The translations under genes were made by a program, and so were the position numbers. The notes under the pieces were generated by a model, which was given only the letters and a program-made list of their open reading frames with translations, was not told where the DNA came from and searched no databases. 64,000 nt of DNA from Maricaulis alexandrii (GTDB lineage Bacteria; Pseudomonadota; Alphaproteobacteria; Caulobacterales; Maricaulaceae): the NCBI RefSeq assembly GCF_005871165.1, contig NZ_SWKP01000009.1, forward strand, positions 62,001-126,000. The letters are read 5' to 3'. This document shows, piece after piece, positions 1-64,000 of this stretch. Positions within the stretch are counted from its first letter, which is position 1, and every line of letters begins with the position of its first letter.

Positions 1-969
1 ACCACCGGAGACAATCGACGACACGATGGCGCCGCGGGTCTCGTCCAGCTCCAGGGCCTGGGCGATATCGTCGGTCACATTCTGGATCGACACGCCGAGC
101 CAGCCGCGGGCCACACGGCCATCGTCGAGCAGGTCGTCGATGATCCGCGCGGCCACATCGGAGGGGATGGCGAAACCGATGCCGACATTGCCGCCGGTCG
201 GGGAGAAGATTTGCGAGTTCACGCCGATCACGCGACCATTGAGGTCGAAGGTCGGACCGCCGGAATTGCCGCGATTGATCGGGGCATCGACCTGGATGAA
301 GTCGTTATAGGTGGAATTGCCGATCGGGCGGCCGATGGCGGAGATGATCCCCGCCGTGGCGGTGCCGCCAAGACCGAAGGGATTGCCCACGGCCACGACC
401 CAGTCACCGACGCGGTAATCATGCTCGGTGTCCAGGCTGACATAGGGGAAGTCGATATCGGCTTCGACCTGCAGCAGCGCCAGATCGGTCTGCTCGTCCG
501 TACCGATGATGCGCGCTTCGTATTCTTCGCCATCGCTCATGCCGATCGTGATCTGGTCGGCACCGCGGACAACGTGGTGATTGGTGACGATATGGCCTTC
601 CGCAGAGATGAAGAAGCCCGATCCCAGCGACTGGCGCGGCGTCGGCTGGCTCGGCGAACGGTCGCCGAACTGGCGCTCCAGCCATTCGCGGAATTGCGGC
701 GGCATGCCTTCCAGGTCCGGACCGGCACCCTGCGGGTCTGCGCTGCCTTCCGCCTGGATGGTCACCACGGCCGGGCTGACGCTCTCGATCAGGTCTGCAA
801 AGGACATCGGGGCACCGTTGGGAACGGCAGCGGCGAAGGGAGGCTGGACTTCCGTGCTCTGGGCGTGCGCCGGACCGGCCAGCGGGTCGATCATTGCGAC
901 GGCGGCCAGGGTGGACAGGGCGATGAGCGAGACGCCACCGAGGCGGCGCATGCGTTCGACAGAAATCAT
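1..969 (-). CDS. Do-family periplasmic serine protease (DegP/DegQ type), 3' end outside window
   Basis: This is a trypsin-like periplasmic protease/chaperone that degrades misfolded envelope proteins. The first 323 residues are visible. Residues 1-36 form a signal peptide ending AHA. The catalytic triad is clear: TNHHVV (His about 131), TDLALLQ (Asp about 162) and GNSGGP (Ser about 236). The protease domain is followed by the start of a PDZ domain with the usual RGWLGVSIQ sequence, where the window ends. The ATG at 969 is chosen because it begins a good signal peptide. The family is certain, but which paralogue (DegP, DegQ or MucD) cannot be decided from this fragment. Confidence 0.95.
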   Translation of the reverse strand, partial: MISVERMRRLGGVSLIALSTLAAVAMIDPLAGPAHAQSTEVQPPFAAAVPNGAPMSFADLIESVSPAVVTIQAEGSADPQGAGPDLEGMPPQFREWLERQFGDRSPSQPTPRQSLGSGFFISAEGHIVTNHHVVRGADQITIGMSDGEEYEARIIGTDEQTDLALLQVEADIDFPYVSLDTEHDYRVGDWVVAVGNPFGLGGTATAGIISAIGRPIGNSTYNDFIQVDAPINRGNSGGPTFDLNGRVIGVNSQIFSPTGGNVGIGFAIPSDVAARIIDDLLDDGRVARGWLGVSIQNVTDDIAQALELDETRGAIVSSIVSGG

Positions 970-1071
970 GGAAACAACAACCTTTTTCTCTGCGGGTTAC
1001 AGGGGCAATCTTTCAAACACCGGTTATCCCGGGTCTGTCTCAAAGATTACAATAACATTACAAACGGTAAT

Positions 1072-2322
1072 TTACCCGTCATGTTCAGTGTGGGCAGGCG
1101 CGGACAGCTGTGTGCGGATCACGACCGGGGCGTTGAGCGTGCGATGAACCGGGCATTTGTCGGCAATCTCCAGCAATCTTTCTCGCTGCTCGTCACTCAG
1201 ATCACCCTCCAGGGTCAGCGTCCGCTCGATGATGTCCACCTTGCGCTCCTGCCCCTCGGCACACGCCTCACAATCATCGGCATGCCCTTTCTCATGATGC
1301 AGCGTCACACTGACCCGCTCCAGCGGCAATCCCTTGTGCTCGGCATACATGCGCAGCGTCATCGAGGTGCACGCGCCCAGGGCCGCCGCCAGGTATTGAT
1401 AGGGAGACGGGCCCGTGTCCTGCCCGCCCACACTGGCCGGTTCATCGGCATAGCTGGCATGATCGCCGGCCAGGACATAGTTCTGGAATTTGCCGCCCCC
1501 GGTCTCGGCGACCGTGACGCTTTCGCCCTGGCGGGCCTCGGGTGCGGGATAGCCCGCCGCCTCGATGGCATAGCGCCCTGCCCAGGCGCCGATGACATCG
1601 CCGATATAGGCGGCATCGCGCGGGTCATTGATCAGATGGTCCGCATGATCCAGCGAGACATAACTCTTGGGGTGCCGGGCCGCGCGGAAGAGGCGGCTGG
1701 CATTCTCGATACCCACGGTCTGGTCGATCGGCGAATGGGCGATCAGGACCGGCAGGTCCAGCGCCCGCACCGCCTCCTCCACCCTGTGACCGTCCACATC
1801 ATCCAGGAATTGCTTGCGGATGCGGAAGGGCCGCCCGGCCAGCGAGACCTCGGCCTCACCGGTTTCACGGATTTCCGCGACATCCTCGGAGAACATGGCG
1901 GTGACATGGGCGGCATCGGCAGGCGCGCCCAGCGAGGCCACGGCCTTTACCGAGCCGATCCGCGCAGCGGCCACCAGAACCGCGGCACCGCCCAGACTGT
2001 GGCCAACCAGCAGGCTGGGCCCCTCATGCTCCGCCTCCAGATACCGGGCCGCCGCTTCCAGATCCTCGATGTTGGAGGAGAAATTCGTATTGGCGAAATC
2101 CCCGTCCGACCCGCCCAGACCGGTGAAGTCGAACCGCAGCACGGCAAAGCCCTGCCCGGCCAGCCGGCGCGCAATGCGGGTCGCCGCATGCGAATCCTTG
2201 GAACAGGAGAAACAATGGGCAAACAGGGCAAAGGCCCGCACCGGCCCCTCCGGCCATTCCAGCCGGGCCGCGAGGGTCTGCCCGTCGGCGCCTTTGAATT
2301 CAACCGCTTGTGTTCTGGCCAT
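1072..2322 (-). CDS. Alpha/beta hydrolase fused to an OsmC-like domain
   Basis: The 416-residue protein joins two domains. Residues about 1-255 are an alpha/beta hydrolase with the nucleophile elbow GHSLGG (Ser about 109) and a late His in LDHADHL. Residues about 265-410 are an OsmC/Ohr-like domain with the two expected cysteine contexts, GACTSM and KCPVHRTL, which in the family form the thiol centre that reduces organic hydroperoxides. This fusion occurs in other proteobacteria, and the hydrolase substrate is unknown. It has no signal peptide, so it should be cytoplasmic. It is transcribed in the same direction as ccmE but is separated from it by about 60 bases. Confidence 0.93.
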   Translation of the reverse strand: MARTQAVEFKGADGQTLAARLEWPEGPVRAFALFAHCFSCSKDSHAATRIARRLAGQGFAVLRFDFTGLGGSDGDFANTNFSSNIEDLEAAARYLEAEHEGPSLLVGHSLGGAAVLVAAARIGSVKAVASLGAPADAAHVTAMFSEDVAEIRETGEAEVSLAGRPFRIRKQFLDDVDGHRVEEAVRALDLPVLIAHSPIDQTVGIENASRLFRAARHPKSYVSLDHADHLINDPRDAAYIGDVIGAWAGRYAIEAAGYPAPEARQGESVTVAETGGGKFQNYVLAGDHASYADEPASVGGQDTGPSPYQYLAAALGACTSMTLRMYAEHKGLPLERVSVTLHHEKGHADDCEACAEGQERKVDIIERTLTLEGDLSDEQRERLLEIADKCPVHRTLNAPVVIRTQLSAPAHTEHDG

Positions 2323-2384
2323 GCCTGCGCTCCATCACTCTGGTCCCAGAGTTAGGAGCTTGGCCGGACAACGCAAGCAAGGCG

Positions 2385-2834
2385 CTATTCACTATCCGGT
2401 GTTTCGCCCTGCCAGACGCCGGATTCGCGCAGCGCTTCGGCCACTTCCGGCGGCATGTAGGTCTCGTCATGCTTGGCCAGCACCGTCTCGGCCACCAGCG
2501 GGCCGGCTTCGTCAAACCGCCCCTGCACGATCACGCCCTGCCCTTCGCGGAACAGGTCGGGCAGGATGCCGCCATAGCGCACATCCACCTCGGCCCGACC
2601 ATCGGTGATGGTGAAGGTGACACCCCCTTCGTCATGGTCGGCGACAGAGCCTTCCAGCACGAGCCCACCAACACGCAGCCGCTCCTGTGTTCCCGGATGT
2701 TCGGCCATGACTTCACTGGGCGAATAGAAATAGACAATGGCGCCGCGCATGGCGGTCAGGCCCAGCCCGACAGCGGCAATCAGGACCAGTCCGGCAAGGG
2801 CGATCGTGGCCAGGCGGCGATTGCGATGGCGCAT
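2385..2834 (-). CDS. ccmE: Cytochrome c maturation heme chaperone CcmE
   Basis: CcmE carries heme covalently in the periplasm and passes it to the CcmF/H ligase. The 149-residue protein has an N-terminal membrane anchor (about residues 8-27), an OB-fold body and the heme-binding histidine at about residue 122 in the motif KHDETYMPPEV, followed by the conserved Tyr about 126. The ATG at 2834 overlaps the TGA of the upstream methyltransferase as TGATG, which implies translational coupling. No other ccm genes lie here, so the rest of the system must be elsewhere. Confidence 0.96.
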   Translation of the reverse strand: MRHRNRRLATIALAGLVLIAAVGLGLTAMRGAIVYFYSPSEVMAEHPGTQERLRVGGLVLEGSVADHDEGGVTFTITDGRAEVDVRYGGILPDLFREGQGVIVQGRFDEAGPLVAETVLAKHDETYMPPEVAEALRESGVWQGETPDSE

Positions 2835-3493
2835 CAACGGGACTCCGCTTTCTCGAAGACGAGGGAGAGATTATTGGCCGGCATGTCGATGCGGCGTTCC
2901 AGCACGAAACCGGCCGCGTCGAACAGGGCGATCACGGCGTCCAGGTCCCGCACGCCCCAGTCGGGATTGCGGGATTTGAGATTTTCGTCGAAAGCCAGAT
3001 TGGACGGCGCGGTCTTCTCGCCTTCCTTGTAGGGCCCATAGGTGAAGACCCGTTGCCCGGGCTTCAGGAGAGCCGCTCCCCCGGCCGCCAGATTCTCGGC
3101 CACCCGCCAAGGTGAAATATGGATGACGTTCATGCACACGATCGCGTCCGTCTCCGGCACGTCCTGCCACCAATGGTCCTGCGTCAGATCCAGCGCCAGC
3201 GGCGCCGCGATGCGGCCGTCGACGGCCGACGCCCACGCCTGCTGGCTGGCCCGCGAGTCAGCATCGGGATCAGACGGCTGCCAGTGGATGTCCGGCCGGA
3301 CCTCGCAGGCCGCAACCGCGTGCTCTCCCGTCCCGGAGCCGATTTCCAGCACCCGCGCCTGACGCGGCAGGACTACGTCCAAAACATCAGCAATCGCCGC
3401 ACGATTACGGGCAGCCGAAGGCGAAAACAGGCGTCCGTCGGTTGCGGTCCGCGCTTCCAGGGCAATCGGGTCATTGGGGTCTGAAGACGTCAT
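2834..3493 (-). CDS. DUF938 SAM-dependent methyltransferase
   Basis: The 219-residue protein is a class I methyltransferase of the DUF938 group. The SAM-binding motif I is VLEIGSGTGEHA near residue 50, followed by the family sequences CMNVIHISPW and FTYGPYKEGE. The ATG at 3493 (MTSSDPND) fits the family N-terminus better than upstream alternatives. Its stop overlaps the start of ccmE, so the two are probably one operon. The substrate is not known for the family. Confidence 0.9.
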   Translation of the reverse strand: MTSSDPNDPIALEARTATDGRLFSPSAARNRAAIADVLDVVLPRQARVLEIGSGTGEHAVAACEVRPDIHWQPSDPDADSRASQQAWASAVDGRIAAPLALDLTQDHWWQDVPETDAIVCMNVIHISPWRVAENLAAGGAALLKPGQRVFTYGPYKEGEKTAPSNLAFDENLKSRNPDWGVRDLDAVIALFDAAGFVLERRIDMPANNLSLVFEKAESR

Positions 3494-3551
3494 GATGCCG
3501 GACTTAGAAGCCCGCCTCCCTCCTGACAAGATGCAAGCGCCGGACGGGACG

Positions 3552-4913
3552 CTATGCCGCGGCTGCCAGTCCCCGACGACGCAGGAGGTTGGCCGGCTCG
3601 ACCATGCCGCCGGACTCCATCAGCCGGGCAGTGATCTCCAGCCCGTCCTGGGCGGTGGTCCGGTTCTGCCCTTCGCTGGAGGCCACCAGGTCCACCAGAA
3701 GCGCGCCGGCATCGGTCATCCGCTTTTCGCAGACATCCAGAATGCGCTTGTGCGTCGAGGCAATGGCCGCCGCATTCGTGTGTTCGCGGCAGCTGTTGAG
3801 GAAGAAGAGCAGGCCTTCCGCCTTGTCGATGGCCGCTTCGCTGGGCAATTGCGCCGGGATGATCCGGCCGGACCGGCCGCGCCGCGGCTCGGGCAGGCCA
3901 TTGTCCAGGGCCAGCGGGATCTTGTTCAACGTCTTTTCGACATTGCTGGACGCCTCGGCCCGGAGCGAGAACAGGACCTGGCCCCAGCGCCCGGCCTTGC
4001 GGATGCCGAATTCGCTGGTCATGCCATTGGAGTGGGCCACGAACTGGTCGAACACATGCGCGCTGGCCTTGGCTTCCTCCAGGGTCTGCGGCGGTTGCTT
4101 GAGCTTGGACGCAAAGAAGCCCGTATCGGCCAGAATGGCGTCGCCCACGGCCGCCAGATCCGTCTTGGAAACGACGAGATCATCTTCCCGGTTCCCGATC
4201 TTCGCGACCACACGGAAGATCTGCCAGGGCTCGGCCAGGCGGCCGATCGTCAGCAGCAGGACCCAGAGGGCCGCTTCGGGCGTCTCTTCAGACAGGCTTT
4301 CGTGCATTTCCCGGATCTGCTCGACCAGGTCGGGATCCAGTTCGACGATCTTGTCCGGCAAGGTCTTCATGGCCGTGCTGATTTCCTCGCAATGGGTCAG
4401 CAGGGAGGCCGCGTCGACCAGCATGCCCTTGGCATCGCCGCCGCCGAAGCGCTTCATCAGGGCCGTCATGTCCTTGGGCACGCGCTCAGCCGCTGCGATC
4501 GCATCCTTCAGCGCCTTGCCGGCGGTGCGGCGGAATTCGAACCAGATCGGATCGGATTCCGGCTTTCGGCATTTCTTGGCGGTTTCCACCATGTCCTTGG
4601 CCAGATGACGGGCCAGCCAGCCCCAGATCTTGGACAGGTCTTCCGGGCTGAAACGGAAACGGGATGGCGGGACCTTGCTCGGGTCGCCGACCAGATTGCG
4701 CAGCGGGGCGAGGACATAGGGCTTGGCCAGTTCGCCGGCCGGATCGCGCGTGGCTTCGTCGACCGTGGACAGAACCTCGAACAGCTGCGCCGCAGAGGCG
4801 TCCGTATCCTTGCCAGCCTTCGCCGTGGCAAGCAGAGCCGTCCGCTGTTCGGCGGACATGGAGCGCCAAAGCGCTTCAAGCTTTGCTTTTTGTGACTGCG
4901 AAATTCTGATCAT
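3552..4913 (-). CDS. Conserved hypothetical protein, 453 residues
   Basis: A soluble, mostly helical protein with no signal peptide or membrane segment. I do not recognise a domain. It has many charged helices and ends in an alanine run (GLAAAA). It stands alone, with about 60 bases to the methyltransferase downstream and an AT-rich gap of 64 bases upstream, so it is probably its own transcript. Codon use matches its neighbours and the frame is open throughout, which supports a real gene. No function is proposed. Confidence 0.75.
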   Translation of the reverse strand: MIRISQSQKAKLEALWRSMSAEQRTALLATAKAGKDTDASAAQLFEVLSTVDEATRDPAGELAKPYVLAPLRNLVGDPSKVPPSRFRFSPEDLSKIWGWLARHLAKDMVETAKKCRKPESDPIWFEFRRTAGKALKDAIAAAERVPKDMTALMKRFGGGDAKGMLVDAASLLTHCEEISTAMKTLPDKIVELDPDLVEQIREMHESLSEETPEAALWVLLLTIGRLAEPWQIFRVVAKIGNREDDLVVSKTDLAAVGDAILADTGFFASKLKQPPQTLEEAKASAHVFDQFVAHSNGMTSEFGIRKAGRWGQVLFSLRAEASSNVEKTLNKIPLALDNGLPEPRRGRSGRIIPAQLPSEAAIDKAEGLLFFLNSCREHTNAAAIASTHKRILDVCEKRMTDAGALLVDLVASSEGQNRTTAQDGLEITARLMESGGMVEPANLLRRRGLAAAA

Positions 4914-4977
4914 CTAATGAGACATGAGTTCTTGCCCGATTAGACTATTCGACAATTTAGGTTAAAAGATTATTTTT

Positions 4978-6363
4978 TTAACGCGAGGTCGCTGGCAACA
5001 TAATCCTTGCGCTCAACCCGCCCATCTCAGATCGACCGAGCGTCAGCTCGCCATCATAGGCCCGGGCCAGATCGCCCACGATCGCCAGCCCCAAGCCCGA
5101 TCCCGGCGCCTGTTCGTCCAGGCGCACCCCCCGTTTCAGGGCGGCTTCGCACTCCGCCACATCCAGACCGGGACCATCATCCTCGATCGTGATCGCCAGG
5201 CTGCGGTCGCCGGTGCGTTCCGCCCGCACCGTCACGGTGGAGCCCGCCCACTTGCAGGCATTGTCCATCAGATTGCCGACCATTTCGTCGAGATCCTGGC
5301 GCTCACCCTTGAACCGCAACTCGTCCGGCGCCTCCGCCTTGATGGTCAGCCCCTTGGCCTTGTTGATCTTTTCCAGCGTCCGGGCCAGATCCTTCACCGT
5401 CGGCGCAACATCGGTCCGCGCACCGATGGCCTTGGCATGGGCCGCCGCCCGGGCGCGGCGCAAATGGTGCTCCACCTGGCTGGTCATCACGGAGGTCTGC
5501 TTGTCGACCATGTCCGCCAGGGGGCCGTCATGGGTGTGCGCTTCATTCTTCAGCACCGCGATGGGTGTCTTGAGCGCATGGGCCAGATTGCCGACATGGG
5601 TGCGCGAGCGTTCGACCAGTTCCCGGGAATGGTCCAGCATGGCGTTGAGCTCGTCGGCAAGGGGCTGCAGCTCGGCGGGAAACTGTCCGTCGACGCGCTG
5701 CGTCTGCCCCTCGCGCACTTCGGCGACACTGTCGCGCATGCGCAGGACCGGTGCCAGACCGATCCTGACCTGGAAAAACACGCCCGCCGCAATCGCCGCC
5801 GCGAATCCCAGGAACATGCCGCCCGACACAATGGCGAAGTTGCGCACATCGCGGTCGGCCGGACGCCGGTCCTCCGCGGCCAGGACCAGGACCAGCCCCG
5901 TCCGCCCGGACAGCTGGATGGCCTGGCCGGTCACCCGCAAGGGCTCGCCCGACGGACCTTTGGAATCAGCGGTGAAAGGGGTCCCCGGATCCTGGTTGGC
6001 GGCGCTGACAATCTCGGCAGGCGGGATCAGGACCTCGTCCCAGAGGGAGCGGGAGACGGCCAGCACATCGCCGCCCTCTTCCGCCTCGCCATTCTCGACG
6101 ATCTGCCAATAGCGTCCGGAAAAAACCCGATCATAGGCCACGTCCGAGGGACGCCGGGCCAGCACGACATCACCGGCCGGGTCCGTCTCGGCCGCTGCGA
6201 CCAGCGCATCGACCACACTCTCCAGACGCTGGTCCAGCGTGCGCAGGACCGAGCGCTGATACAGCGTGGTCAGCGCGACCGCCCCCAGCAGCAGCAGGAC
6301 CAGGGCCCAGGCTGCGGCACCGGCAAACAGCCGGAAGGCCAGGGACGAGCGGGTTTGCTTCAC
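4978..6363 (-). CDS. feuQ: Sensor histidine kinase (FeuQ/PhoQ-like)
   Basis: A 461-residue inner-membrane kinase. Transmembrane segments are at about 11-35 and 176-199, enclosing a periplasmic sensor of about 140 residues. A HAMP region follows, then the H box NLAHALKTPIAV (phospho-acceptor His about 262), the N box NLMDNACKWA and the G boxes DDGPGLD and GSGLGLAIV. The GTG start at 6363 overlaps the TGA of the response regulator as GTGA, so the pair is translationally coupled. The H-box variant and partner resemble the FeuPQ/PhoPQ group. The ligand is unknown. Confidence 0.92.
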   Translation of the reverse strand: MKQTRSSLAFRLFAGAAAWALVLLLLGAVALTTLYQRSVLRTLDQRLESVVDALVAAAETDPAGDVVLARRPSDVAYDRVFSGRYWQIVENGEAEEGGDVLAVSRSLWDEVLIPPAEIVSAANQDPGTPFTADSKGPSGEPLRVTGQAIQLSGRTGLVLVLAAEDRRPADRDVRNFAIVSGGMFLGFAAAIAAGVFFQVRIGLAPVLRMRDSVAEVREGQTQRVDGQFPAELQPLADELNAMLDHSRELVERSRTHVGNLAHALKTPIAVLKNEAHTHDGPLADMVDKQTSVMTSQVEHHLRRARAAAHAKAIGARTDVAPTVKDLARTLEKINKAKGLTIKAEAPDELRFKGERQDLDEMVGNLMDNACKWAGSTVTVRAERTGDRSLAITIEDDGPGLDVAECEAALKRGVRLDEQAPGSGLGLAIVGDLARAYDGELTLGRSEMGGLSARIMLPATSR

Positions 6364-7037
6364 GAGACGGGGCGCGCTTCCGGATCCACCAGCCGATAAC
6401 CCAGACCGCGAACGGTCTCGATCCGGTCATTGCCGATCTTCTTGCGCAGACGGCCCACGAAGACCTCGATCGTATTGCTGTCGCGGTCGAAATCCTGGTC
6501 GTAGATGTGCTCGACCAGCTCGGTCCGCGAAATGACCCGGTCCTGATGGTGGGCCAGATAGGACAGCATGCGGAATTCGTGCGAGGTCACCTTTACCGGC
6601 GCACCATCGATGAAGACCCGCGCGCCGCGCGTATCGATCGACAGATCGCCGCATTCGATCGTGGAGGTCGTGTGTCCGGCGGCACGGCGGGTCAGGGCCC
6701 GCAGGCGCGCCAGCAATTCCTCGGTATGGAAGGGCTTGGTCAGATAGTCATCGGCGCCGGCGTCAAAGCCCGCCACCTTCTCCGACCAGCGATCCCGCGC
6801 CGTCAGGATGAGGACCGGGAAACCCTTCCCGTCCTGGCGCCAGCGTTCCAGAACGCTGACCCCGTCCAGCTTGGGCAGGCCCAGATCCAGCACGACGACA
6901 TCATAGGGTTCGGTATCCCCCATGAAATGGCCTTCTTCCCCGTCCAGGGCGCCGTCCACGGCATAGCCGGCATCTTCCAGCGCCCGCGTCAGCTGGCGGT
7001 TCAGGTCCGGATCGTCTTCAACAACGAGTGCACGCAT
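6360..7037 (-). CDS. feuP: OmpR-family response regulator (FeuP-like)
   Basis: A 225-residue two-domain regulator. The receiver has VVEDDPDL, the phosphorylation Asp about 51 in VVVLDLGLP and the Lys of LTKPF about 101. The C-terminal winged helix has the usual SNTIEVFVGRLRKKI recognition region. The N-terminal sequence, including GHFMGDTEPYD, closely follows FeuP-type regulators of rhizobia, from memory. It lies upstream of and overlaps its kinase. The PepSY gene 10 bases upstream on the same strand is probably co-transcribed, as is common for this group. Confidence 0.94.
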   Translation of the reverse strand: MRALVVEDDPDLNRQLTRALEDAGYAVDGALDGEEGHFMGDTEPYDVVVLDLGLPKLDGVSVLERWRQDGKGFPVLILTARDRWSEKVAGFDAGADDYLTKPFHTEELLARLRALTRRAAGHTTSTIECGDLSIDTRGARVFIDGAPVKVTSHEFRMLSYLAHHQDRVISRTELVEHIYDQDFDRDSNTIEVFVGRLRKKIGNDRIETVRGLGYRLVDPEARPVS

Positions 7038-7046
7038 GTCAGCCCC

Positions 7047-7388
7047 CTAGCGTTCGTACAGAATCTGCCCCGTGCGGGCATCGGCAACCACATCCACCCG
7101 GCGGCCATCGCGCGTCAGGATCTTGATGACGTAACGCGGCGACGCCCCGCCCTCGAGTTCCGCATCCAGGACATCGGCGCCGGGATAGCGCTGGCGCACG
7201 GTGGAAATCACGCGCAAGGCCGGGACCACATCACCCTGGCGGCGCGCATCGCGGGCTTCGCTCGGCGTATACCGGTCCCGCGGATCGCGGGTCTGCGCCA
7301 TGGCGAAATCATCAGGCTTGGCCTGAGCCGCGGCGGGAACCGCAAAAGCGCTGAACGCGCCGGCAATTATGATCAGGTGTTTCAACAT
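7047..7388 (-). CDS. Small secreted PepSY-domain protein
   Basis: A 113-residue protein with a cleavable signal peptide (about residues 1-21, ending AAAQA) and a C-terminal PepSY-like repeat: VISTVRQRYPGADVLDAEL followed by YVIKILTRDGRRVDVVADARTGQIL. PepSY proteins are periplasmic modulators, and they often precede two-component genes. This one lies directly upstream of the FeuPQ-like pair on the same strand, so a sensory accessory role is a reasonable inference. The ATG at 7388 gives the signal peptide. Confidence 0.85.
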   Translation of the reverse strand: MLKHLIIIAGAFSAFAVPAAAQAKPDDFAMAQTRDPRDRYTPSEARDARRQGDVVPALRVISTVRQRYPGADVLDAELEGGASPRYVIKILTRDGRRVDVVADARTGQILYER

Positions 7389-7451
7389 GACTGCGATCTT
7401 ACCCGGGGCCCCTGAACCCGTCCTGAACAACATGCTACCAAAACATTCATA

Positions 7452-8363
7452 TCAGGACCGCATGCCCTTGCGCGGATCATAGCCCTTCGGCGGCGTCCAG
7501 TTTTCCAGAAATTCCGACAGGGCCTTGTCGCTGGACGGCAGCGCGACCATCAGGCGGACCAGCTGGTCACCGCGCTTGCCCTTGGCGGTCGCAAACCCGC
7601 GCCCGCGCAGGCGCAGCAGCGTGCCGCTGGAGGAACCGGCCGGGATCTGCAGATCCACCGGTCCGTCAATCGTCGGCACGCGCACCTTCGCGCCCAGCGC
7701 GGCCTCTTTCACCGTCACCGGCAATTCCAGCCGCACATTCTCGCCGTCGCGGGCGAAGTATTTGTGGTCGGCGACCTTGATCTCGATATAGGCATCCCCG
7801 GCCCGGCCACCGCCCGGCGAGGGTTCGCCCTGGCCACGCAGGCGCAGGACCTGGCCGTCCGAGGCCCCCGGCGGCACGGCGACATCCAGCGTCCGGCCAC
7901 CCGGCAGGCTGACCCGGTGCTTGCCGCCATTGGCCGCGTCGAGAAAATCCAGCGTCAGGGAATAGCGCACATCCTGGCCCTTGCGTGGCGGTGCCTGGCG
8001 CTGCTGTGCGCCCATATCGGTGAACAGGTCGGAGAAGATATCGCCGAAATCCTCGAACCCGGACCGGTTGCGGCCCTGGCGGAAATTGAACGGACCGCGT
8101 CCGCCCGCGCCGCCCGCTCCGCTGGCGCCACCCATGCCCATGCCGGCAAACCCGGCCCGTGCGGCCGCATCGTATTCGGCACGCTTTTCCGGATCGGACA
8201 GGAGTTTGAACGCCTGGGAGACGTGTTTGAACTTTTCCTCGGCCTTCGCATTGCCCGGATTGGCATCCGGATGCAGCTCCTTCGCCAGCTTGCGATAGGC
8301 CTTGCGGATCTCGTCCTGAGAAGCCGTCTTTTCGACGCCCAGCGTCTTGTAGGGATCGTCCAT
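7452..8363 (-). CDS. J-domain co-chaperone, CbpA/DnaJ-like without zinc fingers
   Basis: A 303-residue Hsp40. The J domain occupies residues 1-70 with HPD at about 31-33, followed by a Gly/Phe-rich linker (GMGMGGASGAGGAGG) and two beta-sandwich substrate-binding domains. The CxxCxGxG zinc repeats of DnaJ are absent, which places it in class II (CbpA-like). It would stimulate DnaK ATPase or act on nucleoid-associated substrates. The ATG at 8363 begins the canonical MDDPYKTLGV. Confidence 0.94.
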   Translation of the reverse strand: MDDPYKTLGVEKTASQDEIRKAYRKLAKELHPDANPGNAKAEEKFKHVSQAFKLLSDPEKRAEYDAAARAGFAGMGMGGASGAGGAGGRGPFNFRQGRNRSGFEDFGDIFSDLFTDMGAQQRQAPPRKGQDVRYSLTLDFLDAANGGKHRVSLPGGRTLDVAVPPGASDGQVLRLRGQGEPSPGGGRAGDAYIEIKVADHKYFARDGENVRLELPVTVKEAALGAKVRVPTIDGPVDLQIPAGSSSGTLLRLRGRGFATAKGKRGDQLVRLMVALPSSDKALSEFLENWTPPKGYDPRKGMRS

Positions 8364-8447
8364 GCGAAATACCGGTCAAGAACGGTGATGATGCCCTTCA
8401 TGTAAGCGGCTTCGGCCCGGTTCGCAAAGCACGGCGTCAGGCCGGCG

Positions 8448-11336
8448 CTAGAGTGTCAGCACACGGCGCACGCTGCGGCCTGCACCAAGCCTTGCCGAAA
8501 GCTGGGCAATCTCGACCGTGACGGCCTGCGGAAGTCCCCCGAAGGCGCCTGCAAGTTCCGCCTCCGCCAGGGTGAGCTCCGGCGTCGTGACCTCGGTCTC
8601 GAACACGGTCATCTCCCCGTCCAGCAGCCGCACGCGATAGGCTTCGCGCGCCTCGCCCAGATCCACCTCCGGAGCCGTCCAGTCATCACCTCCCGTCCGC
8701 GTTTGCCGGACCCAGCGCACCTGCCAGTGCGCGCCCTGCCAGGCCGCACGGACATGCACGACCGGCAGGGGCCGCAGCGCTCTTTGCTGATGGGTATGAG
8801 ACACGGACACCGCCGACCCGTCTGTCACCGGCCAGCCGGCGGCCACCGCCTGCACATCCAGCGGCGCACCAAGCTCGTGCGCATCCAGTGCCAGCGGCAC
8901 CAGCGCGTCGGACACCCACACCACCCGCGCACCGGGTTGCACATCCGTCACCGGCGAGCCGGCCAGCCCCCGCAAGAGTGTGCCCAAACGGTAGCGGTTC
9001 AGCCCGACCAGTTCGGCCTCGGCAAAGCCCAGGATTTCCCAATCCCCGTCCGCCTGCTGCACGGCCAGCCGGTTCGCACCATTCAGCACGTCCGGCCTCG
9101 GCCGGCTGGCCAGGCTGACCCCCGGCATCTCGACCTCCAGCCGGCCCGCCTCATCCCAATAACCCACCGGCCCCAACGCCAGCTCACCGACCAGGTGTCC
9201 CAGGCCGGCGGGCCGTTCGATCCGGGTCCGCCAGCGACCGCCGGCATGCACGTCCAGCGCGCCCGGCCAGTCGGCCACGCGGGCGGCCAGCAAGGGGCCC
9301 GCCTCATGCCCCAGCGCGCTGTCGATCACGGCCAGCGCCGGGCGGACAGGCGGGCGCGGTCCGGCACCATCCGGTCCGGCCACACTGCCGGCCACGCCCC
9401 GGGCCCGCTGTGACGGCGGACGCAGGCGCACACGGCCCGCCCCGTCGCCCTCGCGCCAGACCACTTCGCCGCCGCGTCCCGCAACCGTCAGCCGGTCCGC
9501 CGTTTCCAGCCCCAGCGCGAGGGGCGGCACGGTCAGGGTCAGGCTGGAGGCCCGCGTCTGGATGTCTGCCAGCCAGTCCCGGCACCAGCGCCGCGCCAGA
9601 TCCGGATCGGCCACGACATTCAGGGACAGGCCCGCACTGCGCACCGTCTCGAACGCCTCGACCGCCTGGGCCAGCCCCGGCCGGTAGTCGGCCGTGTCAT
9701 CGGCAAAGCGCAGCTGCACATCACCCGGCAGTTCCGCCCGCGCCGGTTCATGCATCTCCCACACGGCCCCACCGTCAAAGGCCGGCTCATCCAGCTCCAA
9801 TTGCGCCGCTCTCGCACCGGAAGAGACAAAGTGCAGCGCCTGTGCCCGCGCATGCACGCCAATCCCCAGCGCGGTGACCAGGGGCGACAGGGCCGCCCGC
9901 ACACTCATCGGCCGGTCGAGCCAATAGCCCGACACGACATCCTCCAGCTGCGAGACATCCACCGCCTCCAGCCCGGCCTGTGCGGTCAGCTCCTTCACCA
10001 TGTCGGCCAGCAGAACCTGCCCGGCCCGGCCATTCAGCCAGTGCCCGCGCGACCAATTTTCGCCATCCGACCAGACATCGCTGCGGCCGGGAAAGGCCGG
10101 CCAGGGTCGCGCATCCCAGCACCAGGCATGCATCAGTTCGACCGCCACCATCGGCTCGCCATAGACCGGGGAGACCGGATTCTTCGCCGGATCCGACCAA
10201 TGGGTCAGCAGGGCTTCCAGGACCCGCCGCTGGATCAGGTCATCGCGCGTCCCGTCGGAGAAATGCGGCCAGCCGCTTTCCGCGCTCTTGGGATCGAAGA
10301 AGAGATTGGGCTGGTTGGCGCCCTTGTCGATCGCCGGACACCCGATCTCGGTGAACCAGACCGGCTTGCTCTGTGGCACCCAGCCCGTCGGGTCAGCCGA
10401 CCGCACACCCGCGATCCGCTCATGATGCGGCTCGCGCCAGAAGGCGCGCACATCCTTCACCCGCCAGATCCAGGCCTCGTCATGGGCCTCGTCCGTGATC
10501 GGGGTGCGGATCTGGGCCGCCCGGTCGGCCTCACTGGCATAATACCAGTCATACCCTTCCCCGCCCTCGATCGCGGCAGCAAGATAGTCCGCATCCCGCG
10601 GTGAGGGCGCCAGGGCCGCATCCCGATGCGCCGCCCCGTCGCGCCAATCGCCCATCGGCGCATACCAATCGATCGCGACGGCATCGATCTCGGAATGGCT
10701 CCACAAATCGTCCAGATGAAACCGCCGCGTCCCGTCCGGCCGCGTATACCCGGCATATTCCGTCCAGTCCGCCGCATAGGAGAGCCGCGTCTCCTGACCC
10801 AGCAAGTCGCGCGCCTCGTCTGCCAGATCGCACAGCGCCGCCACGGCCGGATGCCCGCCCGCCGCATCGCTGACCGTCGTCAGGGCGACCATTTCCGACC
10901 CGATCAGGAAGCCGTCCACCCCGCCGGCCGCCTTCGCGAGCGCCGCCATGTGCAGGATGAAGCGGCGGCAGGACCATTCCGCCGGACCGGCATAGCTGAC
11001 AGCCTCACTGCCGACCGCAAAGTCCGACGCCGCAGCCGTGCCGAAAAAGGCGGCAATCTGAGACGCCGCCACTGCCGTTCCGTCCACCGAGCCCGCCACA
11101 TCGCGTGCCGGATGACAGCTGACCCGTCCGCGCCAGGGATGGGCGGCCTGCTCCCCGCCGCCATACGGGTCCGGCAGACCGTTTCCGGCGGGAATATCCA
11201 TCAGGATGAAGGGATAGAGCGTCACGGAGAAACCGCGCGCCTTGAGCTGGCGGATCGCCGCGATCACACTGGCATCATCCGGCGTGCCGCCATAGGCCGG
11301 ACGCCCCTCCACCTGACTCACCGCACGGGCGTCTGA
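8448..11336 (-). pseudogene. GTA baseplate hub protein (g15, megatron), C-terminal three quarters
   Basis: About 962 codons remain open, encoding the TIM-barrel domain (starting QVEGRPAYGGTPDDASV) and the tail-hub/fibre domains of the gene transfer agent protein g15. The N-terminal 297 codons lie in the opposite orientation at 12180-13070. Joining 13070 to 11336 gives a single frame of about 1259 residues, close to the roughly 1300 expected for the Rhodobacter GTA protein. The frame continues past 11336 into unrelated inverted sequence, so this part has no natural start here. It is not functional unless the inversion reverts. Confidence 0.85.
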
Positions 11337-11470
11337 GCGAGCGGCTGGACCAGCTGGAACGCATGGATGCGCGGCAGGGGCCGCTGGCGGAACGCCTGGC
11401 CAGCCTGGAAGCGGAGATGCGCCTAGCGCGGGAGAGCCTGGTGCGGATTGAACGGCGGATGGAGGAGTAG
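11336..11470 (+). pseudogene. GTA g3.5-like small protein, C-terminal half (inverted)
   Basis: The 44 codons read SERLDQLERMDARQ and on to VRIERRMEE and stop, a coiled-coil tail. Its missing N-terminal half, a membrane-anchored segment, is at 13071-13179 on the minus strand. Re-inverting 11337-13070 joins the two in frame to give a protein of about 80 residues directly after the portal gene, where GTA clusters carry g3.5. Confidence 0.75.
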
Positions 11471-11475
11471 TCTTC

Positions 11476-11531
11476 GTCTGCCCCCTCATCCGGTCCTTCG
11501 GACCACCTTCTCCCGCGAGGGGAGAAGGAGG
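11476..11531. repeat. Dispersed CCCTCATCCGG / CTTCTCCCGCGAGG-type intergenic repeat
   Basis: A short palindromic intergenic repeat of the kind scattered through alphaproteobacterial genomes: CTCATCCGGTCCTTCGGA followed by CTTCTCCCGCGAGGGGAGAA. It lies exactly at the scar between the g3.5 remnant and the g13 remnant, where GTA genes g4 to g12 would be expected. Shorter relatives (GTCTCCCCGGCGGGGAGAAG) occur near 58850. Confidence 0.6.
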
Positions 11532-11533
11532 GC

Positions 11534-11719
11534 ATGGCACCTGACCCGGCGCATCCGGATTTCGGTACGGGCTGTGACCAGGCCTTCGGCACTTGCCGGG
11601 ACCGGTTTGCCAATACGCTGAACTTTCGCGGTTTTCCCTACATGGTCGGCAATGATGTCCTGCAGCGTGCGGCCGGCGACGAGCCGGTGCGCGATGGCGG
11701 ATCGCGGGGGCTGGCATGA
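11534..11719 (+). pseudogene. GTA g13 (DUF2163) C-terminal remnant
   Basis: Only the last 61 codons survive. They carry the conserved C-terminal signature CDQAFGTCRDRFANTLNFRG followed by FPYMVGND. The stop overlaps the start of the NlpC/P60 gene as ATGA, the normal g13-g14 arrangement. The N-terminal four fifths is deleted. An apparent ATG at 11534 is fortuitous. Confidence 0.8.
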
Positions 11720-12198
11720 GGGCGCGCGGGGCGGTTCTGCGCGAGGCGCGGCGCTGGATCGCGACACCCTATCGCCACCAGGCCAGCTGCCGCGGCGCGG
11801 GCTGTGATTGTCTGGGCCTGCTGCGCGGGATCTGGCGGGCGCTCTACGGCGCGGAGCCGGAAAGCGTGCCGCCCTATACGCCCGATTGGGCGGAGGTGGC
11901 GGGCGCGGAGACCCTGCGTGAGGCGGCGTTGCGGCATCTGGTCGAGATCGATCGAGCGGCGGCGAAGCCGGGGGATGTCCTCCTCTTCCGGCCGGACCTC
12001 AAAGGGCCTGCCAAGCATTGCGCGATCCTGTCGGGCCCCGACCGGATTATTCATGCCTATTGGGGCCAGGCCGTGGCGGAGACGGCGCTGACGCCCTGGT
12101 GGCGAAGACGCTGTGTGGCGGCGTTCGCCTTTCCCGATCTGCCCGCGCCGGACACCGGCCTCATCAGCAAGGAGACGCTATGGCCCAGCTTGTCGTAA
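11716..12198 (+). CDS. GTA g14, NlpC/P60 cell-wall peptidase
   Basis: A complete 160-residue NlpC/P60 peptidase of the phage-tail/GTA type. It has the catalytic cysteine in GAGCDCLGLLRG (about residue 32) and the His in AKHCAIL, followed by HAYWG. In GTAs it is a tail-tip hydrolase that opens the recipient peptidoglycan. It overlaps the g15 fragment by 19 bases, as in intact clusters. It is intact but lies inside the inverted segment, so it is now antisense to the rest of the cluster and has probably lost its promoter. Confidence 0.85.
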   Translation: MRARGAVLREARRWIATPYRHQASCRGAGCDCLGLLRGIWRALYGAEPESVPPYTPDWAEVAGAETLREAALRHLVEIDRAAAKPGDVLLFRPDLKGPAKHCAILSGPDRIIHAYWGQAVAETALTPWWRRRCVAAFAFPDLPAPDTGLISKETLWPSLS

Positions 12199-13070
12199 CG
12201 GCGGGACAGGCCGCGCTGAAAGGCGTGCAGCATGTCGGCCCGGCTGTGGCCCGCTTGGCGGCGGACACGGCGGTCGATGCCCTGTTCCGCACCCGCAAGG
12301 ACGGGCCACGCCTGGCCGAGATCGAGGTGCAGACCTCCACGGACGGCGCGCCCATGGCCCGCGTCTGGGGACGGGCGCGGATCACCGGCCAAGTGATCTG
12401 GGCGGCGCGCTTCGCAGAGCATTTCGAAGACACAGGCGGTGGCAAGGGCGGGCCGACGCAGCGGGATTATCACTACACACTCTCTTTCGCCGTGGGCCTG
12501 TGCGAAGGCGAGATCTCCGGCATCGGTCGAATCTGGGCGAACGGGTCACTGCTGGACCAATCGCTTTACCCGGTGCGGGTCCATGCGGGAGGCGAGGACC
12601 AGGCACCGGATGCCCTGATCCAGGCCCTTGAGGGCGAGACGGCGCCGGCTTTCCGGGGCACGGCCTATGTCGTGATGGAGGATTGGCCGCTGGAGGTGTT
12701 CGGGCATCGCATTCCCAATCTGTCCTTCGAGATTTTCCGGCAGGCGGGAACGGGTGGGCTGGAGCGGCAAGTGCCGGGCGTGAACCTGATCCCGGGCACG
12801 GGCGAATTCGCCTATTCCGACAGCGTCGTGATGCGCGTCTTCGGTGAGGGCGAGGAGGTCGCGGAGAATGTCCATAACGGGCGCGGCCTGCCGGACTTCA
12901 TGGCGGCCCTGGACGATCTGGAGCGCGATTTGCCGAATTGCCGCTCGGTGCAGCTGGTCGTTGCCTGGTTCGGCGATGATCTGCGTTGCGGACAGTGCAC
13001 GATCCGGCCCTGCGTCGAGACCGCGGACAAGGCGACCCGTCCGACGGACTGGTCGGTGGCAGGTCTCGAG
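12180..13070 (+). pseudogene. GTA g15 N-terminal fragment (inverted)
   Basis: From ATG 12180 (MAQLVVTAGQAALKG) 297 codons encode the N-terminal domain of the GTA hub protein, including GLCEGEISGIGRIWANG and the tail of this domain DWSVAGLER. Homology ends at about 13070, where the sequence switches to the reverse complement of the g3.5 gene. The rest of the protein is at 8448-11336 on the minus strand. The open frame runs on to 13142 only by chance. Confidence 0.85.
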
Positions 13071-13179
13071 CGGACACCCGGCCGGACCAGATCAGCGCGC
13101 CGGAGGTCTGCAGCACGATCGCCAGCAACACCCCCAGCGTGACCTGCCGCTGCAGCGTCCATCCCTGTGACACCGTCAT
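13071..13179 (-). pseudogene. GTA g3.5-like small membrane protein, N-terminal half
   Basis: The start ATG overlaps the portal stop (ATGA). The 36 codons encode an N-terminal segment with one membrane helix, VTLGVLLAIVLQTSGALIW, then break off at SAR where the g15 N-terminal fragment begins on the other strand. The matching coiled-coil half is at 11336-11470. GTA clusters of this class carry a short membrane-anchored protein after the portal, which fits. Confidence 0.72.
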
Positions 13180-14108
13180 TCGCTCACCTCCCGCTTGCCT
13201 GTCTCGACCGAAATGTTCAGATCCGCCCCGAACCAGGGCGCCAGCCACACTTCCAGCGCCCGCGCCGCCTTGCGCGCCAGCGGCTGGACGGTCTGGGTCC
13301 AGAAGGCCTGGTTGGCCTCCTTGTAATTGGCGTAGGTATTGTCGCCGGGCAGGCCCAGCAGGAGCGGCGGCACGCCGAAGGCCAGTGCGATCTCGCGCGC
13401 CGCCTCCCGCCGCGCCGCGATAAAATCCATCTCCGCCGGGCTCAGCGCCATCGGTTTCCAGTCCAGCCCGCCTTCCAGCAAGAGCGGCCGCCCGGCATTG
13501 TCCGGCCCGGAATGGGCGCCAGTCAGTTCCGCCTTGAGCCGGTCAAACTGGTCCTCGGTCAGATGCCCGTCCGCCCCGTTGAAAACCAACGCCCCGGACG
13601 GCCGCGCCGCATTGGAGATCAGCGCCCGCGCCCAGTCCGCCGAGGCCGTGTGCAGATCCAGCGCCCGCCCCGCCGGCTCCAGCGGCGACAGCCCGTAATG
13701 ATCATCGCCCGGGTGAAAGAGTTTGAGATGAAACACCGGCGAGCGCCCGCTCGCCCGGTCGCGCTCGAAACGCCGCACAGAGCCCGCTGCCGAGTATTCC
13801 CACCCCGCCGGCCAGCCCGTCCGGTCCGCCAGCACCCGCATCCGGTCCGGCCGCAGAGCGAACAGTTCGCGCGGCTCGCCCTCCAGGCTGGAGAGCTCCA
13901 GATAGGCATTGCCCGCCAGCTGCAGGAAGCCATAAACGCCCTCCCACAACTCCGCGCCGGACTGTTCCGCATTCGGCCGGTCCAACAGTGTTTGTGCAGC
14001 CGCGTCCGAGGCCTGAAACCCCAGCGAGGCCGCCGCCTCCGCCACCAGACGCACACAGCGATTGGCAATCGCATTGCGCCCATAACCCGCCTGCATCTGC
14101 ACCGGCAG
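13176..14108 (-). pseudogene. GTA HK97-type portal protein (g3), N-terminally truncated
   Basis: About 310 codons of an HK97-family portal remain, from AGYGRNAIANRCVRLVAEAA to the stop. Recognisable stretches are FHLKLFHPGDD, YGLSPLEPAG, AFGVPPLLLGLPGDN and YANYKEANQAFW. The first few dozen residues are missing: the homology starts directly at the truncated terminase, at a deletion junction near 14109-14118. The frame is otherwise uninterrupted. RcGTA g3 is about 400 residues, so roughly a fifth is lost. Confidence 0.85.
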
Positions 14109-14118
14109 CGCCCGCGGC

Positions 14119-14673
14119 GCCCAGCCGCAGCCCCATGCGCAACATGTCCAGCGTCGCCTGCGGCTTCGCCCAGGCAGCAAACTCATCCCCCCAGGCCCGC
14201 TCGAATTGCGGCCCGCGCAACCCGTCCGGATCCTCCGCCGAAAAGGCATAGGCCACCGCGCCGCACGCCCAGACCAGCCGCTTGCGCGTCGCCTCATAAC
14301 GCGGCCGATCCTCCGCCGGCCCCACCGCCATCAGCCCGGACGGCCCCTCGATCATCACCTCACGCACATCATTGAAAGTCGGCCCGACCAGCGCGATGCG
14401 CCGCACCCCGGCCTCTACTTGCAAGCGCACCCATTCTGCACCCGCCCGTGTCTTCCCGGCCCCGCGCCCACCGAGGAACAGCCAGATCAGCCAGTCGTCC
14501 TCGGGTGGGGCAAATTGGGCGTCATTTGCGCTCAGACAGAACGCATCAAGGCTCCGTTCCAGCTCGGCGCGCTCTAGCCTCGTCAAGCTCTCGTCTAAAT
14601 CCAAGGCGATCGGCCTGACGTTCGATCCGGCTTCGGAGGACGGCTTTGATCTCGTCGTCGGACATGTGGTCAT
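14119..14673 (-). pseudogene. GTA large terminase (g2), N-terminal ATPase fragment
   Basis: This encodes the Walker A motif GGRGAGKTRAGAEW, the following IALVGPTFNDVREVM, and the Walker B region AWGDEFAAWAKPQATLDML. The homology stops after RMGLRLG at about 14119. The C-terminal nuclease half and the start of the portal are deleted, and the portal remnant follows in another frame. The exact start is uncertain. ATG 14673 overlaps the upstream gene by 128 bases, and a later non-ATG start is possible. Confidence 0.82.
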
Positions 14674-15037
14674 AGGGCCCTGCCTCCTTGTCTGGGGCGG
14701 CCATCGTCCCGGTCTTGTCTTCAATCATCACAATCCCCTGCTGCTGCAGTTCGGCATTGGCCTGCTTGCAGATCCGCGCGCCGCGCTCGTCGCCCACCAG
14801 CAACTTGCCGGGCACTCGACCTTGCAGTCGGCGTCTGGATACTGCCTCGATCTCCGCGATTTCATCGGCTGTGCAGGCTGCCAATCGCCGCCGCGCATGC
14901 CCGATTGAACTGACATTCTTGCGGGTCAGTTCCGCAATTTCCTTGTCACGCATCCCGGCTTCGCCGAGCCGCAACCAGGGGAGCCAGTCTGGAAGATCCC
15001 AGTGCCCCACCCGTCTGTTTCGCTCTTTTCCGACCAT
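14546..15037 (-). CDS. Small DNA-binding protein upstream of terminase, candidate small terminase
   Basis: A 163-residue basic protein starting MVGKERNRR. Residues about 30-50 look like a helix-turn-helix (EAGMRDKEIAELTRKNVSSI), and the C-terminus is a charged helix (RSRIERQADRLGFRRELDEA). It lies immediately upstream of and overlaps the large terminase remnant, the position of g1/TerS in GTA and phage clusters. The role as small terminase is inferred from position and the HTH only. Confidence 0.6.
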   Translation of the reverse strand: MVGKERNRRVGHWDLPDWLPWLRLGEAGMRDKEIAELTRKNVSSIGHARRRLAACTADEIAEIEAVSRRRLQGRVPGKLLVGDERGARICKQANAELQQQGIVMIEDKTGTMAAPDKEAGPYDHMSDDEIKAVLRSRIERQADRLGFRRELDEARARRAGTEP

Positions 15038-15161
15038 GCCCAACTCTACCGCCCCGCCGAGACGGTCGGATTTCTTGCGGCGTGTTTGCCGGAAGGGATT
15101 GGGCGGATTGGGGAAGTTTTTTCCAAAAGACTGGGTAGCAAAGCTTTTATCCCCCCATCTC

Positions 15162-15215
15162 CTTGTCATCCCGGCCGAATGGCCTGCGAAAGCAGGCCGC
15201 AGAGCCGGGACCCAT
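15162..15215. repeat. Fragment of the CTTGTCATCCC palindromic repeat family
   Basis: It begins CTTGTCATCCCGGCCGAATG and carries a small internal hairpin (GGCCTGCGAAAGCAGGCC), then AGCCGGGACCCATAAA. It is related to the longer copies at 17658-17803 and 17852-17976 but is truncated at its right end. It sits in the 205-base gap between the DNA-binding gene and the 140-residue hypothetical gene. Confidence 0.6.
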
Positions 15216-15242
15216 AAACACAGAACCAGCCCGAAAGCAGGC

Positions 15243-15665
15243 TCAGCCGCAGATCACGCGCCGCGCGACCTTGATGCAAACCACATCGCTAAGCCCCAGC
15301 CCTTCCCTCACCTCGTCCAGCAGCTCATACATTTGCTGGTCCAACCCGCCATGTGTCACGAGAGATGCAAGGAGGATCTGATTCAGGAAAAAGGCTTCAG
15401 ACCGTTCCTGCCCGGCCTTCACCAGCGCATCACGGAGCTTGAACAAGGAAACAAGCCTGGCCATGCGATCAGGCTCTGGCACAGAGCCGGTCAGGCAGGC
15501 CTTGGCTGTTTCAAGTGCCTCAAGCTCCGTTTCAGAAAAACGATCCTGCACCAGTTCCGCCATAGCAACCGACAGAGCTCGAGCCTTGAGATTGTCAGCG
15601 TCCAGCCGATCATCGCTGAGTTCGCGGTCAATCCAGTCGAGAAAGAGCTGCCGGGCGGAAGCCAA
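15243..15665 (-). CDS. Hypothetical protein, 140 residues, directly after the RusA-like gene
   Basis: An acidic helical protein with no recognised domain. The frame begins immediately after the amber stop of the RusA-like gene and is in the same reading frame, with only one codon between that stop and a TTG start at 15665. The first ATG is 35 codons further on. It may be translated by reinitiation, or the two may once have been one protein. It is probably part of the GTA/phage-like cluster because it lies between RusA and the terminase region on the same strand. Confidence 0.55.
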   Translation of the reverse strand: MASARQLFLDWIDRELSDDRLDADNLKARALSVAMAELVQDRFSETELEALETAKACLTGSVPEPDRMARLVSLFKLRDALVKAGQERSEAFFLNQILLASLVTHGGLDQQMYELLDEVREGLGLSDVVCIKVARRVICG

Positions 15666-15668
15666 AAC

Positions 15669-16115
15669 CTAAGCCTCTTCCAGCACCCGCACTTCACTCA
15701 TCGGCCGGGCCGTCACCGCAATGCGCGGGCGGTCGCCCTCGACCTTGGTGACGAGCAGGCGTTCCACCTGGCTGTCATCATGGAAGACCACGCCGGTCAG
15801 GGCATCGAGCACGGCCTTGGCGACATTGTCGACGTCGTGGGTCGGGCTTTGCGGGGTGCGCTGGATCTCGATGGTGACTTCGTACGGGCCCCATTTCGGG
15901 CGCGCCCGCTTGAACTCAAGCCGGAAGAATTCCCCGATCAGGGATTTGAAGCGACGCGTCTGCGTGGTCACCGCGTCAACGCGCAAATTGAGTTCGTCGC
16001 CAGACATCAGAGCCTGAACCTTCCCGCGTCCTGTCCAGTTTTGCGCCTGCCCCCCTTTGGCCCGGGATTTCCCCGACGGGCCGCGGCGAAGCGCATCGCC
16101 TGCTTGATCCATCAT
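15669..16115 (-). CDS. RusA-like Holliday-junction endodeoxyribonuclease
   Basis: A 148-residue protein with the RusA core. The acidic metal-binding run is [20 protein letters not shown] followed by HDDSQV, and the N-terminal part contains the beta strand [12 protein letters not shown]. RusA enzymes are phage-derived resolvases that cut four-way junctions. It heads the minus-strand GTA-like cluster and is divergent from fumC. The N-terminal 35 residues are low complexity and basic, so the true start could be the internal ATG of [10 protein letters not shown]. Confidence 0.8.
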
Positions 16116-16191
16116 GTCCGAGTGCTACACGTTCGACTCGATCTTTACCATCTACCCCCCGCACGCAGCGGGCTGCAAGGAGCCTCCCCTG

Positions 16192-17586
16192 ATGAGCGAG
16201 ATGCGCACCGAGACCGACAGCTTCGGACCGCTTGAAGTACCCGCCGACAAACTCTTCGGCGCCCAGACCGCCCGCTCGCTGATCAACTTCCCGATCGGCA
16301 CGGAGACCATGCCCAAACCGCTGATCCGCGCCCTGGGCATCGTCAAGCGTTCCGCCGCCCTCGCCAACAAGCGCCTGGACAATATGGAAGCGGAGTATGC
16401 GGACGCCATTGCCGCCGCCGCGCTGGAAGTCGCCGAAGGCAAGCTGGACGACCATTTCCCGCTCTCTGTCTGGCAGACCGGCTCGGGCACGCAGTCCAAC
16501 ATGAACACGAATGAGGTCGTCTCCAACCGCGCCATCCAGATGCTCGGCGGCACGGTCGGCTCCAAGGATCCGATCCACCCGAATGATCATGTAAACCGGT
16601 CCCAGTCCTCCAACGACACCTTCCCGACGGCCATGCATATCGCCGCCGCCGAGGAGATTTCGCACAGCCTGATCCCGGCCCTGCAGACCCTGCACAATGC
16701 CCTCAACGACAAGTCGCAGGCCTTCAAGGACATCATCAAGATCGGCCGCACCCACACCCAGGACGCCACGCCGCTGACACTGGGCCAGGAATTCTCCGGC
16801 TATGTCGCCATGGTCAAGAATGCGATCCGCCGCATCGAGGCCACCCTGCCCGCCCTCTACGAGCTGGCCCAGGGCGGCACCGCCGTCGGCACCGGCCTGA
16901 ACACCAAGAAGGGCTTCGCGGAAGCCTTCGCCGAGGAAGTCGCCGGCTTCACCAAGCTGCCCTTCGTCACCGCCCCGAACAAGTTCGAGGCCCTGGCCAC
17001 CAAGGATGCCCTGGTGGAAGCCCATGGCGCGCTCAACTCGGCTGCCGTCTCCCTGTTCAAGATCGCCAATGACATCCGCCTGCTGGGCTCCGGCCCGCGT
17101 TCGGGTCTGGGCGAGCTGGCCCTGCCGGAAAACGAGCCGGGCTCCTCGATCATGCCGGGCAAGGTGAACCCGACCCAGTGCGAGGCGATGACCATGGTCT
17201 GTTCGCAGGTGATGGGCAATAACACCACGGTGAGCTTCGCCGGCTCCCAGGGCCATTTCGAGCTCAATGTCTACAAGCCGGTCATCATCTACAATGTCCT
17301 GCAGTCGATCCGTCTCCTGGCCGACAGCGCCAACACCTTCACCGAGAAGTGTGTCGTCGGCATCGAGGCCCGCGAGGACAATATCCGCCAGTTGATGGAA
17401 CGCTCCCTCATGCTGGTCACCGCCCTCAACTCCACGATCGGCTATGACAATGCCACCGTGGTCGCCAAGACCGCCCACAAGAACGGCACGACCCTGCGCG
17501 AAGAAGCCGTCAAACTCGGCTTCGTCACCGAAGAACAATTCGACGCCATCGTCCGCCCGGAAAACATGCTGGGCCCGAAGGACTAG
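16192..17586 (+). CDS. fumC: Fumarate hydratase class II
   Basis: This TCA-cycle enzyme interconverts fumarate and malate in the cytoplasm without an iron-sulfur cluster. The 464-residue length is normal. The superfamily signature [11 protein letters not shown] lies at about 317-327, and the substrate-site stretches [14 protein letters not shown] and [11 protein letters not shown] are present. The ATG at 16192 is preceded by AAGGAG with good spacing, which decides it over an upstream in-frame ATG. A strong terminator follows. Confidence 0.98.
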
Positions 17587-17607
17587 GGCTTCACACCGTC
17601 GACAGAC

Positions 17608-17641
17608 AAAAGGCGCGCCGGACCGTCCGGCGCGCCTTTTT
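17608..17641 (+). terminator. Rho-independent terminator after fumC
   Basis: A perfect 12-base stem (AGGCGCGCCGGA / TCCGGCGCGCCT) with a CCG loop is followed by a T run. It lies 22 bases after the fumC stop. Confidence 0.9.
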
Positions 17642-17657
17642 GGTTTCTGATCTACAC

Positions 17658-17803
17658 CTTGTCATCCCTGACGAATGCCCGGCCTCGAGCCGGGCGCAGA
17701 TCAGGGACCCATTTGCAACCGAGGCACGATAGGTCCCGGCTCCATGCCGCGCTTTCGCGGGGCGGAAGCCTGCGCCCGCGAAGGCGGGTGGCCGGGATGA
17801 CAA
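17658..17803. repeat. Palindromic dispersed repeat, copy A (about 146 bp)
   Basis: It begins CTTGTCATCCC and ends GGGATGACAA, so it has inverted ends like a MITE. The inside holds TGCCCGGCCTCGAGCCGGGC, AGATCAGGGACCCATTT and AGGTCCCGGCTC, shared with copy B 50 bases downstream. Copy A carries an extra 20 or so bases of GCGCCCGCGAAGGCGGG before its right end. It contains no coding frame. Confidence 0.8.
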
Positions 17804-17851
17804 CGGAAGTGCCACAACCTTCAGATCCCACTCAAACTTGCAAACTCTATT

Positions 17852-17976
17852 CTTGTCATCCCTGACGGATGCCCGGCCTTGAGCCGGGCGCAGATCAGGG
17901 ACCCATTTCGCCGCGCGGCACAATAGGTCCCGGCTCTATGCCCCGCTTTCGCGGGGCGGACGGCCGGGATGACAAG
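17852..17976. repeat. Palindromic dispersed repeat, copy B (125 bp)
   Basis: It has perfect 11-base inverted ends, CTTGTCATCCC and GGGATGACAAG, and shares most internal sequence with copy A. Its right end is 7 bases from the stop of the GIY-YIG gene. A truncated third copy (CTTATCATCCCTGACGGATG) lies at 18340-18359, just upstream of that gene, so the gene is bracketed by family members. Confidence 0.8.
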
Positions 17977-17982
17977 TGCGGG

Positions 17983-18312
17983 CTATTCCTCGAACCGACT
18001 GACAACATCGCGCGGTTCGACGCCGCCCAATGACACATAAAGATCATCCCAGTTCGGATTCTCTGTCTCTATCAGCTCGATCTTCCAGTCGCGGCGCCAA
18101 CGTTTGATCCGCTTCTCGCGCGTGATGGCATTGTTCACCAATTCATGGTGCTCAAACCAGACCAGCCGGTCCACGTCATACTTTCGGGTAAACCCGTCTG
18201 CCTGACCCAGCTTGTGCTCGTACACCCGGCGCATCAGATCGTTGGTCACGCCGCAATACAGCGGCCCCATACGCTGAGATGCGAGCATGTAAACATAATA
18301 GCCATGAGCCAT
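17983..18312 (-). CDS. Single-domain GIY-YIG nuclease family protein
   Basis: A 109-residue protein with the GIY-YIG fold: YYVYML at the N-terminus, LYCGVTNDLMRRVYEHK, then the family stretch LVWFEHHELVNNAITREKRI and KRWRRDWKIELIE. The YIG motif reads YCG. These small proteins are homing-endonuclease-like and are common as multicopy genes. This copy is bracketed by palindromic repeats. It is a paralogue of the gene at 26472, with the same core WFE-H, REK/H-I-KRWRR-WKI pattern. Confidence 0.92.
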   Translation of the reverse strand: MAHGYYVYMLASQRMGPLYCGVTNDLMRRVYEHKLGQADGFTRKYDVDRLVWFEHHELVNNAITREKRIKRWRRDWKIELIETENPNWDDLYVSLGGVEPRDVVSRFEE

Positions 18313-18339
18313 ACTGCACTAATAAGTTGTAAATTGGAG

Positions 18340-18359
18340 CTTATCATCCCTGACGGATG
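18340..18359. repeat. Truncated copy of the CTTGTCATCCC repeat
   Basis: Twenty bases matching the left end of copy B with one substitution lie between the GIY-YIG start and the stop of the S41-like gene. The remaining body of the repeat is absent. Confidence 0.65.
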
Positions 18360-18360
18360 T

Positions 18361-19797
18361 CTAGTCAGACAACTCCATACCCAAAACCGCCTCCAGCGCC
18401 GGATCACGCCCGGCGGCATAGGCCTCGAATGTCAGCGGTGCAAACACATCCAGATCCAGATCCTCCACCAGGATCGGGAAGATGTGCAAACTGCCCCAGG
18501 CGCAGCGGAACAGGCCTTCACAGCCATTCTGCAGATCGTAGAAACCGGTCGAATAGCGCGCCCGGAAGCCGGAATTGGGCAGGGTATAGGCCCAGCCCTC
18601 GGCCCAGAATTGCAGCCGGTCTCCGATCGGTTCGCCGACCAGAAGCGTTCGGTCCGGCGCCACCTCAACCGTGGAGGCCAGATTGACGATGGCGGCCGAG
18701 AACGTATTGCCCGAGACGAGGTGATAAACGCGGCCATCGGTCAGATCCGGCAGGGCCGCCATCAGATCATGGGTCATGGTCAGGTCGCCGCCGCCGGAAA
18801 AGCGCTGGTCAACGATGATGGCGCGCGGCGGGTTGGCGGCCAGTTCGGCCTCAACCCGAAGCGCGAAGTCACGCAGGCTTTCCCCGCTCTCATCGTCGAA
18901 ATTCGTGCGCAGGCTGAGATAGGCGATCGACCCGTCCGCGATCCGTTCCAACCAGTAACCGCGTTCGGAATTTTGCAGGTAGAGCGGCGTCGTCTGCGAT
19001 CGTGCGACCTGCCAGCCCTCGGCCATCACCCAGGGCTGGGGCAGATCGCCAGGGAAGGCACGCGGCGCGTCCGGATCGGCGGGTTCCGCCCGCAGGCTTG
19101 TCCGCATGGACCGGCCATCGGTCAGGACCAGGTCCAGCGTGACGGCCTCCTGCGCCTCGCCCACATCCACTGCGGCCAGGAAGTCTGGTGCATCCATCAG
19201 GCCGGGCAGAAGGGTCGCGGCAAAGGCATCATTGCCGCCCAGCGTATCGCGGAAACGGGCCATAACCTCACCGGCCGGCACGCCATTGATCGCCTCCACC
19301 CGTGCCCCCAGGATCGCATCCCGTCCGGCGCGAACCCGCAGAATGTGCAGCTCTCCGGCCATGTCCGCAAAGCGCACCGGCAGACGCGGGAAGCGCGCGA
19401 CCAGGCGCGTGGTCGAAGTATTGGAGTGACCATTGTCGATCTCCGCCTGCGCCCGGGCCAGGCCCAGCAGGAATTCGGCATCGGTGAGCGTGTCGACCGC
19501 ATCGGTCAGCTCGGCGATCCGGGCATCAAAGCGGTCCCGCATCTGCGGCGTCATGGAGCGCTCATTGCGGCGGACATGATTGAAATGCTGCAGGTCCTGG
19601 AGCCGGGCCTCAGCCACGGTCTCCGGTTCACCCTGGAAGAGCGGCGGCACGGGAATGGGGTGGAAGGCGATGATGGTCGCCATGATCAGAAGGATATTCC
19701 GGCCGAACCAGCCGGCGACGGCGATCGCACCGAGCCAGATATACCAGGGGATCACCCGGAACGGGGTTCCCAGAAAACGAAAGACCTGGCGCAGCAT
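18361..19797 (-). CDS. S41-like (tail-specific) peptidase family protein, membrane-anchored
   Basis: A 478-residue protein with an N-terminal membrane helix (about residues 15-45), a helical region, a PDZ-like stretch (LGARVEAINGVPAGEVMARF) and a C-terminal S41 domain. The conserved strands IAYLSLRTNFDD and PRAIIVDQRFSGGGD precede the nucleophile context VSGNTFSAAI, where Ser is expected to be catalytic. It would act in the periplasm. The substrate is unknown. A downstream Lys typical of C-terminal processing peptidases is not obvious, so activity is uncertain. Confidence 0.78.
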   Translation of the reverse strand: MLRQVFRFLGTPFRVIPWYIWLGAIAVAGWFGRNILLIMATIIAFHPIPVPPLFQGEPETVAEARLQDLQHFNHVRRNERSMTPQMRDRFDARIAELTDAVDTLTDAEFLLGLARAQAEIDNGHSNTSTTRLVARFPRLPVRFADMAGELHILRVRAGRDAILGARVEAINGVPAGEVMARFRDTLGGNDAFAATLLPGLMDAPDFLAAVDVGEAQEAVTLDLVLTDGRSMRTSLRAEPADPDAPRAFPGDLPQPWVMAEGWQVARSQTTPLYLQNSERGYWLERIADGSIAYLSLRTNFDDESGESLRDFALRVEAELAANPPRAIIVDQRFSGGGDLTMTHDLMAALPDLTDGRVYHLVSGNTFSAAIVNLASTVEVAPDRTLLVGEPIGDRLQFWAEGWAYTLPNSGFRARYSTGFYDLQNGCEGLFRCAWGSLHIFPILVEDLDLDVFAPLTFEAYAAGRDPALEAVLGMELSD

Positions 19798-19885
19798 GCA
19801 CTTCTCCCTAGCCCGCGAGCGGTTTAGGCTGAGATGCGCCGCGTACTGCGAATGGATGCGGCTGCGCTGCCATCACGGACCCTTC

Positions 19886-20095
19886 ATGACCAGCAAACCG
19901 ATCAATCTGCGCCAATACCGCAAACGCAAACAGCGTGAGGACAAGGCCAAGACAGCCGAGGCCAACCGCATCGCCCATGGCACGCCCAAGGCGGTCAGCG
20001 ATCTGGCAAAGGCGCGGCAGGCGCTGGAGGGCAAGAAGGTCGACAGTCATCGCCGCGAGGATACGCCACGGGCGAAAGACGGGGATAATCAGTAG
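19886..20095 (+). CDS. DUF4169 family protein
   Basis: A 69-residue, highly charged protein starting MTSKPINLRQYRKRKQRED, characteristic of DUF4169. These are short basic proteins of unknown function found widely in alphaproteobacteria, often near fumC and a small ribbon-helix-helix gene, both of which are in this window (16192 and 21282). The gene ends 7 bases inside the convergent neighbour. Confidence 0.85.
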   Translation: MTSKPINLRQYRKRKQREDKAKTAEANRIAHGTPKAVSDLAKARQALEGKKVDSHRREDTPRAKDGDNQ

Positions 20096-20400
20096 GGCGA
20101 GTTGAGTGGCGGCACCCGGCCATGACGGCGACGATACTCGCCGACCAGACGCGAGGCTTCTTCCGCATCCGACCAGCTTTCCATCCACATCATGGCGCCG
20201 GGCTGATCGGGAAGGCTGGAATAATCCGTCCGGCATTCGCGCTGGAACATGCGGCGCAGGGACCGGGCCGGACCGATTTTCAGGACGCTGGAAATATCAT
20301 TGGCCCGACGCAGCAGGACACAGACCCCGGGCGTGTCCGGAACCTCGTCGGCCCACTTGATCTGGAGGGGCACGGGCTTATGCCAGCGACGCATCAACAT
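20089..20400 (-). CDS. Hypothetical protein with a GIY-YIG-like core
   Basis: A 103-residue protein. The pattern PGVCVLLRR, then VLKIGPARSLRRMFQ, then WMESWSDAEEASRLVGEY mimics the strands and helix of a GIY-YIG domain with the second motif reading KIG. I infer a degenerate GIY-YIG fold and would not assert nuclease activity. The ATG at 20400 is the only good start. It overlaps the DUF4169 gene tail to tail. Confidence 0.6.
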   Translation of the reverse strand: MLMRRWHKPVPLQIKWADEVPDTPGVCVLLRRANDISSVLKIGPARSLRRMFQRECRTDYSSLPDQPGAMMWMESWSDAEEASRLVGEYRRRHGRVPPLNSPY

Positions 20401-20508
20401 CCTGCTTTTTCAGTCTCATCGACCCGATTGTGAGGCATTTCATTAAAATGCGCGACACTTTCCCCCAAACAGGGTAACTGCGGAATTAAGGCTGCTGTAT
20501 ATTCGAAT

Positions 20509-21177
20509 TCAGCCCACGCTCAAGGCCAGTATCCGGCTGATTTCACTCTGGCTTCTCCCGCTTTCCTCGCGCCAGGCATCAAAGGCGGCCTGGGTCTTCG
20601 CCAGGGCCGATTTCGAACTCGGCGCCTTGTCGACAATCCCGGCCCGCACCAGCGCCGTGCCGACATCCTTCGACAGGATCCAGGCATCCCAGCCGCCAAA
20701 GCGCAGCACATATTGGCCCGTCATGCCGGCCAGGCGTGAGCCGCGTTTCTTGAACACGTCCAGCAGACCCGGCTGGTCGTTGACCGGCCAGTCCGCGAGG
20801 AAGCGTCCGAAACTGCCATGCTCCGCCGCGATTTCGGTGACAAAGCCTGCATTGGCAATCGTCGCCATGATTTTCTGGCCATTGCGCACAATGCGCGCAT
20901 CCCCCAGAAGCCGGTCGACATCCTCATCCGCATAAAAGGACAGGCGGGCCGGGTCGAAGCCGGCGAACGCCGCTTCAAACCCGTCCCATTTCGCCTCGAT
21001 CACCTTCCAGACGAAGCCGGCCTGGAAGACGCTTCGGGTCATCAGGGAGAGCCAGCGATCATCCGGGATATCCGCCAGTTCTGAGGCGCTCTTGGGCGGA
21101 GAATGGGCCGCCAGCCGGGCCTCCAGGTCGGGATGATGCGTCCGGGCCTCGTCCTCGATCTGTACAAAGGATTTCAT
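20509..21177 (-). CDS. DNA-3-methyladenine glycosylase I (Tag) family protein
   Basis: A 222-residue helical protein of the Tag/HhH-GPD superfamily. Family features are SVFQAGFVWKVIEAKWDGFEAAFAGFDP and VRNGQKIMATIANA. Tag excises 3-methyladenine from DNA. This protein has no cysteine at all, so the Cys/His zinc site of E. coli Tag is absent. It belongs to the zinc-less Tag-like branch, and its exact substrate is therefore open. ATG 21177 (MKSFVQIEDEA) is favoured over an upstream start with an arginine-rich non-conserved extension. Confidence 0.82.
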   Translation of the reverse strand: MKSFVQIEDEARTHHPDLEARLAAHSPPKSASELADIPDDRWLSLMTRSVFQAGFVWKVIEAKWDGFEAAFAGFDPARLSFYADEDVDRLLGDARIVRNGQKIMATIANAGFVTEIAAEHGSFGRFLADWPVNDQPGLLDVFKKRGSRLAGMTGQYVLRFGGWDAWILSKDVGTALVRAGIVDKAPSSKSALAKTQAAFDAWREESGRSQSEISRILALSVG

Positions 21178-21281
21178 CCGGCCTCTCCCGCCTGTCTGGT
21201 GCGCTGATTGGATATGGCGGGTTTTGCGTCCGATGCAAGCACGGACTTGCCAGTCTCCCCGACGCCGGTTCAACTGCCGCC

Positions 21282-21500
21282 ATGCCGCTCGTCAAACGCT
21301 CCCTCTCCCTCGCCGGTCACCGCACCAGCGTCTCCCTGGAACCGGAATTCTGGGCCGAGATCGACCGGGCTGCGGCGGAACAGGGCGACAGTCTCGCCGG
21401 CCTGGTGGGCGCGATCGACATCGCCCGGGGCGAAGAGCCCCTGGCCTCGTCACTGCGCGTTTTCGTCCTGAAAAGACTGACGAAACCAGCCGAAGACTAG
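21282..21500 (+). CDS. Ribbon-helix-helix domain protein
   Basis: A 72-residue protein. The strand RTSVSLEPEFWAEIDRAAAE followed by the helix SLAGLVGAIDIAR is the RHH (Arc/MetJ) fold of the small RHH_4 type, which pairs with DUF4169 genes in many alphaproteobacteria. It probably binds DNA as a dimer. It overlaps the convergent secreted-protein gene by four bases. Confidence 0.85.
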   Translation: MPLVKRSLSLAGHRTSVSLEPEFWAEIDRAAAEQGDSLAGLVGAIDIARGEEPLASSLRVFVLKRLTKPAED

Positions 21501-22108
21501 TGATGTCCCAGGTGGGCGATATAGGCGTCCACACTGGGCATGTCCGCATCGAACCAGATCGGATCCAGCGCACAATCCCAGCCCCGCGCCAGCCGGTCGG
21601 CCGCGTCCCGGGCCAGCGTGTTCGCATCCGGCAGGCCGGACGCATCGATATACGCCACCACGCAGGCCGTATCCGGCGTCTCGGGCCGCAGGGCCGTGAC
21701 CATCAGCGTCTGATAGCTCTCGTCCTCGCCTCCGGACATCATGCCCGGCGTTTCATCGAAATAGCGATGGATGCTCGCAAAGGGCACACCCAGGACTTCG
21801 CGCCACTCGATCACATCGTGAAAACGGCCGAACAGCCCGCGTGCCGGCGTATGAAGCGCCGGTGAGACAGGGCCCTGATCATAGGTGTAGGTGATCGACG
21901 CGCCATGTTCGGACGCCTGGATCTCGATCTGCCAGGCATCCGGCGCATTGCACCGGATCAGCACGACCGGTTCGTCCTCCAGCGCGTGTTCCCTGCAATG
22001 GGCATCAATCCGCGAATAGACACTTGTAATCGCCTGGGCCTGCGCCCATCCGGCCCCGGCCACGGCCATCACCATGGCGGCGACCAACCCGCTCGTCATC
22101 TGCTTCAT
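21497..22108 (-). CDS. Secreted hypothetical protein
   Basis: A 203-residue protein with a signal peptide of about 25 residues (cleavage after AQAQA). The mature part has cysteines near residues 38, 53, 148 and 179 that could form two disulfides. No domain is recognised. It is likely periplasmic. It lies alone between a convergent RHH gene and the SRPBCC gene, about 65 bases away on the same strand. Confidence 0.7.
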   Translation of the reverse strand: MKQMTSGLVAAMVMAVAGAGWAQAQAITSVYSRIDAHCREHALEDEPVVLIRCNAPDAWQIEIQASEHGASITYTYDQGPVSPALHTPARGLFGRFHDVIEWREVLGVPFASIHRYFDETPGMMSGGEDESYQTLMVTALRPETPDTACVVAYIDASGLPDANTLARDAADRLARGWDCALDPIWFDADMPSVDAYIAHLGHH

Positions 22109-22173
22109 CTTGCCCTGCCCCCAGTTTCGCGAGGCACATTAACCATCCGTCCGGAGGGCGCAAGTCAAAGGCG

Positions 22174-22611
22174 TCAAACGACCGGTTCAGCGAGTTTAAG
22201 GCCCTCGCGCAGAGTGGTGAAATGCGCGTCCCAGCCGGCATCATGGTCGAACAGGGCGTCCAGCCCGTCGACCGGACCGCCGCCGAACCCGTCATGGACC
22301 AGGCTCAGGCGCGTGCCCTCGCCGGCCGCCTCCAGCGTCCAGGCGACACGGGTCGGATGCCCGGACAGCCATTCATGGGTGAAGGTATAGACCAGCCGGG
22401 TTTCCGGCTCCGCTTCCAGCACCTCGCCCCAGCAATAGGGCCGGCCGGCCTCGGACGTCGTCTTCCAGAAATTGTACGGCCCCGGACTGGTCAGGGCGCG
22501 ATCGGAGGGGTGGAACCAGAGGGCCAGGCAGTCCGGCTCCGTCAGGAAGGCCCAGACCCGTGACGGGCTGGCATCCAGGTACAGGCTCTTTTCGATCCGG
22601 GGGTCAGTCAT
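22174..22611 (-). CDS. SRPBCC (AHSA1-like) domain protein
   Basis: A 145-residue protein of the START/SRPBCC fold. The N-terminus IEKSLYLDASPSRVWAFLTE, the middle YCWGEVLEAEPETRLVYTFT and the C-terminal GWDAHFTTLREGL are typical of Activator-of-Hsp90-like/polyketide-cyclase-like proteins that bind hydrophobic ligands. It overlaps the 3' end of the ArsR gene by 8 bases, so the two are co-transcribed. ArsR-SRPBCC pairs are a common arrangement. Confidence 0.9.
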   Translation of the reverse strand: MTDPRIEKSLYLDASPSRVWAFLTEPDCLALWFHPSDRALTSPGPYNFWKTTSEAGRPYCWGEVLEAEPETRLVYTFTHEWLSGHPTRVAWTLEAAGEGTRLSLVHDGFGGGPVDGLDALFDHDAGWDAHFTTLREGLKLAEPVV

Positions 22612-22933
22612 GCTTGCGCTCCACTTCCTGTTTCAGGGTATTCAGCTTGTCATTCCAGAAGCCCTCGAACCGGTTCAGCCAGCCGACGACATCCGCCAGC
22701 GGGGCCGCATTGAGCCGGTTGATCCGCTGTCGGCCTCGCACCTCGACCGCGATCAGTCCGCCATCGGAGAGGACTTTGAGATGCTTGGCCACGGCGGGCC
22801 GGGTCATGTCGAACCGTTCCGCCACATCCCCCACGCTCAGATCGCGCTCGGCCAGAAGGTCGAGAATGGCGCGACGGGTCGGATCCGCGATGGCGCGGAA
22901 GATCTCGTCAGCCTGTGGGCCGGAGGGGGTCAT
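22604..22933 (-). CDS. ArsR-family winged-helix regulator
   Basis: A 109-residue repressor-type protein: IFRAIADPTRRAILDLLAER, then the recognition helix region DMTRPAVAKHLKVLSDGGLI and the wing VRGRQRINRLN. No metal-binding Cys pair is present, as in the SRPBCC-linked subgroup. The start at 22933 is chosen because GGAG lies 7 bases upstream. An ATG at 22990 would translate the operator repeats and is unlikely to be real. It probably represses its own operon through the palindromes at 22949-22988. Confidence 0.9.
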   Translation of the reverse strand: MTPSGPQADEIFRAIADPTRRAILDLLAERDLSVGDVAERFDMTRPAVAKHLKVLSDGGLIAVEVRGRQRINRLNAAPLADVVGWLNRFEGFWNDKLNTLKQEVERKHD

Positions 22934-22948
22934 CGGCATCTCCAATAT

Positions 22949-22988
22949 GAAACCTTGTGGTTTCTTATATAGGAAACCCTTTGGTTTC
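22949..22988. promoter_or_regulatory. Two tandem palindromic operators, GAAACC-N4-GGTTTC
   Basis: Two perfect 16-base palindromes, GAAACCTTGTGGTTTC (22949-22964) and GAAACCCTTTGGTTTC (22973-22988), have centres 24 bases apart and a TATATA-like sequence between them that could be the -10 of the arsR operon. A third, imperfect site (GAAACCAAAAGG) lies at 23038-23049, abutting the start of the divergent ClC gene. The arrangement suggests autoregulation by the ArsR protein, possibly extending to the channel gene. Confidence 0.75.
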
Positions 22989-23049
22989 ATGTCAACCCGT
23001 CACCGCGCAGCGCTTGACCCGACCCGCTTTTGGCAGTGAAACCAAAAGG

Positions 23050-24684
23050 GTGAGCGACTCAAAAGAACAGGCAGGCTGGATTGATCGCCTCGTTGAAGCC
23101 TTCCGGGGTGGACGGGGACCGGCCCTCTGGGCGCTCGGCATCGCCATCGGCATCATCGCCGGCTATGCCACGCTGGGTCTCCGCCTGGGCATTTCCTTTG
23201 TCGAACAGACCGCCTTCGGCGTCACCGAAATCCACCTCGCCTCCGCCGCCGCGCACCTGCCTGCCTGGCGGATCATCCTCATCCCGCTCGCCACGGGCGC
23301 ACTGGTCGCCTTCCTGCTCTGGCTGGGACACCGGCTCAACCTGACCCCGGACACGCGCAGCCAGAGCGTCGCCGACGTGATTGAATCCCGCGCCGTGAAG
23401 GCCGGCCGGATCGACCTCAATTCCGGTCTCTATTCCGCGATCATCTCCGCCATCTCCCTGGGCGGCGGGGCCAGCGCCGGCCGTGAAGGTCCGGCGGTGC
23501 ATCTGGGCGCCTCCCTGGCCGCTTCGCTCGGCCGCTGGCTGAACATGCCGGCCCGGGGCAGCCGGGTCCTGCTCGCCTGCGGCGCCGCTGCCGCCGTGTC
23601 CGCCAGCTTCAACGCCCCGGTCGCCGGTGCCCTGTTCGCCTTCGAGGTCATCCTCGGCCATTACGCCCTGCGCTCCATCGCCCCGGTGGCCTCCGCCTCC
23701 ATCGTCGGCGCGCTGATTGTCCGCCACCATCTCGGCCAGGACCCCGTTTTCGGCCTGCCGGAAATGGCCGCGGCGACCGTCTGGGACTTCCCGCTCGCCG
23801 CCATGCTCGGTGTTGCCGCCGCCGGGCTCGCCATCCTGTTCAATCGCGGCGCCATTTTCCTGCCGGCCCGCATCGCCCAATGGTGTGAACGCACCGGCAT
23901 CCCGCTCTGGATCCTGCCCCTGCCCGGCGGTCTCCTGATCGGCCTGATGGCCCTGATCGCGCCGGAAATCCTGGGTGTGGGCTATGAAGCCACGTCCAAC
24001 GCCCTGCGCAGCGAATACGCCCTGCCCCTCCTCCTGCTCCTGATCGGCATGAAGACCTTGGCCACCGTGGTCACGCTGGGCTTCCGCTTTGGCGGGGGTG
24101 TCTTCTCGCCCTCCCTCTATCTCGGCGCCATGCTCGGCTCGGCCTTCGGCCTGACGGCTGCGCTGATTTTCGGCGATCAGACCGCCGGACCCGGCTTTTT
24201 CGCGGTCATCGGCATGGGGGCCGTCTCCGGCGCCGTGCTCGGAGCGCCGCTCTCCACCACGCTGATCGTGTTCGAACTGACCACGAGCTACGAAGCCTCC
24301 GTCGCCGTCCTGCTGGCCGTCTCCCTGGCCACCGTTCTGGCCCAGTCCGCCCTGGGCGGCTCGCTCTTCCAGCTCCAGGTCCAGCGCAAGGGCTATGACG
24401 TGTCCGGCGGATCCGGGCGCCTCATCCTGCAGACCATCCGCACCCGCGATGTCATGGTCCCGCTGGACGATTGGGGCCGGTCGGAAATCTCCGACAGCAC
24501 CGTCGTCTTCGAGGATGACACGCTGGGCCGCACGCTCGGCGTTCTCGACGCCGAACAGGTCGACAGCGCGGCCGTCCGCGCCCGCGGGGGCGACCAGTCG
24601 ATCATCGGTGTTGTCACCAAGGCCGATGCCCAGGCCGCCTATGCCCGGCGGCTGGCGGAGATCAGCGAAGAAGAGCATCGCTGA
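23050..24684 (+). CDS. ClC-family chloride channel/antiporter
   Basis: A 544-residue polytopic inner-membrane protein. The ClC signature GREGPAVHLG lies at about 145-154, and GGGVFSPSLYLGAMLG and GAVSGAVLGAPLS are further conserved stretches. After the membrane domain a short cytoplasmic tail has one partial CBS-like unit (RDVMVPLDDW and QSIIGVVTKADAQ). The start is taken as GTG 23050, because an upstream in-frame ATG would lie inside the arsR operators. It is divergent from the arsR-SRPBCC operon. Confidence 0.9.
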   Translation: MSDSKEQAGWIDRLVEAFRGGRGPALWALGIAIGIIAGYATLGLRLGISFVEQTAFGVTEIHLASAAAHLPAWRIILIPLATGALVAFLLWLGHRLNLTPDTRSQSVADVIESRAVKAGRIDLNSGLYSAIISAISLGGGASAGREGPAVHLGASLAASLGRWLNMPARGSRVLLACGAAAAVSASFNAPVAGALFAFEVILGHYALRSIAPVASASIVGALIVRHHLGQDPVFGLPEMAAATVWDFPLAAMLGVAAAGLAILFNRGAIFLPARIAQWCERTGIPLWILPLPGGLLIGLMALIAPEILGVGYEATSNALRSEYALPLLLLLIGMKTLATVVTLGFRFGGGVFSPSLYLGAMLGSAFGLTAALIFGDQTAGPGFFAVIGMGAVSGAVLGAPLSTTLIVFELTTSYEASVAVLLAVSLATVLAQSALGGSLFQLQVQRKGYDVSGGSGRLILQTIRTRDVMVPLDDWGRSEISDSTVVFEDDTLGRTLGVLDAEQVDSAAVRARGGDQSIIGVVTKADAQAAYARRLAEISEEEHR

Positions 24685-24763
24685 TCCCCGCTCCCACCCC
24701 GAATTGTGTCGAGGATCAGCGCGGTTAGCGCTCTGGAAAGGATGTTCCGGCTAGGGTTGCAGC

Positions 24764-25294
24764 ATGACACAGGCAGGGCTGCACGGGGACACGGGGAGCG
24801 CACAGACGCTCGGCCAGGGCGCGCTGGACGCGGACGCCCTGCGTGCGGCCAATATCAATCCCGACACCGGACTGGCGACCGACTATCTCAACCACTTCAA
24901 CGAGGTGGTCATGCTGATGGAAATGCTGCCCGACATGCCGGACTGCGCCGAAGATGTCCTGGAGTGGGAGCCGGTCGATTATTGCGACCATTTCCTCCAG
25001 TCAGGCTTCAAGGACAAGGACCTCGCCGTCCAGGCCTATGCCGCAGCCCCGAATGCCGTACGGGCGCATCTGGAAACCCTGATCCTGCAGATCAATTCCG
25101 AAGTCCTCGACGCGCAGGACGCGCTGCGCTCCGGTGTCGATGACGAGACCTGCAACCGTATTGCCCGTCTGGCCACCCACGAGATCAAACCACTGATCGG
25201 TGCGGCCTCCGGGGCCATCCATGGCCGCATTGACGGGGAAGACGGTTTCTCCGACGACTCGGCCCAGGCCGATGTCGACGCCCTGTTCGGCTGA
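24764..25294 (+). CDS. Hypothetical protein with a CheZ/FliM-like C-terminal tail
   Basis: A 176-residue acidic helical protein. No domain is recognised for residues 1-160. The last residues, DDSAQADVDALFG, resemble the short CheY-binding peptides at the end of CheZ and the start of FliM (consensus like SQ-x-x-[IV]-D-x-L[LF]). A role in chemotaxis or response-regulator binding is a hypothesis from this tail only. It is followed at 70 bases by another small gene of unknown function and then by a hemerythrin, all on the plus strand. Confidence 0.75.
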   Translation: MTQAGLHGDTGSAQTLGQGALDADALRAANINPDTGLATDYLNHFNEVVMLMEMLPDMPDCAEDVLEWEPVDYCDHFLQSGFKDKDLAVQAYAAAPNAVRAHLETLILQINSEVLDAQDALRSGVDDETCNRIARLATHEIKPLIGAASGAIHGRIDGEDGFSDDSAQADVDALFG

Positions 25295-25367
25295 TCCGAC
25301 ACCCGGCCTGCGGCTCGCTCAGCCCCTCTCAGCACTTTGTAAACCGGTGTGATCTCCGACACGCGAC

Positions 25368-25817
25368 ATGTCATATGTTATGAATACACTGGACCGCGGA
25401 AAGGCTGCGTCCGGCGCCGGATTGATCTCCGCAGGGCCGGACGCGACCGCAAGAAACGGTGTTGTCATGTCTGTTTTCCCCACCCCAACCTCCAATATCT
25501 CCGATTTCGCCCGCTACCGGATGCGCGACTATGATCGCACGCTGGTCGCCCTGCGCCAGGCCCATGACCACAAGGCGGCCGGCCCCACCGTGCTCGCCCT
25601 GGTCAATGAACTCACCTGTCTGGCCGAGGAAATCCTGGCCTATCGCTGTGACGGGAACGGCCATCCCTGCGGTGCCTGCTGCCCGGCTTCCGACCAGTTC
25701 TTTGTCCGGCTGACAGCCCATTACGACCGGATCATTCGTTCGAACGGCCAGTTGGACGACGCGTTCTTCCAACTGGTGGAAAGCCTGCCGGTGGAAACCC
25801 CGCGCGCCGCAGCCTGA
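25368..25817 (+). CDS. Hypothetical protein, up to 149 residues
   Basis: A small soluble protein with a cysteine-rich centre (YRCDGNGHPCGACCP). Starts are ambiguous: ATG 25368, ATG 25380 or ATG 25467, the last giving MSVFPTPTSNISDFARYRMR, which looks like the true folded start. No clear ribosome binding site separates them. The four cysteines in ten residues suggest metal binding. No family is recognised. Confidence 0.65.
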   Translation: MSYVMNTLDRGKAASGAGLISAGPDATARNGVVMSVFPTPTSNISDFARYRMRDYDRTLVALRQAHDHKAAGPTVLALVNELTCLAEEILAYRCDGNGHPCGACCPASDQFFVRLTAHYDRIIRSNGQLDDAFFQLVESLPVETPRAAA

Positions 25818-25922
25818 GGCCCTCACCGGGCTGTCAGTCCATCTGCAAATGCCCACACTCCATTAACCTCAAATTCAATCGGGATACTGCATCAGGCCCT
25901 GAAGCAAGTCAGGAGACCGGTC

Positions 25923-26333
25923 ATGCCGATCATGGAATGGAACAGCGATCTCGATGTCGGCGTCGAGGCCATGAATGATGAACACAAGCAGATCCTCGAT
26001 CTGATGAATCGCATCCATGACGCCTCCACCGCGGGACAGACCGGCGCGCCCGTCGTCAAGCTCGTGGACGACCTGGCCCAGGTCACGATCGACCATTTCC
26101 GCGATGAAGAAATCTACATGGAGAAAGTCGGCTATGAGGGCCTGAAAACCCACAAGCTGATCCACAAGGACCTGCTGGAAAAATACACCGGCTACGCCGC
26201 CGACATCCGCACCGCCAACGGCGTCCTGCCCGACAAATTCCTCATGTTCCTCAAACTCTGGCTCACCGCCCACATCAAGGGCATCGACATGAAATACGGC
26301 CCGAAAGCGGACCAGCTGAAAAAGGCGGGTTAG
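25923..26333 (+). CDS. Bacteriohemerythrin
   Basis: A 136-residue four-helix hemerythrin that binds O2 at a di-iron site. The ligand motifs are all present: NDEHKQILDLMN, HFRDEEIYMEKVGYEG, THKLIHKDLL and HIKGIDMKYG. It starts with the conserved PIMEWNSDLDVGVEAMNDEH. It is cytoplasmic and may store or sense oxygen. ATG 25923 follows GGAGACCGGTC. Confidence 0.95.
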   Translation: MPIMEWNSDLDVGVEAMNDEHKQILDLMNRIHDASTAGQTGAPVVKLVDDLAQVTIDHFRDEEIYMEKVGYEGLKTHKLIHKDLLEKYTGYAADIRTANGVLPDKFLMFLKLWLTAHIKGIDMKYGPKADQLKKAG

Positions 26334-26351
26334 TCCTTCACGTCAAGCTGG

Positions 26352-26393
26352 ATGCTCCATTTTCCCCGGACGCGCACAGCGCGTTCCGGGGCC
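26352..26393. repeat. Inverted repeat, left arm (about 42 bp) flanking a GIY-YIG gene
   Basis: The arm reads GATGCTCCATTTTCCCCGGA then CGCGCACAGCGCGTTCCGGG. The reverse complement recurs at 26845-26886 with only two or three differences. Together they bound a cassette of about 535 bp whose only gene is the GIY-YIG gene. The arm is itself partly palindromic (CCCCGGA...TCCGGGG). Confidence 0.85.
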
Positions 26394-26471
26394 AACCGCA
26401 CCCAAAGAGCCCCATCGCAGAAAGAGAACCCGCGATTGTAGAAATGGTCACAAAATGCAATTATTAATTGC

Positions 26472-26813
26472 ATGACCATGCTTGCTCCCGAAGCCGTCTA
26501 CATCATGGCCAGCCACCCCCATGGCGCCTTCTATGTCGGCCGCACTCGCGACCTGGTCTGGCGCACCTGGCAGCACCGTACTGGCGCCATTCCCGGGCAC
26601 ACCAAACGCTACGGCATCAAACAGCTGGTCTGGTTCGAATGGCATGACGGCTTCGAATCCGCCGCTCACCGGGAGCACCTCATCAAACGCTGGCGACGCG
26701 CCTGGAAGATCAACCTCATCGAAGCCATGAACCCTGGCTGGAAGGACCTCTGGTTCGATATTCGCGGCGATTTCGACGCCCCCATTCCCACCGTGGGCTC
26801 CGTCACCGACTGA
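26472..26813 (+). CDS. Single-domain GIY-YIG nuclease family protein
   Basis: A 113-residue GIY-YIG protein: AVYIMAS (GIY strand), AFYVGRTRDLVWRTWQHR (YVG motif with the conserved Arg), LVWFEWHDGFESAAHREHLI and KRWRRAWKINLIEAMNPGWKD. It is a paralogue of the gene at 17983. It lies inside a cassette bounded by 42-base inverted repeats. ATG 26472 and ATG 26478 are both possible starts. Confidence 0.92.
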   Translation: MTMLAPEAVYIMASHPHGAFYVGRTRDLVWRTWQHRTGAIPGHTKRYGIKQLVWFEWHDGFESAAHREHLIKRWRRAWKINLIEAMNPGWKDLWFDIRGDFDAPIPTVGSVTD

Positions 26814-26844
26814 GATCATCCTGCATCGATAAGCCCAACGCAGG

Positions 26845-26886
26845 TCCCGGAACGCGCTGTGCGCATCCGGGAAAAATGGAGCATCT
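26845..26886. repeat. Inverted repeat, right arm flanking the GIY-YIG gene
   Basis: Reverse complement of the arm at 26352-26393, reading CCCGGAACGCGCTGTGCGCA then TCCGGGAAAAATGGAGCATC on the plus strand. The near identity over about 41 bases makes chance pairing impossible. Confidence 0.85.
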
Positions 26887-26919
26887 CCTTCGAACAACCC
26901 CACTCCCCCACACAAGAAG

Positions 26920-26957
26920 ATTTCCCCCGGACGCGCACAGCGCGTTCCGGGGCCGAC
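26920..26957. repeat. Third copy of the CCCCGGACGCGCACAGCGCG repeat
   Basis: A direct copy of the left arm core (CCCCCGGACGCGCACAGCGC then GTTCCGGGGCC) lies 34 bases beyond the right arm, in the gap before uvrD. It shows that this sequence is a dispersed family and not just the ends of one cassette. Nothing else is seen in the 26814-27079 gap. Confidence 0.75.
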
Positions 26958-27079
26958 CGGATTTTCACCCTGCACCCAACGCGAACAAAACTCGAACAAT
27001 CTCACATCCGCCCCTTTAGCCGCAGCGCCAATCGGTCCACACTGCGCGGTCACACGACTCGCAACGGACGCAGGGCAGG

Positions 27080-29365
27080 ATGTCCAATCTTTCCATTTCC
27101 GACATGGCGCGCCCCGCGCCGCCGACGCCGTATCTTGAAGGCCTGAACGAGCAGCAGCGCGCGGCCGTGGAAGCGGTCGAAGGGCCGGTCCTGGTGCTGG
27201 CCGGTGCGGGGACGGGCAAGACCCGCGTGCTGACGACCCGGCTGGCGCACATCCTGGCGACCGGGCGGGCGCGACCGTGGGAAATCCTCGCCGTGACCTT
27301 CACCAACAAGGCCGCGCGGGAGATGAAGGAACGGGTCGGGCAAATCATCGGCGAGGCTGTCGAAGGCGTGCCCTGGCTGGGCACGTTCCACTCCGTCTCC
27401 GCCCAGATCCTGCGCCGTCATGCCGAATTGGTTGATCTGAAGTCCGGCTTCACCATCCTCGACACGGACGATCAGCTGCGCCTGCTGAAACAGATCCTCC
27501 AGGCGGAGAATATCGACGAAAAGCGTTGGACGCCGCGCCATCTCGCCTCCGTCATCGATGGCTGGAAAAACCGCGGCCTGATGCCGGCCCAACTCAATGA
27601 AGAGGACAAATGGTCCTTCGCCGAAGGGCGCGGGCAGAGCCTCTACCAGATCTACCAGGAGCGCCTGAAACAGCTCAATTGCTGCGATTTCGGCGATCTT
27701 CTCCTGCACACCCTGCACATCTTCAAGGATCATCCGGACGTGCTGGCGACCTATCACGCCAAATTCCGCTATCTCCTCGTCGACGAGTACCAGGACACCA
27801 ATATCGCACAGTATCTCTGGCTGCGCCTGCTGGCCCAGGGCACGGGGAATATCTGCTGCGTGGGCGATGACGACCAGTCCATCTATGGCTGGCGCGGGGC
27901 CGAGGTCGACAACATCCTGCGCTTCGAGAAGGACTTTCCGGGCGCCGAAGTGATCCGCCTGGAACGCAATTACCGCTCCACCGCCCATATCCTGGGCGCA
28001 GCCTCCGGCCTGATCGCGGCCAACCGCTCGCGTCTGGGCAAGACGCTGTGGACCGAGGACGAGGCCGGCGAAAAAGTCCAGGTGCGCGGCATCTGGGATG
28101 GCGAGGCGGAGGCCCGCTATGTCGCCGAAGAGATCGAGAACTGGGTGTCCGGCGGCCGCGCCTATTCTGACACCGCCGTCCTCGTGCGGGCCGCCTGGCA
28201 GATGCGCGCCTTTGAAGACCGTTTCATCATGCTGGGCCTGCCCTACAAGGTGATCGGCGGGCCGCGCTTCTTCGAGCGCGCCGAGATCCGCGACGCCCAC
28301 GCCTATCTGCGCCTGATCCGCTCGCCGGAGGATGACCTCGCCTTCGAGCGCATCGTCAACACGCCCAAGCGCGGCATCGGCGATACCTCGGTCCAGAAGA
28401 TCGCCATGACGGCGCGCCAGATGCAGACCTCAATGACCGAGGCCGCCCGCATCATGGTCGGTACGGACGAGATTCGCGGCAAGGCCCGCACCGCCCTCAC
28501 CGTCTTCCTGCGCGACATGGATCGCTGGCGCGAACAGGCGGAGCAATCGCGCCTCGACGAGCTGGCCGAGATCGTGCTCGACGAAAGCGGCTACACCGCC
28601 ATGTGGCGCGAGGACAAGACGCCCCAGGCCGCCGGCCGGCTGGAAAACCTCAAGGAGCTCGTCCGCTCCATGGGCGAGTACGACACGCTGGAAGCCTATC
28701 TGGAACACGTCGCCCTGCTCACCGATGCCGATCGCGCGCCGGACGAGGACGAGGTCTCCCTGATGACGCTGCACGGCGCCAAGGGGCTCGAATTCCCGCT
28801 CGTCTTCCTGCCGGGCTGGGAAGAGACCGTCTTCCCCTCCCAGCGCTCGCTGGATGAGGGCGGCACGCGCTCGCTCGAGGAAGAACGCCGCCTCGCCTAT
28901 GTCGGCATCACCCGTGCCCGCGAACGCGCCATCATCACCTTCACCGCCAACCGCATGATCTATGGCCGCTGGCAGACCGTGATCCCCTCCCGCTTCATCG
29001 ACGAGCTGCCGATGGATCATGTCGAGGCCCGTTCGGAGACCGGCTATTATGATGGCGGCCCCGGCTTTGAAAGCGTCCGCCAGACCGCCGATGCCAGCGC
29101 GTCCAGCTATTCCAGCCCCGGCTGGAAACGCTATCAGGCCAGCCAGGCCGAAGGTCGCCGCACTTCGGCGCCCACCATCAATGCCAAGGCCACCCTGATC
29201 GAAAGCGGCGATGAGAACGGCCGCTGGAAAAACGGCGACCGCGTCTTCCACGACAAGTTCGGCTATGGCGTGGTGAAGAAGGCCGACGGCTCCAAATACA
29301 CCGTCCGCTTCGACAAGGCGGGCGAAAAGAAGGTGGTGGAGAGTTTCCTGCGGGATTTGCCGTGA
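27080..29365 (+). CDS. uvrD: ATP-dependent DNA helicase UvrD/PcrA
   Basis: A 761-residue superfamily 1A helicase that acts in nucleotide-excision and mismatch repair. Motif I is AGAGTGKT (about 41-48), Ia is AVTFTNKAAREM, II is LLVDEYQDTN, III is GDDDQSIYGWRGA, IV is ERNYRST, V is TLHGAKGLEFP and VI is YVGITRARE. The C-terminal 40 residues (FHDKFGYGVVKKADGSKYTV) form the Tudor-like PcrA/UvrD tail. A bidirectional terminator follows. Confidence 0.97.
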   Translation: MSNLSISDMARPAPPTPYLEGLNEQQRAAVEAVEGPVLVLAGAGTGKTRVLTTRLAHILATGRARPWEILAVTFTNKAAREMKERVGQIIGEAVEGVPWLGTFHSVSAQILRRHAELVDLKSGFTILDTDDQLRLLKQILQAENIDEKRWTPRHLASVIDGWKNRGLMPAQLNEEDKWSFAEGRGQSLYQIYQERLKQLNCCDFGDLLLHTLHIFKDHPDVLATYHAKFRYLLVDEYQDTNIAQYLWLRLLAQGTGNICCVGDDDQSIYGWRGAEVDNILRFEKDFPGAEVIRLERNYRSTAHILGAASGLIAANRSRLGKTLWTEDEAGEKVQVRGIWDGEAEARYVAEEIENWVSGGRAYSDTAVLVRAAWQMRAFEDRFIMLGLPYKVIGGPRFFERAEIRDAHAYLRLIRSPEDDLAFERIVNTPKRGIGDTSVQKIAMTARQMQTSMTEAARIMVGTDEIRGKARTALTVFLRDMDRWREQAEQSRLDELAEIVLDESGYTAMWREDKTPQAAGRLENLKELVRSMGEYDTLEAYLEHVALLTDADRAPDEDEVSLMTLHGAKGLEFPLVFLPGWEETVFPSQRSLDEGGTRSLEEERRLAYVGITRARERAIITFTANRMIYGRWQTVIPSRFIDELPMDHVEARSETGYYDGGPGFESVRQTADASASSYSSPGWKRYQASQAEGRRTSAPTINAKATLIESGDENGRWKNGDRVFHDKFGYGVVKKADGSKYTVRFDKAGEKKVVESFLRDLP

Positions 29366-29376
29366 CCCCGAACGCA

Positions 29377-29406
29377 AAAAGGCCCGGCTGGACAGCCGGG
29401 CCTTTC
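29377..29406. terminator. Bidirectional Rho-independent terminator between uvrD and the OMP gene
   Basis: A 10-base stem, GGCCCGGCTG / CAGCCGGGCC, has A5 on the left and TTTCGCTTT on the right. It serves the two convergent genes, whose stops are 12 and 21 bases away. Confidence 0.85.
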
Positions 29407-29426
29407 GCTTTCATCCGACCTGGGCG

Positions 29427-30206
29427 CTAGAAGTAGAAGCGCACACCGGCCTCGATCACATGGCTGTTGTTCTCAACATCCAGTGATGTCGGGAAGAGAA
29501 CCGAATTGGTCTCAGCATCCCCGGTCATCCGGTAGCGATAGCCGCCAAAGGCCTCCATCGTGTCCGATACCGGATAGGTGCCGCCCAGCATGACCTGGAA
29601 CAGGCTGACCATTTCCGTGTCATCGATCACGGCAACACCCGACGGGCTGTAATCCACCTTCACCTCGGCCAGACCGACGCCCAGACCCGCATAGAAGCCG
29701 ACCGGCAGGTCCTGGACCGTGAAGTCGTAATATCCGTTCACCGCATAGGCCGTCGTGGTGATGTCACCCTGTCCATCGGCCACCAGATCGGCCACGGTCA
29801 CGCCCAGCGGCGCAGAACCCGTGATCAGGACGGCCGCATCCGCGGCACCGATCGCCCCGCCGCCGGCCGTCACATCCATGTGGGTGTCCACATCAGCCGT
29901 GGTGCGCGAAATCTCCAACTCCGCCCGCCAGGCCTCGTTATAGCGATAGCCCAGAGCCCCTGCGAGGAAGCTGCCGGTCTCGAATTCGGTCGTCCAGGCG
30001 ATGTCGGTGCTGGCCGGCAGGACCGTGCCCGGCGGCACGGCCACCCCGTCACCCGTCGCGAAATCGCGCGTCAGGGCGCCGGCATTGTCACTGTCATTCT
30101 GGAAGTTGAAGCCTGCCGATCCGGAGACATAGGTCTGCGCGGAAGCCGCGCCCGAGAGGATCAGCGCGCACGCCGTTCCGTAGAGCAGTTTCGACGACTG
30201 GGTCAT
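29427..30206 (-). CDS. Outer-membrane beta-barrel protein (OmpA/OprF-like small barrel)
   Basis: A 259-residue protein with a signal peptide (residues 1-22, ending ASA), alternating hydrophobic strands throughout and the C-terminal barrel motif VIEAGVRFYF ending in Phe, as BAM substrates need. It is typical of the opacity/porin-like barrel family. AGGAGA lies 7 bases before ATG 30206, which decides the start. It sits alone, with its own promoter region downstream of 30236. Confidence 0.88.
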   Translation of the reverse strand: MTQSSKLLYGTACALILSGAASAQTYVSGSAGFNFQNDSDNAGALTRDFATGDGVAVPPGTVLPASTDIAWTTEFETGSFLAGALGYRYNEAWRAELEISRTTADVDTHMDVTAGGGAIGAADAAVLITGSAPLGVTVADLVADGQGDITTTAYAVNGYYDFTVQDLPVGFYAGLGVGLAEVKVDYSPSGVAVIDDTEMVSLFQVMLGGTYPVSDTMEAFGGYRYRMTGDAETNSVLFPTSLDVENNSHVIEAGVRFYF

Positions 30207-30329
30207 GTCTTCTCCTATCGATTTAGAACGCAATAGGGGTTACGGACAAGGCAAGGCATTGGATTATTAGAAGTTTTTAATTCACAAATCCTCTTGCCAA
30301 GCCGGATGCACGCCCTAGTTTTGCTCCGG

Positions 30330-31244
30330 ATGAGCTCTACCTTTTTTCTGCGTCCCCTCCTGATTGCCGCCCTGGCGCTGAGCCAGCTGGCCTTCCAGGG
30401 CGATCCCCATTCGGACCAGCGACCCATTGCCTGGAACGACCTCCTCGACCGCCCCCGCGAGGCGGCCGACCTGCGCATTTCCTACGGCACGGGTGAACAG
30501 GAATTCGGTGAGCTCTGGCTTCCCGATGGCGACGGCCCCTTCCCGGTCGTGGCGATGATCCATGGCGGCTGCTGGCTGTCCCAGATCCCGGGCACGATCC
30601 TTCAGGACTATCTCGCAGCCGATCTGCGGGCACGCGGCGTCGCGGTGTGGAACCTGGAATATGCCCGCATCGGCCACGAGACCGGAGGCTGGCCCGGCAC
30701 CTTCCAGGATGTCGCCGACGGCATCGATGCCCTGCGCGAGATTGCGCCGGAGCATGATCTGAACCTGGAAAACCTCGTCTTCACCGGCCATTCCGCCGGA
30801 GGCCATCTGGCCCTGTGGGCCGCGGGTCGCGACAGCCTGCCCGAAGACAGCCCCGTCCATGTCGCCGACCCGCTTCTGCCACGCCGCGTCGTGACGCTGG
30901 CGGGCATCAATGACCTGGCCGATTACCGCGAAAACGGCCCGGGCCGCTGCGGCGAGCCGGACACGGTCGACAATCTGATCGGTCCGCTGGAGACCCAGAC
31001 CCCGACCTTGCTGGCCCAGGTCTCCCCCGGCGACATGCCGGCCATCCCGGTGGACCAGATCCTGATCTCCGGCGCCCTCGATCCGATCGTGCCGCCCCGT
31101 CTGGGTGAGCACTATCTCCAGCGCGCGCAGGAACGCGGCGAGACGGTCCGCCACATCGTGCTGCCCGACGCCGGGCATTTCGAACTGATCGACCCGACAG
31201 CGCCCGCCTGGGCGGTGATCCGCGAGACGCTGACACCGGAATAG
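30330..31244 (+). CDS. Alpha/beta hydrolase (carboxylesterase/HSL-like), exported
   Basis: A 304-residue protein with an N-terminal hydrophobic segment (FFLRPLLIAALALSQLAF) likely to be a signal peptide or anchor. The oxyanion motif MIHGGCW, the nucleophile GHSAGGHLALWA, the acid in ISGALDPIVPP and the His in LPDAGHFELI complete the triad. It belongs to the BD-FAE/HSL-like esterases. ATG 30330 is chosen because it begins the hydrophobic segment directly. The substrate is unknown. Confidence 0.9.
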   Translation: MSSTFFLRPLLIAALALSQLAFQGDPHSDQRPIAWNDLLDRPREAADLRISYGTGEQEFGELWLPDGDGPFPVVAMIHGGCWLSQIPGTILQDYLAADLRARGVAVWNLEYARIGHETGGWPGTFQDVADGIDALREIAPEHDLNLENLVFTGHSAGGHLALWAAGRDSLPEDSPVHVADPLLPRRVVTLAGINDLADYRENGPGRCGEPDTVDNLIGPLETQTPTLLAQVSPGDMPAIPVDQILISGALDPIVPPRLGEHYLQRAQERGETVRHIVLPDAGHFELIDPTAPAWAVIRETLTPE

Positions 31245-31302
31245 ACGCCGCGCTTGCCAAGCGCCCGCAAAGCGTCCACACCCACGCGCCAAAGGAGACT
31301 TC

Positions 31303-32163
31303 ATGACCCAGTTCTGGCGCGTGACGACGCATGCGGATTTCGCCCTTCTCGGGAATATTGTCGAGCATCTTGATGATGTTGCGCCGGAGAGCATGACCTC
31401 CTGGTCGCTCTTCGATGAAGGCGATATCGCGCGTCTCGACCTGATCTTCGACATCGAGCCGGACCTGGCCGATGTGCGCCGTTTCGCGAACATTCCCGAC
31501 AGCATGGACCTCACCTGCGAGAAAATGCCGGACGAGGACTGGGTGCGCCTCTCCCTGGCCGGGCTGAAACCGGTCGAGGGTGGCCGTTTCACCCTGTTCG
31601 GTGCCCATGATCGCGACGCCGTGGCCGAAGGCCAGATCGGCATCGAGATCGAGGCCGGGCCGGCTTTCGGCACGGGCCATCACGGCACCACGCGCGGCTG
31701 CCTCATTGCCTTCTCGGAAATGCTGGATGCCGGCGCCTCGCCCAAGACCGTGCTCGATCTGGGCTGCGGCACGGCCGTGCTGGCCATCGCCGCCGCCAAG
31801 ACCCTGCCCGACGCCGATATCCTGGCCTCCGACATCGATCCGGAAGCCGTCACCGAGAGCGCAGAGAATTGCCGCAAGAACGGCACGCCCGGGATCGAGT
31901 GTTTTGTCGCTGAAGGCCTCGACCACGGCCGGTTGGCCGGCCGCAAGTTCGAGCTGATCTTCGCCAACATCCTGGCGCGCGCCCTGATGGAGCTCGCCCC
32001 GGACATTGCGAACGCCCTGGAACCGGGCGGCAAGGTCATCCTGTCCGGCCTGCTGACCGAACAGGAAGCCATGGTCCGCGAGGTCTATGAGGCCGCCGGC
32101 CTCACCGTCCACCGCCAGCCGCCCCTGGAAAACTGGGAAACCCTGGTCGCCGTACGCGACTAG
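31303..32163 (+). CDS. prmA: Ribosomal protein L11 methyltransferase
   Basis: PrmA trimethylates L11 on the ribosome. The 286-residue length is normal. The linker/SAM motif AFGTGHHGTTRGCL and motif I VLDLGCGTAVLAIAAAK, followed by ASDIDPEAV and FANILARALMELAP, identify it. AAAGGAG lies 7 bases upstream of ATG 31303. It overlaps the convergent membrane-protein gene by four bases. Confidence 0.96.
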   Translation: MTQFWRVTTHADFALLGNIVEHLDDVAPESMTSWSLFDEGDIARLDLIFDIEPDLADVRRFANIPDSMDLTCEKMPDEDWVRLSLAGLKPVEGGRFTLFGAHDRDAVAEGQIGIEIEAGPAFGTGHHGTTRGCLIAFSEMLDAGASPKTVLDLGCGTAVLAIAAAKTLPDADILASDIDPEAVTESAENCRKNGTPGIECFVAEGLDHGRLAGRKFELIFANILARALMELAPDIANALEPGGKVILSGLLTEQEAMVREVYEAAGLTVHRQPPLENWETLVAVRD

Positions 32164-32729
32164 AAGGACAGCGCGATGGCCTCACTGAGTTGGGCGCCCC
32201 AGGCAGCACTCGTATTCACGACGGCCACGACCACTATGGCAAACCAGCCCAGAATGAAGGCGCGGGGAATGACTTCCGGCTTTCCGACCAAGTTGTAGAG
32301 CTGGACACCCAACCAGTAGCTTGGTCCGGGCTTCTCCGGCGCATTGAACGGCTCCTCATTTTCGTCACCGAACGGGCGCGGAAATCTGTAGCTGACAAAG
32401 CGTCCTTCCGCTTCCAGCGCCAGATAGGCATCGCGCAACTCCTCGAAACGTTCCGAGGCCGCTGACAGAGCGAAGTGGAAATAGCCGGACGACAACAGAC
32501 CCACGCCACAGATCAGAATGGCGATGGCGACATGGAAGAGCGTCCAATTGCTGGCTTGCGCAGCAGAGAGCGGGTCGCCCAACAGGCTTACGAAGGCCGC
32601 AACCAGTCCGGCGTTCACCAGGACGAGAAGCATTAACCAGCTGTGGAAGAGTCCCGATTCCTTCTGCACCTGCTGGGAAAACTTCTCCCACAGCTGGCTT
32701 TCCTGTTCGAATGTCCAAGACTCTGCCAT
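32160..32729 (-). CDS. Integral membrane protein of unknown function
   Basis: A 189-residue protein with three or four predicted membrane helices: WLMLLVLVNAGLVAAFVSLL, LFHVAIAILICGVGLLSSGY and AFILGWFAIVVVAVVNTSAA. A charged loop of about 70 residues with a Pro/Phe-rich stretch (YRFPRPFGDENEEPFN) lies before the last helix. The N-terminus is amphipathic. I do not recognise the family. It is convergent with prmA. Confidence 0.75.
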   Translation of the reverse strand: MAESWTFEQESQLWEKFSQQVQKESGLFHSWLMLLVLVNAGLVAAFVSLLGDPLSAAQASNWTLFHVAIAILICGVGLLSSGYFHFALSAASERFEELRDAYLALEAEGRFVSYRFPRPFGDENEEPFNAPEKPGPSYWLGVQLYNLVGKPEVIPRAFILGWFAIVVVAVVNTSAAWGAQLSEAIALSF

Positions 32730-32800
32730 TCCTGATCCCCCAGCACCTCAAAGAGGTAGCTGGAAGACCAGGTCGCAATCAAGCGCTGAACGGGTCTGCC

Positions 32801-33182
32801 CTACTCGGCATCGCCCAGCCCCGCGAAAATGTCCGCCAATCCGACCGAGAGGGCGTAGAAATTCTCGCCATCGGCATTGGCGGTCAGGGCCACGGAGACG
32901 CGCGGTTCGGCATAGGTGATCATGAAGGCCCGCCCGCCCGGTGAACCACCGGAATGGGCGGCGTAATGCAGATCGGCGCGCGGGTCATAACCGGCCCAAT
33001 GACCGTCCACATCGCCTAGGCGGGATATCTCCACCAGATCGCCGGCCGCCAGCCGGTCCAGCATCAGAGCCATGCCGCGCGCACTCGCCAAAAGGCCACC
33101 GCCGCCGAACTTGCACTCCGCCGACAGCCCCTCGACCTGCTCCAGCCCCTCGCCCAGGTCGATCCAGTTGGCCGCCTTCACC
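32801..33182 (-). pseudogene. Serine hydrolase (beta-lactamase class C family), C-terminal part
   Basis: The 126 codons from VKAANWIDLGEG to the stop encode the C-terminal third of a penicillin-binding-like serine hydrolase. FGGGGLLASARGMALMLDRL is followed by the HSGGSPGGRAFM motif, the family's KTG-equivalent. The N-terminal two thirds is 10 kb away at 43185-43843. The break is exactly at the duplicated GCCTTCACCG flanking the mobile element. The apparent ATG in front of VKAANW belongs to the element. Confidence 0.9.
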
Positions 33183-33183
33183 G
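33174..33183. repeat. Target-site duplication, left copy
   Basis: GCCTTCACCG, identical to 43185-43194. Both copies encode the VKA of the split serine hydrolase in the same frame, so removing the element and one copy restores the gene. Confidence 0.85.
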
Positions 33184-33187
33184 GCAT

Positions 33188-33203
33188 GTTGGCGCAAATG
33201 CAC
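33188..33203. repeat. Left terminal inverted repeat of the 10-kb element
   Basis: GTTGGCGCAAATGCAC, preceded by GGCAT at the outer edge. The reverse complement is at 43163-43178, where the outer bases are GGCTA read inward. Confidence 0.9.
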
Positions 33204-33433
33204 CAAATTTCATGCCTAGCATCATTATAAATGCATACTATGCTCGATGATCGCTGCAGCGCCTCCGCGAGAAGAACGAAAACACCCTTCGAAACAGTTT
33301 CTTAGCGGAAGCTTGGTTTGCGCCCGGCAGCTGTGGCGATTGTACCGTTTGTAAAACAACGCGCGCTTCACCGGCGCACCCGGCTCACGACCGATGAAAA
33401 TATTGTCGCCTCCATCGCACCGCCACTAGAGCC

Positions 33434-33808
33434 TGACCTGAGCCCCATTTGGTCCCTCATTTGAATTGAGAGTCTGTCATTACGGAGACAGACGATGCGC
33501 AAGAGCAAATTTTCCGAGGAACAGATCATCGCGATCCTGGCTGAACAGGAACGCGGCATGGCGACGGCAGAGGTTTGCCGGCGGCACGGCATCAGCTCGG
33601 CCACGTTTTACAAGTGGAAGGCCAAATTCGGCGGGATGGACGTGTCCGATGCCCGGCGGCTGAAGGTGCTTGAGACCGAGAACGCGCGGCTCAAGAAATT
33701 GCTGGCCGACAGCCTGCTGGACAACTCGGTCCTGAAAGACCTGCTGGGAAAGCATTGACGACGCCCCGGATGAAGCGGGATGCGGCGGTTGGGGTGGGCG
33801 AGCGTTAG
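33434..33808 (+). mobile_element. IS3-family insertion sequence remnant, left end only
   Basis: It starts with the end TGACCTGAGCCCCATTTGGT, typical of the IS51/IS407-like branches. It contains a complete orfA and about 40 bases of orfB (MKRDAAVGVGER), then stops abruptly at 33808, where the efflux-adaptor gene resumes. The right end of the IS is lost. Confidence 0.85.
33495..33758 (+). CDS. IS3-family transposase OrfA
   Basis: An 87-residue OrfA with the HTH (EEQIIAILAEQERGMATAEV then CRRHGISSATFYKWKAKFGG) and the C-terminal leucine-zipper helix (LKVLETENARLKKLLADSLL). In an intact IS, OrfA and OrfB are made as a frameshifted fusion. Here OrfB is truncated after about 12 codons, so no active transposase is possible. 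Confidence 0.92.
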   Translation: MRKSKFSEEQIIAILAEQERGMATAEVCRRHGISSATFYKWKAKFGGMDVSDARRLKVLETENARLKKLLADSLLDNSVLKDLLGKH

Positions 33809-34405
33809 GTCGGGCGCGTCGCCGAGAGATGCGAGCTCACTGCGAGGAACGCCCACAGCAATGAGCTTGTTCTCAACGCCTTCGCGTGCGGCGCTGGCCG
33901 CGATGAGCGCAGCGCGGGCAGCCTGCAGGTCAGCCTCGGGTGTAATTCGCTCTGCAAAAAGCGTTTCCTCACGTGCCAGGGCTTGCTGGGCAAGATTTTC
34001 GGAAGTGGCGGCTGTCAGAAACTCAGCCTTCAGGTCGGCGAGTTCACGGCTGGAGAGGATTGCCAGCGTTTCATTGGGAGAGACGAGATCGCCTTCGGTT
34101 GCTGTGATTTGGATGATCCGCCCGCTCACTTGCGGTGAGACTGCGGCGACGCGATCTGCATCAAACCTCAACTCGGCCGGGAGAGAGAGAAACTGTCTCA
34201 GGGGAGTACGTGTCGCTCGCGCGGTCACAATGCCAGCCTCTGACGCCACCTCCCGGCTTAGCTCAACTTGGGCAGATTGTTCGCCATCATCGTGATCCAC
34301 TTCCGTTGCGGAGGAACGATCCGAGTCTCGGTCCCCACCATTGCCACAAGCGGTAATGGCCAAAGTAGCGGCGATGACCGCGAATAGATGCGGTTTACCA
34401 ATCAT
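33809..34405 (-). pseudogene. Heavy-metal RND efflux periplasmic adaptor (CzcB/CusB-like), truncated
   Basis: About 199 codons remain: a lipoprotein signal (VIAATLAITACG), a His/Asp-rich metal-binding-like stretch (EVDHDDGE), and the lipoyl/barrel-sandwich region (AVSPQVSGRIIQITATEGDL then VSPNETLAIL) with its hairpin. The sequence then runs into the IS3 remnant, so the beta-barrel and membrane-proximal domains are lost. The ATG overlaps the TolC-type gene stop (ATGA), as in czcCBA operons. Confidence 0.88.
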
Positions 34406-35688
34406 CGGATATCTCCATCAAAGGGGGCTGCCCCAATCAGAGCTCGCAGACGCAGCTCTGCGCTCTGCAAGGCAAACTCTGCATCAATCACAGCGAGTTG
34501 GGCGCTCAACAGGGCCGCGCGGGCATTTAGGGTGGCGGTGAGATCGAAACGACCAATCTGATAGCCACGCGAGGCCGCCTCGTAGGCCTCCGTCGCCGCG
34601 GGCAGCGTATCGTGTTTTAGGATTTGCAATCGGCTTTGTGCCGTGCGTTGAGCCGCAGCTGCAGCCCGTTGCTGAGCTAACAAGCGTTGTTCGGTAACTG
34701 CTCGATTGAGTGTGGCGGCATCGCTCCGGATCGCCGACGCTCGCGCAGCATCCCGCCCGCGATCGAAGATTGGGAGCGGCAGGCTAACACCCGCGACGAA
34801 AGCCTCATCGCCGGTCTCTTCAAACCGCCGGATTCCTGCCGATACGCTTATGTCTGGGATGATGGCGCTTCGGGCAAAGCTGGTTTCGGCCTGTCGGACA
34901 CGAACGGCTGCATCTGCTGCACTTAGCGCAGGGTGTGTCACGTCTGCTTCGACTTCCGCGATGGTGGAATTAAAGCTCACTCCCATCGGTGCTGAGAATG
35001 TGGGCTCGGCACTGCCCCACAAGAGAGCAAGCGCGTATCTGCGGCGATCAATACCTGCCTGCGCCGTTTCGACAGACGCGCGCAAAGCGGTCGCGTCCGC
35101 CCGCGCCCGCGAGAGCTCCGGTGGTGCCGCAGCGCCCGCATCGACTCGGCGCGCAACAACGCTCACCAGTTCATCCGCGAGATCCGCACTTTCTTCTGCA
35201 AGGTTTCGTAATTGGACGGCTGCCACCAATTCAGCAAAGACGATCGCGGCCTCTAGTTCAGTCTCCCTCAGGATAACCGCGCATTCCGCGCTGGCGAGCG
35301 CCTGGCGAGCCCGCGCAGCTCGTTCCTCGAGCGCTCGCTTCCCTCCAAGACGGAGCGTTTGTTCCAATGCGAATGTTGATTCAGTTTGATCAAAACCCGA
35401 CAACGCGTTGCTGCCCGCAAAATTCTCCAGTTCGAGCGATAGGGTCGGGTTGAGCCGCCGCCCGGCTTGGTCCGCCTCTGCACCAAGGGCGCGGGCCTCC
35501 AATCCAGCCGCGCGAACAGCAGGCGAGGCATGGCGAACTTCTGAAAGTACGGTGGAAAGTGTTAGGGGCCTTCCCGGCGAAATTTGTGGCGAACCGCCAA
35601 TCCGTCCATCGCAAGGTGAGGCCAGCGCGCCTTCGGTCAATGCGGCGAGCGCCAGGGCTGCGGTAGCGCCCTTTAGAAAAAATGACAT
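34402..35688 (-). CDS. TolC-family outer-membrane efflux protein (CzcC/CusC-like)
   Basis: A 428-residue protein with a signal peptide (residues 1-23) and two OEP repeats. Repeat one contains SPAVRAAGLEARALGAEADQ and RLNPTLSLELENF, and repeat two contains HPALSAADAAVRVRQAETSF and PIFDRGRDAARA. It forms the outer-membrane channel of a tripartite cation exporter. The adaptor gene overlaps downstream. The inner-membrane pump (czcA/cusA) that should follow is absent, so the system cannot work alone. Confidence 0.92.
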   Translation of the reverse strand: MSFFLKGATAALALAALTEGALASPCDGRIGGSPQISPGRPLTLSTVLSEVRHASPAVRAAGLEARALGAEADQAGRRLNPTLSLELENFAGSNALSGFDQTESTFALEQTLRLGGKRALEERAARARQALASAECAVILRETELEAAIVFAELVAAVQLRNLAEESADLADELVSVVARRVDAGAAAPPELSRARADATALRASVETAQAGIDRRRYALALLWGSAEPTFSAPMGVSFNSTIAEVEADVTHPALSAADAAVRVRQAETSFARSAIIPDISVSAGIRRFEETGDEAFVAGVSLPLPIFDRGRDAARASAIRSDAATLNRAVTEQRLLAQQRAAAAAQRTAQSRLQILKHDTLPAATEAYEAASRGYQIGRFDLTATLNARAALLSAQLAVIDAEFALQSAELRLRALIGAAPFDGDIR

Positions 35689-35756
35689 GTTGTATGTTCC
35701 TCAAGCGGATCCAGCTAAAGCGTGCCCGCAAGTGCGGACCGATGTTCTGCTAAGGA

Positions 35757-36092
35757 TCAGGCTCGAGGGGGACGATAGAGACTACCGATCGGTCGAGATC
35801 GCAAATTGTCGACTGGCTGCGGTCTAACTGAGGGCGCGCCACTCGGTGCCAAACCTGCCTCGTATGATACTTGTCGCGTTTTGTACGCGTGACAGGGACC
35901 GCAATTTTTCGCACGGTCTTCGTGTTCTCCCCGACCTTCGTCCTGCTGCTCGGCGCTGTTCGGCTCTTGGCCAATCACGCAAGCGATAGCGAACTTGTCG
36001 TCACATAGCTGGGCATCAGCTATGGGAGCCAACAAAAAAGCGCAGGCCACGAGAAGTGAGGCTGCAAGTTTTAGCGTCAGGCCGATCGGCAA
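35757..36092 (-). CDS. Small exported protein upstream of the metal-efflux operon
   Basis: A 111-residue protein with a signal peptide (MPIGLTLKLAASLLVACAFL, cleavage near ADA). The mature part has the cysteines CDDKFAIAC and the motif CGPCHAYK. Position ahead of a czcC-like gene on the same strand suggests a periplasmic accessory or metal-binding role, which is an inference. The codon use is less GC-rich than the core genome. Confidence 0.6.
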   Translation of the reverse strand: MPIGLTLKLAASLLVACAFLLAPIADAQLCDDKFAIACVIGQEPNSAEQQDEGRGEHEDRAKNCGPCHAYKTRQVSYEAGLAPSGAPSVRPQPVDNLRSRPIGSLYRPPRA

Positions 36093-36273
36093 GAGTATAT
36101 TGGTCGATGCCGCTATGATGTCGCCTCTACTCAGTTATCCAACACCCAATTTGGTGAGCAAAATGGATTCGTTCAGATTGAACTACGAAAAGCCTTACTT
36201 CCTATAGCGGCTGTAGAAGCAAGCGGTTTTCGAATCTTTTTACATTGTCTCAATCGTGGTGGCTGCCAATTGA

Positions 36274-37407
36274 CTAAACGCAGGTTGATTGCAGACCCTT
36301 GGTCGCCCACGAAATTACCGCGCAATTGAGCGAACGGTTGACTCGCTCGTCCCCGCGGTCTCCGCCGAGTATTCCAACGGGGTAGAGGTGGTGGAACTCG
36401 CGACCGTTAAAGTTTGTCGTCGTAATGGCTGCGCCGTCTGCGAAGTCGTGACCACCACGCCGAAGACCGGTGACCATGATCGCGCGAGGCAGGCGATCTT
36501 TTCGGCCCGGCCAGCCAGCCAAGACCATCTCGTCGATAGTAGGAAGCGGGTAAAGCTTTTCATTAAACAACTCGCACGGTCCGGTTTCAGCGCCGGCGAT
36601 CTGTGCGCTTAGGGTTTTGTAGTCAGCGAAAGCCCGCGTCGCGGACGTCTTACCATAACGAGAGGTATAACAAGCACGCCACAAGGCCCTACGGATGAGT
36701 GTGCGAGCATTTCCTCCACGGTCAAAATCATGTTCTGGCACGTCGGCCCAGAGCGCGCATGCCAGATAGATTGCTACGTCACTCGGGACACATTTTTCAT
36801 TGAAAATGGCTTCAGAGCGTAGGAATTCGGTTCCGTGGCGAACGCCATGCTTCAGGCGTTCCCAGACAGAGCTGAATTGATCGCCGAACTCGGCTTCAAG
36901 ATATGTCTTTTTGATCGGCGGCCGCCCCATGAGTAGAGCCGCGATCGACAGAATGTTGTCTTCGACGCGCCCGTAATCCTTTACCGCTGGAACCGCCTCC
37001 ACGAGTTCATGGACCATGTCGTGCAGAGACTCGCCGGTCGCGCTTTCCAGCTGGGCCACCACAATATCAAAATCCTTCAGAGGCGAGGCGGACGTGTTCA
37101 TCTTGATGAAAACATCCAGGGCTGTTTCTCGGCCAGTCCGCACGTCCAATGACAGGAAGGGGATATCATAATTGGCCACGCGTTGTCGCAAGGCCTCGGC
37201 CCTTCGCGTCAGTGGCCTTGTAAGCAAGTTGCTTTCCTCTAAAGCCTCCTCCCAGGCGTTCAGTGCCTCCTCGCCTCGGGCGCCGGGACAAAAAACGGTA
37301 ACTGGTACAAGGCCACGTTCGCCAAGCGCGACAACGGGTGAGTCACACCAAACCGGCTGCCTGACGCCATTGCGATCCCATCGCTTGTGCGCTTCCACAG
37401 CTGGCAT
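36274..37407 (-). pseudogene. DUF262/GmrSD-like protein with HNH end, truncated at both ends
   Basis: The 377 codons contain the DUF262 signature FIKMNTSASPLKDFDIVVAQ and a C-terminal HNH-like stretch FHHLYPVGILGG. The DUF262 N-terminus that carries the nucleotide-hydrolysis DGQQR motif is missing, replaced by unrelated sequence before about residue 40. The HNH domain stops after RSLNCAVISWATKG, short of the usual Asn-rich end. GmrSD-type enzymes are defence restriction enzymes of modified DNA. This copy is probably inactive. Confidence 0.7.
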
Positions 37408-37454
37408 GTCGGCCTCGTCATCATCCTGTGCAGCTTCGCTCTGCGCGCTGGGCT

Positions 37455-37499
37455 CTCCGCAAGCTTCGATACGGCTTCTTCAATCTCAACGGCGTTCAT
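37455..37499 (-). pseudogene. Possible N-terminal scrap of a type II (MmeI-like) DNA methyltransferase
   Basis: From ATG 37499 about 15 codons read MNAVEIEEAVSKLAE, which matches from memory the conserved start of large class I restriction-associated methyltransferases. After that the frame turns into non-homologous sequence and the DUF262 remnant follows in another frame. I take this as a deletion junction between two restriction genes. The match is short. Confidence 0.45.
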
Positions 37500-37603
37500 G
37501 GGTCCGCCCCGATCCCCTCAAAGACGTGCCAATTCAAGGTAGAGCGAGCGGCACCGAAATGGCCATACTCTTTGGCACGCCGTATTCCAGCTCGGAGACA
37601 ACG

Positions 37604-38731
37604 ATGGATGAACCCAGCATTCCGGCGCTCGCCCGCCTGACCCGCGAGCAACTCTATAACCGCGTCTGGGAAACACCGATCAGCCAACTTGCAGAGGAGT
37701 TCGGTGTGTCGGGCCGCGGTCTGAAGAAGATTTGCGAGCGACACGATATCCCGGTCCCCTACCGGGGATACTGGGCCAAGAAGGCCGCCGGCAAGCCGGT
37801 AGTGAAATATCGGTTGTCGAAGGCCAAGGTGCCGCCCGATCGAGAGGTCACGATCCGCCGGACACCGCCCCTTCATACAGATACATCACGTGTCAGCGTC
37901 GACCCTGCAGACCTGACGGTTCCAGAGGAGATCAGTCGACCTCACCGCCTGGTGCGCGAATGGATCGCGGAGGACCGACGCGCCCGAAAGAAACGCGAAC
38001 GGCATGTCGAGAGCTGGCTGACCCGTTACCTGCCGGAGCCGTTCACGCAAGCAGCGGATCGCCGATACCGCATTCTCGATGCCCTCTTCAAACGGTTTGA
38101 GCGGGTGGGGTTGAAGGTGGAACTCGGCGAGCGCCGGTCCATCTGCGTTCACGACGGTGAGGCCAATATCGTCATCGCCATCCGCGAGAAAAAGAAGAAG
38201 GGCGTGCGGCCGCTCGACGACTGGGAGAGGTCGATCTGGGCGTCCAGCGGCAAGACAGAATGCGAAGTGATGGTGGGCACGGGAGCGCTGGTGTTCGAGG
38301 TCAAATTCGGGATGCCCAACCGGTTCGAACACACCTGGGCCGATAGCGCCAGGCAATCGCTCGAAGAGCAGGTCGGCAAGATTGCGGGTACGATAGAAGC
38401 CGCATTTCCCGTCATTCATGACGAGCGCCGGTGTGCCGAGGAGGCGTGGCGTTTGCGCGAGATCGAGGAGGCCAAACAGCGAGAGATCGAGAGCGCCCGC
38501 CGTCTGGACAATAATCGTTGGCGTCGCTTCAAGGAATTATCGCGGCAACTGGAAGACCTAGACGCAGCAGAGCGCATGATCGATGCGCTGGCACAGCGGG
38601 AAGGGAATGACGCAGCCGGTGTCGTTGCCTGGGCGCGAACGCGCCTGGAAAGCGAGCGGGAAGCGCTGACGGATCCGCAGACGATCGCATCCGAAATCGG
38701 CAGGATCCACGAATGGACCTATCGCGGTTAG
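37604..38731 (+). CDS. HTH-containing protein of unknown function
   Basis: A 375-residue protein. The N-terminus LTREQLYNRVWETPISQLAE then FGVSGRGLKKICERHDIPVP and YRGYWAKKAAGK is a conserved HTH module found in a widespread hypothetical family. The C-terminal 120 residues are a long charged coiled coil (WRLREIEEAKQREIE). It is divergent from the DUF262 remnant, inside the mobile element. The start is ATG 37604. An upstream in-frame ATG at 37560 is possible. Confidence 0.75.
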   Translation: MDEPSIPALARLTREQLYNRVWETPISQLAEEFGVSGRGLKKICERHDIPVPYRGYWAKKAAGKPVVKYRLSKAKVPPDREVTIRRTPPLHTDTSRVSVDPADLTVPEEISRPHRLVREWIAEDRRARKKRERHVESWLTRYLPEPFTQAADRRYRILDALFKRFERVGLKVELGERRSICVHDGEANIVIAIREKKKKGVRPLDDWERSIWASSGKTECEVMVGTGALVFEVKFGMPNRFEHTWADSARQSLEEQVGKIAGTIEAAFPVIHDERRCAEEAWRLREIEEAKQREIESARRLDNNRWRRFKELSRQLEDLDAAERMIDALAQREGNDAAGVVAWARTRLESEREALTDPQTIASEIGRIHEWTYRG

Positions 38732-38857
38732 AGTATTCACCACATATTCGAATTGTCACCCATGTATTGACAATTGGAAACTCATTATTTTCTTGTATAG
38801 TTTGATTTTTGTGCTATAACAATAATCCATTGTTCCAAAAATAATCGGAGGTCGCGG

Positions 38858-39493
38858 ATGCGGCTTTTTTGTTTCCGTCTGCCGTCGGAAGAGACGGCTA
38901 TTGCATGCGTGAATGACCAGCTGGGCCGGGCAGGTTCGCCCCGGCGCATACCGGAATGGGTGGGTGGCAAGCGGCAAGGCCTCGACCAGCGCTTCCCGTG
39001 CTTCTTCGGATCTCCAGGCAGCGTCTCTCGCCGCATGGTTCGGTGTGAGCGGTTTCCTGATGACACTGAAGGCGTTCGGTTCACGCAATCCGAGCCCTAC
39101 ATGCAATACACTGAGCGGGCAGTTTTGGCCGTTGCAGCCATCGAAGGCGATTGCAGGAGTGTCAACTTCAACGGCCATCTGGACGTTACGTCCGCCGAGG
39201 GGCCAATCCTGTTTCTCGCCGGGGAGGTCTATGGGGCTCACGATAGCGATGATTCTGTGTTTTGGCCGTGCATTGTCCGGTCGCCGGCCGACGTCGGCCG
39301 GGTAACGCCCTGGTTCCCCCTGGTGTTGCGCCCCTACGAGCTGCCGGAGTGGTTCCGCCCCACATATGGTCATACTGACTTGATCCGAGACCTGCCGTCT
39401 GGCTCTCTGCGTGTGAAGTACACCAGCTACACACCCGAGCGTCCCAGGGCGGCATTTGAACCAAAGCCGCCTGGCGAAGCCTGGGCCCTGTGA
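38858..39493 (+). CDS. Hypothetical protein, 211 residues
   Basis: No family is recognised. The start is good: GGAGG lies 8 bases before ATG 38858, and the 126-base AT-rich leader contains promoter-like hexamers. The protein is soluble with several Trp/Pro-rich stretches (VTPWFPLVLRPYELPEWFRP). The stop is 8 bases before the HigA-like gene, so the two are probably one operon. Confidence 0.6.
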   Translation: MRLFCFRLPSEETAIACVNDQLGRAGSPRRIPEWVGGKRQGLDQRFPCFFGSPGSVSRRMVRCERFPDDTEGVRFTQSEPYMQYTERAVLAVAAIEGDCRSVNFNGHLDVTSAEGPILFLAGEVYGAHDSDDSVFWPCIVRSPADVGRVTPWFPLVLRPYELPEWFRPTYGHTDLIRDLPSGSLRVKYTSYTPERPRAAFEPKPPGEAWAL

Positions 39494-39501
39494 GAAACGC
39501 C

Positions 39502-39741
39502 ATGCCCCAGAACAAGCGCAAGCGGACCAGCGTGGCCGAAATCCTTCGCGAGGAATTCATGGCTGAGTACGGCTGGGATGAAGAAGACTTGGCGCGCCAG
39601 ATAGGCGCGGCGGTTGGAGAGGTGGAGTGGCTGCTGGCTGGCGGAATCTTGACCGAACGAATGATCAAAAAACTATCCACCGGGTTGGGTGGAAGCGAGC
39701 AGTTTTGGTCACACTTCCAGACGAGTGCAGGCCGACTGTAA
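39502..39741 (+). CDS. HigA-like HTH antitoxin-type protein
   Basis: A 79-residue XRE-type protein. EILREEFMAEYGWDEEDLAR and IGAAVGEVEWLLAGG form the HTH, and the ending LSTGLGGSEQFWSHFQ matches the C-terminus of HigA/VapI antidotes. No HigB-sized toxin is adjacent. The 211-residue gene directly upstream is the only partner candidate. Confidence 0.8.
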   Translation: MPQNKRKRTSVAEILREEFMAEYGWDEEDLARQIGAAVGEVEWLLAGGILTERMIKKLSTGLGGSEQFWSHFQTSAGRL

Positions 39742-40150
39742 GCTTTCCATAGGTAACGCCATGCTCGTGCGGGAAACTCACAATCGTCTCCCGAGAGTCT
39801 GGTATTGCCCGAGGCATTTTCGGCATTCCTCCACCCCATGGGGGATGAGGCGCTCTGCATGCGTTCTGGCGCTATCGAGGGACGCGAGGCCAATCCATTC
39901 ACTCGCACGCCCTGGCTGCCCCCCAAGGTGCTTTGAGATCTTTCGTGTCGTCTTGTGTCAACCAGCGGCTCAAACGCTACACGCTCCTCGAAACCGCTCG
40001 CAAACCGGCGTCGTCCCACCATCTCGCATTCTACCGTTGTCCGGCGGAGTACACCTTAAGCGACAGTCCGACTTTCCAAGACCAGCTCACAGAATATTAA
40101 GCTCTGCACACCACCAGCAGGCGAGAGCCACACTTTGGAGAGCGACGAGG
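39742..40150. other. 409-base gap inside the mobile element without a supportable gene
   Basis: The plus strand shows short open stretches with protein-like composition, such as the end of a frame at 39836-39934 and one ending at 40100, but none has a start and ribosome binding site that I would trust. It is probably degraded coding sequence from an earlier insertion or deletion. Confidence 0.5.
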
Positions 40151-40636
40151 ATGGCAAGGAAGCAGCATGTCGTAACGCTTGAGAAAAAGTATGCCCGTCT
40201 CAAAGGAGCCAGCTTGGCGGCTGAGCGGGAATGTGAGGACCTGAGCGGGGCCGATCTCTATGAAAAATGGGATGAAATAGAGAGTCGGCAAAAGATAATA
40301 CAAAAGATAATGGTGTCGATATCGGTAGTCATTCGGTTAGAAGAACCAAATTGGGACGGTGAGCGAATCCGCGCAATAGTTCCGCGCAAAAACCTTGGCT
40401 ATAGGGGTGTTTTGTCAGAAAGTTTTTATGAATTTCTGTGGGCGCAAGACGAAGAATTTACTGCTACTTATGCATTTAAAAAAATAAAGGAGATAATCGA
40501 AAACAAGGGAAAGCGTGTAGATAACAATAAGTACCTACGAGATCAGGTTGCGGTTTTCTTGTTTCGTTTAGAGGGGGATCTGGTTCGCAAAATTCCCGGG
40601 AAACCGAATAAATGGGTGCTCGACTGGGATGTATAA
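40151..40636 (+). CDS. Hypothetical protein, 161 residues, low-GC
   Basis: A basic protein (starts MARKQHVVTLEKKYARLKG) with a helical first half and a C-terminal part resembling a winged-helix fold (KYLRDQVAVFLFRLEGDLVR then KIPGKPNKWVLDW). The codon use is markedly AT-richer than the host genes, which supports acquisition with the element. No family is recognised. Confidence 0.65.
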   Translation: MARKQHVVTLEKKYARLKGASLAAERECEDLSGADLYEKWDEIESRQKIIQKIMVSISVVIRLEEPNWDGERIRAIVPRKNLGYRGVLSESFYEFLWAQDEEFTATYAFKKIKEIIENKGKRVDNNKYLRDQVAVFLFRLEGDLVRKIPGKPNKWVLDWDV

Positions 40637-40641
40637 TGAAA

Positions 40642-41055
40642 CTATGGTTTATCGAAAAATGTCGAACCGAACACTTCTTTCCGATATTCTATTGCGTCCT
40701 CATCGGTAAGAGATTGTGGATCCACTATAGCGTCCTCAAGGGCTATGCCCTCCGACAGGTTTTCTAGGGTCTTCCGTAGCGCACAGTCGGATCGCCCTCC
40801 TCGCGTTCCTTGAATCACAGTATTTTGGATCTCATTGACTCCAAGGACCGCCAAGCACTCGCAGAAGAACGCAGCACTGAATGTGCCCCGGGCCACCTTG
40901 TTTCGAAGCACACGCTCGTCCTCGAACACACCGATCAGTTCCAGACGCTTTTTTAAGTCCCGATAAGTGAGACCCGCGTTTTTCATCGCGCTGAAAATTG
41001 TCCACTTAGCCCATTTCGCGCGTGCGGCGTCGAGGTCAAGTTTCGCTTCATCCAT
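40642..41055 (-). CDS. DUF6471 family protein, likely DNA-binding
   Basis: A 137-residue protein. Residues 15-75 form the DUF6471 domain, an HTH-like fold: NAGLTYRDLKKRLELIGVFE then DERVLRNKVARGTFSAAF. The start is ATG 41055. It is divergent from the transposase gene, and two palindromes lie between them, so it is a plausible repressor of transposition. The functional link is an inference. Confidence 0.8.
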   Translation of the reverse strand: MDEAKLDLDAARAKWAKWTIFSAMKNAGLTYRDLKKRLELIGVFEDERVLRNKVARGTFSAAFFCECLAVLGVNEIQNTVIQGTRGGRSDCALRKTLENLSEGIALEDAIVDPQSLTDEDAIEYRKEVFGSTFFDKP

Positions 41056-41074
41056 TTCCCTGCCCCGTGTTTTC

Positions 41075-41122
41075 GCATCAATATTGATGCTATTGGCACC
41101 CAGTTTGCATCGTTTTTGATGC
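41075..41122. promoter_or_regulatory. Paired palindromic operators between DUF6471 and the transposase
   Basis: GCATCAATATTGATGC (41075-41090) is a perfect 16-base palindrome. GCATCGTTTTTGATGC (41107-41122) has the same half-sites, GCATC and GATGC, with one core mismatch. The centres are 32 bases apart, and the second lies 20 bases before the transposase start codon, where a bound protein would block transcription. Confidence 0.8.
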
Positions 41123-41141
41123 AATCGCAAGGGAGCCCATT

Positions 41142-42254
41142 TTGAAACGCCGAACGACCACAATCGGTACGCCAGTTAAGCACCTCTCAGAAAGTCAGAA
41201 TCTTCGTCGTGAAGATTTTGACGCACTCACCGACGAGCAGGTCGTTGAGCTTTGGGTGCGGTTAAGGTTTTCTCAAAACGGTGGCAAACCTAAATGTCCT
41301 GAATGCGGTAGCGAAGACCCTTACTACATAAAATCCAGGTGTTCATTCCGGTGCCGCCGGCCTAACTGCGGCAAGAATTTCTCTTTGACAGCGGGAACAC
41401 CCTTCCACCGGCGCAAAAAGCCTCTTCGCGATATTCTCAAGGCAATGTGTGAGATCGCGTTAGAGCACCAACATCTCACGGTAAGCAATCTCGCAAGCAG
41501 TATTCGGCTCTCACGAAAAACGGCGTGTGTATGGATCCAAAAATTTGGAGAGTTAGCGCTTGGACGTCAGTTTGATGGTGTTTTTACTACGCCAGTTTCG
41601 TATGACACCGCGGAGTTTCATGGCCGTCTTAGAAACCAGAATCTACGTACCCGAGGCAAGGCCGCAAAAGGGCGCAATTCGAAGACGCGGCTCCACTATC
41701 TTGTCATCAAAGAAAATCGGCATGCAGGTCGAATGGTATTGAAGCCATTCCAAAACTTGCAGGCCCCAGAAATAACAAAGTATCTGAAATCAAAAATAGC
41801 GAGAAATACGACCACTTTTATCGATGAAGCGGCCGGCTGGAAGCGGCTTTGGGGCTACCACAAGCAGATAACCATCAAACACAAGACGTCTTACTGGGCG
41901 AAAGGCAGCGAAGGCGAGCCCGACCGTCATACAAACCATGCCGAGGCGGTCTTCGCGGGACTTCGTGCGCGCGAGCGTTTTGCTAGAGGGTGGTCTCCGA
42001 AATACGCGCATCTCAGGTGTGCAGAGGAGTGCTTTCGACGCGAGTGCTCGAATCGCGACGCGATTGACACCTTCTATGAGCTTGGCAATGCGCTGGCGGT
42101 AACAGGGGTGTCTAAGTTCAAGGGATATTGGCAATGGTACAGAACGAACGAAGAGCCTTCGACCTGCGCAAGGGGCGTCCACACGCGATCATCAGAGGAG
42201 TGGAAACAACACTTTCAACCGAAGTTCCGACGGACCCTGGCCTCTACGCTATAG
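41142..42254 (+). CDS. IS1595-family (ISXO2-like) transposase
   Basis: A 370-residue transposase. It has the N-terminal zinc ribbon CPECGS...CRRPNCGKNFSLTAGTPF (Cys 52, 55, 71, 76), an HTH (LTVSNLASSIRLSRKTACVW) and the catalytic core with YDTAEFHG, FIDEAAGWKRL and TNHAEAVFAGL. The third acidic position is in the context N-H-A-E, as in variant DDE members. The start appears to be TTG 41142 with AGGGAG 8 bases upstream. No ATG is available upstream, which suggests deliberately weak translation. Confidence 0.9.
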   Translation: MKRRTTTIGTPVKHLSESQNLRREDFDALTDEQVVELWVRLRFSQNGGKPKCPECGSEDPYYIKSRCSFRCRRPNCGKNFSLTAGTPFHRRKKPLRDILKAMCEIALEHQHLTVSNLASSIRLSRKTACVWIQKFGELALGRQFDGVFTTPVSYDTAEFHGRLRNQNLRTRGKAAKGRNSKTRLHYLVIKENRHAGRMVLKPFQNLQAPEITKYLKSKIARNTTTFIDEAAGWKRLWGYHKQITIKHKTSYWAKGSEGEPDRHTNHAEAVFAGLRARERFARGWSPKYAHLRCAEECFRRECSNRDAIDTFYELGNALAVTGVSKFKGYWQWYRTNEEPSTCARGVHTRSSEEWKQHFQPKFRRTLASTL

Positions 42255-42652
42255 CAATGAACATCCACGGGCTCGACGCGGACCGCGAATTGCTTGCACC
42301 TTCGAACGAGACTGTCGCCTATATAGGTGTCGCGACCAATCTAAGAGAAAGATGTTGGACGCACTTTAACGGATCGGCAAAAGCTTCCGGCTTTCGTGTT
42401 TCCGCTTGGTCCCTCTTCCGCTCGCTTGGACTAGCCCCTTGTTTGGAATACCAAGCAGCTGAGAGATGGCTAACTGGTTTCTTGAGCAAGAACGCCTCTC
42501 TGATCTGGGCCGATTGCACCTATCCGCGCAGTGTTGAGGCGTTCTTGCTTAAAAGGTATGACTTCACATGTAATATCCAAGGCCAAAAGGGCCGAGTGAA
42601 GGACTTGCTCGTTCAGGCGAAGCGCCGTTTTGCGCAGGAGATCAGTCAATAA
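42134..42652 (+). CDS. GIY-YIG domain protein overlapping the transposase gene
   Basis: A 172-residue protein with the GIY motif in DPGLYAIAM and the YIG motif in VAYIGVATNLRERCWTHFNG, followed by the family's ASGFRVSAWSLFRSLG and a Lys/Arg-rich C-terminus. Its start overlaps the transposase 3' end by about 120 bases in another frame, so the two are linked. It may assist or control transposition. No precedent is claimed. Confidence 0.75.
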   Translation: MVQNERRAFDLRKGRPHAIIRGVETTLSTEVPTDPGLYAIAMNIHGLDADRELLAPSNETVAYIGVATNLRERCWTHFNGSAKASGFRVSAWSLFRSLGLAPCLEYQAAERWLTGFLSKNASLIWADCTYPRSVEAFLLKRYDFTCNIQGQKGRVKDLLVQAKRRFAQEISQ

Positions 42653-43108
42653 CCAGCTTCCAACCGGTATATCTGCCCTCGGCTGGAACTGAGACAACCT
42701 GATCTCGATCCCGTAATTTTCTGAGACACGCTCCCGCGCGTTTGACCATAACCTTACGAATTTCTGCGTTTGCGTCAGTCAAGCCGCGGTCGGCTAGTAG
42801 AGCGTCTGTAAAATCTTCGGTCGTAAAGGTCCGCTCAGTATCCGCGTACATAAGATCCAAAATGATACGCGTTACCTCGCCTCGGAAGGCTCCATAGGGA
42901 GGCGGAACGGGTTTGGGCGAGATGCTATCGATGTCGATCCGCGGCTCAAAGATCCGGATTGTGGAGTCGATATGATCTATCTGCTTCACAAGCTCTCACT
43001 CGCGATTGCGTAAGTTCCAGCTCACCAGCGAGTTCAGCGCGCTTGCGAACCAGCCCATGCAGCAAGTTCGGCGCGACGGCGTCGGTTGGGATGAGTTCGT
43101 TTGACATA
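42642..43108 (-). pseudogene. Conserved small protein gene with an internal frameshift
   Basis: ATG 43108 begins MSNELIPTDAVAPNLLHGLV then RKRAELAGELELTQSRVR. The homologous continuation VKQIDHIDSTIRIFEP and SPKPVPPPYGAFRGEVTRII is in another frame from about 42995. The combined sequence resembles a small hypothetical family seen in alphaproteobacterial mobile regions, about 150 residues with a coiled coil and a basic C-terminus. The shift may be mutation, sequencing error or recoding. The 3' end overlaps the GIY-YIG gene by 11 bases. Confidence 0.6.
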
Positions 43109-43162
43109 CGCCAAGCATACTGGAATTTGACGCATCGTAAATGATGTACCGCACAAATTTTT

Positions 43163-43178
43163 GTGCATTTGCGCCAAC
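43163..43178. repeat. Right terminal inverted repeat of the 10-kb element
   Basis: GTGCATTTGCGCCAAC, the reverse complement of 33188-33203. Immediately inside is GCACAAATTTTTGTGC (43151-43166), itself a near-palindrome. Confidence 0.9.
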
Positions 43179-43184
43179 TAGCCG

Positions 43185-43194
43185 GCCTTCACCG
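43185..43194. repeat. Target-site duplication, right copy
   Basis: GCCTTCACCG, identical to 33174-33183 and marking the other edge of the element. Confidence 0.85.
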
Positions 43195-43843
43195 CATCCT
43201 CGCTGTCACGATGCGCCGTATAGGTCTCGCCCAGCACCTCGCTCATCGCGGCATCAAACGTCTGCGCGCCGGTGATCTGCACCAGAAGATGCGACAGCAG
43301 GACATAGCCATAGGTCGTGTATTCGCTCTCCCCCTCGGCCGGCGGACTCAGCGGATCATTGATGAAATGCCCCAGCGCATCAGCCGGCACCGCACAACGC
43401 CGCTCGGAGAAGGCAATCCAGTCCGCCTCGGACGTGTAGTGACGCACCCCAGCGCGGTGATCGATCAGCTGGCGCAGGGACACGGCGTCATAATGCGCGG
43501 GCAGGTCCGGATCGATCGCGCGCACCGGCGTGTCCAGATCCAGATCCCGCGTCTGTTCCAGGCGCAGATAGGCCAGCGCCACCATCAGCTTGGCGACGGA
43601 ATAGACATTATAGTCCTGCGCCACACCATCACTGGGCAGGCGGTTCATGCCGCCCTCGGCCTCCCAGGCGATCTCGCCATCCACCATGACCGTGGCGTTG
43701 AGCGCGGGGTATTGCGCCGCCATCGTGTCGAACAGGGCTTGCGCCCGTTCGTCCGGCGAGGGCACGGTCTGCGCGCAGGCCGCCGTGGACAGAAACAGGC
43801 CCGCCAGCAACTCGGTGCCCAGCTGACTTCTTGAATTCAACAT
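43185..43843 (-). pseudogene. Serine hydrolase (beta-lactamase class C family), N-terminal part
   Basis: This encodes a signal peptide (cleavage near ACAQ), the SxxK motif YSVAKLMVALAYLR, and the Tyr motif region TTYGYVLLSHL. After SEDAVKA it meets a stop in the transposon end. Joined to 32801-33182 it makes a protein of about 345 residues, normal for periplasmic class C serine hydrolases. Duplicated sequence at the join is GCCTTCACCG. The truncated product would lack the HSGG motif. Confidence 0.9.
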
Positions 43844-43925
43844 GCTTTATCCTGTGATTGCGAATGCCGTCTCGGCCCGCACAATCGCGCAGACAATGCC
43901 TTGTTCCAGAAGTGAAATCGGCTGA

Positions 43926-45401
43926 ATGGCTCGTATCCCGGATGAATGGCTCAACGCCCTGCAGCCGGCCCGCACCGGGCTGGAAGCGCTGGCGCTGTGT
44001 GCCCTCGTCCTGGCCGCCCTGCTCTTCAGTCCCCAGCCCCGGATCGACCTGACCGCGCCGCCGCCATTGCGCCATGTCGACGGGTCTGACGGACTGGCAC
44101 GCTGGCAGGCCGCCCCGGAGACCGGCGAGCGTCTGCCCTTCTACGCGCTGGACCGGCCGGACGAAGAAGCCTGGCTGATCTGGCAAGATGTGCCGCTCGA
44201 CCGGGACGGGGTTCCGCCCGCCCTTCTGCTCGCCGGCCCCTTCTCGGCCGAGATTGTCTTCAATGGTGAGGTGATCGGCGCCAAGGGCCAGCCGGGTCCG
44301 GATGCCACGCGCGAGCGCGCCGGACCGATCGAGCATGTCACCGCCCTGCCCGCCCGCCTGATCCGGGATGAGGGCAACTGGATCGCCCTGCGCCTGTCCA
44401 GCCATCATGCGGGCTATCAGCCGCACACCCTGGTCCAGGCCGTCTTCGTCATTCCCTACATGGATGATGCCCGCCGGCCGGTCCGCTACTACCTCCCTCT
44501 GGTCATCACCGGCAGCATCCTGCTCGCCCTGGTCATCGCGCTCATCCTGCGGACCCGACAGACTGCAGACCGGCGCGGACTTTGGCTGATCACCGCCATG
44601 GTCGGACTGATCCTGGCCGGTGCAGCGGAAATTTCACGCTCCCTGATCAATTATCCCTATGACTGGCACCAGCCACGCCAGGCGATCAGCCTGCTCGGCC
44701 TGATCCTGTTCGGGCTCGGCCTTCTGCGTTTCCTGCAAGTGCGATGGCCCGCCGGCGCGGTCCGCATCGCCCAGGCCTGGATCGGGGTCACGGGCCTGCT
44801 CGTTCTCGCGGCCGCGCTCGGCATGACGGGATATGATGGCAAATCCGCCGTGGCGACGGCCGTGATGGCGGTCTCCGCCACCGCCTGGCTGGCCTGGCGC
44901 GGCGACGCATCGGGACGGGTTCTGGCCGTCGGACTGGCTGTGATGGCGGCCTACGCCCTGCGCTGGCCCAGCGATATCATCGACCGGGGCATCTACGCCT
45001 TCACCCTGGCCCTGTTCGCCTGGCCGGCCATTCGCCAGCCCGGCTTTCTCCTGCCCGATCCGGAGGCCCCGCGCGAGCGCGTGGCCCTGCAGATGACGGG
45101 ACGGACCCTGTATGTGGAGATCGCGGCGATCAGCTTCCTGAAAGCGGCCGGCAATTACACCGAAATCCATCTGCGCAGCGGCGCGCAGCACCTGGACAAC
45201 CGCAATCTGGGGCAGATGCTGGACGTCCTGCCGGCGGACCGCTTCTTCCGGCTGCATCGCAGCCATGCCGTCAATCTGGATGAGGCCGAAGCGCTCACCG
45301 CCTCAGCGGGAAGCCGTTACCGGCTGCAGCTGAAAAGCGGCCAAAGCCTGCCGGTCAGCCGCAGCCAGGTCGCCGGGCTCAGGGCCCGGCTGGCGCGCTA
45401 G
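43926..45401 (+). CDS. Membrane-bound LytTR-family transcriptional regulator
   Basis: A 491-residue protein. Residues 1-35 include a first hydrophobic segment. A predicted extracytoplasmic domain of about 150 residues follows, then about seven membrane helices (from YYLPLVITGSILLALVIALI onward) and a C-terminal LytTR DNA-binding domain (about 390-491, with FLKAAGNYTEIHLRSG and FFRLHRSHAVNL). It would sense an external signal and bind promoters directly. It is divergent from the split serine hydrolase, which may be its target. Confidence 0.9.
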   Translation: MARIPDEWLNALQPARTGLEALALCALVLAALLFSPQPRIDLTAPPPLRHVDGSDGLARWQAAPETGERLPFYALDRPDEEAWLIWQDVPLDRDGVPPALLLAGPFSAEIVFNGEVIGAKGQPGPDATRERAGPIEHVTALPARLIRDEGNWIALRLSSHHAGYQPHTLVQAVFVIPYMDDARRPVRYYLPLVITGSILLALVIALILRTRQTADRRGLWLITAMVGLILAGAAEISRSLINYPYDWHQPRQAISLLGLILFGLGLLRFLQVRWPAGAVRIAQAWIGVTGLLVLAAALGMTGYDGKSAVATAVMAVSATAWLAWRGDASGRVLAVGLAVMAAYALRWPSDIIDRGIYAFTLALFAWPAIRQPGFLLPDPEAPRERVALQMTGRTLYVEIAAISFLKAAGNYTEIHLRSGAQHLDNRNLGQMLDVLPADRFFRLHRSHAVNLDEAEALTASAGSRYRLQLKSGQSLPVSRSQVAGLRARLAR

Positions 45402-45559
45402 CGGCGCTTGGCGGCCAGACCGTTATTGGCCAGGTAGGCGTCGACATCCGTGCTGCGCGGCTGCGACTTCACACCGGCGCGCTCGCGGGACCGCTCCATC
45501 GCGCGGTTGATCATGGAATTGGCGTTCATGTAGCGCCAGTCATCAATGCCGTAGAACAT
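45398..45559 (-). CDS. Small protein, 53 residues
   Basis: ATG 45559 is preceded by AAGGAG with good spacing, and the 53-codon frame (MFYGIDDWRYMNANSMINRA onward) has host-like codon use. It ends overlapping the stop of the convergent LytTR gene. The protein is basic and hydrophilic with no known domain. A real gene is likely because of the strong ribosome binding site and clean ends. Confidence 0.6.
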   Translation of the reverse strand: MFYGIDDWRYMNANSMINRAMERSRERAGVKSQPRSTDVDAYLANNGLAAKRR

Positions 45560-45702
45560 CGGGAACTCCTTGGGGTTGGCGCGCCGTTTGCGCGCCTTTG
45601 CGCCGCTTCACAATCCCCGCAAGCGCAAGCCCCGTTTGCGCTTTTGCATGCCCTGAATGTCGCCCATTGAATGGAGCCCGCCAGAGGCCTAGTGTCCGCG
45701 CC

Positions 45703-47541
45703 ATGACCCAGATGATTTCCCAGACTTTCGACGTCAAAGGCGGCCCGCACTACGGTCGCGAGAACGTCCCCAAGCTCCGTGCCGCGCTGGATGAACTCGG
45801 CCTGGACGGTTTCCTGATCCCGCACGAGGACGAGTACGACAATGAGTACCTGCCCGACTGCAATGAGCGCCTGCTCTGGGTGACCGGCTTCTCCGGTTCC
45901 GCCGGGGCTGCGCTGGTCATGAAGGACCGGGCCGCCGTCTTCGTCGACGGCCGCTATACGCTGCAGGTCAAGGACCAGGTCGATGGCAGCATTTTCGACT
46001 ATTGCGACCTCGTCGGTCAGGGCCTGTATGGCTGGATCGAGGAGCATGGCCGCAAGGGTGAAAAGATCGGCTATGACGCCCGTCTCCACTCCCCCGCCGC
46101 GCTCAACCTCCTGCGCACCGCCGCCCAGCGCGCCGGCGTGACCCTGGTCTCCGTCGACACCAATCCGGTCGACACCGCCTGGACCGACCGTCCGGCCGCG
46201 CCGAAAACACCGGTCGTGCCGCACCCGATTGAGTTTGCCGGCGAGGACCATGCCTCCAAGCGCTCACGCATCGGCATTGCCATCCGCAAGGGCGGCGCTG
46301 ACGCCGCCGTGATCACGGCTCCGCCCTCGATCGCCTGGCTGTTCAATGTCCGCGGCAGCGACGTGTCCCGTTCGCCACTGCCCCTCTCCGCCGCCATCAT
46401 CGAGGCGGACGGCACGGCGACCTTCTTCGTCGACCCGGACAAGATCACCGACGAGACCCGCGCGCATCTGGGCAATGAGATCGCCCTGCGTCCGGAGAGC
46501 GAGTTCGGTGACGGCCTGGCGGCCTGCCAGGGCAAGACCGTCCGCGTCGACCCGACGACCGCTTCGGCCTGGGTGCTGGAAACGCTCGAAGCCGGCGGTG
46601 CCAGCGTGCAGCAGCTGGAAGACCCGGTCATGCGTCCCAAGGCCCAGAAGAATGCGGCCGAAGTGGAAGGCTCGCGCCAGGCCCATATCCGCGATGGCGG
46701 CGCCATCGTGAAATTCCTGCACTGGCTCGATACCGAGGCCCAGTCCGGCGAGATCGACGAGATCCAGGCGGCGCAAAAGCTGGAAAGCCTCCGCAAGACC
46801 CTGCCGGAACTGCGCGACCTCTCCTTCGACACGATCTCCGGGGCCCAGGGCAATGGCGCCTTCGCCCACTATCGTGTTTCCGAAGAGACCAATCTCAAAC
46901 TCGCCAAGGGCTCACTCTACCTCGTCGATAGTGGCGGCCAGTATCCCGATGGCACGACGGATATCACCCGGACCGTGCCGATCGGCGAACCGACCGCGGA
47001 AATGCGCACCCAGTTCACGCGCGTGCTGAAGGGGCATATCGCCCTGTCCATGGTTCGCTTCCCGAAAGGAACGACCGGTACCCAGCTGGACATCCTGGCG
47101 CGCTTCAGCCTGTGGCAGGCCGGCTTCGACTATGATCATGGCACCGGCCATGGCGTCGGCAGCTTCCTGGGCGTGCATGAGGGCCCGCAGCGCATTGCCA
47201 AGGCGCCCAATGCCGTGCCGCTGGAGCCGGGCATGATCGTCTCCAACGAGCCGGGCTATTACAAGGCTGACGGCTATGGCATCCGGATCGAAAATCTCCA
47301 GGTCGTCACCGACCCGGCGGACATTCCCGGCGGTGAACGCCCGATGCTGGGTTTTGAAACCCTCACCGTGGCACCCATCCACAAGGGGCTGATCGATACC
47401 GGTCTCCTGACCGCCGAGGAACTAGCCTGGCTGGACGGTTATCACGCCCTGGTGCGTGAGCGCGTCCTGCCCCTGGTCGAGGGTGATGTGGCGGACTGGC
47501 TGGTCCGGGCCACCGAGCCGCTCGCTGGCGCACATCCGTGA
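45703..47541 (+). CDS. Xaa-Pro aminopeptidase (M24B family)
   Basis: A 612-residue aminopeptidase P. Two creatinase-like N-terminal domains (PHEDEYDNEYLPDCNERLLW then VTGFSGSAGAA) precede the pita-bread catalytic domain. Metal ligands are expected in LYLVDSGGQYPDGTTDITRT (the two Asp), HGTGHGVGSFL (His), SNEPGYYKADGYGIRIEN (Glu) and the following Glu. It removes N-terminal residues before proline. It is translationally coupled to the lipoprotein gene downstream (GTGA overlap). The start is ATG 45703. Confidence 0.95.
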   Translation: MTQMISQTFDVKGGPHYGRENVPKLRAALDELGLDGFLIPHEDEYDNEYLPDCNERLLWVTGFSGSAGAALVMKDRAAVFVDGRYTLQVKDQVDGSIFDYCDLVGQGLYGWIEEHGRKGEKIGYDARLHSPAALNLLRTAAQRAGVTLVSVDTNPVDTAWTDRPAAPKTPVVPHPIEFAGEDHASKRSRIGIAIRKGGADAAVITAPPSIAWLFNVRGSDVSRSPLPLSAAIIEADGTATFFVDPDKITDETRAHLGNEIALRPESEFGDGLAACQGKTVRVDPTTASAWVLETLEAGGASVQQLEDPVMRPKAQKNAAEVEGSRQAHIRDGGAIVKFLHWLDTEAQSGEIDEIQAAQKLESLRKTLPELRDLSFDTISGAQGNGAFAHYRVSEETNLKLAKGSLYLVDSGGQYPDGTTDITRTVPIGEPTAEMRTQFTRVLKGHIALSMVRFPKGTTGTQLDILARFSLWQAGFDYDHGTGHGVGSFLGVHEGPQRIAKAPNAVPLEPGMIVSNEPGYYKADGYGIRIENLQVVTDPADIPGGERPMLGFETLTVAPIHKGLIDTGLLTAEELAWLDGYHALVRERVLPLVEGDVADWLVRATEPLAGAHP

Positions 47542-48068
47542 TCCGAGCCGGTTTTGTGCTCATGGCAGCCGCCCTTCTGGGCGGCTGCTTTTATTCCGAA
47601 GAGGCGTTGATCGGCCGGTTCGCGCTGGACACGCCCCTGGGAGAGGGCTTTTACAGCCACACGCCCTATCATCCCGATGGCACCCCGTTCGACCGGCCGG
47701 CCTGGTCCGGCGAGATCGAACGCAGCGGCGGCCGCTATGTCTCGGATGATGAAAACTTCCCGCACCAGAACACCCGCCTGCGCGAACTCGCCCCGGGCGT
47801 CTATGCCGCCCAGCGCGAGAGCGAGGGCCGCTATCTCTACGGTCTGGTCTGGGTCTATGAAGGCGGCCGCGTTGCCACCTATCACCAGCCCCAATGCGCC
47901 GACCTGTCAGACACGGCCCGGGAGACATACGAACTCGTTGAACACGACGAGGAACGCGGCGCCTGCGAAATCAGCGACTGGGACCGCCTGTCCGGCGCCC
48001 TGCTGAGCTATATCAGCGAGCATGAGGGCGAGGTTCCGGTGGATGGTGTCTACCGGCGGGTGGATTAA
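47538..48068 (+). CDS. Lipoprotein of unknown function
   Basis: A 176-residue protein with the lipobox LLGGC (Cys 17), so it is lipid-anchored in the envelope. The GTG start overlaps the stop of the aminopeptidase gene. The mature part has two cysteines (QPQCADLSD and GACEISDWDR) that could pair. No domain is recognised. Confidence 0.8.
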   Translation: MIRAGFVLMAAALLGGCFYSEEALIGRFALDTPLGEGFYSHTPYHPDGTPFDRPAWSGEIERSGGRYVSDDENFPHQNTRLRELAPGVYAAQRESEGRYLYGLVWVYEGGRVATYHQPQCADLSDTARETYELVEHDEERGACEISDWDRLSGALLSYISEHEGEVPVDGVYRRVD

Positions 48069-48237
48069 GGTTTCTGACGTCCACCACCCCCTAATCCGTC
48101 ATCCCACGGTGGGGCGCAGCCCCATCCGGGGGACCTGTGCTAACCCGCAGACAGGATGGATGAGGTCCACCGAACAAGCCGGGGGATGACGACGATTTTT
48201 GGCTATGAGAGCGGCAAAACCGTGGATGACAAGCGCT

Positions 48238-48332
48238 GGGTCCTCGCCCTTCACGGGCGAGGGGGACCGCGCGGATGCGCGGTGGAGTGGGTGCTTACAT
48301 CAAAACCGGAAGCGCGCAGCGCTTCACCGTCT
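48238..48332. repeat. Dispersed intergenic repeat, copy 1
   Basis: It contains GGTCCTCGCCCTTCACGGGC, GCGCGGTGGAGTGGGTG and GGAAGCGCGCAGCGCTTCAC. The reverse complement is found at 56360-56452 with a few mismatches and an indel. The rest of the 48069-48330 gap holds only further short palindromes (TCCCACGGTGGGG) and no gene. Confidence 0.7.
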
Positions 48333-48759
48333 AATCGTCGCGGTGGACGCGTTCCTTGCGCTCGTGGCGTTCCTGCGCCTCGAGGCTGAGCGTGGCAACC
48401 GGACGGGCATCCAGGCGGGCCAGCGAGATCGGCTCGCCGGTTTCTTCGCAATAGCCGTAATCATCTTCCTCGATCCGGCGCAGCGCGCTCTCGATCTTGG
48501 AGATCAGCTTGCGCTGGCGGTCGCGGGCACGAAGCTCCAGGGAGCGGTCGGTCTCGGTCGAGGCACGATCAGCCAGGTCCGGCAGCGCGCCCATGTCTTC
48601 CTGAAGGTTTGAAATCGTTGAACGGCTTTCCCGGAGGATCTCGTCCTTCCAGGCCATGAGCTTGCGGCGGAAGTACTCCTTCTGCCGATCATTCATGAAA
48701 TCCTCGTCCTCGGAGGGGACGTAGTCTTTCGGAAGTTCAATGCGTTCAGCTTCGCTCAT
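48331..48759 (-). CDS. dksA: RNA polymerase-binding factor DksA
   Basis: A 142-residue DksA: coiled coil (about residues 20-95, with the tip region GALPDLADRASTETDRSLEL) and a C-terminal globular part. With ppGpp it modulates rRNA and other promoters. The zinc finger has only one Cys (GYCEETGEPISLARLDARPV), so it belongs to the cysteine-poor alphaproteobacterial form and probably folds without zinc. Confidence 0.92.
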   Translation of the reverse strand: MSEAERIELPKDYVPSEDEDFMNDRQKEYFRRKLMAWKDEILRESRSTISNLQEDMGALPDLADRASTETDRSLELRARDRQRKLISKIESALRRIEEDDYGYCEETGEPISLARLDARPVATLSLEAQERHERKERVHRDD

Positions 48760-48954
48760 CGCTTTCCACTCAACTCTACGCCGTTGTGTGCTCTCCCCCA
48801 GAAAGCGGGCCGGAGAATATGCACGGACCTTCCGGAGTCAACGCGCAAGCGCTGTTGCCTGCCGATACCAGTCAGGCAAATAGCGGAATGTGTTGAAGAA
48901 ATTGTGTCATTCCACAGCGATCAAAACCGTGAAAAAACTGCGTGAACTGGCAAT

Positions 48955-49374
48955 TTAGCTGAATTTCGCCAATTCCACGGCCGCCCGAGTCTCGACCTCG
49001 TCGAGTGCCGCTTCCAGCTTGGCGTCATGCGTCTGGTCACGGCGGGTCTGCAGAAGATCCATCAGGGCGACCAGTTTTGCGCGCGGCAGACCGCCTTCCA
49101 GCAGGCCGATCTTGAGCTCGTCGAGCACGTCCAGCAGGCTCATCGCCCGTTCGGTCGCCTTCTTCTTGGCCTGGGTCGCATCCTCCACGCCCTGCAGGGC
49201 GAGGATGGCGTCCACGGACTGAACCGAGCTGGCCGCAGAGGCGCCGCCGGTCGGGGCTGCCGCCTTGGACTGGCTCCCGGATTCAACCTGGAATCCGCTC
49301 CCGCTGGCGCCGGAACTGGTCTTGCGCTTGGCGGCGGATGCCGAAGAGGTCGAGCTGGGTCCCTGGATTTTCAT
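48955..49374 (-). CDS. fliX: Flagellar assembly regulator FliX
   Basis: A 139-residue protein with a Ser/Ala-rich N-terminus (MKIQGPSSTSSASAAKRK) and a conserved C-terminal helical half: SLLDVLDELKIGLLEGGLPR then LVALMDLLQTRRDQ. In Caulobacter FliX couples completion of the class II basal body to FlbD activation of sigma-54 flagellar genes. It is divergent from flgI, as in Caulobacter. Confidence 0.93.
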   Translation of the reverse strand: MKIQGPSSTSSASAAKRKTSSGASGSGFQVESGSQSKAAAPTGGASAASSVQSVDAILALQGVEDATQAKKKATERAMSLLDVLDELKIGLLEGGLPRAKLVALMDLLQTRRDQTHDAKLEAALDEVETRAAVELAKFS

Positions 49375-49572
49375 GTCGCGTGTCCATGCCTCGGTGCGTG
49401 CGTTAATGCATGAGCCGGGCCGCTTAATAGAGGCTTAACTGAGCCCAATTGACCGGCAATTTCTGCCGCCCGCAAGCCCCACCCGGTCATGTTTTCCGCC
49501 CTGCCCGTACCCTGCTTTCGCCTTAACCCATTGTTTTTAAGTGTCTTATTTTATTAACCACGAGCGGCATTC

Positions 49573-49587
49573 TGGCACGGTCTTCGC
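49573..49587 (+). promoter_or_regulatory. Sigma-54 promoter of flgI
   Basis: TGGCAC at 49573 and TCGC at 49584-49587 with the correct 5-base spacer match the -24/-12 consensus TGGCAC-N5-TTGC except for one base. Transcription would begin near 49599, 24 bases before flgI. Confidence 0.75.
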
Positions 49588-49622
49588 AAGGACGTGAGCG
49601 AAACGACCCCGGAGACCGCAAA

Positions 49623-50744
49623 ATGCGTATCATCACCGCCCTGCTGACCGCCCTGATCCTGGCCGTACCGGCCCACGCTTCGTCGCGGATCAAGGACATG
49701 GTCGACATCGAGGACGTCCGCGACAACCAGATCGTCGGCTACGGCCTGGTGGTGGGTCTGGATGGTACCGGCGACAGCCTGCGCAACTCCGCCTTCACCA
49801 ACCAGTCGCTCAACGCGATGCTGGAACGCTTCAACGTCAATACCCGGGATGCGAACCTGAACACGCGCAATGTGGCCGCCGTGATGGTCACGGCCTCCCT
49901 GCCCGCCTTCTCCAGCCAGGGCACCCGGATCGATGTGACGATCTCCGCCATCGGCGATGCCGGCTCCCTGCAGGGCGGCACGCTGATCGCCACCCCGCTG
50001 CTCGACAGTTCCGGCCGCACCTGGGCCGTCGCCCAGGGCTCCATGACGGTGGGCGGTTTCCAGGCCCAGGGCGATGCGGCCTCGATCACCCGCGGCGTGC
50101 CGACCTCGGGCCGGATCGCCAATGGCGCCATCGTGGAAAACCCCTTCGCGGGCACCGGCATCGATCCGTGGGCCGAAATCGCCAATCGCGACAGCCTGGC
50201 CCTCTCCCTGCGCAATCCGGACTTCACCACGGCGCGCCGCATGGCCAGCGCCATCAATGCCTATGTCGGCGCCGGCACGGCCCGCGCGGAAAACCCGTCC
50301 ACCGTCCGCCTGAGCCGTCCGGCCAGTTTCCGCGGTGACATGATCGACCTGATCTCCGAAATCGAACAGCTGCGTGTCGAGGCTGACCAGCCCGCCCGCA
50401 TCATCATCGACGAGAATACCGGCACGATCGTCATGGGCGAGAATGTCCGCGTTTCCACCGTCGCCATCGCCCAGGGCAATCTGACCATCACCGTCACCGA
50501 GACGCCGATCGCCAGCCAGCCCAACCCGTTCGCCGATGCCGGCCAGACCGAAGTCCTGCCGCGCACCCAGGTGACCGCGGAAGAGGACACGATGCAGCTG
50601 GGCGTGCTCGACCAGGGTGGTGTCTCCCTGCGCGAGCTGGTGGACGGCCTCAACGCGATGGGCGTCACGCCGCGCGACATGATCACCATCCTGCAGGCCA
50701 TCAAGGCCGCCGGCGCCCTGCAAGCCGAAATCGAGGTCCTGTAA
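49623..50744 (+). CDS. flgI: Flagellar P-ring protein FlgI
   Basis: A 373-residue exported protein (signal peptide 1-19, ending AHA) that forms the periplasmic P ring around the rod. Conserved sequences are RIKDMVDIEDVRDNQIVGYG and LVVGLDGTGDSL near the N-terminus and GVTPRDMITILQAIKAAGAL at the end. Two bases separate it from flgJ. Confidence 0.97.
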   Translation: MRIITALLTALILAVPAHASSRIKDMVDIEDVRDNQIVGYGLVVGLDGTGDSLRNSAFTNQSLNAMLERFNVNTRDANLNTRNVAAVMVTASLPAFSSQGTRIDVTISAIGDAGSLQGGTLIATPLLDSSGRTWAVAQGSMTVGGFQAQGDAASITRGVPTSGRIANGAIVENPFAGTGIDPWAEIANRDSLALSLRNPDFTTARRMASAINAYVGAGTARAENPSTVRLSRPASFRGDMIDLISEIEQLRVEADQPARIIIDENTGTIVMGENVRVSTVAIAQGNLTITVTETPIASQPNPFADAGQTEVLPRTQVTAEEDTMQLGVLDQGGVSLRELVDGLNAMGVTPRDMITILQAIKAAGALQAEIEVL

Positions 50745-50746
50745 TC

Positions 50747-51073
50747 ATGGACGGCCTGCTGGAACTCCAGATGGCGAATGCCACCGCGACCGGGCGCACC
50801 CAGGGTGCCCCGAACATCGAGGGTGTGCGCTCCGAGGCGGAAGCCCGCCAGGTCGCCGAAGAGTTTGAAAGCTTCTTCCTCTCCCAGATGCTGGAACAGA
50901 TGTTCACCGGCGTGGGCGAGGACAATCCCTTCAGCGGCGGCGCCGGCGAACGCGCCTTTCGCGGCCTGCTGCACGAGGAATACGCCAAGGTGATGGCCCG
51001 CAATGGCGGTCTGGGCCTGGCGGATCGACTGACCAGTGAAGTCCTGCGCTACCAGGAAGACGGAGAGCTTTGA
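50747..51073 (+). CDS. flgJ: Rod-binding protein FlgJ (N-terminal domain type, CheL)
   Basis: A 108-residue protein equal to the rod-binding domain of FlgJ, without the muramidase domain found in gammaproteobacteria. Signature: EFESFFLSQMLEQMFTGVGE then FSGGAGERAFRGLLHEEYAK. It helps rod assembly or caps it. Alphaproteobacteria use this short form (CheL in Caulobacter). Confidence 0.92.
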   Translation: MDGLLELQMANATATGRTQGAPNIEGVRSEAEARQVAEEFESFFLSQMLEQMFTGVGEDNPFSGGAGERAFRGLLHEEYAKVMARNGGLGLADRLTSEVLRYQEDGEL

Positions 51074-51075
51074 TC

Positions 51076-51525
51076 ATGAGTGAACTGCACGCTGCCAATC
51101 CGACCGAACGCCTCCAGGCCCTGCTCCGCCTCACCCAGCGTCTGACCGAACTGCTGGAAGAAGAGACCCGCCTGTTCAAGGCCAAGCGTCCCCAGGACGC
51201 GCTCGGCCTGCAGGACGAGAAGACTCAGCTGGCCAACGTCTATCGCGCCGAAGTCGCCCGCACCAAGCAGGACCCGACCCGGTTCGCCACGGCCCCGGCC
51301 CAGCTCAAGACCCTGCTGCGCGAGGCCACCCAGGCCTTCCACGCGGCCCTGTCGGAAAACGGCCATGTCGTGAATGCGCTGAAAACGGTCACCGAAGGCG
51401 TGGTGAAAGCCATTGCCGACGAAGCCGCCCGCCAGCGCTCCGCGCCCGCCGGCTACGGCCCCGGCGCCGCCCATCCGTCCACCCCGCCCAAGGGCTTCGC
51501 CCTCGCGGTGAACCGGACGGCCTGA
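51076..51525 (+). CDS. FlgN-like flagellar protein
   Basis: A 149-residue helical protein. TERLQALLRLTQRLTELLEE then ETRLFKAKRPQDALGLQDEK is like the export chaperone FlgN, and the Pro-rich C-terminus is less conserved. It follows flgJ by two bases and holds the place of flbY in the Caulobacter flgI-cheL-flbY operon. ATG 51076 is preferred to the TTG just upstream. Confidence 0.75.
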   Translation: MSELHAANPTERLQALLRLTQRLTELLEEETRLFKAKRPQDALGLQDEKTQLANVYRAEVARTKQDPTRFATAPAQLKTLLREATQAFHAALSENGHVVNALKTVTEGVVKAIADEAARQRSAPAGYGPGAAHPSTPPKGFALAVNRTA

Positions 51526-51587
51526 TCCACGCCCACCCTTTACACCGCCTCCCGAACCCGCACACCGTAGGGTCCGAGGAGTGCGTG

Positions 51588-52244
51588 ATGAGCGATGAGC
51601 CGATACCCGCCCGCAAGGCCTATCAGGACTGGGCGGCGAGCTATGACAGCCAGGAGAACCGCACGCGCGATCTCGATGCGTTGATCGTGCAGAGTATCGA
51701 CCTGCCGCTGGATGGCGCCCGGGTGATCGAGTTCGGGGCCGGGACCGGCAAGAATACCGCCTATCTCGCCGAACGCGCCGGAACCCTGCTCGCCCTCGAC
51801 CTGTCCAGCGCCATGCTCGACCGGGCCCGCGCGCGTCTTCAGGCTGATCATGTCCGCTTTGCCGAGCATGATGTCACCACGCCCTGGCCGGCCAACGACG
51901 CCTCGGCCGATCTCGTCATCGGCAATCTCGTGCTGGAGCATATCGAGGCGATGGAGCCGGTCTTTACCGAAGCCGCGCGCGTGCTGGTGCCGGGCGGCAC
52001 CCTCTTCATCTGCGAGCTTCACCCGGACCGGCAGGCTTTGGGCAGCCAGGCGCAGCTCCAACAGGACGGCCAGTCCCGCCGGGTCGAGGCCTATCACCAC
52101 ACCCTGTCGGATTATGTACGGGCCGGGGAAGCCGCCGGTCTGGCGCTGTCAGGGATCAATGAGGCCATCGAAGCCGGGGTCGAGGTCTCCGAGACCACGC
52201 CACCGCGCCTGCTCGCCCTCACCTTCACGAAGCCTGACGCCTAG
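51588..52244 (+). CDS. Class I SAM-dependent methyltransferase
   Basis: A 218-residue methyltransferase: YQDWAASYDSQENRTRDLDA at the N-terminus, motif I VIEFGAGTGKNTAYLAERAG, motif II ALDLSSAMLDRAR and motif IV LVIGNLVLEHI. It resembles the small-molecule methyltransferase branch (UbiE/BioC-like). ATG 51588 follows a GAGGAG 8 bases upstream. It ends 4 bases inside flaEY tail to tail. Confidence 0.88.
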   Translation: MSDEPIPARKAYQDWAASYDSQENRTRDLDALIVQSIDLPLDGARVIEFGAGTGKNTAYLAERAGTLLALDLSSAMLDRARARLQADHVRFAEHDVTTPWPANDASADLVIGNLVLEHIEAMEPVFTEAARVLVPGGTLFICELHPDRQALGSQAQLQQDGQSRRVEAYHHTLSDYVRAGEAAGLALSGINEAIEAGVEVSETTPPRLLALTFTKPDA

Positions 52245-54994
52245 AAATAGGCCGTCGCGTTGACGCCGGAACCGCCGCTCAGACGGGCCAGGCCGGCCTG
52301 GTAATTGGCCAGCTGTGCGGAGACATGGGCCGGAACCGGGCCGCCCTGCTTGCCGGCCTGCGGGCCTTCCAGCAGCGCCTTGAGCGCCGGATCCATCGTG
52401 ATGTCGCGATAGGCGCGCTGCAGTTTCGACATCGCCGTCTCGATGAATTCATACGCTTTTTCGGCATCTTCCAGCGAGCCGATCGTCATGGTCGGCGGCA
52501 GGTCGAGCGCATGCAGCGGCGGCGCGTCGGAGGTCTTTTCATCCTTGTCGAGCAGGGAGCCCGTATTCACGATGGCACCGGCCTGCAGCCCCATGGACTT
52601 CAGCAGGTCGCGGCCATCGGCGCCGGCAAACAGCTCGATGGTGGAGCCTTCGGCGGCCTTGATGCGCAGCATGTCGCCCTCGGACGACCGGCGCACATCC
52701 GCCGTCCCGTCCAGCACCAGGGCTGCATTGATCTTGAAAGTCAGGGAGCGGATCGTGTCATCACCGTCCAGCGAGATCTTCTTGCGGCGGCCGCCATTCA
52801 CCGAGACGTAGAAATAGTCGTCCTCACGGGCCGAACTGCGGTCGGCGATCACGCGGCTGTCGGAATAGGTCACCGTGCCGCTGGGCAGGCCCAGCGCGTC
52901 CAGAACGGAATCGTCGGAGGCGGACACGGCGATACCCGCGGCGGCGGCCAGGCCATTGCGGCCGGAGATCTGGTGGCTCCAGTCCAGCGCGCCCGTGGCA
53001 CCGTCGATCTGGGCCGCGAAGGCATCGCGCTCCCCGTTCAGCGTATCGCCATTGATCCCGCCCAGCGTCTTGCCGGCGATATAGACCTTGCCGTTCAGCA
53101 CCTGGATGGCGGACGCCCCGTCATCCTCGGCGGACCCGACAAAGGTCGTGTAATCGATCGTCGCGGACGCCCCATCGGTGAACTTCACCAGGAAGGCATC
53201 ACGCACGCCGCCATTATGGGCGCCCACCGGCGCACTCGGAGCAAACGCGCCACCGGCCGCCCCGGTCAGATAGATATCCGAGCCTTCCACGGCGATCCCG
53301 CCGATACTGCCCGTATCCAGATCGCCCAGATTCTGTTCCCAGATGGCCGCTGACGTGCTGTCCGCCGCGTCGAATTTGCGCAGGACGGCGCTGCCGCCCT
53401 CATTGGAGGCGACCAGAAGATTGCCGTCATCGGCGATCGCGATCGCCGAAATGGTTTCATCGCCGACATCGCCGATGCGCCGGGTCCACAAGGATGTACC
53501 GTCCGCACCGATGGCGCGGATATAGCCATCGCTCAGCCCGCCGGCATGCGCTTCGCCGCCAAAGCCCGACGCCGCCTTGCCGGCCACATAGACCGTGCCG
53601 TCGTCTGCCACCGCGACCGCGGTCGCATTGTCATCGCCCGTACCGCCGAAGCGCTGCGTCCACTGCTCCACACCGGCCGCATTGTATTTGACGGCGATAC
53701 TGTCCGATCCGCCGATATCCGTGCTGTCGCCCAGACCGCCGGACACCTTGCCGGCAACCACGACATTGCCATTGGCATCGACCGCGACGCTGGCGCCTTC
53801 AGCACTGTCCGCCGCGCCGAGCACCCGGCTCCAGACGCGCTTGCCCGTGCTGTCATACTTGGCCAGGACCAGGTCCTGCTCGCCCTTGAGAACCTGCCCG
53901 TCCGTGGACGCCGTCGTCTTGCCGACCACATAGATCCCGCCATCGCCGGTCGAGACCGTGTCCATGATCTCCAGCGGATTGTCTTCCAGCTTGGTCCGGG
54001 TCTCGCCCTCCTCGCCGCCGACGACCGCCACTTCCGATTCTGTCGCATCCGCTGAGAAACGCGTGGAATAGCCGGTTGTGGGATCGCCGCTCGCCAGATC
54101 GGTCAGTTTCACGATCTGGCCGCCAGCCGTTTCATTGATGCCGGACGTGCCGGCGAAATACAGGGCCGGCTCGGCCGCTGGCGCGGAGAAGCTGATCTGT
54201 TCAGTGGAAACGCCCTTGATCAGGAAGCCGAAATTGTCGCCGGGAATGACGCCGACATCATTTTCCTCGCCGATCTTAGTGCGCTCGAACCGCGTCACCA
54301 TGCCGGCCGCTTCCAGCTCGGCATTGATGTGGGCGGTGATGTTGTCGAGATTGCGGGTCTGGGCGCCCATATCAGCCAGATTGATCTGGACGTCAGTGGT
54401 CACACCACTCTTCTTCACCGAGATCGTGAACTGGACATCGCCGGTCAGGCTGGCCACCTCGGCGTCGAAAGCGCCCTTGTGGATCGTGCCGGTCTTGAAC
54501 TGGGAGAGACCGCGCGAAATCGCGACTTCACTCTCCAGCTTCCGCAGCTCCTCGCCCTTCAGCAGGGTCAGCTCTTCCAGGTCCAGCCCGTCGAAGAAAT
54601 CGCCCATCTGGCTGAGGCCCTTCACGAAAGCCTTCTCCAGAAAATCGCGGCGGACCTGGTTGGTCGATTTTTCGCGCGCTTCTTCCGCCAGTGCGGCCAG
54701 GCGTTTCAGGCCCTGATGCAGGGAAAAGAGTTTCTTGTGGTCGGCCGGCGCGTCGATGTCGGAGAATTCGCGATCCGGATTCAGGAAGAACTGGCCCGTC
54801 CCCAGCACCCGCCGGCGCATCTCTTCCAGGGTCTGGAGCTGGCTCGATCCGATTTCCCAGGGGGCCGCCACATCATCGGTCTTGCGCGAGGCGGACGCCG
54901 CCTGCGCATAGTTGGACGTGCCGATGGTCGCGTTGGTCACACGCGCCCCATACCAGCTGGTCAGCAGTCCCTGATTGATACCGATGATCGTCAC
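52241..54994 (-). CDS. flaEY: FlaEY-like flagellar protein with a beta-propeller insert
   Basis: A roughly 917-residue protein. Residues about 1-330 are helical and flagellin-associated (GINQGLLTSWYGARVTNATI onward). About 335-690 contain six or seven SBBP-type propeller repeats with the pattern AVAVDANGNVVVAGK, DSIAVKYNAAGVEQW and RFGGTGDD. About 720-790 have a flagellin-hook IN-like unit (VSVNGGRRKKISLDGDDTIR). The locus order beside flmA and the flagellins matches the Caulobacter flaEY locus. The start is taken as GTG 54994, with AAGG nine bases upstream. Confidence 0.8.
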   Translation of the reverse strand: MTIIGINQGLLTSWYGARVTNATIGTSNYAQAASASRKTDDVAAPWEIGSSQLQTLEEMRRRVLGTGQFFLNPDREFSDIDAPADHKKLFSLHQGLKRLAALAEEAREKSTNQVRRDFLEKAFVKGLSQMGDFFDGLDLEELTLLKGEELRKLESEVAISRGLSQFKTGTIHKGAFDAEVASLTGDVQFTISVKKSGVTTDVQINLADMGAQTRNLDNITAHINAELEAAGMVTRFERTKIGEENDVGVIPGDNFGFLIKGVSTEQISFSAPAAEPALYFAGTSGINETAGGQIVKLTDLASGDPTTGYSTRFSADATESEVAVVGGEEGETRTKLEDNPLEIMDTVSTGDGGIYVVGKTTASTDGQVLKGEQDLVLAKYDSTGKRVWSRVLGAADSAEGASVAVDANGNVVVAGKVSGGLGDSTDIGGSDSIAVKYNAAGVEQWTQRFGGTGDDNATAVAVADDGTVYVAGKAASGFGGEAHAGGLSDGYIRAIGADGTSLWTRRIGDVGDETISAIAIADDGNLLVASNEGGSAVLRKFDAADSTSAAIWEQNLGDLDTGSIGGIAVEGSDIYLTGAAGGAFAPSAPVGAHNGGVRDAFLVKFTDGASATIDYTTFVGSAEDDGASAIQVLNGKVYIAGKTLGGINGDTLNGERDAFAAQIDGATGALDWSHQISGRNGLAAAAGIAVSASDDSVLDALGLPSGTVTYSDSRVIADRSSAREDDYFYVSVNGGRRKKISLDGDDTIRSLTFKINAALVLDGTADVRRSSEGDMLRIKAAEGSTIELFAGADGRDLLKSMGLQAGAIVNTGSLLDKDEKTSDAPPLHALDLPPTMTIGSLEDAEKAYEFIETAMSKLQRAYRDITMDPALKALLEGPQAGKQGGPVPAHVSAQLANYQAGLARLSGGSGVNATAYF

Positions 54995-55222
54995 GATCAA
55001 ACACCTTTTCGTACTCGCTGCCCAATCTGGACCCGATCTGCAAACAAAGTGTTTCGAAACTCGGTTAAAAGCCGCCCATACAACGCATTTTCGGGGCCCG
55101 ATCCGGGCCGGATGTGCGCCCTGAAGCGCACTCTGCTAGACTGGCGGGCCGGCCTGCCCCTAACGCGCCGTTAACCCCGGCAGCGCAGCGTCGGACAAAG
55201 ATGACGATTCGCGAGGCCCCGC

Positions 55223-56296
55223 ATGTCCGACAAGACATCGCCCGACAACCCCTTCGAGGACATGATCCCGAGCCGCAGCTTTCTCGAGCCGCGCATGCCG
55301 CTGGACGGCAAGACCATCCTCGTCACGGGCGGGACCGGATCCTTCGGCCGCAAATTCACCGAGACGATCTGCCGGGAATTCAAGCCGAAGAAGCTGATCA
55401 TTTTTTCGCGCGACGAGCTCAAACAGTATGAAATGGCTCAGGATTTTTCGCCCAGCGATTATCCCTTCCTGCGCTATTTCATCGGCGATGTCCGCGACGA
55501 GGCCCGTCTCGACCAGGCCATGCGCGATGTCGATGTGGTGATCCACGCCGCCGCGCTGAAGCATGTCCCGATTGCCGAATACAATCCGTTCGAATGCATC
55601 AAGACGAATGTCATGGGGGCGGAGAATGTCGTTCGCGCGGCGATCAAGCGCGGGGTCAGCCATGTCTGCGCCCTGTCCACCGACAAGGCCGCCAACCCGA
55701 TCAATCTCTACGGCGCCTCCAAACTGGCGGCGGATAAAATATTCACCGCCGCCCAGCATATGGGCGGTGAAGGCGGCCCGGTCTTCTCGGTTGTCCGCTA
55801 CGGAAATGTCGTCGGCTCGCGTGGCTCCGTGATCCCCTATTTCCGCAAACTCGTCGATGACGGGGCCAAGGAATTGCCCATCACCGATCCGCGCATGACC
55901 CGTTTCTGGATCACGCTCGAGCAGGGCGTGAATTTCGTCCTCTCCAGCCTCGCCATGGCGCGCGGCGGCGAGATTTTCGTGCCCAAGATTCCCTCCATGT
56001 CGACGGCCGAACTGGCCCGCACCATGGCGCCGAACCTGCCACACAAGATTGTCGGCATCCGTCCGGGCGAGAAGCTCCACGAGATCATGGTGCCCGAGGA
56101 TGACAGCCGGACCACGGTGGAGCTGGCCGACCGCTACGCCATCCTGCCGGCCCATTCGGCCAAGATCATGGCCCGCTATCTGGCCACCGGCGGCAAGCTC
56201 GTCCCCGACGGTTTCCAGTACGCCTCCAACACCAATCCGGAACAACTCGACGGCGAAGCGCTGCGCGCCCTGATCGGCGAGGCGGCCGCGGCCTGA
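55223..56296 (+). CDS. flmA: UDP-GlcNAc 4,6-dehydratase (FlmA/PseB-like)
   Basis: A 357-residue extended SDR enzyme. The Rossmann motif TGGTGSFG lies at about 35-42, the catalytic region is CALSTDKAANPINLYGASKL, and the C-terminus has the substrate site GIRPGEKLHEIMVPEDD. PseB-type inverting dehydratases make the first intermediate of pseudaminic-acid-like sugars used to glycosylate flagellin. flmB is the next step and is encoded convergently. Confidence 0.92.
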   Translation: MSDKTSPDNPFEDMIPSRSFLEPRMPLDGKTILVTGGTGSFGRKFTETICREFKPKKLIIFSRDELKQYEMAQDFSPSDYPFLRYFIGDVRDEARLDQAMRDVDVVIHAAALKHVPIAEYNPFECIKTNVMGAENVVRAAIKRGVSHVCALSTDKAANPINLYGASKLAADKIFTAAQHMGGEGGPVFSVVRYGNVVGSRGSVIPYFRKLVDDGAKELPITDPRMTRFWITLEQGVNFVLSSLAMARGGEIFVPKIPSMSTAELARTMAPNLPHKIVGIRPGEKLHEIMVPEDDSRTTVELADRYAILPAHSAKIMARYLATGGKLVPDGFQYASNTNPEQLDGEALRALIGEAAAA

Positions 56297-56359
56297 GGTC
56301 ACCTCCCTCCTTCCCCTTGATGGGGAAGGTGGATCGCCGCAAAGCGGCGAGGCGGAAGG

Positions 56360-56452
56360 GGTGAAAGCGCACAGCGCTTTCGGATTCTCTGAAAATCACC
56401 CACTCCACCGCGCATGCGCGCGGTCCCCGCGCCCATCAAGGGCGAGGACCTG
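56360..56452. repeat. Dispersed intergenic repeat, copy 2 (inverted to copy 1)
   Basis: GTGAAAGCGCACAGCGCTTT followed by CACCCACTCCACCGCGCATG is the reverse complement of the sequence at 48238-48332. It fills the gap between the stops of flmA and flmB together with a hairpin (CGCCGCAAAGCGGCG) and overlaps the last 17 bases of flmB. Confidence 0.7.
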
Positions 56453-57629
56453 CCCCCTGCCCGTCCAGCACTGCCACCAGCGCATCCGCCACCCGCAACG
56501 GATCCTCATCCGCCATCCCCACAAACAACGGCAGGGAGAGGGTGCGTTCGTAATAATGCTGCGCGCCGGGCAATTCCTGGCGGCCGTAGAGGTCCAGATA
56601 ATAGGGCTGGTCTGGCACGGGGATGTAATGGACCTGGCTGCCAATGCCGACCTCGCGCAGACCTTCCATCACCTCGGTCCGGCTTACCCCTGCCCCCGCA
56701 AAATCGATCCGCACCGGATAGAGGTGCAGGCAGGGCTCACAATCGGGTGTGCGGGCCAGGGGCTGGATTTTCGGGGCCAGGGCCTCGAATACCGCATCAT
56801 AGCGGGCCGCCAGCTCGCGGCGGCGCGCCGTGAAATACTCCAGGCGTTTCAATTGCGAAAGCGCCAGAGCCGCCTGGATATCGCTGAGCCGGTAATTCCA
56901 GCCCAGCTCCACCATTTCGTGCCACCAGGGCTCGCCCGCCTGGCGCTGCATGCGGGCCGGATCGCGTTCGATCCCGTGACTGCGCAGACGCCGCAGCCGC
57001 TCGGCCATGACCGCATCATTGGTGGTCACCGCCCCACCCTCACCGGCGGCAATCGTCTTGACCGGGTGGAAGGAAAAACAGGCCGAAACGGAATGCCGAC
57101 AGGACCCGACCGGGTCGCCCGCATGCCGCGTACCCACCGCATGACAGGCATCCTCGACCAGGACCGCATCCGCCGTCGCCGCCAGCTGGGCGAGCCGGGC
57201 GACATCCTCGCACTGGCCAGCCAGATGAACCGGCAGGACCGCTCTCACCGGGCCGCGCAGGCGCGCAATCTCCAGCGCGACTTCCAGCGTGTCCGGCGTC
57301 ATCAGCCCGGTCTCCGGGTCGACATCGGCAAAGACGACATCGGCGCCGCAATAGCGCGCGGCATTGGCCGTCGCCACAAAGGTCACGGCCGGCACGATAC
57401 AGACATCGCCCGGCCCCACGTTCAGAGCCGCAAGCGCCAGGTGGAGCGCCGTCGTCCCGTTGGAACAGGCAATTGCATGCTCGGCCCCGCAGGCCGCCGC
57501 AAACGCCGTCTCGAAAGCATCCACCGCAGGACCGGTGGTCAGCCAGTCGCCCCGCAGGACTTCGGCCACAGCCTCGACATCCTGCTCATCGAGGGCCTGC
57601 CGCCCGTAAGGGAGAAATCTCTGTGTCAT
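56436..57629 (-). CDS. flmB: UDP-4-amino-4,6-dideoxysugar aminotransferase (FlmB/PseC-like)
   Basis: A 397-residue DegT/DnrJ/EryC1 aminotransferase. It has FLPYGRQALDEQDVEAVAEV at the start, the PLP lysine in FHPVKTIAAGEGGAV (about 192), and VEDACHAVGTRHAGD before it. It converts the FlmA 4-keto sugar into the 4-amino sugar on the way to the flagellin glycan. It lies after flagellin 1 on the same strand with a terminator between. Confidence 0.92.
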   Translation of the reverse strand: MTQRFLPYGRQALDEQDVEAVAEVLRGDWLTTGPAVDAFETAFAAACGAEHAIACSNGTTALHLALAALNVGPGDVCIVPAVTFVATANAARYCGADVVFADVDPETGLMTPDTLEVALEIARLRGPVRAVLPVHLAGQCEDVARLAQLAATADAVLVEDACHAVGTRHAGDPVGSCRHSVSACFSFHPVKTIAAGEGGAVTTNDAVMAERLRRLRSHGIERDPARMQRQAGEPWWHEMVELGWNYRLSDIQAALALSQLKRLEYFTARRRELAARYDAVFEALAPKIQPLARTPDCEPCLHLYPVRIDFAGAGVSRTEVMEGLREVGIGSQVHYIPVPDQPYYLDLYGRQELPGAQHYYERTLSLPLFVGMADEDPLRVADALVAVLDGQGAGPRP

Positions 57630-57672
57630 CGTGACCCCATCCTAGCGCCGAGATCATGAATTGAGTCGTACC

Positions 57673-57707
57673 AACGGAAACGGCCCTCCGGAAAGTCCGG
57701 AGGGCCG
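57673..57707 (-). terminator. Rho-independent terminator after flagellin 1
   Basis: A 12-base stem CGGCCCTCCGGA / TCCGGAGGGCCG, with T-rich sequence on the minus strand, lies 58 bases past the gene. Confidence 0.85.
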
Positions 57708-57764
57708 CGCCGTGGTGGTGGAGTTTGTGTGTTCCGGGTCCGGGAGAAACCCGGAACGAAACCC

Positions 57765-58598
57765 TTAGCCCTGGAACAGGGACAGGATGGTCTGCGGCTG
57801 CGAGTTGGCGATGGACAGCGCCTGGACACCCAGCTGCTGTTTCACCTGCAAGGATTGCAGCATGGCGCTTTCGACCGCGAGGTCGGCATCGACCAGGTCA
57901 CCGACACCCTTGTTCAGGCTGTCCATGAGCTTGCCGACAAAATTGCCGTGCGCTTCGAGTTTCTTGACGTCGGAGCCCAGATTGGCCAGCGCCTGGTTGA
58001 CGTTTTCCAGGCTCGTCTTGATGGCGCCGACCGCGGCCGTGGCCAGCGTGACCGTGCCGAGGCTCGCCGTGGCGGCCAGGGTGATGATCGCGCCGCCGAT
58101 GCTCATGTCCTGCGTCTTCAGCGTGACCGTACGGGCTGCGTCCGCGTCGGCCAGGAACTGGATGCCGCCCGTGATCGAGCCGTCCAGGATATTGGCACCA
58201 TCGAACTCGGCGTTCTGCAGAATGCCGGCGACCTGGTCCAGCAGGGCCTTGAAGTCGGCGTCATAAGCCTGACGGGAGAAGGTATCGAGCGACGGGTCCA
58301 TGGCGGCGGTCGCTTTCTCGCGCATCTGGATCAGAAGGTCCGAGATGCTTTCGCCGGCGGCCAGCGCAACGTCACCGATCGTGGTGGCGCGATTGAGGCC
58401 GGTCTGGACAGCTTCCAGAGCGCCAATGTCCGAGCGCATGCCCTGGGCCACGGCGTAGATCGCCGCATTGTCCTTGGCACCCGCGATCTTGAGACCGGTA
58501 TTGATGCGGTTCTGAACGCCCTGCATCTCGTCATTGGTCTTGTTCAAATTCTGCAGCGCGATCATCGCGCCGGTATTGGTGTGAACGCTCATCGTCAT
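57765..58598 (-). CDS. Flagellin 1 (divergent, FljJ-like)
   Basis: A 277-residue flagellin: N-terminal D0/D1 (SVHTNTGAMIALQNLNKTND then VQNRINTGLKIAGAKDNAAI) and C-terminal D0 (QSLQVKQQLGVQALSIANSQ ending PQTILSLFQG), with a short variable centre. It is the most divergent of the three copies (DPSLDTFSRQAYDADFKALL in place of the shared helix of the others), as FljJ is in Caulobacter. It is its own unit with a perfect sigma-54 promoter and a terminator. Confidence 0.95.
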   Translation of the reverse strand: MTMSVHTNTGAMIALQNLNKTNDEMQGVQNRINTGLKIAGAKDNAAIYAVAQGMRSDIGALEAVQTGLNRATTIGDVALAAGESISDLLIQMREKATAAMDPSLDTFSRQAYDADFKALLDQVAGILQNAEFDGANILDGSITGGIQFLADADAARTVTLKTQDMSIGGAIITLAATASLGTVTLATAAVGAIKTSLENVNQALANLGSDVKKLEAHGNFVGKLMDSLNKGVGDLVDADLAVESAMLQSLQVKQQLGVQALSIANSQPQTILSLFQG

Positions 58599-58622
58599 GC
58601 GACATTCTCCCGCGTAGTCATT

Positions 58623-58639
58623 GCCGCTCCTTCAGCGGC
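58623..58639 (-). promoter_or_regulatory. Leader hairpin of flagellin 1 mRNA
   Basis: GCCGCTGAAGGAGCGGC on the minus strand forms a 6-base stem with loop GAAGG just after the predicted transcription start (about 58646). The AAGGAG inside it would be sequestered. It is a candidate site for FlbT-type control. Confidence 0.55.
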
Positions 58640-58657
58640 GGGTTCGCTGACCTATCC

Positions 58658-58672
58658 GCAACGAGCGTGCCA
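58658..58672 (-). promoter_or_regulatory. Sigma-54 promoter of flagellin 1
   Basis: On the minus strand TGGCACGCTCGTTGC is an exact match to TGGCAC-N5-TTGC. The start point would be near 58646. Confidence 0.9.
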
Positions 58673-58883
58673 GTTTTGGTTAATCGGAATTAGCGTTTTA
58701 ATTCAGATATATAGAAGATGAGAAGATTCCACCCGCACCGAGCCCGACCGGTAAAAAGATCGCTTTCTGCCGGGCCGTAGGCGTTTTTTGCCGGGTGGAA
58801 GTGGCGCGTTTGATCGAGCTGCCGCCCCCATCAACCGCCCTTCGCGCACCGTCTCCCCGGCGGGGAGAAGACATTCCCCAAAC

Positions 58884-58912
58884 ACAAAAAGCCCGCGGAC
58901 GGGCCGCGGGCT
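58884..58912 (-). terminator. Rho-independent terminator after flaG
   Basis: Stem AGCCCGCGG / CCGCGGGCT followed by five T on the minus strand, just downstream of the flaG stop. Confidence 0.85.
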
Positions 58913-58942
58913 TTTGGGGGTTGGACTGATCCGGAGGGTGGA

Positions 58943-59311
58943 TCAGGCGGTCCGGTTGAGAAGTCCGGCTGTCTTGGTTCTCAGATATTCCATCAGGTCG
59001 CCATGCTTTTCCGGCGGCCAACGGCGGATGGTTTCGCCGGTATCCTGGTCGATCATGAGATAGATGTAATCGCCGGACGTGTCGTCCTGCATGATCTTCA
59101 GGCGTGAATTCTTGAGTGAGTCTTCGGCCAGCCGTTCAATGTCGGCGGCGCGCTGTTCGCGCTGATCACTGGTGTCAGCCGGCTTGTCGGCCTGCTGAAG
59201 CGGCTCGACCCGTCGCACATTGTTCTGCGCGCGGTCGGCTTGGAGATCTCTGCTTTCGGTGTAGTTCGCCACCGTCACAGGTCTGCTGGTATTGAACCCC
59301 GTCTCTGCCAT
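58943..59311 (-). CDS. flaG: FlaG-family flagellar protein
   Basis: A 122-residue protein whose C-terminal half has the FlaG signature: RLKIMQDDTSGDYIYLMIDQ then DTGETIRRWPPE. FlaG proteins affect filament length. The N-terminal half is charged and disordered. No sigma-54 promoter was seen in the 102-base gap to flagellin 2. Confidence 0.88.
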   Translation of the reverse strand: MAETGFNTSRPVTVANYTESRDLQADRAQNNVRRVEPLQQADKPADTSDQREQRAADIERLAEDSLKNSRLKIMQDDTSGDYIYLMIDQDTGETIRRWPPEKHGDLMEYLRTKTAGLLNRTA

Positions 59312-59371
59312 GTTGCTATCAAGAGCGGCTTCTTGGCCCGCTCATGCCTCATATCCCCTCACCGCGAACGC

Positions 59372-59405
59372 GGAAATCGGGTGGCGGAGCGAGGCTCCGC
59401 CACCC
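59372..59405 (-). terminator. Terminator-like hairpin after flagellin 2
   Basis: A 12-base perfect stem GGGTGGCGGAGC / GCTCCGCCACCC with a GAG loop. The T-tract is short (TTT), so it may terminate only partly and let flaG be read through. Confidence 0.7.
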
Positions 59406-59413
59406 ATTCCGAA

Positions 59414-60238
59414 TTAGCGGAAGTAACCCAGGATCGTGCTGGGCGCCGAGTTGGCGATGGACAGAGCCTGCACACCCAGCTGCTGCTTGACCTGCAGCGA
59501 CTGAAGGCGGGCGCTTTCCTTGGCCAGGTCAGCGTCGACCAGGTTGCCGATCCCCGTTTCCAGAGCGTCGGACAGCTTGCCCACGAAGCTCTTGTGGACT
59601 TCCAGCGACTTCGAAGCCGTGCCGAGCTTGGCCAGCGAAGCGTTCAGGTTGTCCAGGGAGGTTTCAATCGTGGCAACCATCGTCGACGCGTCGCCAGCGG
59701 AGGCGAAGGAGGACGTAGCCGTCACGGTCACGGTGCCACCGCCGAGCGTCATGTTGGCGTCGGAGATGGTGATCGTGTTGGAACCGTCAGCATTGGCCAG
59801 GGCCGAGATCGAGGTCACGGTACCGTTGATCAGGTTCGTACCATTGAATTCGGCGTTGGACGCGATCGTGGTGACCTGGTCACGCAGGGCCTTGAAGTCT
59901 TCGTTCAGGGCGGTGCGGGACGCAGCGTCCAGCGAGGTGTCGGAAGCGGCCAGGGCTTTTTCCTTCATCTCGATCAGGAGATCGGAGATGGCCTCACCGG
60001 CAGCCAGAGCAACGTCGGTGGTGGACTGAGCCAGGTCGAGCGAGTTGCCGACAGCAGCATAGCCGTTCACGTCCGAACGCATTTTCTGGGCGATCGCGTA
60101 GATACCACCATTGTCCTTGGCGGACGAGACAGCCAGACCGGTGTTGATGCGGTTCTGGACGGTCTGCAGGTCGCGATTGGTCTGGTTGAGGTTTTGCAGC
60201 GCCATCATGGCGCCCGGATTGGTGTTGATAGTAGCCAT
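59414..60238 (-). CDS. Flagellin 2 (FljK/FljL-like)
   Basis: A 274-residue flagellin: ATINTNPGAMMALQNLNQTN, RINTGLAVSSAKDNGGIYAI, and the C-terminal SLQVKQQLGVQALSIANSAP. It is nearly identical in the D1 helices and centre to flagellin 3 (ANADGSNTITISDANMTLGG), which points to a tandem duplication. The start at 60238 is set by MATINTN and GGAAAGG upstream. Confidence 0.95.
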   Translation of the reverse strand: MATINTNPGAMMALQNLNQTNRDLQTVQNRINTGLAVSSAKDNGGIYAIAQKMRSDVNGYAAVGNSLDLAQSTTDVALAAGEAISDLLIEMKEKALAASDTSLDAASRTALNEDFKALRDQVTTIASNAEFNGTNLINGTVTSISALANADGSNTITISDANMTLGGGTVTVTATSSFASAGDASTMVATIETSLDNLNASLAKLGTASKSLEVHKSFVGKLSDALETGIGNLVDADLAKESARLQSLQVKQQLGVQALSIANSAPSTILGYFR

Positions 60239-60269
60239 TTCTTGGCCCTTTCCTGTTCTAGTGTTGTCA

Positions 60270-60299
60270 CGAGCCTTTTGCTCGCCAGGTCTTCTGACC
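60270..60299 (-). promoter_or_regulatory. Two leader hairpins of flagellin 2 mRNA
   Basis: CGAGCAAAAGGCTCG (60270-60284) and GGTCAGAAGACC (60288-60299), read on the minus strand, lie between the predicted start (about 60301) and the gene. Flagellin 3 has a like-sized pair. Confidence 0.55.
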
Positions 60300-60312
60300 C
60301 AACCCATAAACA

Positions 60313-60327
60313 GCAAGGGCAATGCCA
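60313..60327 (-). promoter_or_regulatory. Sigma-54 promoter of flagellin 2
   Basis: TGGCATTGCCCTTGC on the minus strand matches the consensus with one mismatch in TGGCAC. The start point would be near 60301. Confidence 0.85.
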
Positions 60328-60543
60328 GTTTACGATTGACAGGCGGGGTTAACGGGCCCGCACCTGATTCGAAACGGCCCTCGGCGAATCACTCTGGTTA
60401 ACCGGTAACGAACCGCCCGGCAGAAATTGCCGGGGCACCCCCAAAATCGCTAGGAAAAATTTGCCGGTCGGCAAAAATTTATGCTTAAAAATGAGTTAAT
60501 TCCGGAATTCAGGCATGCTGACGCGCCAGCGCCGAGAATGCAG

Positions 60544-60580
60544 AAAAAAATTGTCGGGACCGCGAAACCGCGGTCCCGAC
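60544..60580 (-). terminator. Rho-independent terminator after flagellin 3
   Basis: Stem GTCGGGACCGCG / CGCGGTCCCGAC (12 bases, loop of four) followed by TTTTTTT on the minus strand. Confidence 0.92.
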
Positions 60581-60596
60581 CAAAACGAACGGGCGA

Positions 60597-61424
60597 TTAG
60601 CCGAAGAAGGACAGGATCGTCTGCGGCGCCTGGTTGGCGATGGAGAGAGCCTGGACCCCCAGCTGCTGCTTGACCTGCAGCGACTGAAGGCGGGCGCTTT
60701 CCTTGGCCAGGTCGGCGTCGACGAGATTGCCGATACCCGTCTCCAGCGCATCGGACAGCTTGGTCACGAAGGACTTGTGGACCTCCAGAGACTTGGCAGC
60801 CGTACCGACTTTCGCCAAGGACGCGTTCAGATTGTCCAGAGACGTCTCGATGGTCGAAACCAGCGTGGACGCATCTCCGGCCGAAGCGAAGGATGCCGTC
60901 GCGGCGACCGTCACCGTACCACCGCCGAGCGTCATGTTGGCGTCGGAGATGGTGATGGTGTTGGAGCCGTCAGCATTGGCCAGGGCCGTCACCGAGGTCA
61001 CCGTCCCGTTGATCAGGTTGGTGCCGTTGAATTCGGCATTCGACGTGATCGTCGTGATCTGGTCACGCAGCGCCTTGAAGTCTTCGTTCAGGGCGGTACG
61101 CGAAGATGCATCGAGCGACGCGTCGGACGCGGCCAGGGCCTTTTCCTTCATTTCGACCAGCAGGTCGGAAATCGCTTCACCGGCGGCAAGTGCCACATCG
61201 GTGACGGACGTGGCCAGGTCCAGAGAGTTCTGGACCACACCATAGCCGGCGACCTGGGAGCGCATGCGCTGGGCGATGGCGTAAATGCCGCCATTGTCCT
61301 TCGCACTGGCCACTTCCAGACCGGTATTGATGCGGTTTTGTACCTGGGTCAGGTCCATATTCGTCTTGTTCAAGTTCTGCAGCGCCATCATGGCGCCAGC
61401 GTTGGTGTTGACAGAGAGCGTCAT
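60597..61424 (-). CDS. Flagellin 3 (FljK/FljL-like)
   Basis: A 275-residue flagellin starting MTLSVNTNAGAMMALQNLNK. Its conserved D0/D1 sequences and central ANADGSNTITISDANMTLGG are shared with flagellin 2. GGAGG lies 9 bases upstream of ATG 61424. It is its own unit with a sigma-54 promoter and a strong terminator. Confidence 0.95.
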   Translation of the reverse strand: MTLSVNTNAGAMMALQNLNKTNMDLTQVQNRINTGLEVASAKDNGGIYAIAQRMRSQVAGYGVVQNSLDLATSVTDVALAAGEAISDLLVEMKEKALAASDASLDASSRTALNEDFKALRDQITTITSNAEFNGTNLINGTVTSVTALANADGSNTITISDANMTLGGGTVTVAATASFASAGDASTLVSTIETSLDNLNASLAKVGTAAKSLEVHKSFVTKLSDALETGIGNLVDADLAKESARLQSLQVKQQLGVQALSIANQAPQTILSFFG

Positions 61425-61443
61425 TATTAAGTCCTCCATTCTG

Positions 61444-61486
61444 GAAGTAGTCGAAGCCGACTTCTGCGGCCGTGGACGTTTTGTCC
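61444..61486 (-). promoter_or_regulatory. Two leader hairpins of flagellin 3 mRNA
   Basis: GGACAAAACGTCC (61474-61486) lies at the predicted 5' end, and AGTCGGCTTCGACT inside GAAGT...ACTTC (61444-61464) is downstream. The first has a five-base loop CAAAA-rich like that of flagellin 2. Confidence 0.55.
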
Positions 61487-61498
61487 GCGTACGGCATC

Positions 61499-61513
61499 GC
61501 AAGCCGCATGCCG
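61499..61513 (-). promoter_or_regulatory. Sigma-54 promoter of flagellin 3
   Basis: On the minus strand CGGCATGCGGCTTGC has GG and GC at the correct -24/-12 spacing, with two mismatches in the -24 box. The start point would be near 61487. Confidence 0.75.
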
Positions 61514-61559
61514 CTCTGGCGCTCTTTTTCACCGAACAAATTCAAGGTATTAGGATATG

Positions 61560-61587
61560 AAAAAGGCGCCTCCCGGGGGAAGCGCCT
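61560..61587 (-). terminator. Terminator after flaF
   Basis: AGGCGC / GCGCCT arms with an inner TCCC/GGGA pairing and five T on the minus strand separate flbT-flaF from flagellin 3. Confidence 0.75.
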
Positions 61588-61628
61588 GATCCTGCCTGTC
61601 CGTTTTTGCCGAGGCGGCAATTCCTGCC

Positions 61629-62012
61629 CTAGACGGCCGCCTGCCCGCCGGCACCGGCACTCGCCTGGGGCATCAGCCCCTGCATCACCGTACGATTGAT
61701 ATCCACCAGATCGTCGATCGCCTGCGGATCGCGCATGGCGACGCTGCCATGCTTGGAGACGAAGATGGACAGGGAGATGATCGCTGCGCGGAGCGCTTCC
61801 GGCAACTTGTTGTCATTGCTGGCACAATCGATTGCCAGATTGCTCCAGATCCGCCGGTTCCAGTCGATCGCATCGGCCCGGCCGCGCACATCCGAGGTCG
61901 GCAGGGTCTTCGACGCCATCAAGGCCCGCGTCACCTGTGCAAACAGGCGGTATTCCGTTGCCCGGGGGTCTTCGCTGCGTTGGGACGCAGCCTGATAGGC
62001 TTGAAGCGACAT
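61629..62012 (-). CDS. flaF: Flagellin synthesis regulator FlaF
   Basis: A 127-residue FlaF: SLQAYQAASQRSEDPRATEY, then RRIWSNLAIDCASNDNKLPE and AIISLSIFVSKHGSVAM. In Caulobacter FlaF is needed for flagellin translation and secretion and opposes FlbT. Its ATG overlaps the flbT stop as TAATG, so the two are coupled. Confidence 0.95.
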   Translation of the reverse strand: MSLQAYQAASQRSEDPRATEYRLFAQVTRALMASKTLPTSDVRGRADAIDWNRRIWSNLAIDCASNDNKLPEALRAAIISLSIFVSKHGSVAMRDPQAIDDLVDINRTVMQGLMPQASAGAGGQAAV

Positions 62013-62398
62013 TAGCCCAGTCTCTCCGCTTCATAGGTCATGAGTTTGCGACAGCCCATCAGGGCCTTGTAGTGCTCGCCCGCCATGACATCGCGGCTGA
62101 TCGCCACGCAGACAGTGAGCACTTCGGGATTGGTGACAACGCCCATGAACTCATTCATGCGAAGCACGAATTCGTCGTAGAGCTTGTCGTCCGCCTTGTC
62201 CGACAGATACATCATCATGATCGGGAAATAGATCCGGCGCACCGGCGTCGTGACATCCTCTTCGTGGAGAATATCCTTCTCGCGCAGCACGGCCGCCTTG
62301 TTCTTCAGGACAAGGTTCGCGCGGCGCTCGCCGTTTTCGATCACGGCACCATTGAGAACGAACCGCTCGCCGGGTTTGAGCGAGATTTTAAGCGGCAT
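62012..62398 (-). CDS. flbT: Flagellar biosynthesis repressor FlbT
   Basis: A 128-residue FlbT: PLKISLKPGERFVLNGAVIE, then VLREKDILHEEDVTTPVRRI and MGCRKLMTYEAERLG. It binds flagellin mRNA leaders and promotes their decay until the hook is complete. ATG 62398 fits the family start; an ATG two codons upstream is also possible. It is divergent from flbA. Confidence 0.95.
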   Translation of the reverse strand: MPLKISLKPGERFVLNGAVIENGERRANLVLKNKAAVLREKDILHEEDVTTPVRRIYFPIMMMYLSDKADDKLYDEFVLRMNEFMGVVTNPEVLTVCVAISRDVMAGEHYKALMGCRKLMTYEAERLG

Positions 62399-62569
62399 AT
62401 GCAAGCTCCGTTGCGCACAATGCGGCGGTCACGACTTGAGTCTGGCGCAGGTTGGCAATGCTGAATGAAGAAATCGTTTCCACCTGAAAAGCCCGCGCCA
62501 AGTTTTACGTTAGCGAGTTCTTAAAGCGAATCCCATGCGTGTGGGGTCGCAATCGATACAGGTTTGATC

Positions 62570-64000
62570 ATGACGCAAAACGCCCCGGCACTGGATCTGG
62601 ACGCGGAACTCTCCGCGGAAGCCGAAACCGTGCGGAACGAAGCCCGTGATGCCGTACCGCTCGGTCGCTCGGCCCTGAAGCTGGATGACCAGGTCAACCG
62701 CCTGTCCTCCGCCAAGCGCAAGCAATACACAAAGGTCGTGGCGCAAGCCAAACGCGCCCTCAAACTCTCCGCGGAAAACCAGCACTCCGAGGCCGCCCGC
62801 ATCGCCTGGAAAGCGGTCAATCTCGCGCCCGACCTCGCCCTGACCAATCACGTCATGGGCCTGATGCTGTACCGGCTGGGCCGCCTTTCCCGGGCGCTGG
62901 ACTTCTTCCAGAAAGCCTGGGAGCTCGACCCGCAGGACGCGGAAATCTACCAGAAGCTGGGCCTGGTCGCCTGGAAGCTGGACATGCTCGACGTGGCGGA
63001 GAAATTCTACCGGATCGAATGCCAGCTGGCGCCCAACTCCATCCATGCGACGATCAATCTGGCCGGTGTGCTGCGCGACCAGTCCAAATTCGAGGAAGCC
63101 ATCGAAATCCTCCGCACGGCGATTTACGGCCACCAGGAGAATTACGAGCTCTGGAACTCGATGGGCACCGTCATCAATGACAGCGGCAAGCCGGAAGAGG
63201 CCTCGACCTTCTATCTGGAAGCCCTGCGCCTGAAGCCAGACTATGGCCGCGCCCACAACAATATGGCCAATGTCTACGAATTGCTTGGCGAGCCGGAAAA
63301 GGCCCTGCCCCACTATGAGGAAGCCCTCAAGGACCCGGCGGACGAAACCGAGGAAGCCACGATGCGCCATGGCCGGTCCATGGTGCTGCTGGCCGCCGGG
63401 AAGATCGCGGAGGGCTGGGAGGCCAATGCCGCGCGTCTGGATCCGAACCGGGCCCAGGCCACGCTCTTCTCCCTGCCCATTCCCATGTGGGATGGGGCCG
63501 ATGCCAGCGAGATCCGCGGCAAGTCCCTGCTCCTGATCGGCGAACAGGGTCTGGGCGATGAAGTCCTTTTCATGAGCATTGTGAAGGATCTGATCGACGC
63601 GATCGGACCGGATGGCAAGCTGCGCATTGCGTGCGAATACCGACTCATTCCGCTGGTCGAGCGCTCCTTCCCGCAGGTCGAGGTGACCAATCACCTGTCC
63701 GCCACGGTCGAAGGCCGCGAGATCCGGACCGTCAAGGGCGCCGAAGCTTGCGACCTCTGGACACCGATGGCCAGCCCGCTGCGCGCCTTCCGCTCCAGCC
63801 TGGACGATTTCCCGGGCCGCGAGGGTTTCCTGACGCCGGATGCCGGCCAATTGGCCGCCTTTCGCGAGCAAATCGCCGGTTTCGGCTCGGGTCTCAAGGT
63901 CGGCATTCTCTGGAAGTCCCTTAGAATGGATGCCCGCCGCTCCAAATTCTTCTCGGCTTTTGATACCTGGGAAAGCGTCCTGAAGACGCCCGGCGTCGAC
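62570..64000 (+). CDS. flbA: FlbA-like TPR protein for flagellin modification, 3' end outside window
   Basis: The first 477 codons are visible. Residues about 50-290 are TPR repeats (LTNHVMGLMLYRLGRLSRAL, AHNNMANVYELLGEPEKALP). From about 310 a glycosyltransferase-like Rossmann region begins (LLLIGEQGLGDEVLFMSIVK and LKVGILWKS). This layout matches TPR-linked O-linked glycosyltransferase-like proteins of Caulobacter flagellin clusters (flbA). The start is ATG 62570. It is divergent from flbT-flaF across a 171-base region. Confidence 0.88.
   Translation, partial: MTQNAPALDLDAELSAEAETVRNEARDAVPLGRSALKLDDQVNRLSSAKRKQYTKVVAQAKRALKLSAENQHSEAARIAWKAVNLAPDLALTNHVMGLMLYRLGRLSRALDFFQKAWELDPQDAEIYQKLGLVAWKLDMLDVAEKFYRIECQLAPNSIHATINLAGVLRDQSKFEEAIEILRTAIYGHQENYELWNSMGTVINDSGKPEEASTFYLEALRLKPDYGRAHNNMANVYELLGEPEKALPHYEEALKDPADETEEATMRHGRSMVLLAAGKIAEGWEANAARLDPNRAQATLFSLPIPMWDGADASEIRGKSLLLIGEQGLGDEVLFMSIVKDLIDAIGPDGKLRIACEYRLIPLVERSFPQVEVTNHLSATVEGREIRTVKGAEACDLWTPMASPLRAFRSSLDDFPGREGFLTPDAGQLAAFREQIAGFGSGLKVGILWKSLRMDARRSKFFSAFDTWESVLKTPGVD

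Follow-up and report, generated by a model that had tools for sequence, protein, structure and literature searches.

Probably recent breakage of an RcGTA-like gene transfer agent cluster in Maricaulis alexandrii, with a probable one-off illegitimate inversion splitting g3.5 and g15

Gene transfer agents (GTAs) are tamed phages that package host DNA. The window analysed here, a stretch of 64,000 nucleotides from Maricaulis alexandrii, contains the remnant of such a cluster on its minus strand, running from about 14724 down to 8448, between a gene for a DnaJ-like protein (7452-8363) and a fumarase gene (16114-17586), both recognised by eye. The flanking DNA on both sides matches that of M. parjimensis and has the same arrangement in a DNA comparison. 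The remnant is located on contig C9 of a genome of 3,348,699 bp in 12 contigs. The strain is presumably LZ-16-1, later named M. alexandrii. In the accessible text of the genome report, Maricaulis sp. LZ-16-1 was assembled with SPAdes at 461x into 12 contigs totalling 3,348,699 bp (PMC7256253). The features of the locus, in order of position, are as follows.

8448..11338, minus strand: g15 (GTA TIM-barrel hub protein), C-terminal 962 codons, separated from the N-terminal part; Pfam GTA_TIM, Phage-tail_3 and Rcc01698_C; open, no stop
11339..13071, plus strand: inverted segment, 1733 bp; breakpoints ±1 bp, for the simplest ancestor
11339..11471, plus strand: g3.5 C-terminal part including the stop; 88% DNA identity to M. 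parjimensis over 11326-11471
11472..11548, no strand: ~5.5 kb deletion junction (loss from g4 to g13 residue ~164); M. parjimensis locus L120 5383 to 10872 absent
11478..11533, plus strand: dispersed palindromic repeat at the 5.5-kb deletion junction; matches elsewhere in the same genome
11548..11719, plus strand: g13 C-terminal remnant; homology to L120, Pfam match of the L120 g13, stop read
11716..12198, plus strand: g14, NlpC/P60 peptidase, whole, reversed; Pfam
12180..13071, plus strand: g15 N-terminal 297 codons; frame passes the breakpoint, stop ends at 13142
13072..13179, minus strand: g3.5 N-terminal 35 codons plus a split codon; projection onto relatives
13176..14126, minus strand: g3 portal without about the first 31 residues; Phage_portal and comparison with M. 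parjimensis
14118..14126, minus strand: ~0.9 kb deletion junction, with a 9-bp overlap between the terminase and portal alignments
14118..14724, minus strand: g2 terminase, ATPase part only, nuclease domain lost; Terminase_6N only, corresponding to about 203 of 462 residues in M. parjimensis

The C-terminal piece of g15 matches the Pfam family GTA_TIM with an E-value of 4.6e-137, and this is the only GTA_TIM match in the genome. All of the pieces named in the original prediction are present, namely the C-terminal part of g15 on the minus strand, g14, the N-terminal part of g15, the C-terminal part of g3.5 and the C-terminal end of g13 on the plus strand, and the N-terminal part of g3.5 on the minus strand from 13179. 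A 1089-residue open frame on the minus strand (8448-11717) extends the C-terminal part of g15 back across the repeat and the antisense sequences of g3.5 and g13; the upper portion of this frame is probably fortuitous, a product of the inversion.

The reference for comparison was the M. parjimensis locus L120 (G004:C16; presumably NZ_JADOTT010000008.1), in which the cluster is uninverted and on one strand, with the portal gene and the N-terminal part of g3.5 at 4196-5247, the C-terminal part of g3.5 at 5238-5383, the end of g13 through to the N-terminal part of g15 at 10872-12401, and the C-terminal part of g15 from 12392. The separated pieces (35 and 43 residues for g3.5, 297 and 962 for g15) were also projected individually onto 18 other Maricaulis genomes. 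At the g15 join the gap between the pieces is exactly 3 bp in 15 of these, and 6 bp in G018; G012 and G013 are unreadable at the compared loci. At the g3.5 join it is exactly 3 bp in 11 of the 18, the other 7 being unreadable at the compared loci, and the same one-codon gap recurs at 35 of 35 loci within and beyond the genus where the two pieces lie no more than 200 bp apart, some of these loci sharing a genome. Among the matches listed, those to other members of the genus overrun either inversion junction by no more than about 15 bp. Two joins would both be in frame by chance in 1 case in 9; codon-exact agreement over so many relatives is far beyond chance. From these alignments we consider the inversion to be real, and to split g3.5 and g15 cleanly.

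A single, frame-exact inversion, as originally proposed, accounts for both breaks. In the relatives the joins are codon-exact. There both genes are single and continue across the proposed joins, and the uninverted order expected of close relatives is found in M. parjimensis and others. The position of the event shifts by a few bases from the 11337-13070 first given. Sliding arithmetic, with the simplest ancestor, places the best breakpoints at 11339 and 13071, with 1 bp of play each way; cutting at 11337-13070 keeps both frames, by our own working, and transfers a codon from g15 to g3.5. Neither inversion junction has an exact copy in viral contigs (0 for each).

Two further lesions are apparent against L120. 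The first, of about 0.9 kb, comprises the second half of g2 and the first ~31 residues of g3, that is, terminase residue ~203 to portal residue ~31. There is a short similarity at this junction, and the truncated portal directly abuts the ATPase part of the terminase. The terminase large subunit is incomplete. The second, of about 5.5 kb, extends from g4 to residue ~164 of g13. L120 has the genes that are missing here (capsid, connector, tail completion, tail tube, tape-measure-like, DUF2460 and the whole of g13), and has the conserved order terminase-portal-capsid-tail-g12-g15, which here is interrupted by the absence of everything from the capsid to most of g13. Re-inversion would, as predicted, put the remaining genes on one strand and in order, but it would not give an intact cluster, because the two deletions eliminated most tail genes along with the capsid, and truncated the terminase and portal. 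The end of g13 had been correctly recognised within the segment, although the two deletions had gone unreported.

The lost genes are not found elsewhere in the genome, which is 99.99% complete. When the missing 5.5 kb of L120 was compared with it, no part of the lost middle was recovered; there were at least 27 matches (40 of 223 candidates scored), of which 25 hit a dispersed repeat located in the query's first ~170 bases and two are weak matches of 33 and 50 bp. Profile searches of the genome gave no match for Phage_capsid or Terminase_6C, and no second intact GTA copy was found in it by capsid, GTA_TIM, terminase nuclease or DNA search. The repeat at 11478-11533 has at least 23 further matches in the same genome (40 of 200 candidates scored), one of them with 100% identity across 56 bp. 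Directly after g3.5, M. parjimensis carries another dispersed repeat, of ~140 bp, that differs from this one.

How recent is the damage? There is no stop in the 962 + 296 codons of g15. For its C-terminal part, dN/dS is 0.28 and 0.24 between this genome and two sisters (M. parjimensis and the MAG IN27), and 0.29 between the sisters themselves. Codon changes assigned to single lineages number 36 nonsynonymous (N) and 83 synonymous (S) on this branch for the C-terminal piece and 7/19 for the N-terminal piece, a total of 43/102, compared with 114/207 for the sisters pooled (Fisher P = 0.24). In a model with a neutral period (neutral N/S 2.6), such a period gives P = 0.009 if it occupies 5% of the branch and 0.0006 at 10%, with zero already giving 0.08; this estimate draws on three lineages and takes the synonymous rate to be even. 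On this genome's side the portal remnant shows 0 N/15 S. The N-terminal part of the terminase (N/S 12/8, versus 7/15 and 3/9 in the sisters), in which many of the changes lie in a poorly aligned N-terminal stretch, was left out of the dating, as was g14 with its small numbers (4/7, versus 2/16 in M. parjimensis and 11/21 in BWSM_1). Neither has the low ratio of g15, which speaks against a uniform absence of change. Since g15 shows no excess of amino-acid change and both of its pieces are without an internal stop, the damage looks recent, in keeping with the original prediction, and, compared with the species split, the break is probably a recent one.

The breakpoints themselves carry little sequence that could have guided recombination. 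Within 50 bp of the two breakpoints, exact inverted matches reach at most 6 bp; among 293 random pairs at about the same spacing the mean is 6.8 bp and 90% reach 6. No repeat pairing 11339 with 13071 was present among the 25 repeats listed of 32. The M. parjimensis serine codon at the g3.5 join differs from the N-side remnant here, and by our own working two adjacent bases near this join allow an inverted homology at the inversion of either 2 bp or ~6 bp, depending on which serine codon the ancestor had. Neither length would resemble a recombinase site. A Salmonella survey describes, in its accessible text, short inverted repeats at all confirmed inversions and a deduced cut-off of at least 12 bp (PMC3411829); this exceeds the homology here, and any proposed mechanism is thus tentative. 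End joining through Ku was rejected, as Ku has no match in the genome (a control panel gave a match in 1 of 14). Resolvase-family proteins have five matches in the genome, on contigs C1, C6 and C8, two of them in open frames of 189 and 204 residues, about the size of an invertase; contig C9 has none of the five.

The most satisfactory explanation, in which we have high confidence, is an illegitimate inversion that happened once, in an RcGTA-like cluster only recently inactivated. One deletion would have removed the C-terminal half of the terminase and the start of the portal, and another the genes from g4 through most of g13. The inversion, conservative and 1.73 kb long (or about 7.2 kb if it took place before the large deletion), would have cut g3.5 and g15 when two breaks lacking useful homology were illegitimately rejoined on a single occasion, rather than through a site-specific switch. 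The breakage may have been linked to replication or to a topoisomerase. The inversion adds no new mechanism, and the deletions and inversion could differ in timing.

A variant of this explanation, unlikely but deserving some weight, is that one multi-break or template-switching event produced the inversion together with both deletions. In favour of such a burst, all the lesions fall inside 3 kb and g15 has no sign of long decay. Against it, template switching would not be expected to give the conservative joins seen at both ends of the inversion, and the deletion junctions are unlike each other, with a short similarity at one and a dispersed repeat at the other.

We think it distinctly improbable that chimeric short-read joins made the inversion and deletions during assembly. 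The undecayed state of g15 would fit such an artefact, as would the 56-bp repeat at one junction with its identical copy elsewhere. The missing 5.5 kb, however, was found on no other contig of a nearly complete assembly, and the inversion junctions share only a few bp. Shared sequence this short is too short to mislead a k-mer assembler. The depth reported for this isolate assembly in the accessible text also makes an error unlikely (PMC7256253).

That a recombinase flips the segment as a switch, turning g15 and g3.5 on and off, is scarcely credible, and was rejected: the inversion is conservative and frame-exact and the genome has two resolvase-family frames of suitable size, but no paired inverted repeat above chance is found at the breakpoints, which lie within coding sequence, none of the five resolvase-family matches is on the same contig, and the readable other Maricaulis genomes show the uninverted order only. 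With the capsid and terminase nuclease gone, flipping back could not restore a particle, and the earlier suggestion of a reversible switch is abandoned. Invertible segments of the Hin/Gin type have conservative inversion in common with this locus, but here no inverted recombination sites were found, the contig has no resolvase-family match, and the breakpoints are inside genes.

The cluster is best described, with only slight reservation, as an RcGTA-like head-tail cluster that has recently become non-functional in one Maricaulis lineage. It shares with the RcGTA-like (alphaproteobacterial type I) GTAs the same gene set and, apart from the inversion, the same order, including the GTA_TIM hub protein, the NlpC/P60 peptidase g14, portal and terminase. 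It differs in having no capsid, connectors, tail tube, tape measure or g12 and little of g13, in its truncated terminase and portal, and in the one inversion. Incomplete RcGTA-like clusters are a known class. The present one is likewise partial, and judged from its gene content it is probably inactive, so that particle production would have been lost; it differs from them in that the break is recent enough for each inversion breakpoint to be placed within a few bases. In the part of one study accessible to us, RcGTA-like genomes of this class are said frequently to carry prophage annotations, whether intact or incomplete (PMC9662315). The C. crescentus cluster was, in the accessible text of another, once suggested to be incomplete (PMC9632790); unlike the probably inactive cluster here, it proved functional. 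Among the papers listed by literature searches on GTAs, Maricaulis, Caulobacterales and inversions, titles and abstract openings contain nothing on this locus, and in the accessible parts of PMC7256253 and PMC12195228 the term 'gene transfer agent' occurs as a general remark.

Phage_capsid is found in 14 of the 19 Maricaulis genomes, the exceptions being this one, G006 (65% complete), G018 (69%), G013 and G017. In the MAG G013 (L135, 3045-5302), terminase residues 61-180 lie directly beside g15 residues 629-1260; this is an independent deletion of the cluster. In G017 (L138, L139), which is 99% complete, the cluster runs to contig ends with no capsid match, reflecting either loss or an assembly gap. 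It is conceivable, but doubtful, that Maricaulis loses its GTA clusters again and again, and abruptly, as though selection opposed them; this reading derives from the different deletions in this genome and G013, and from several breaks having occurred here almost at once with g15 still constrained.

The locus provides a clear, datable case of GTA loss. It also counsels caution, in that a GTA_TIM match or a long open g15 frame does not prove the presence of a working GTA. That g15 stayed under constraint almost up to the break argues for an agent that was still useful to this lineage in the recent past.
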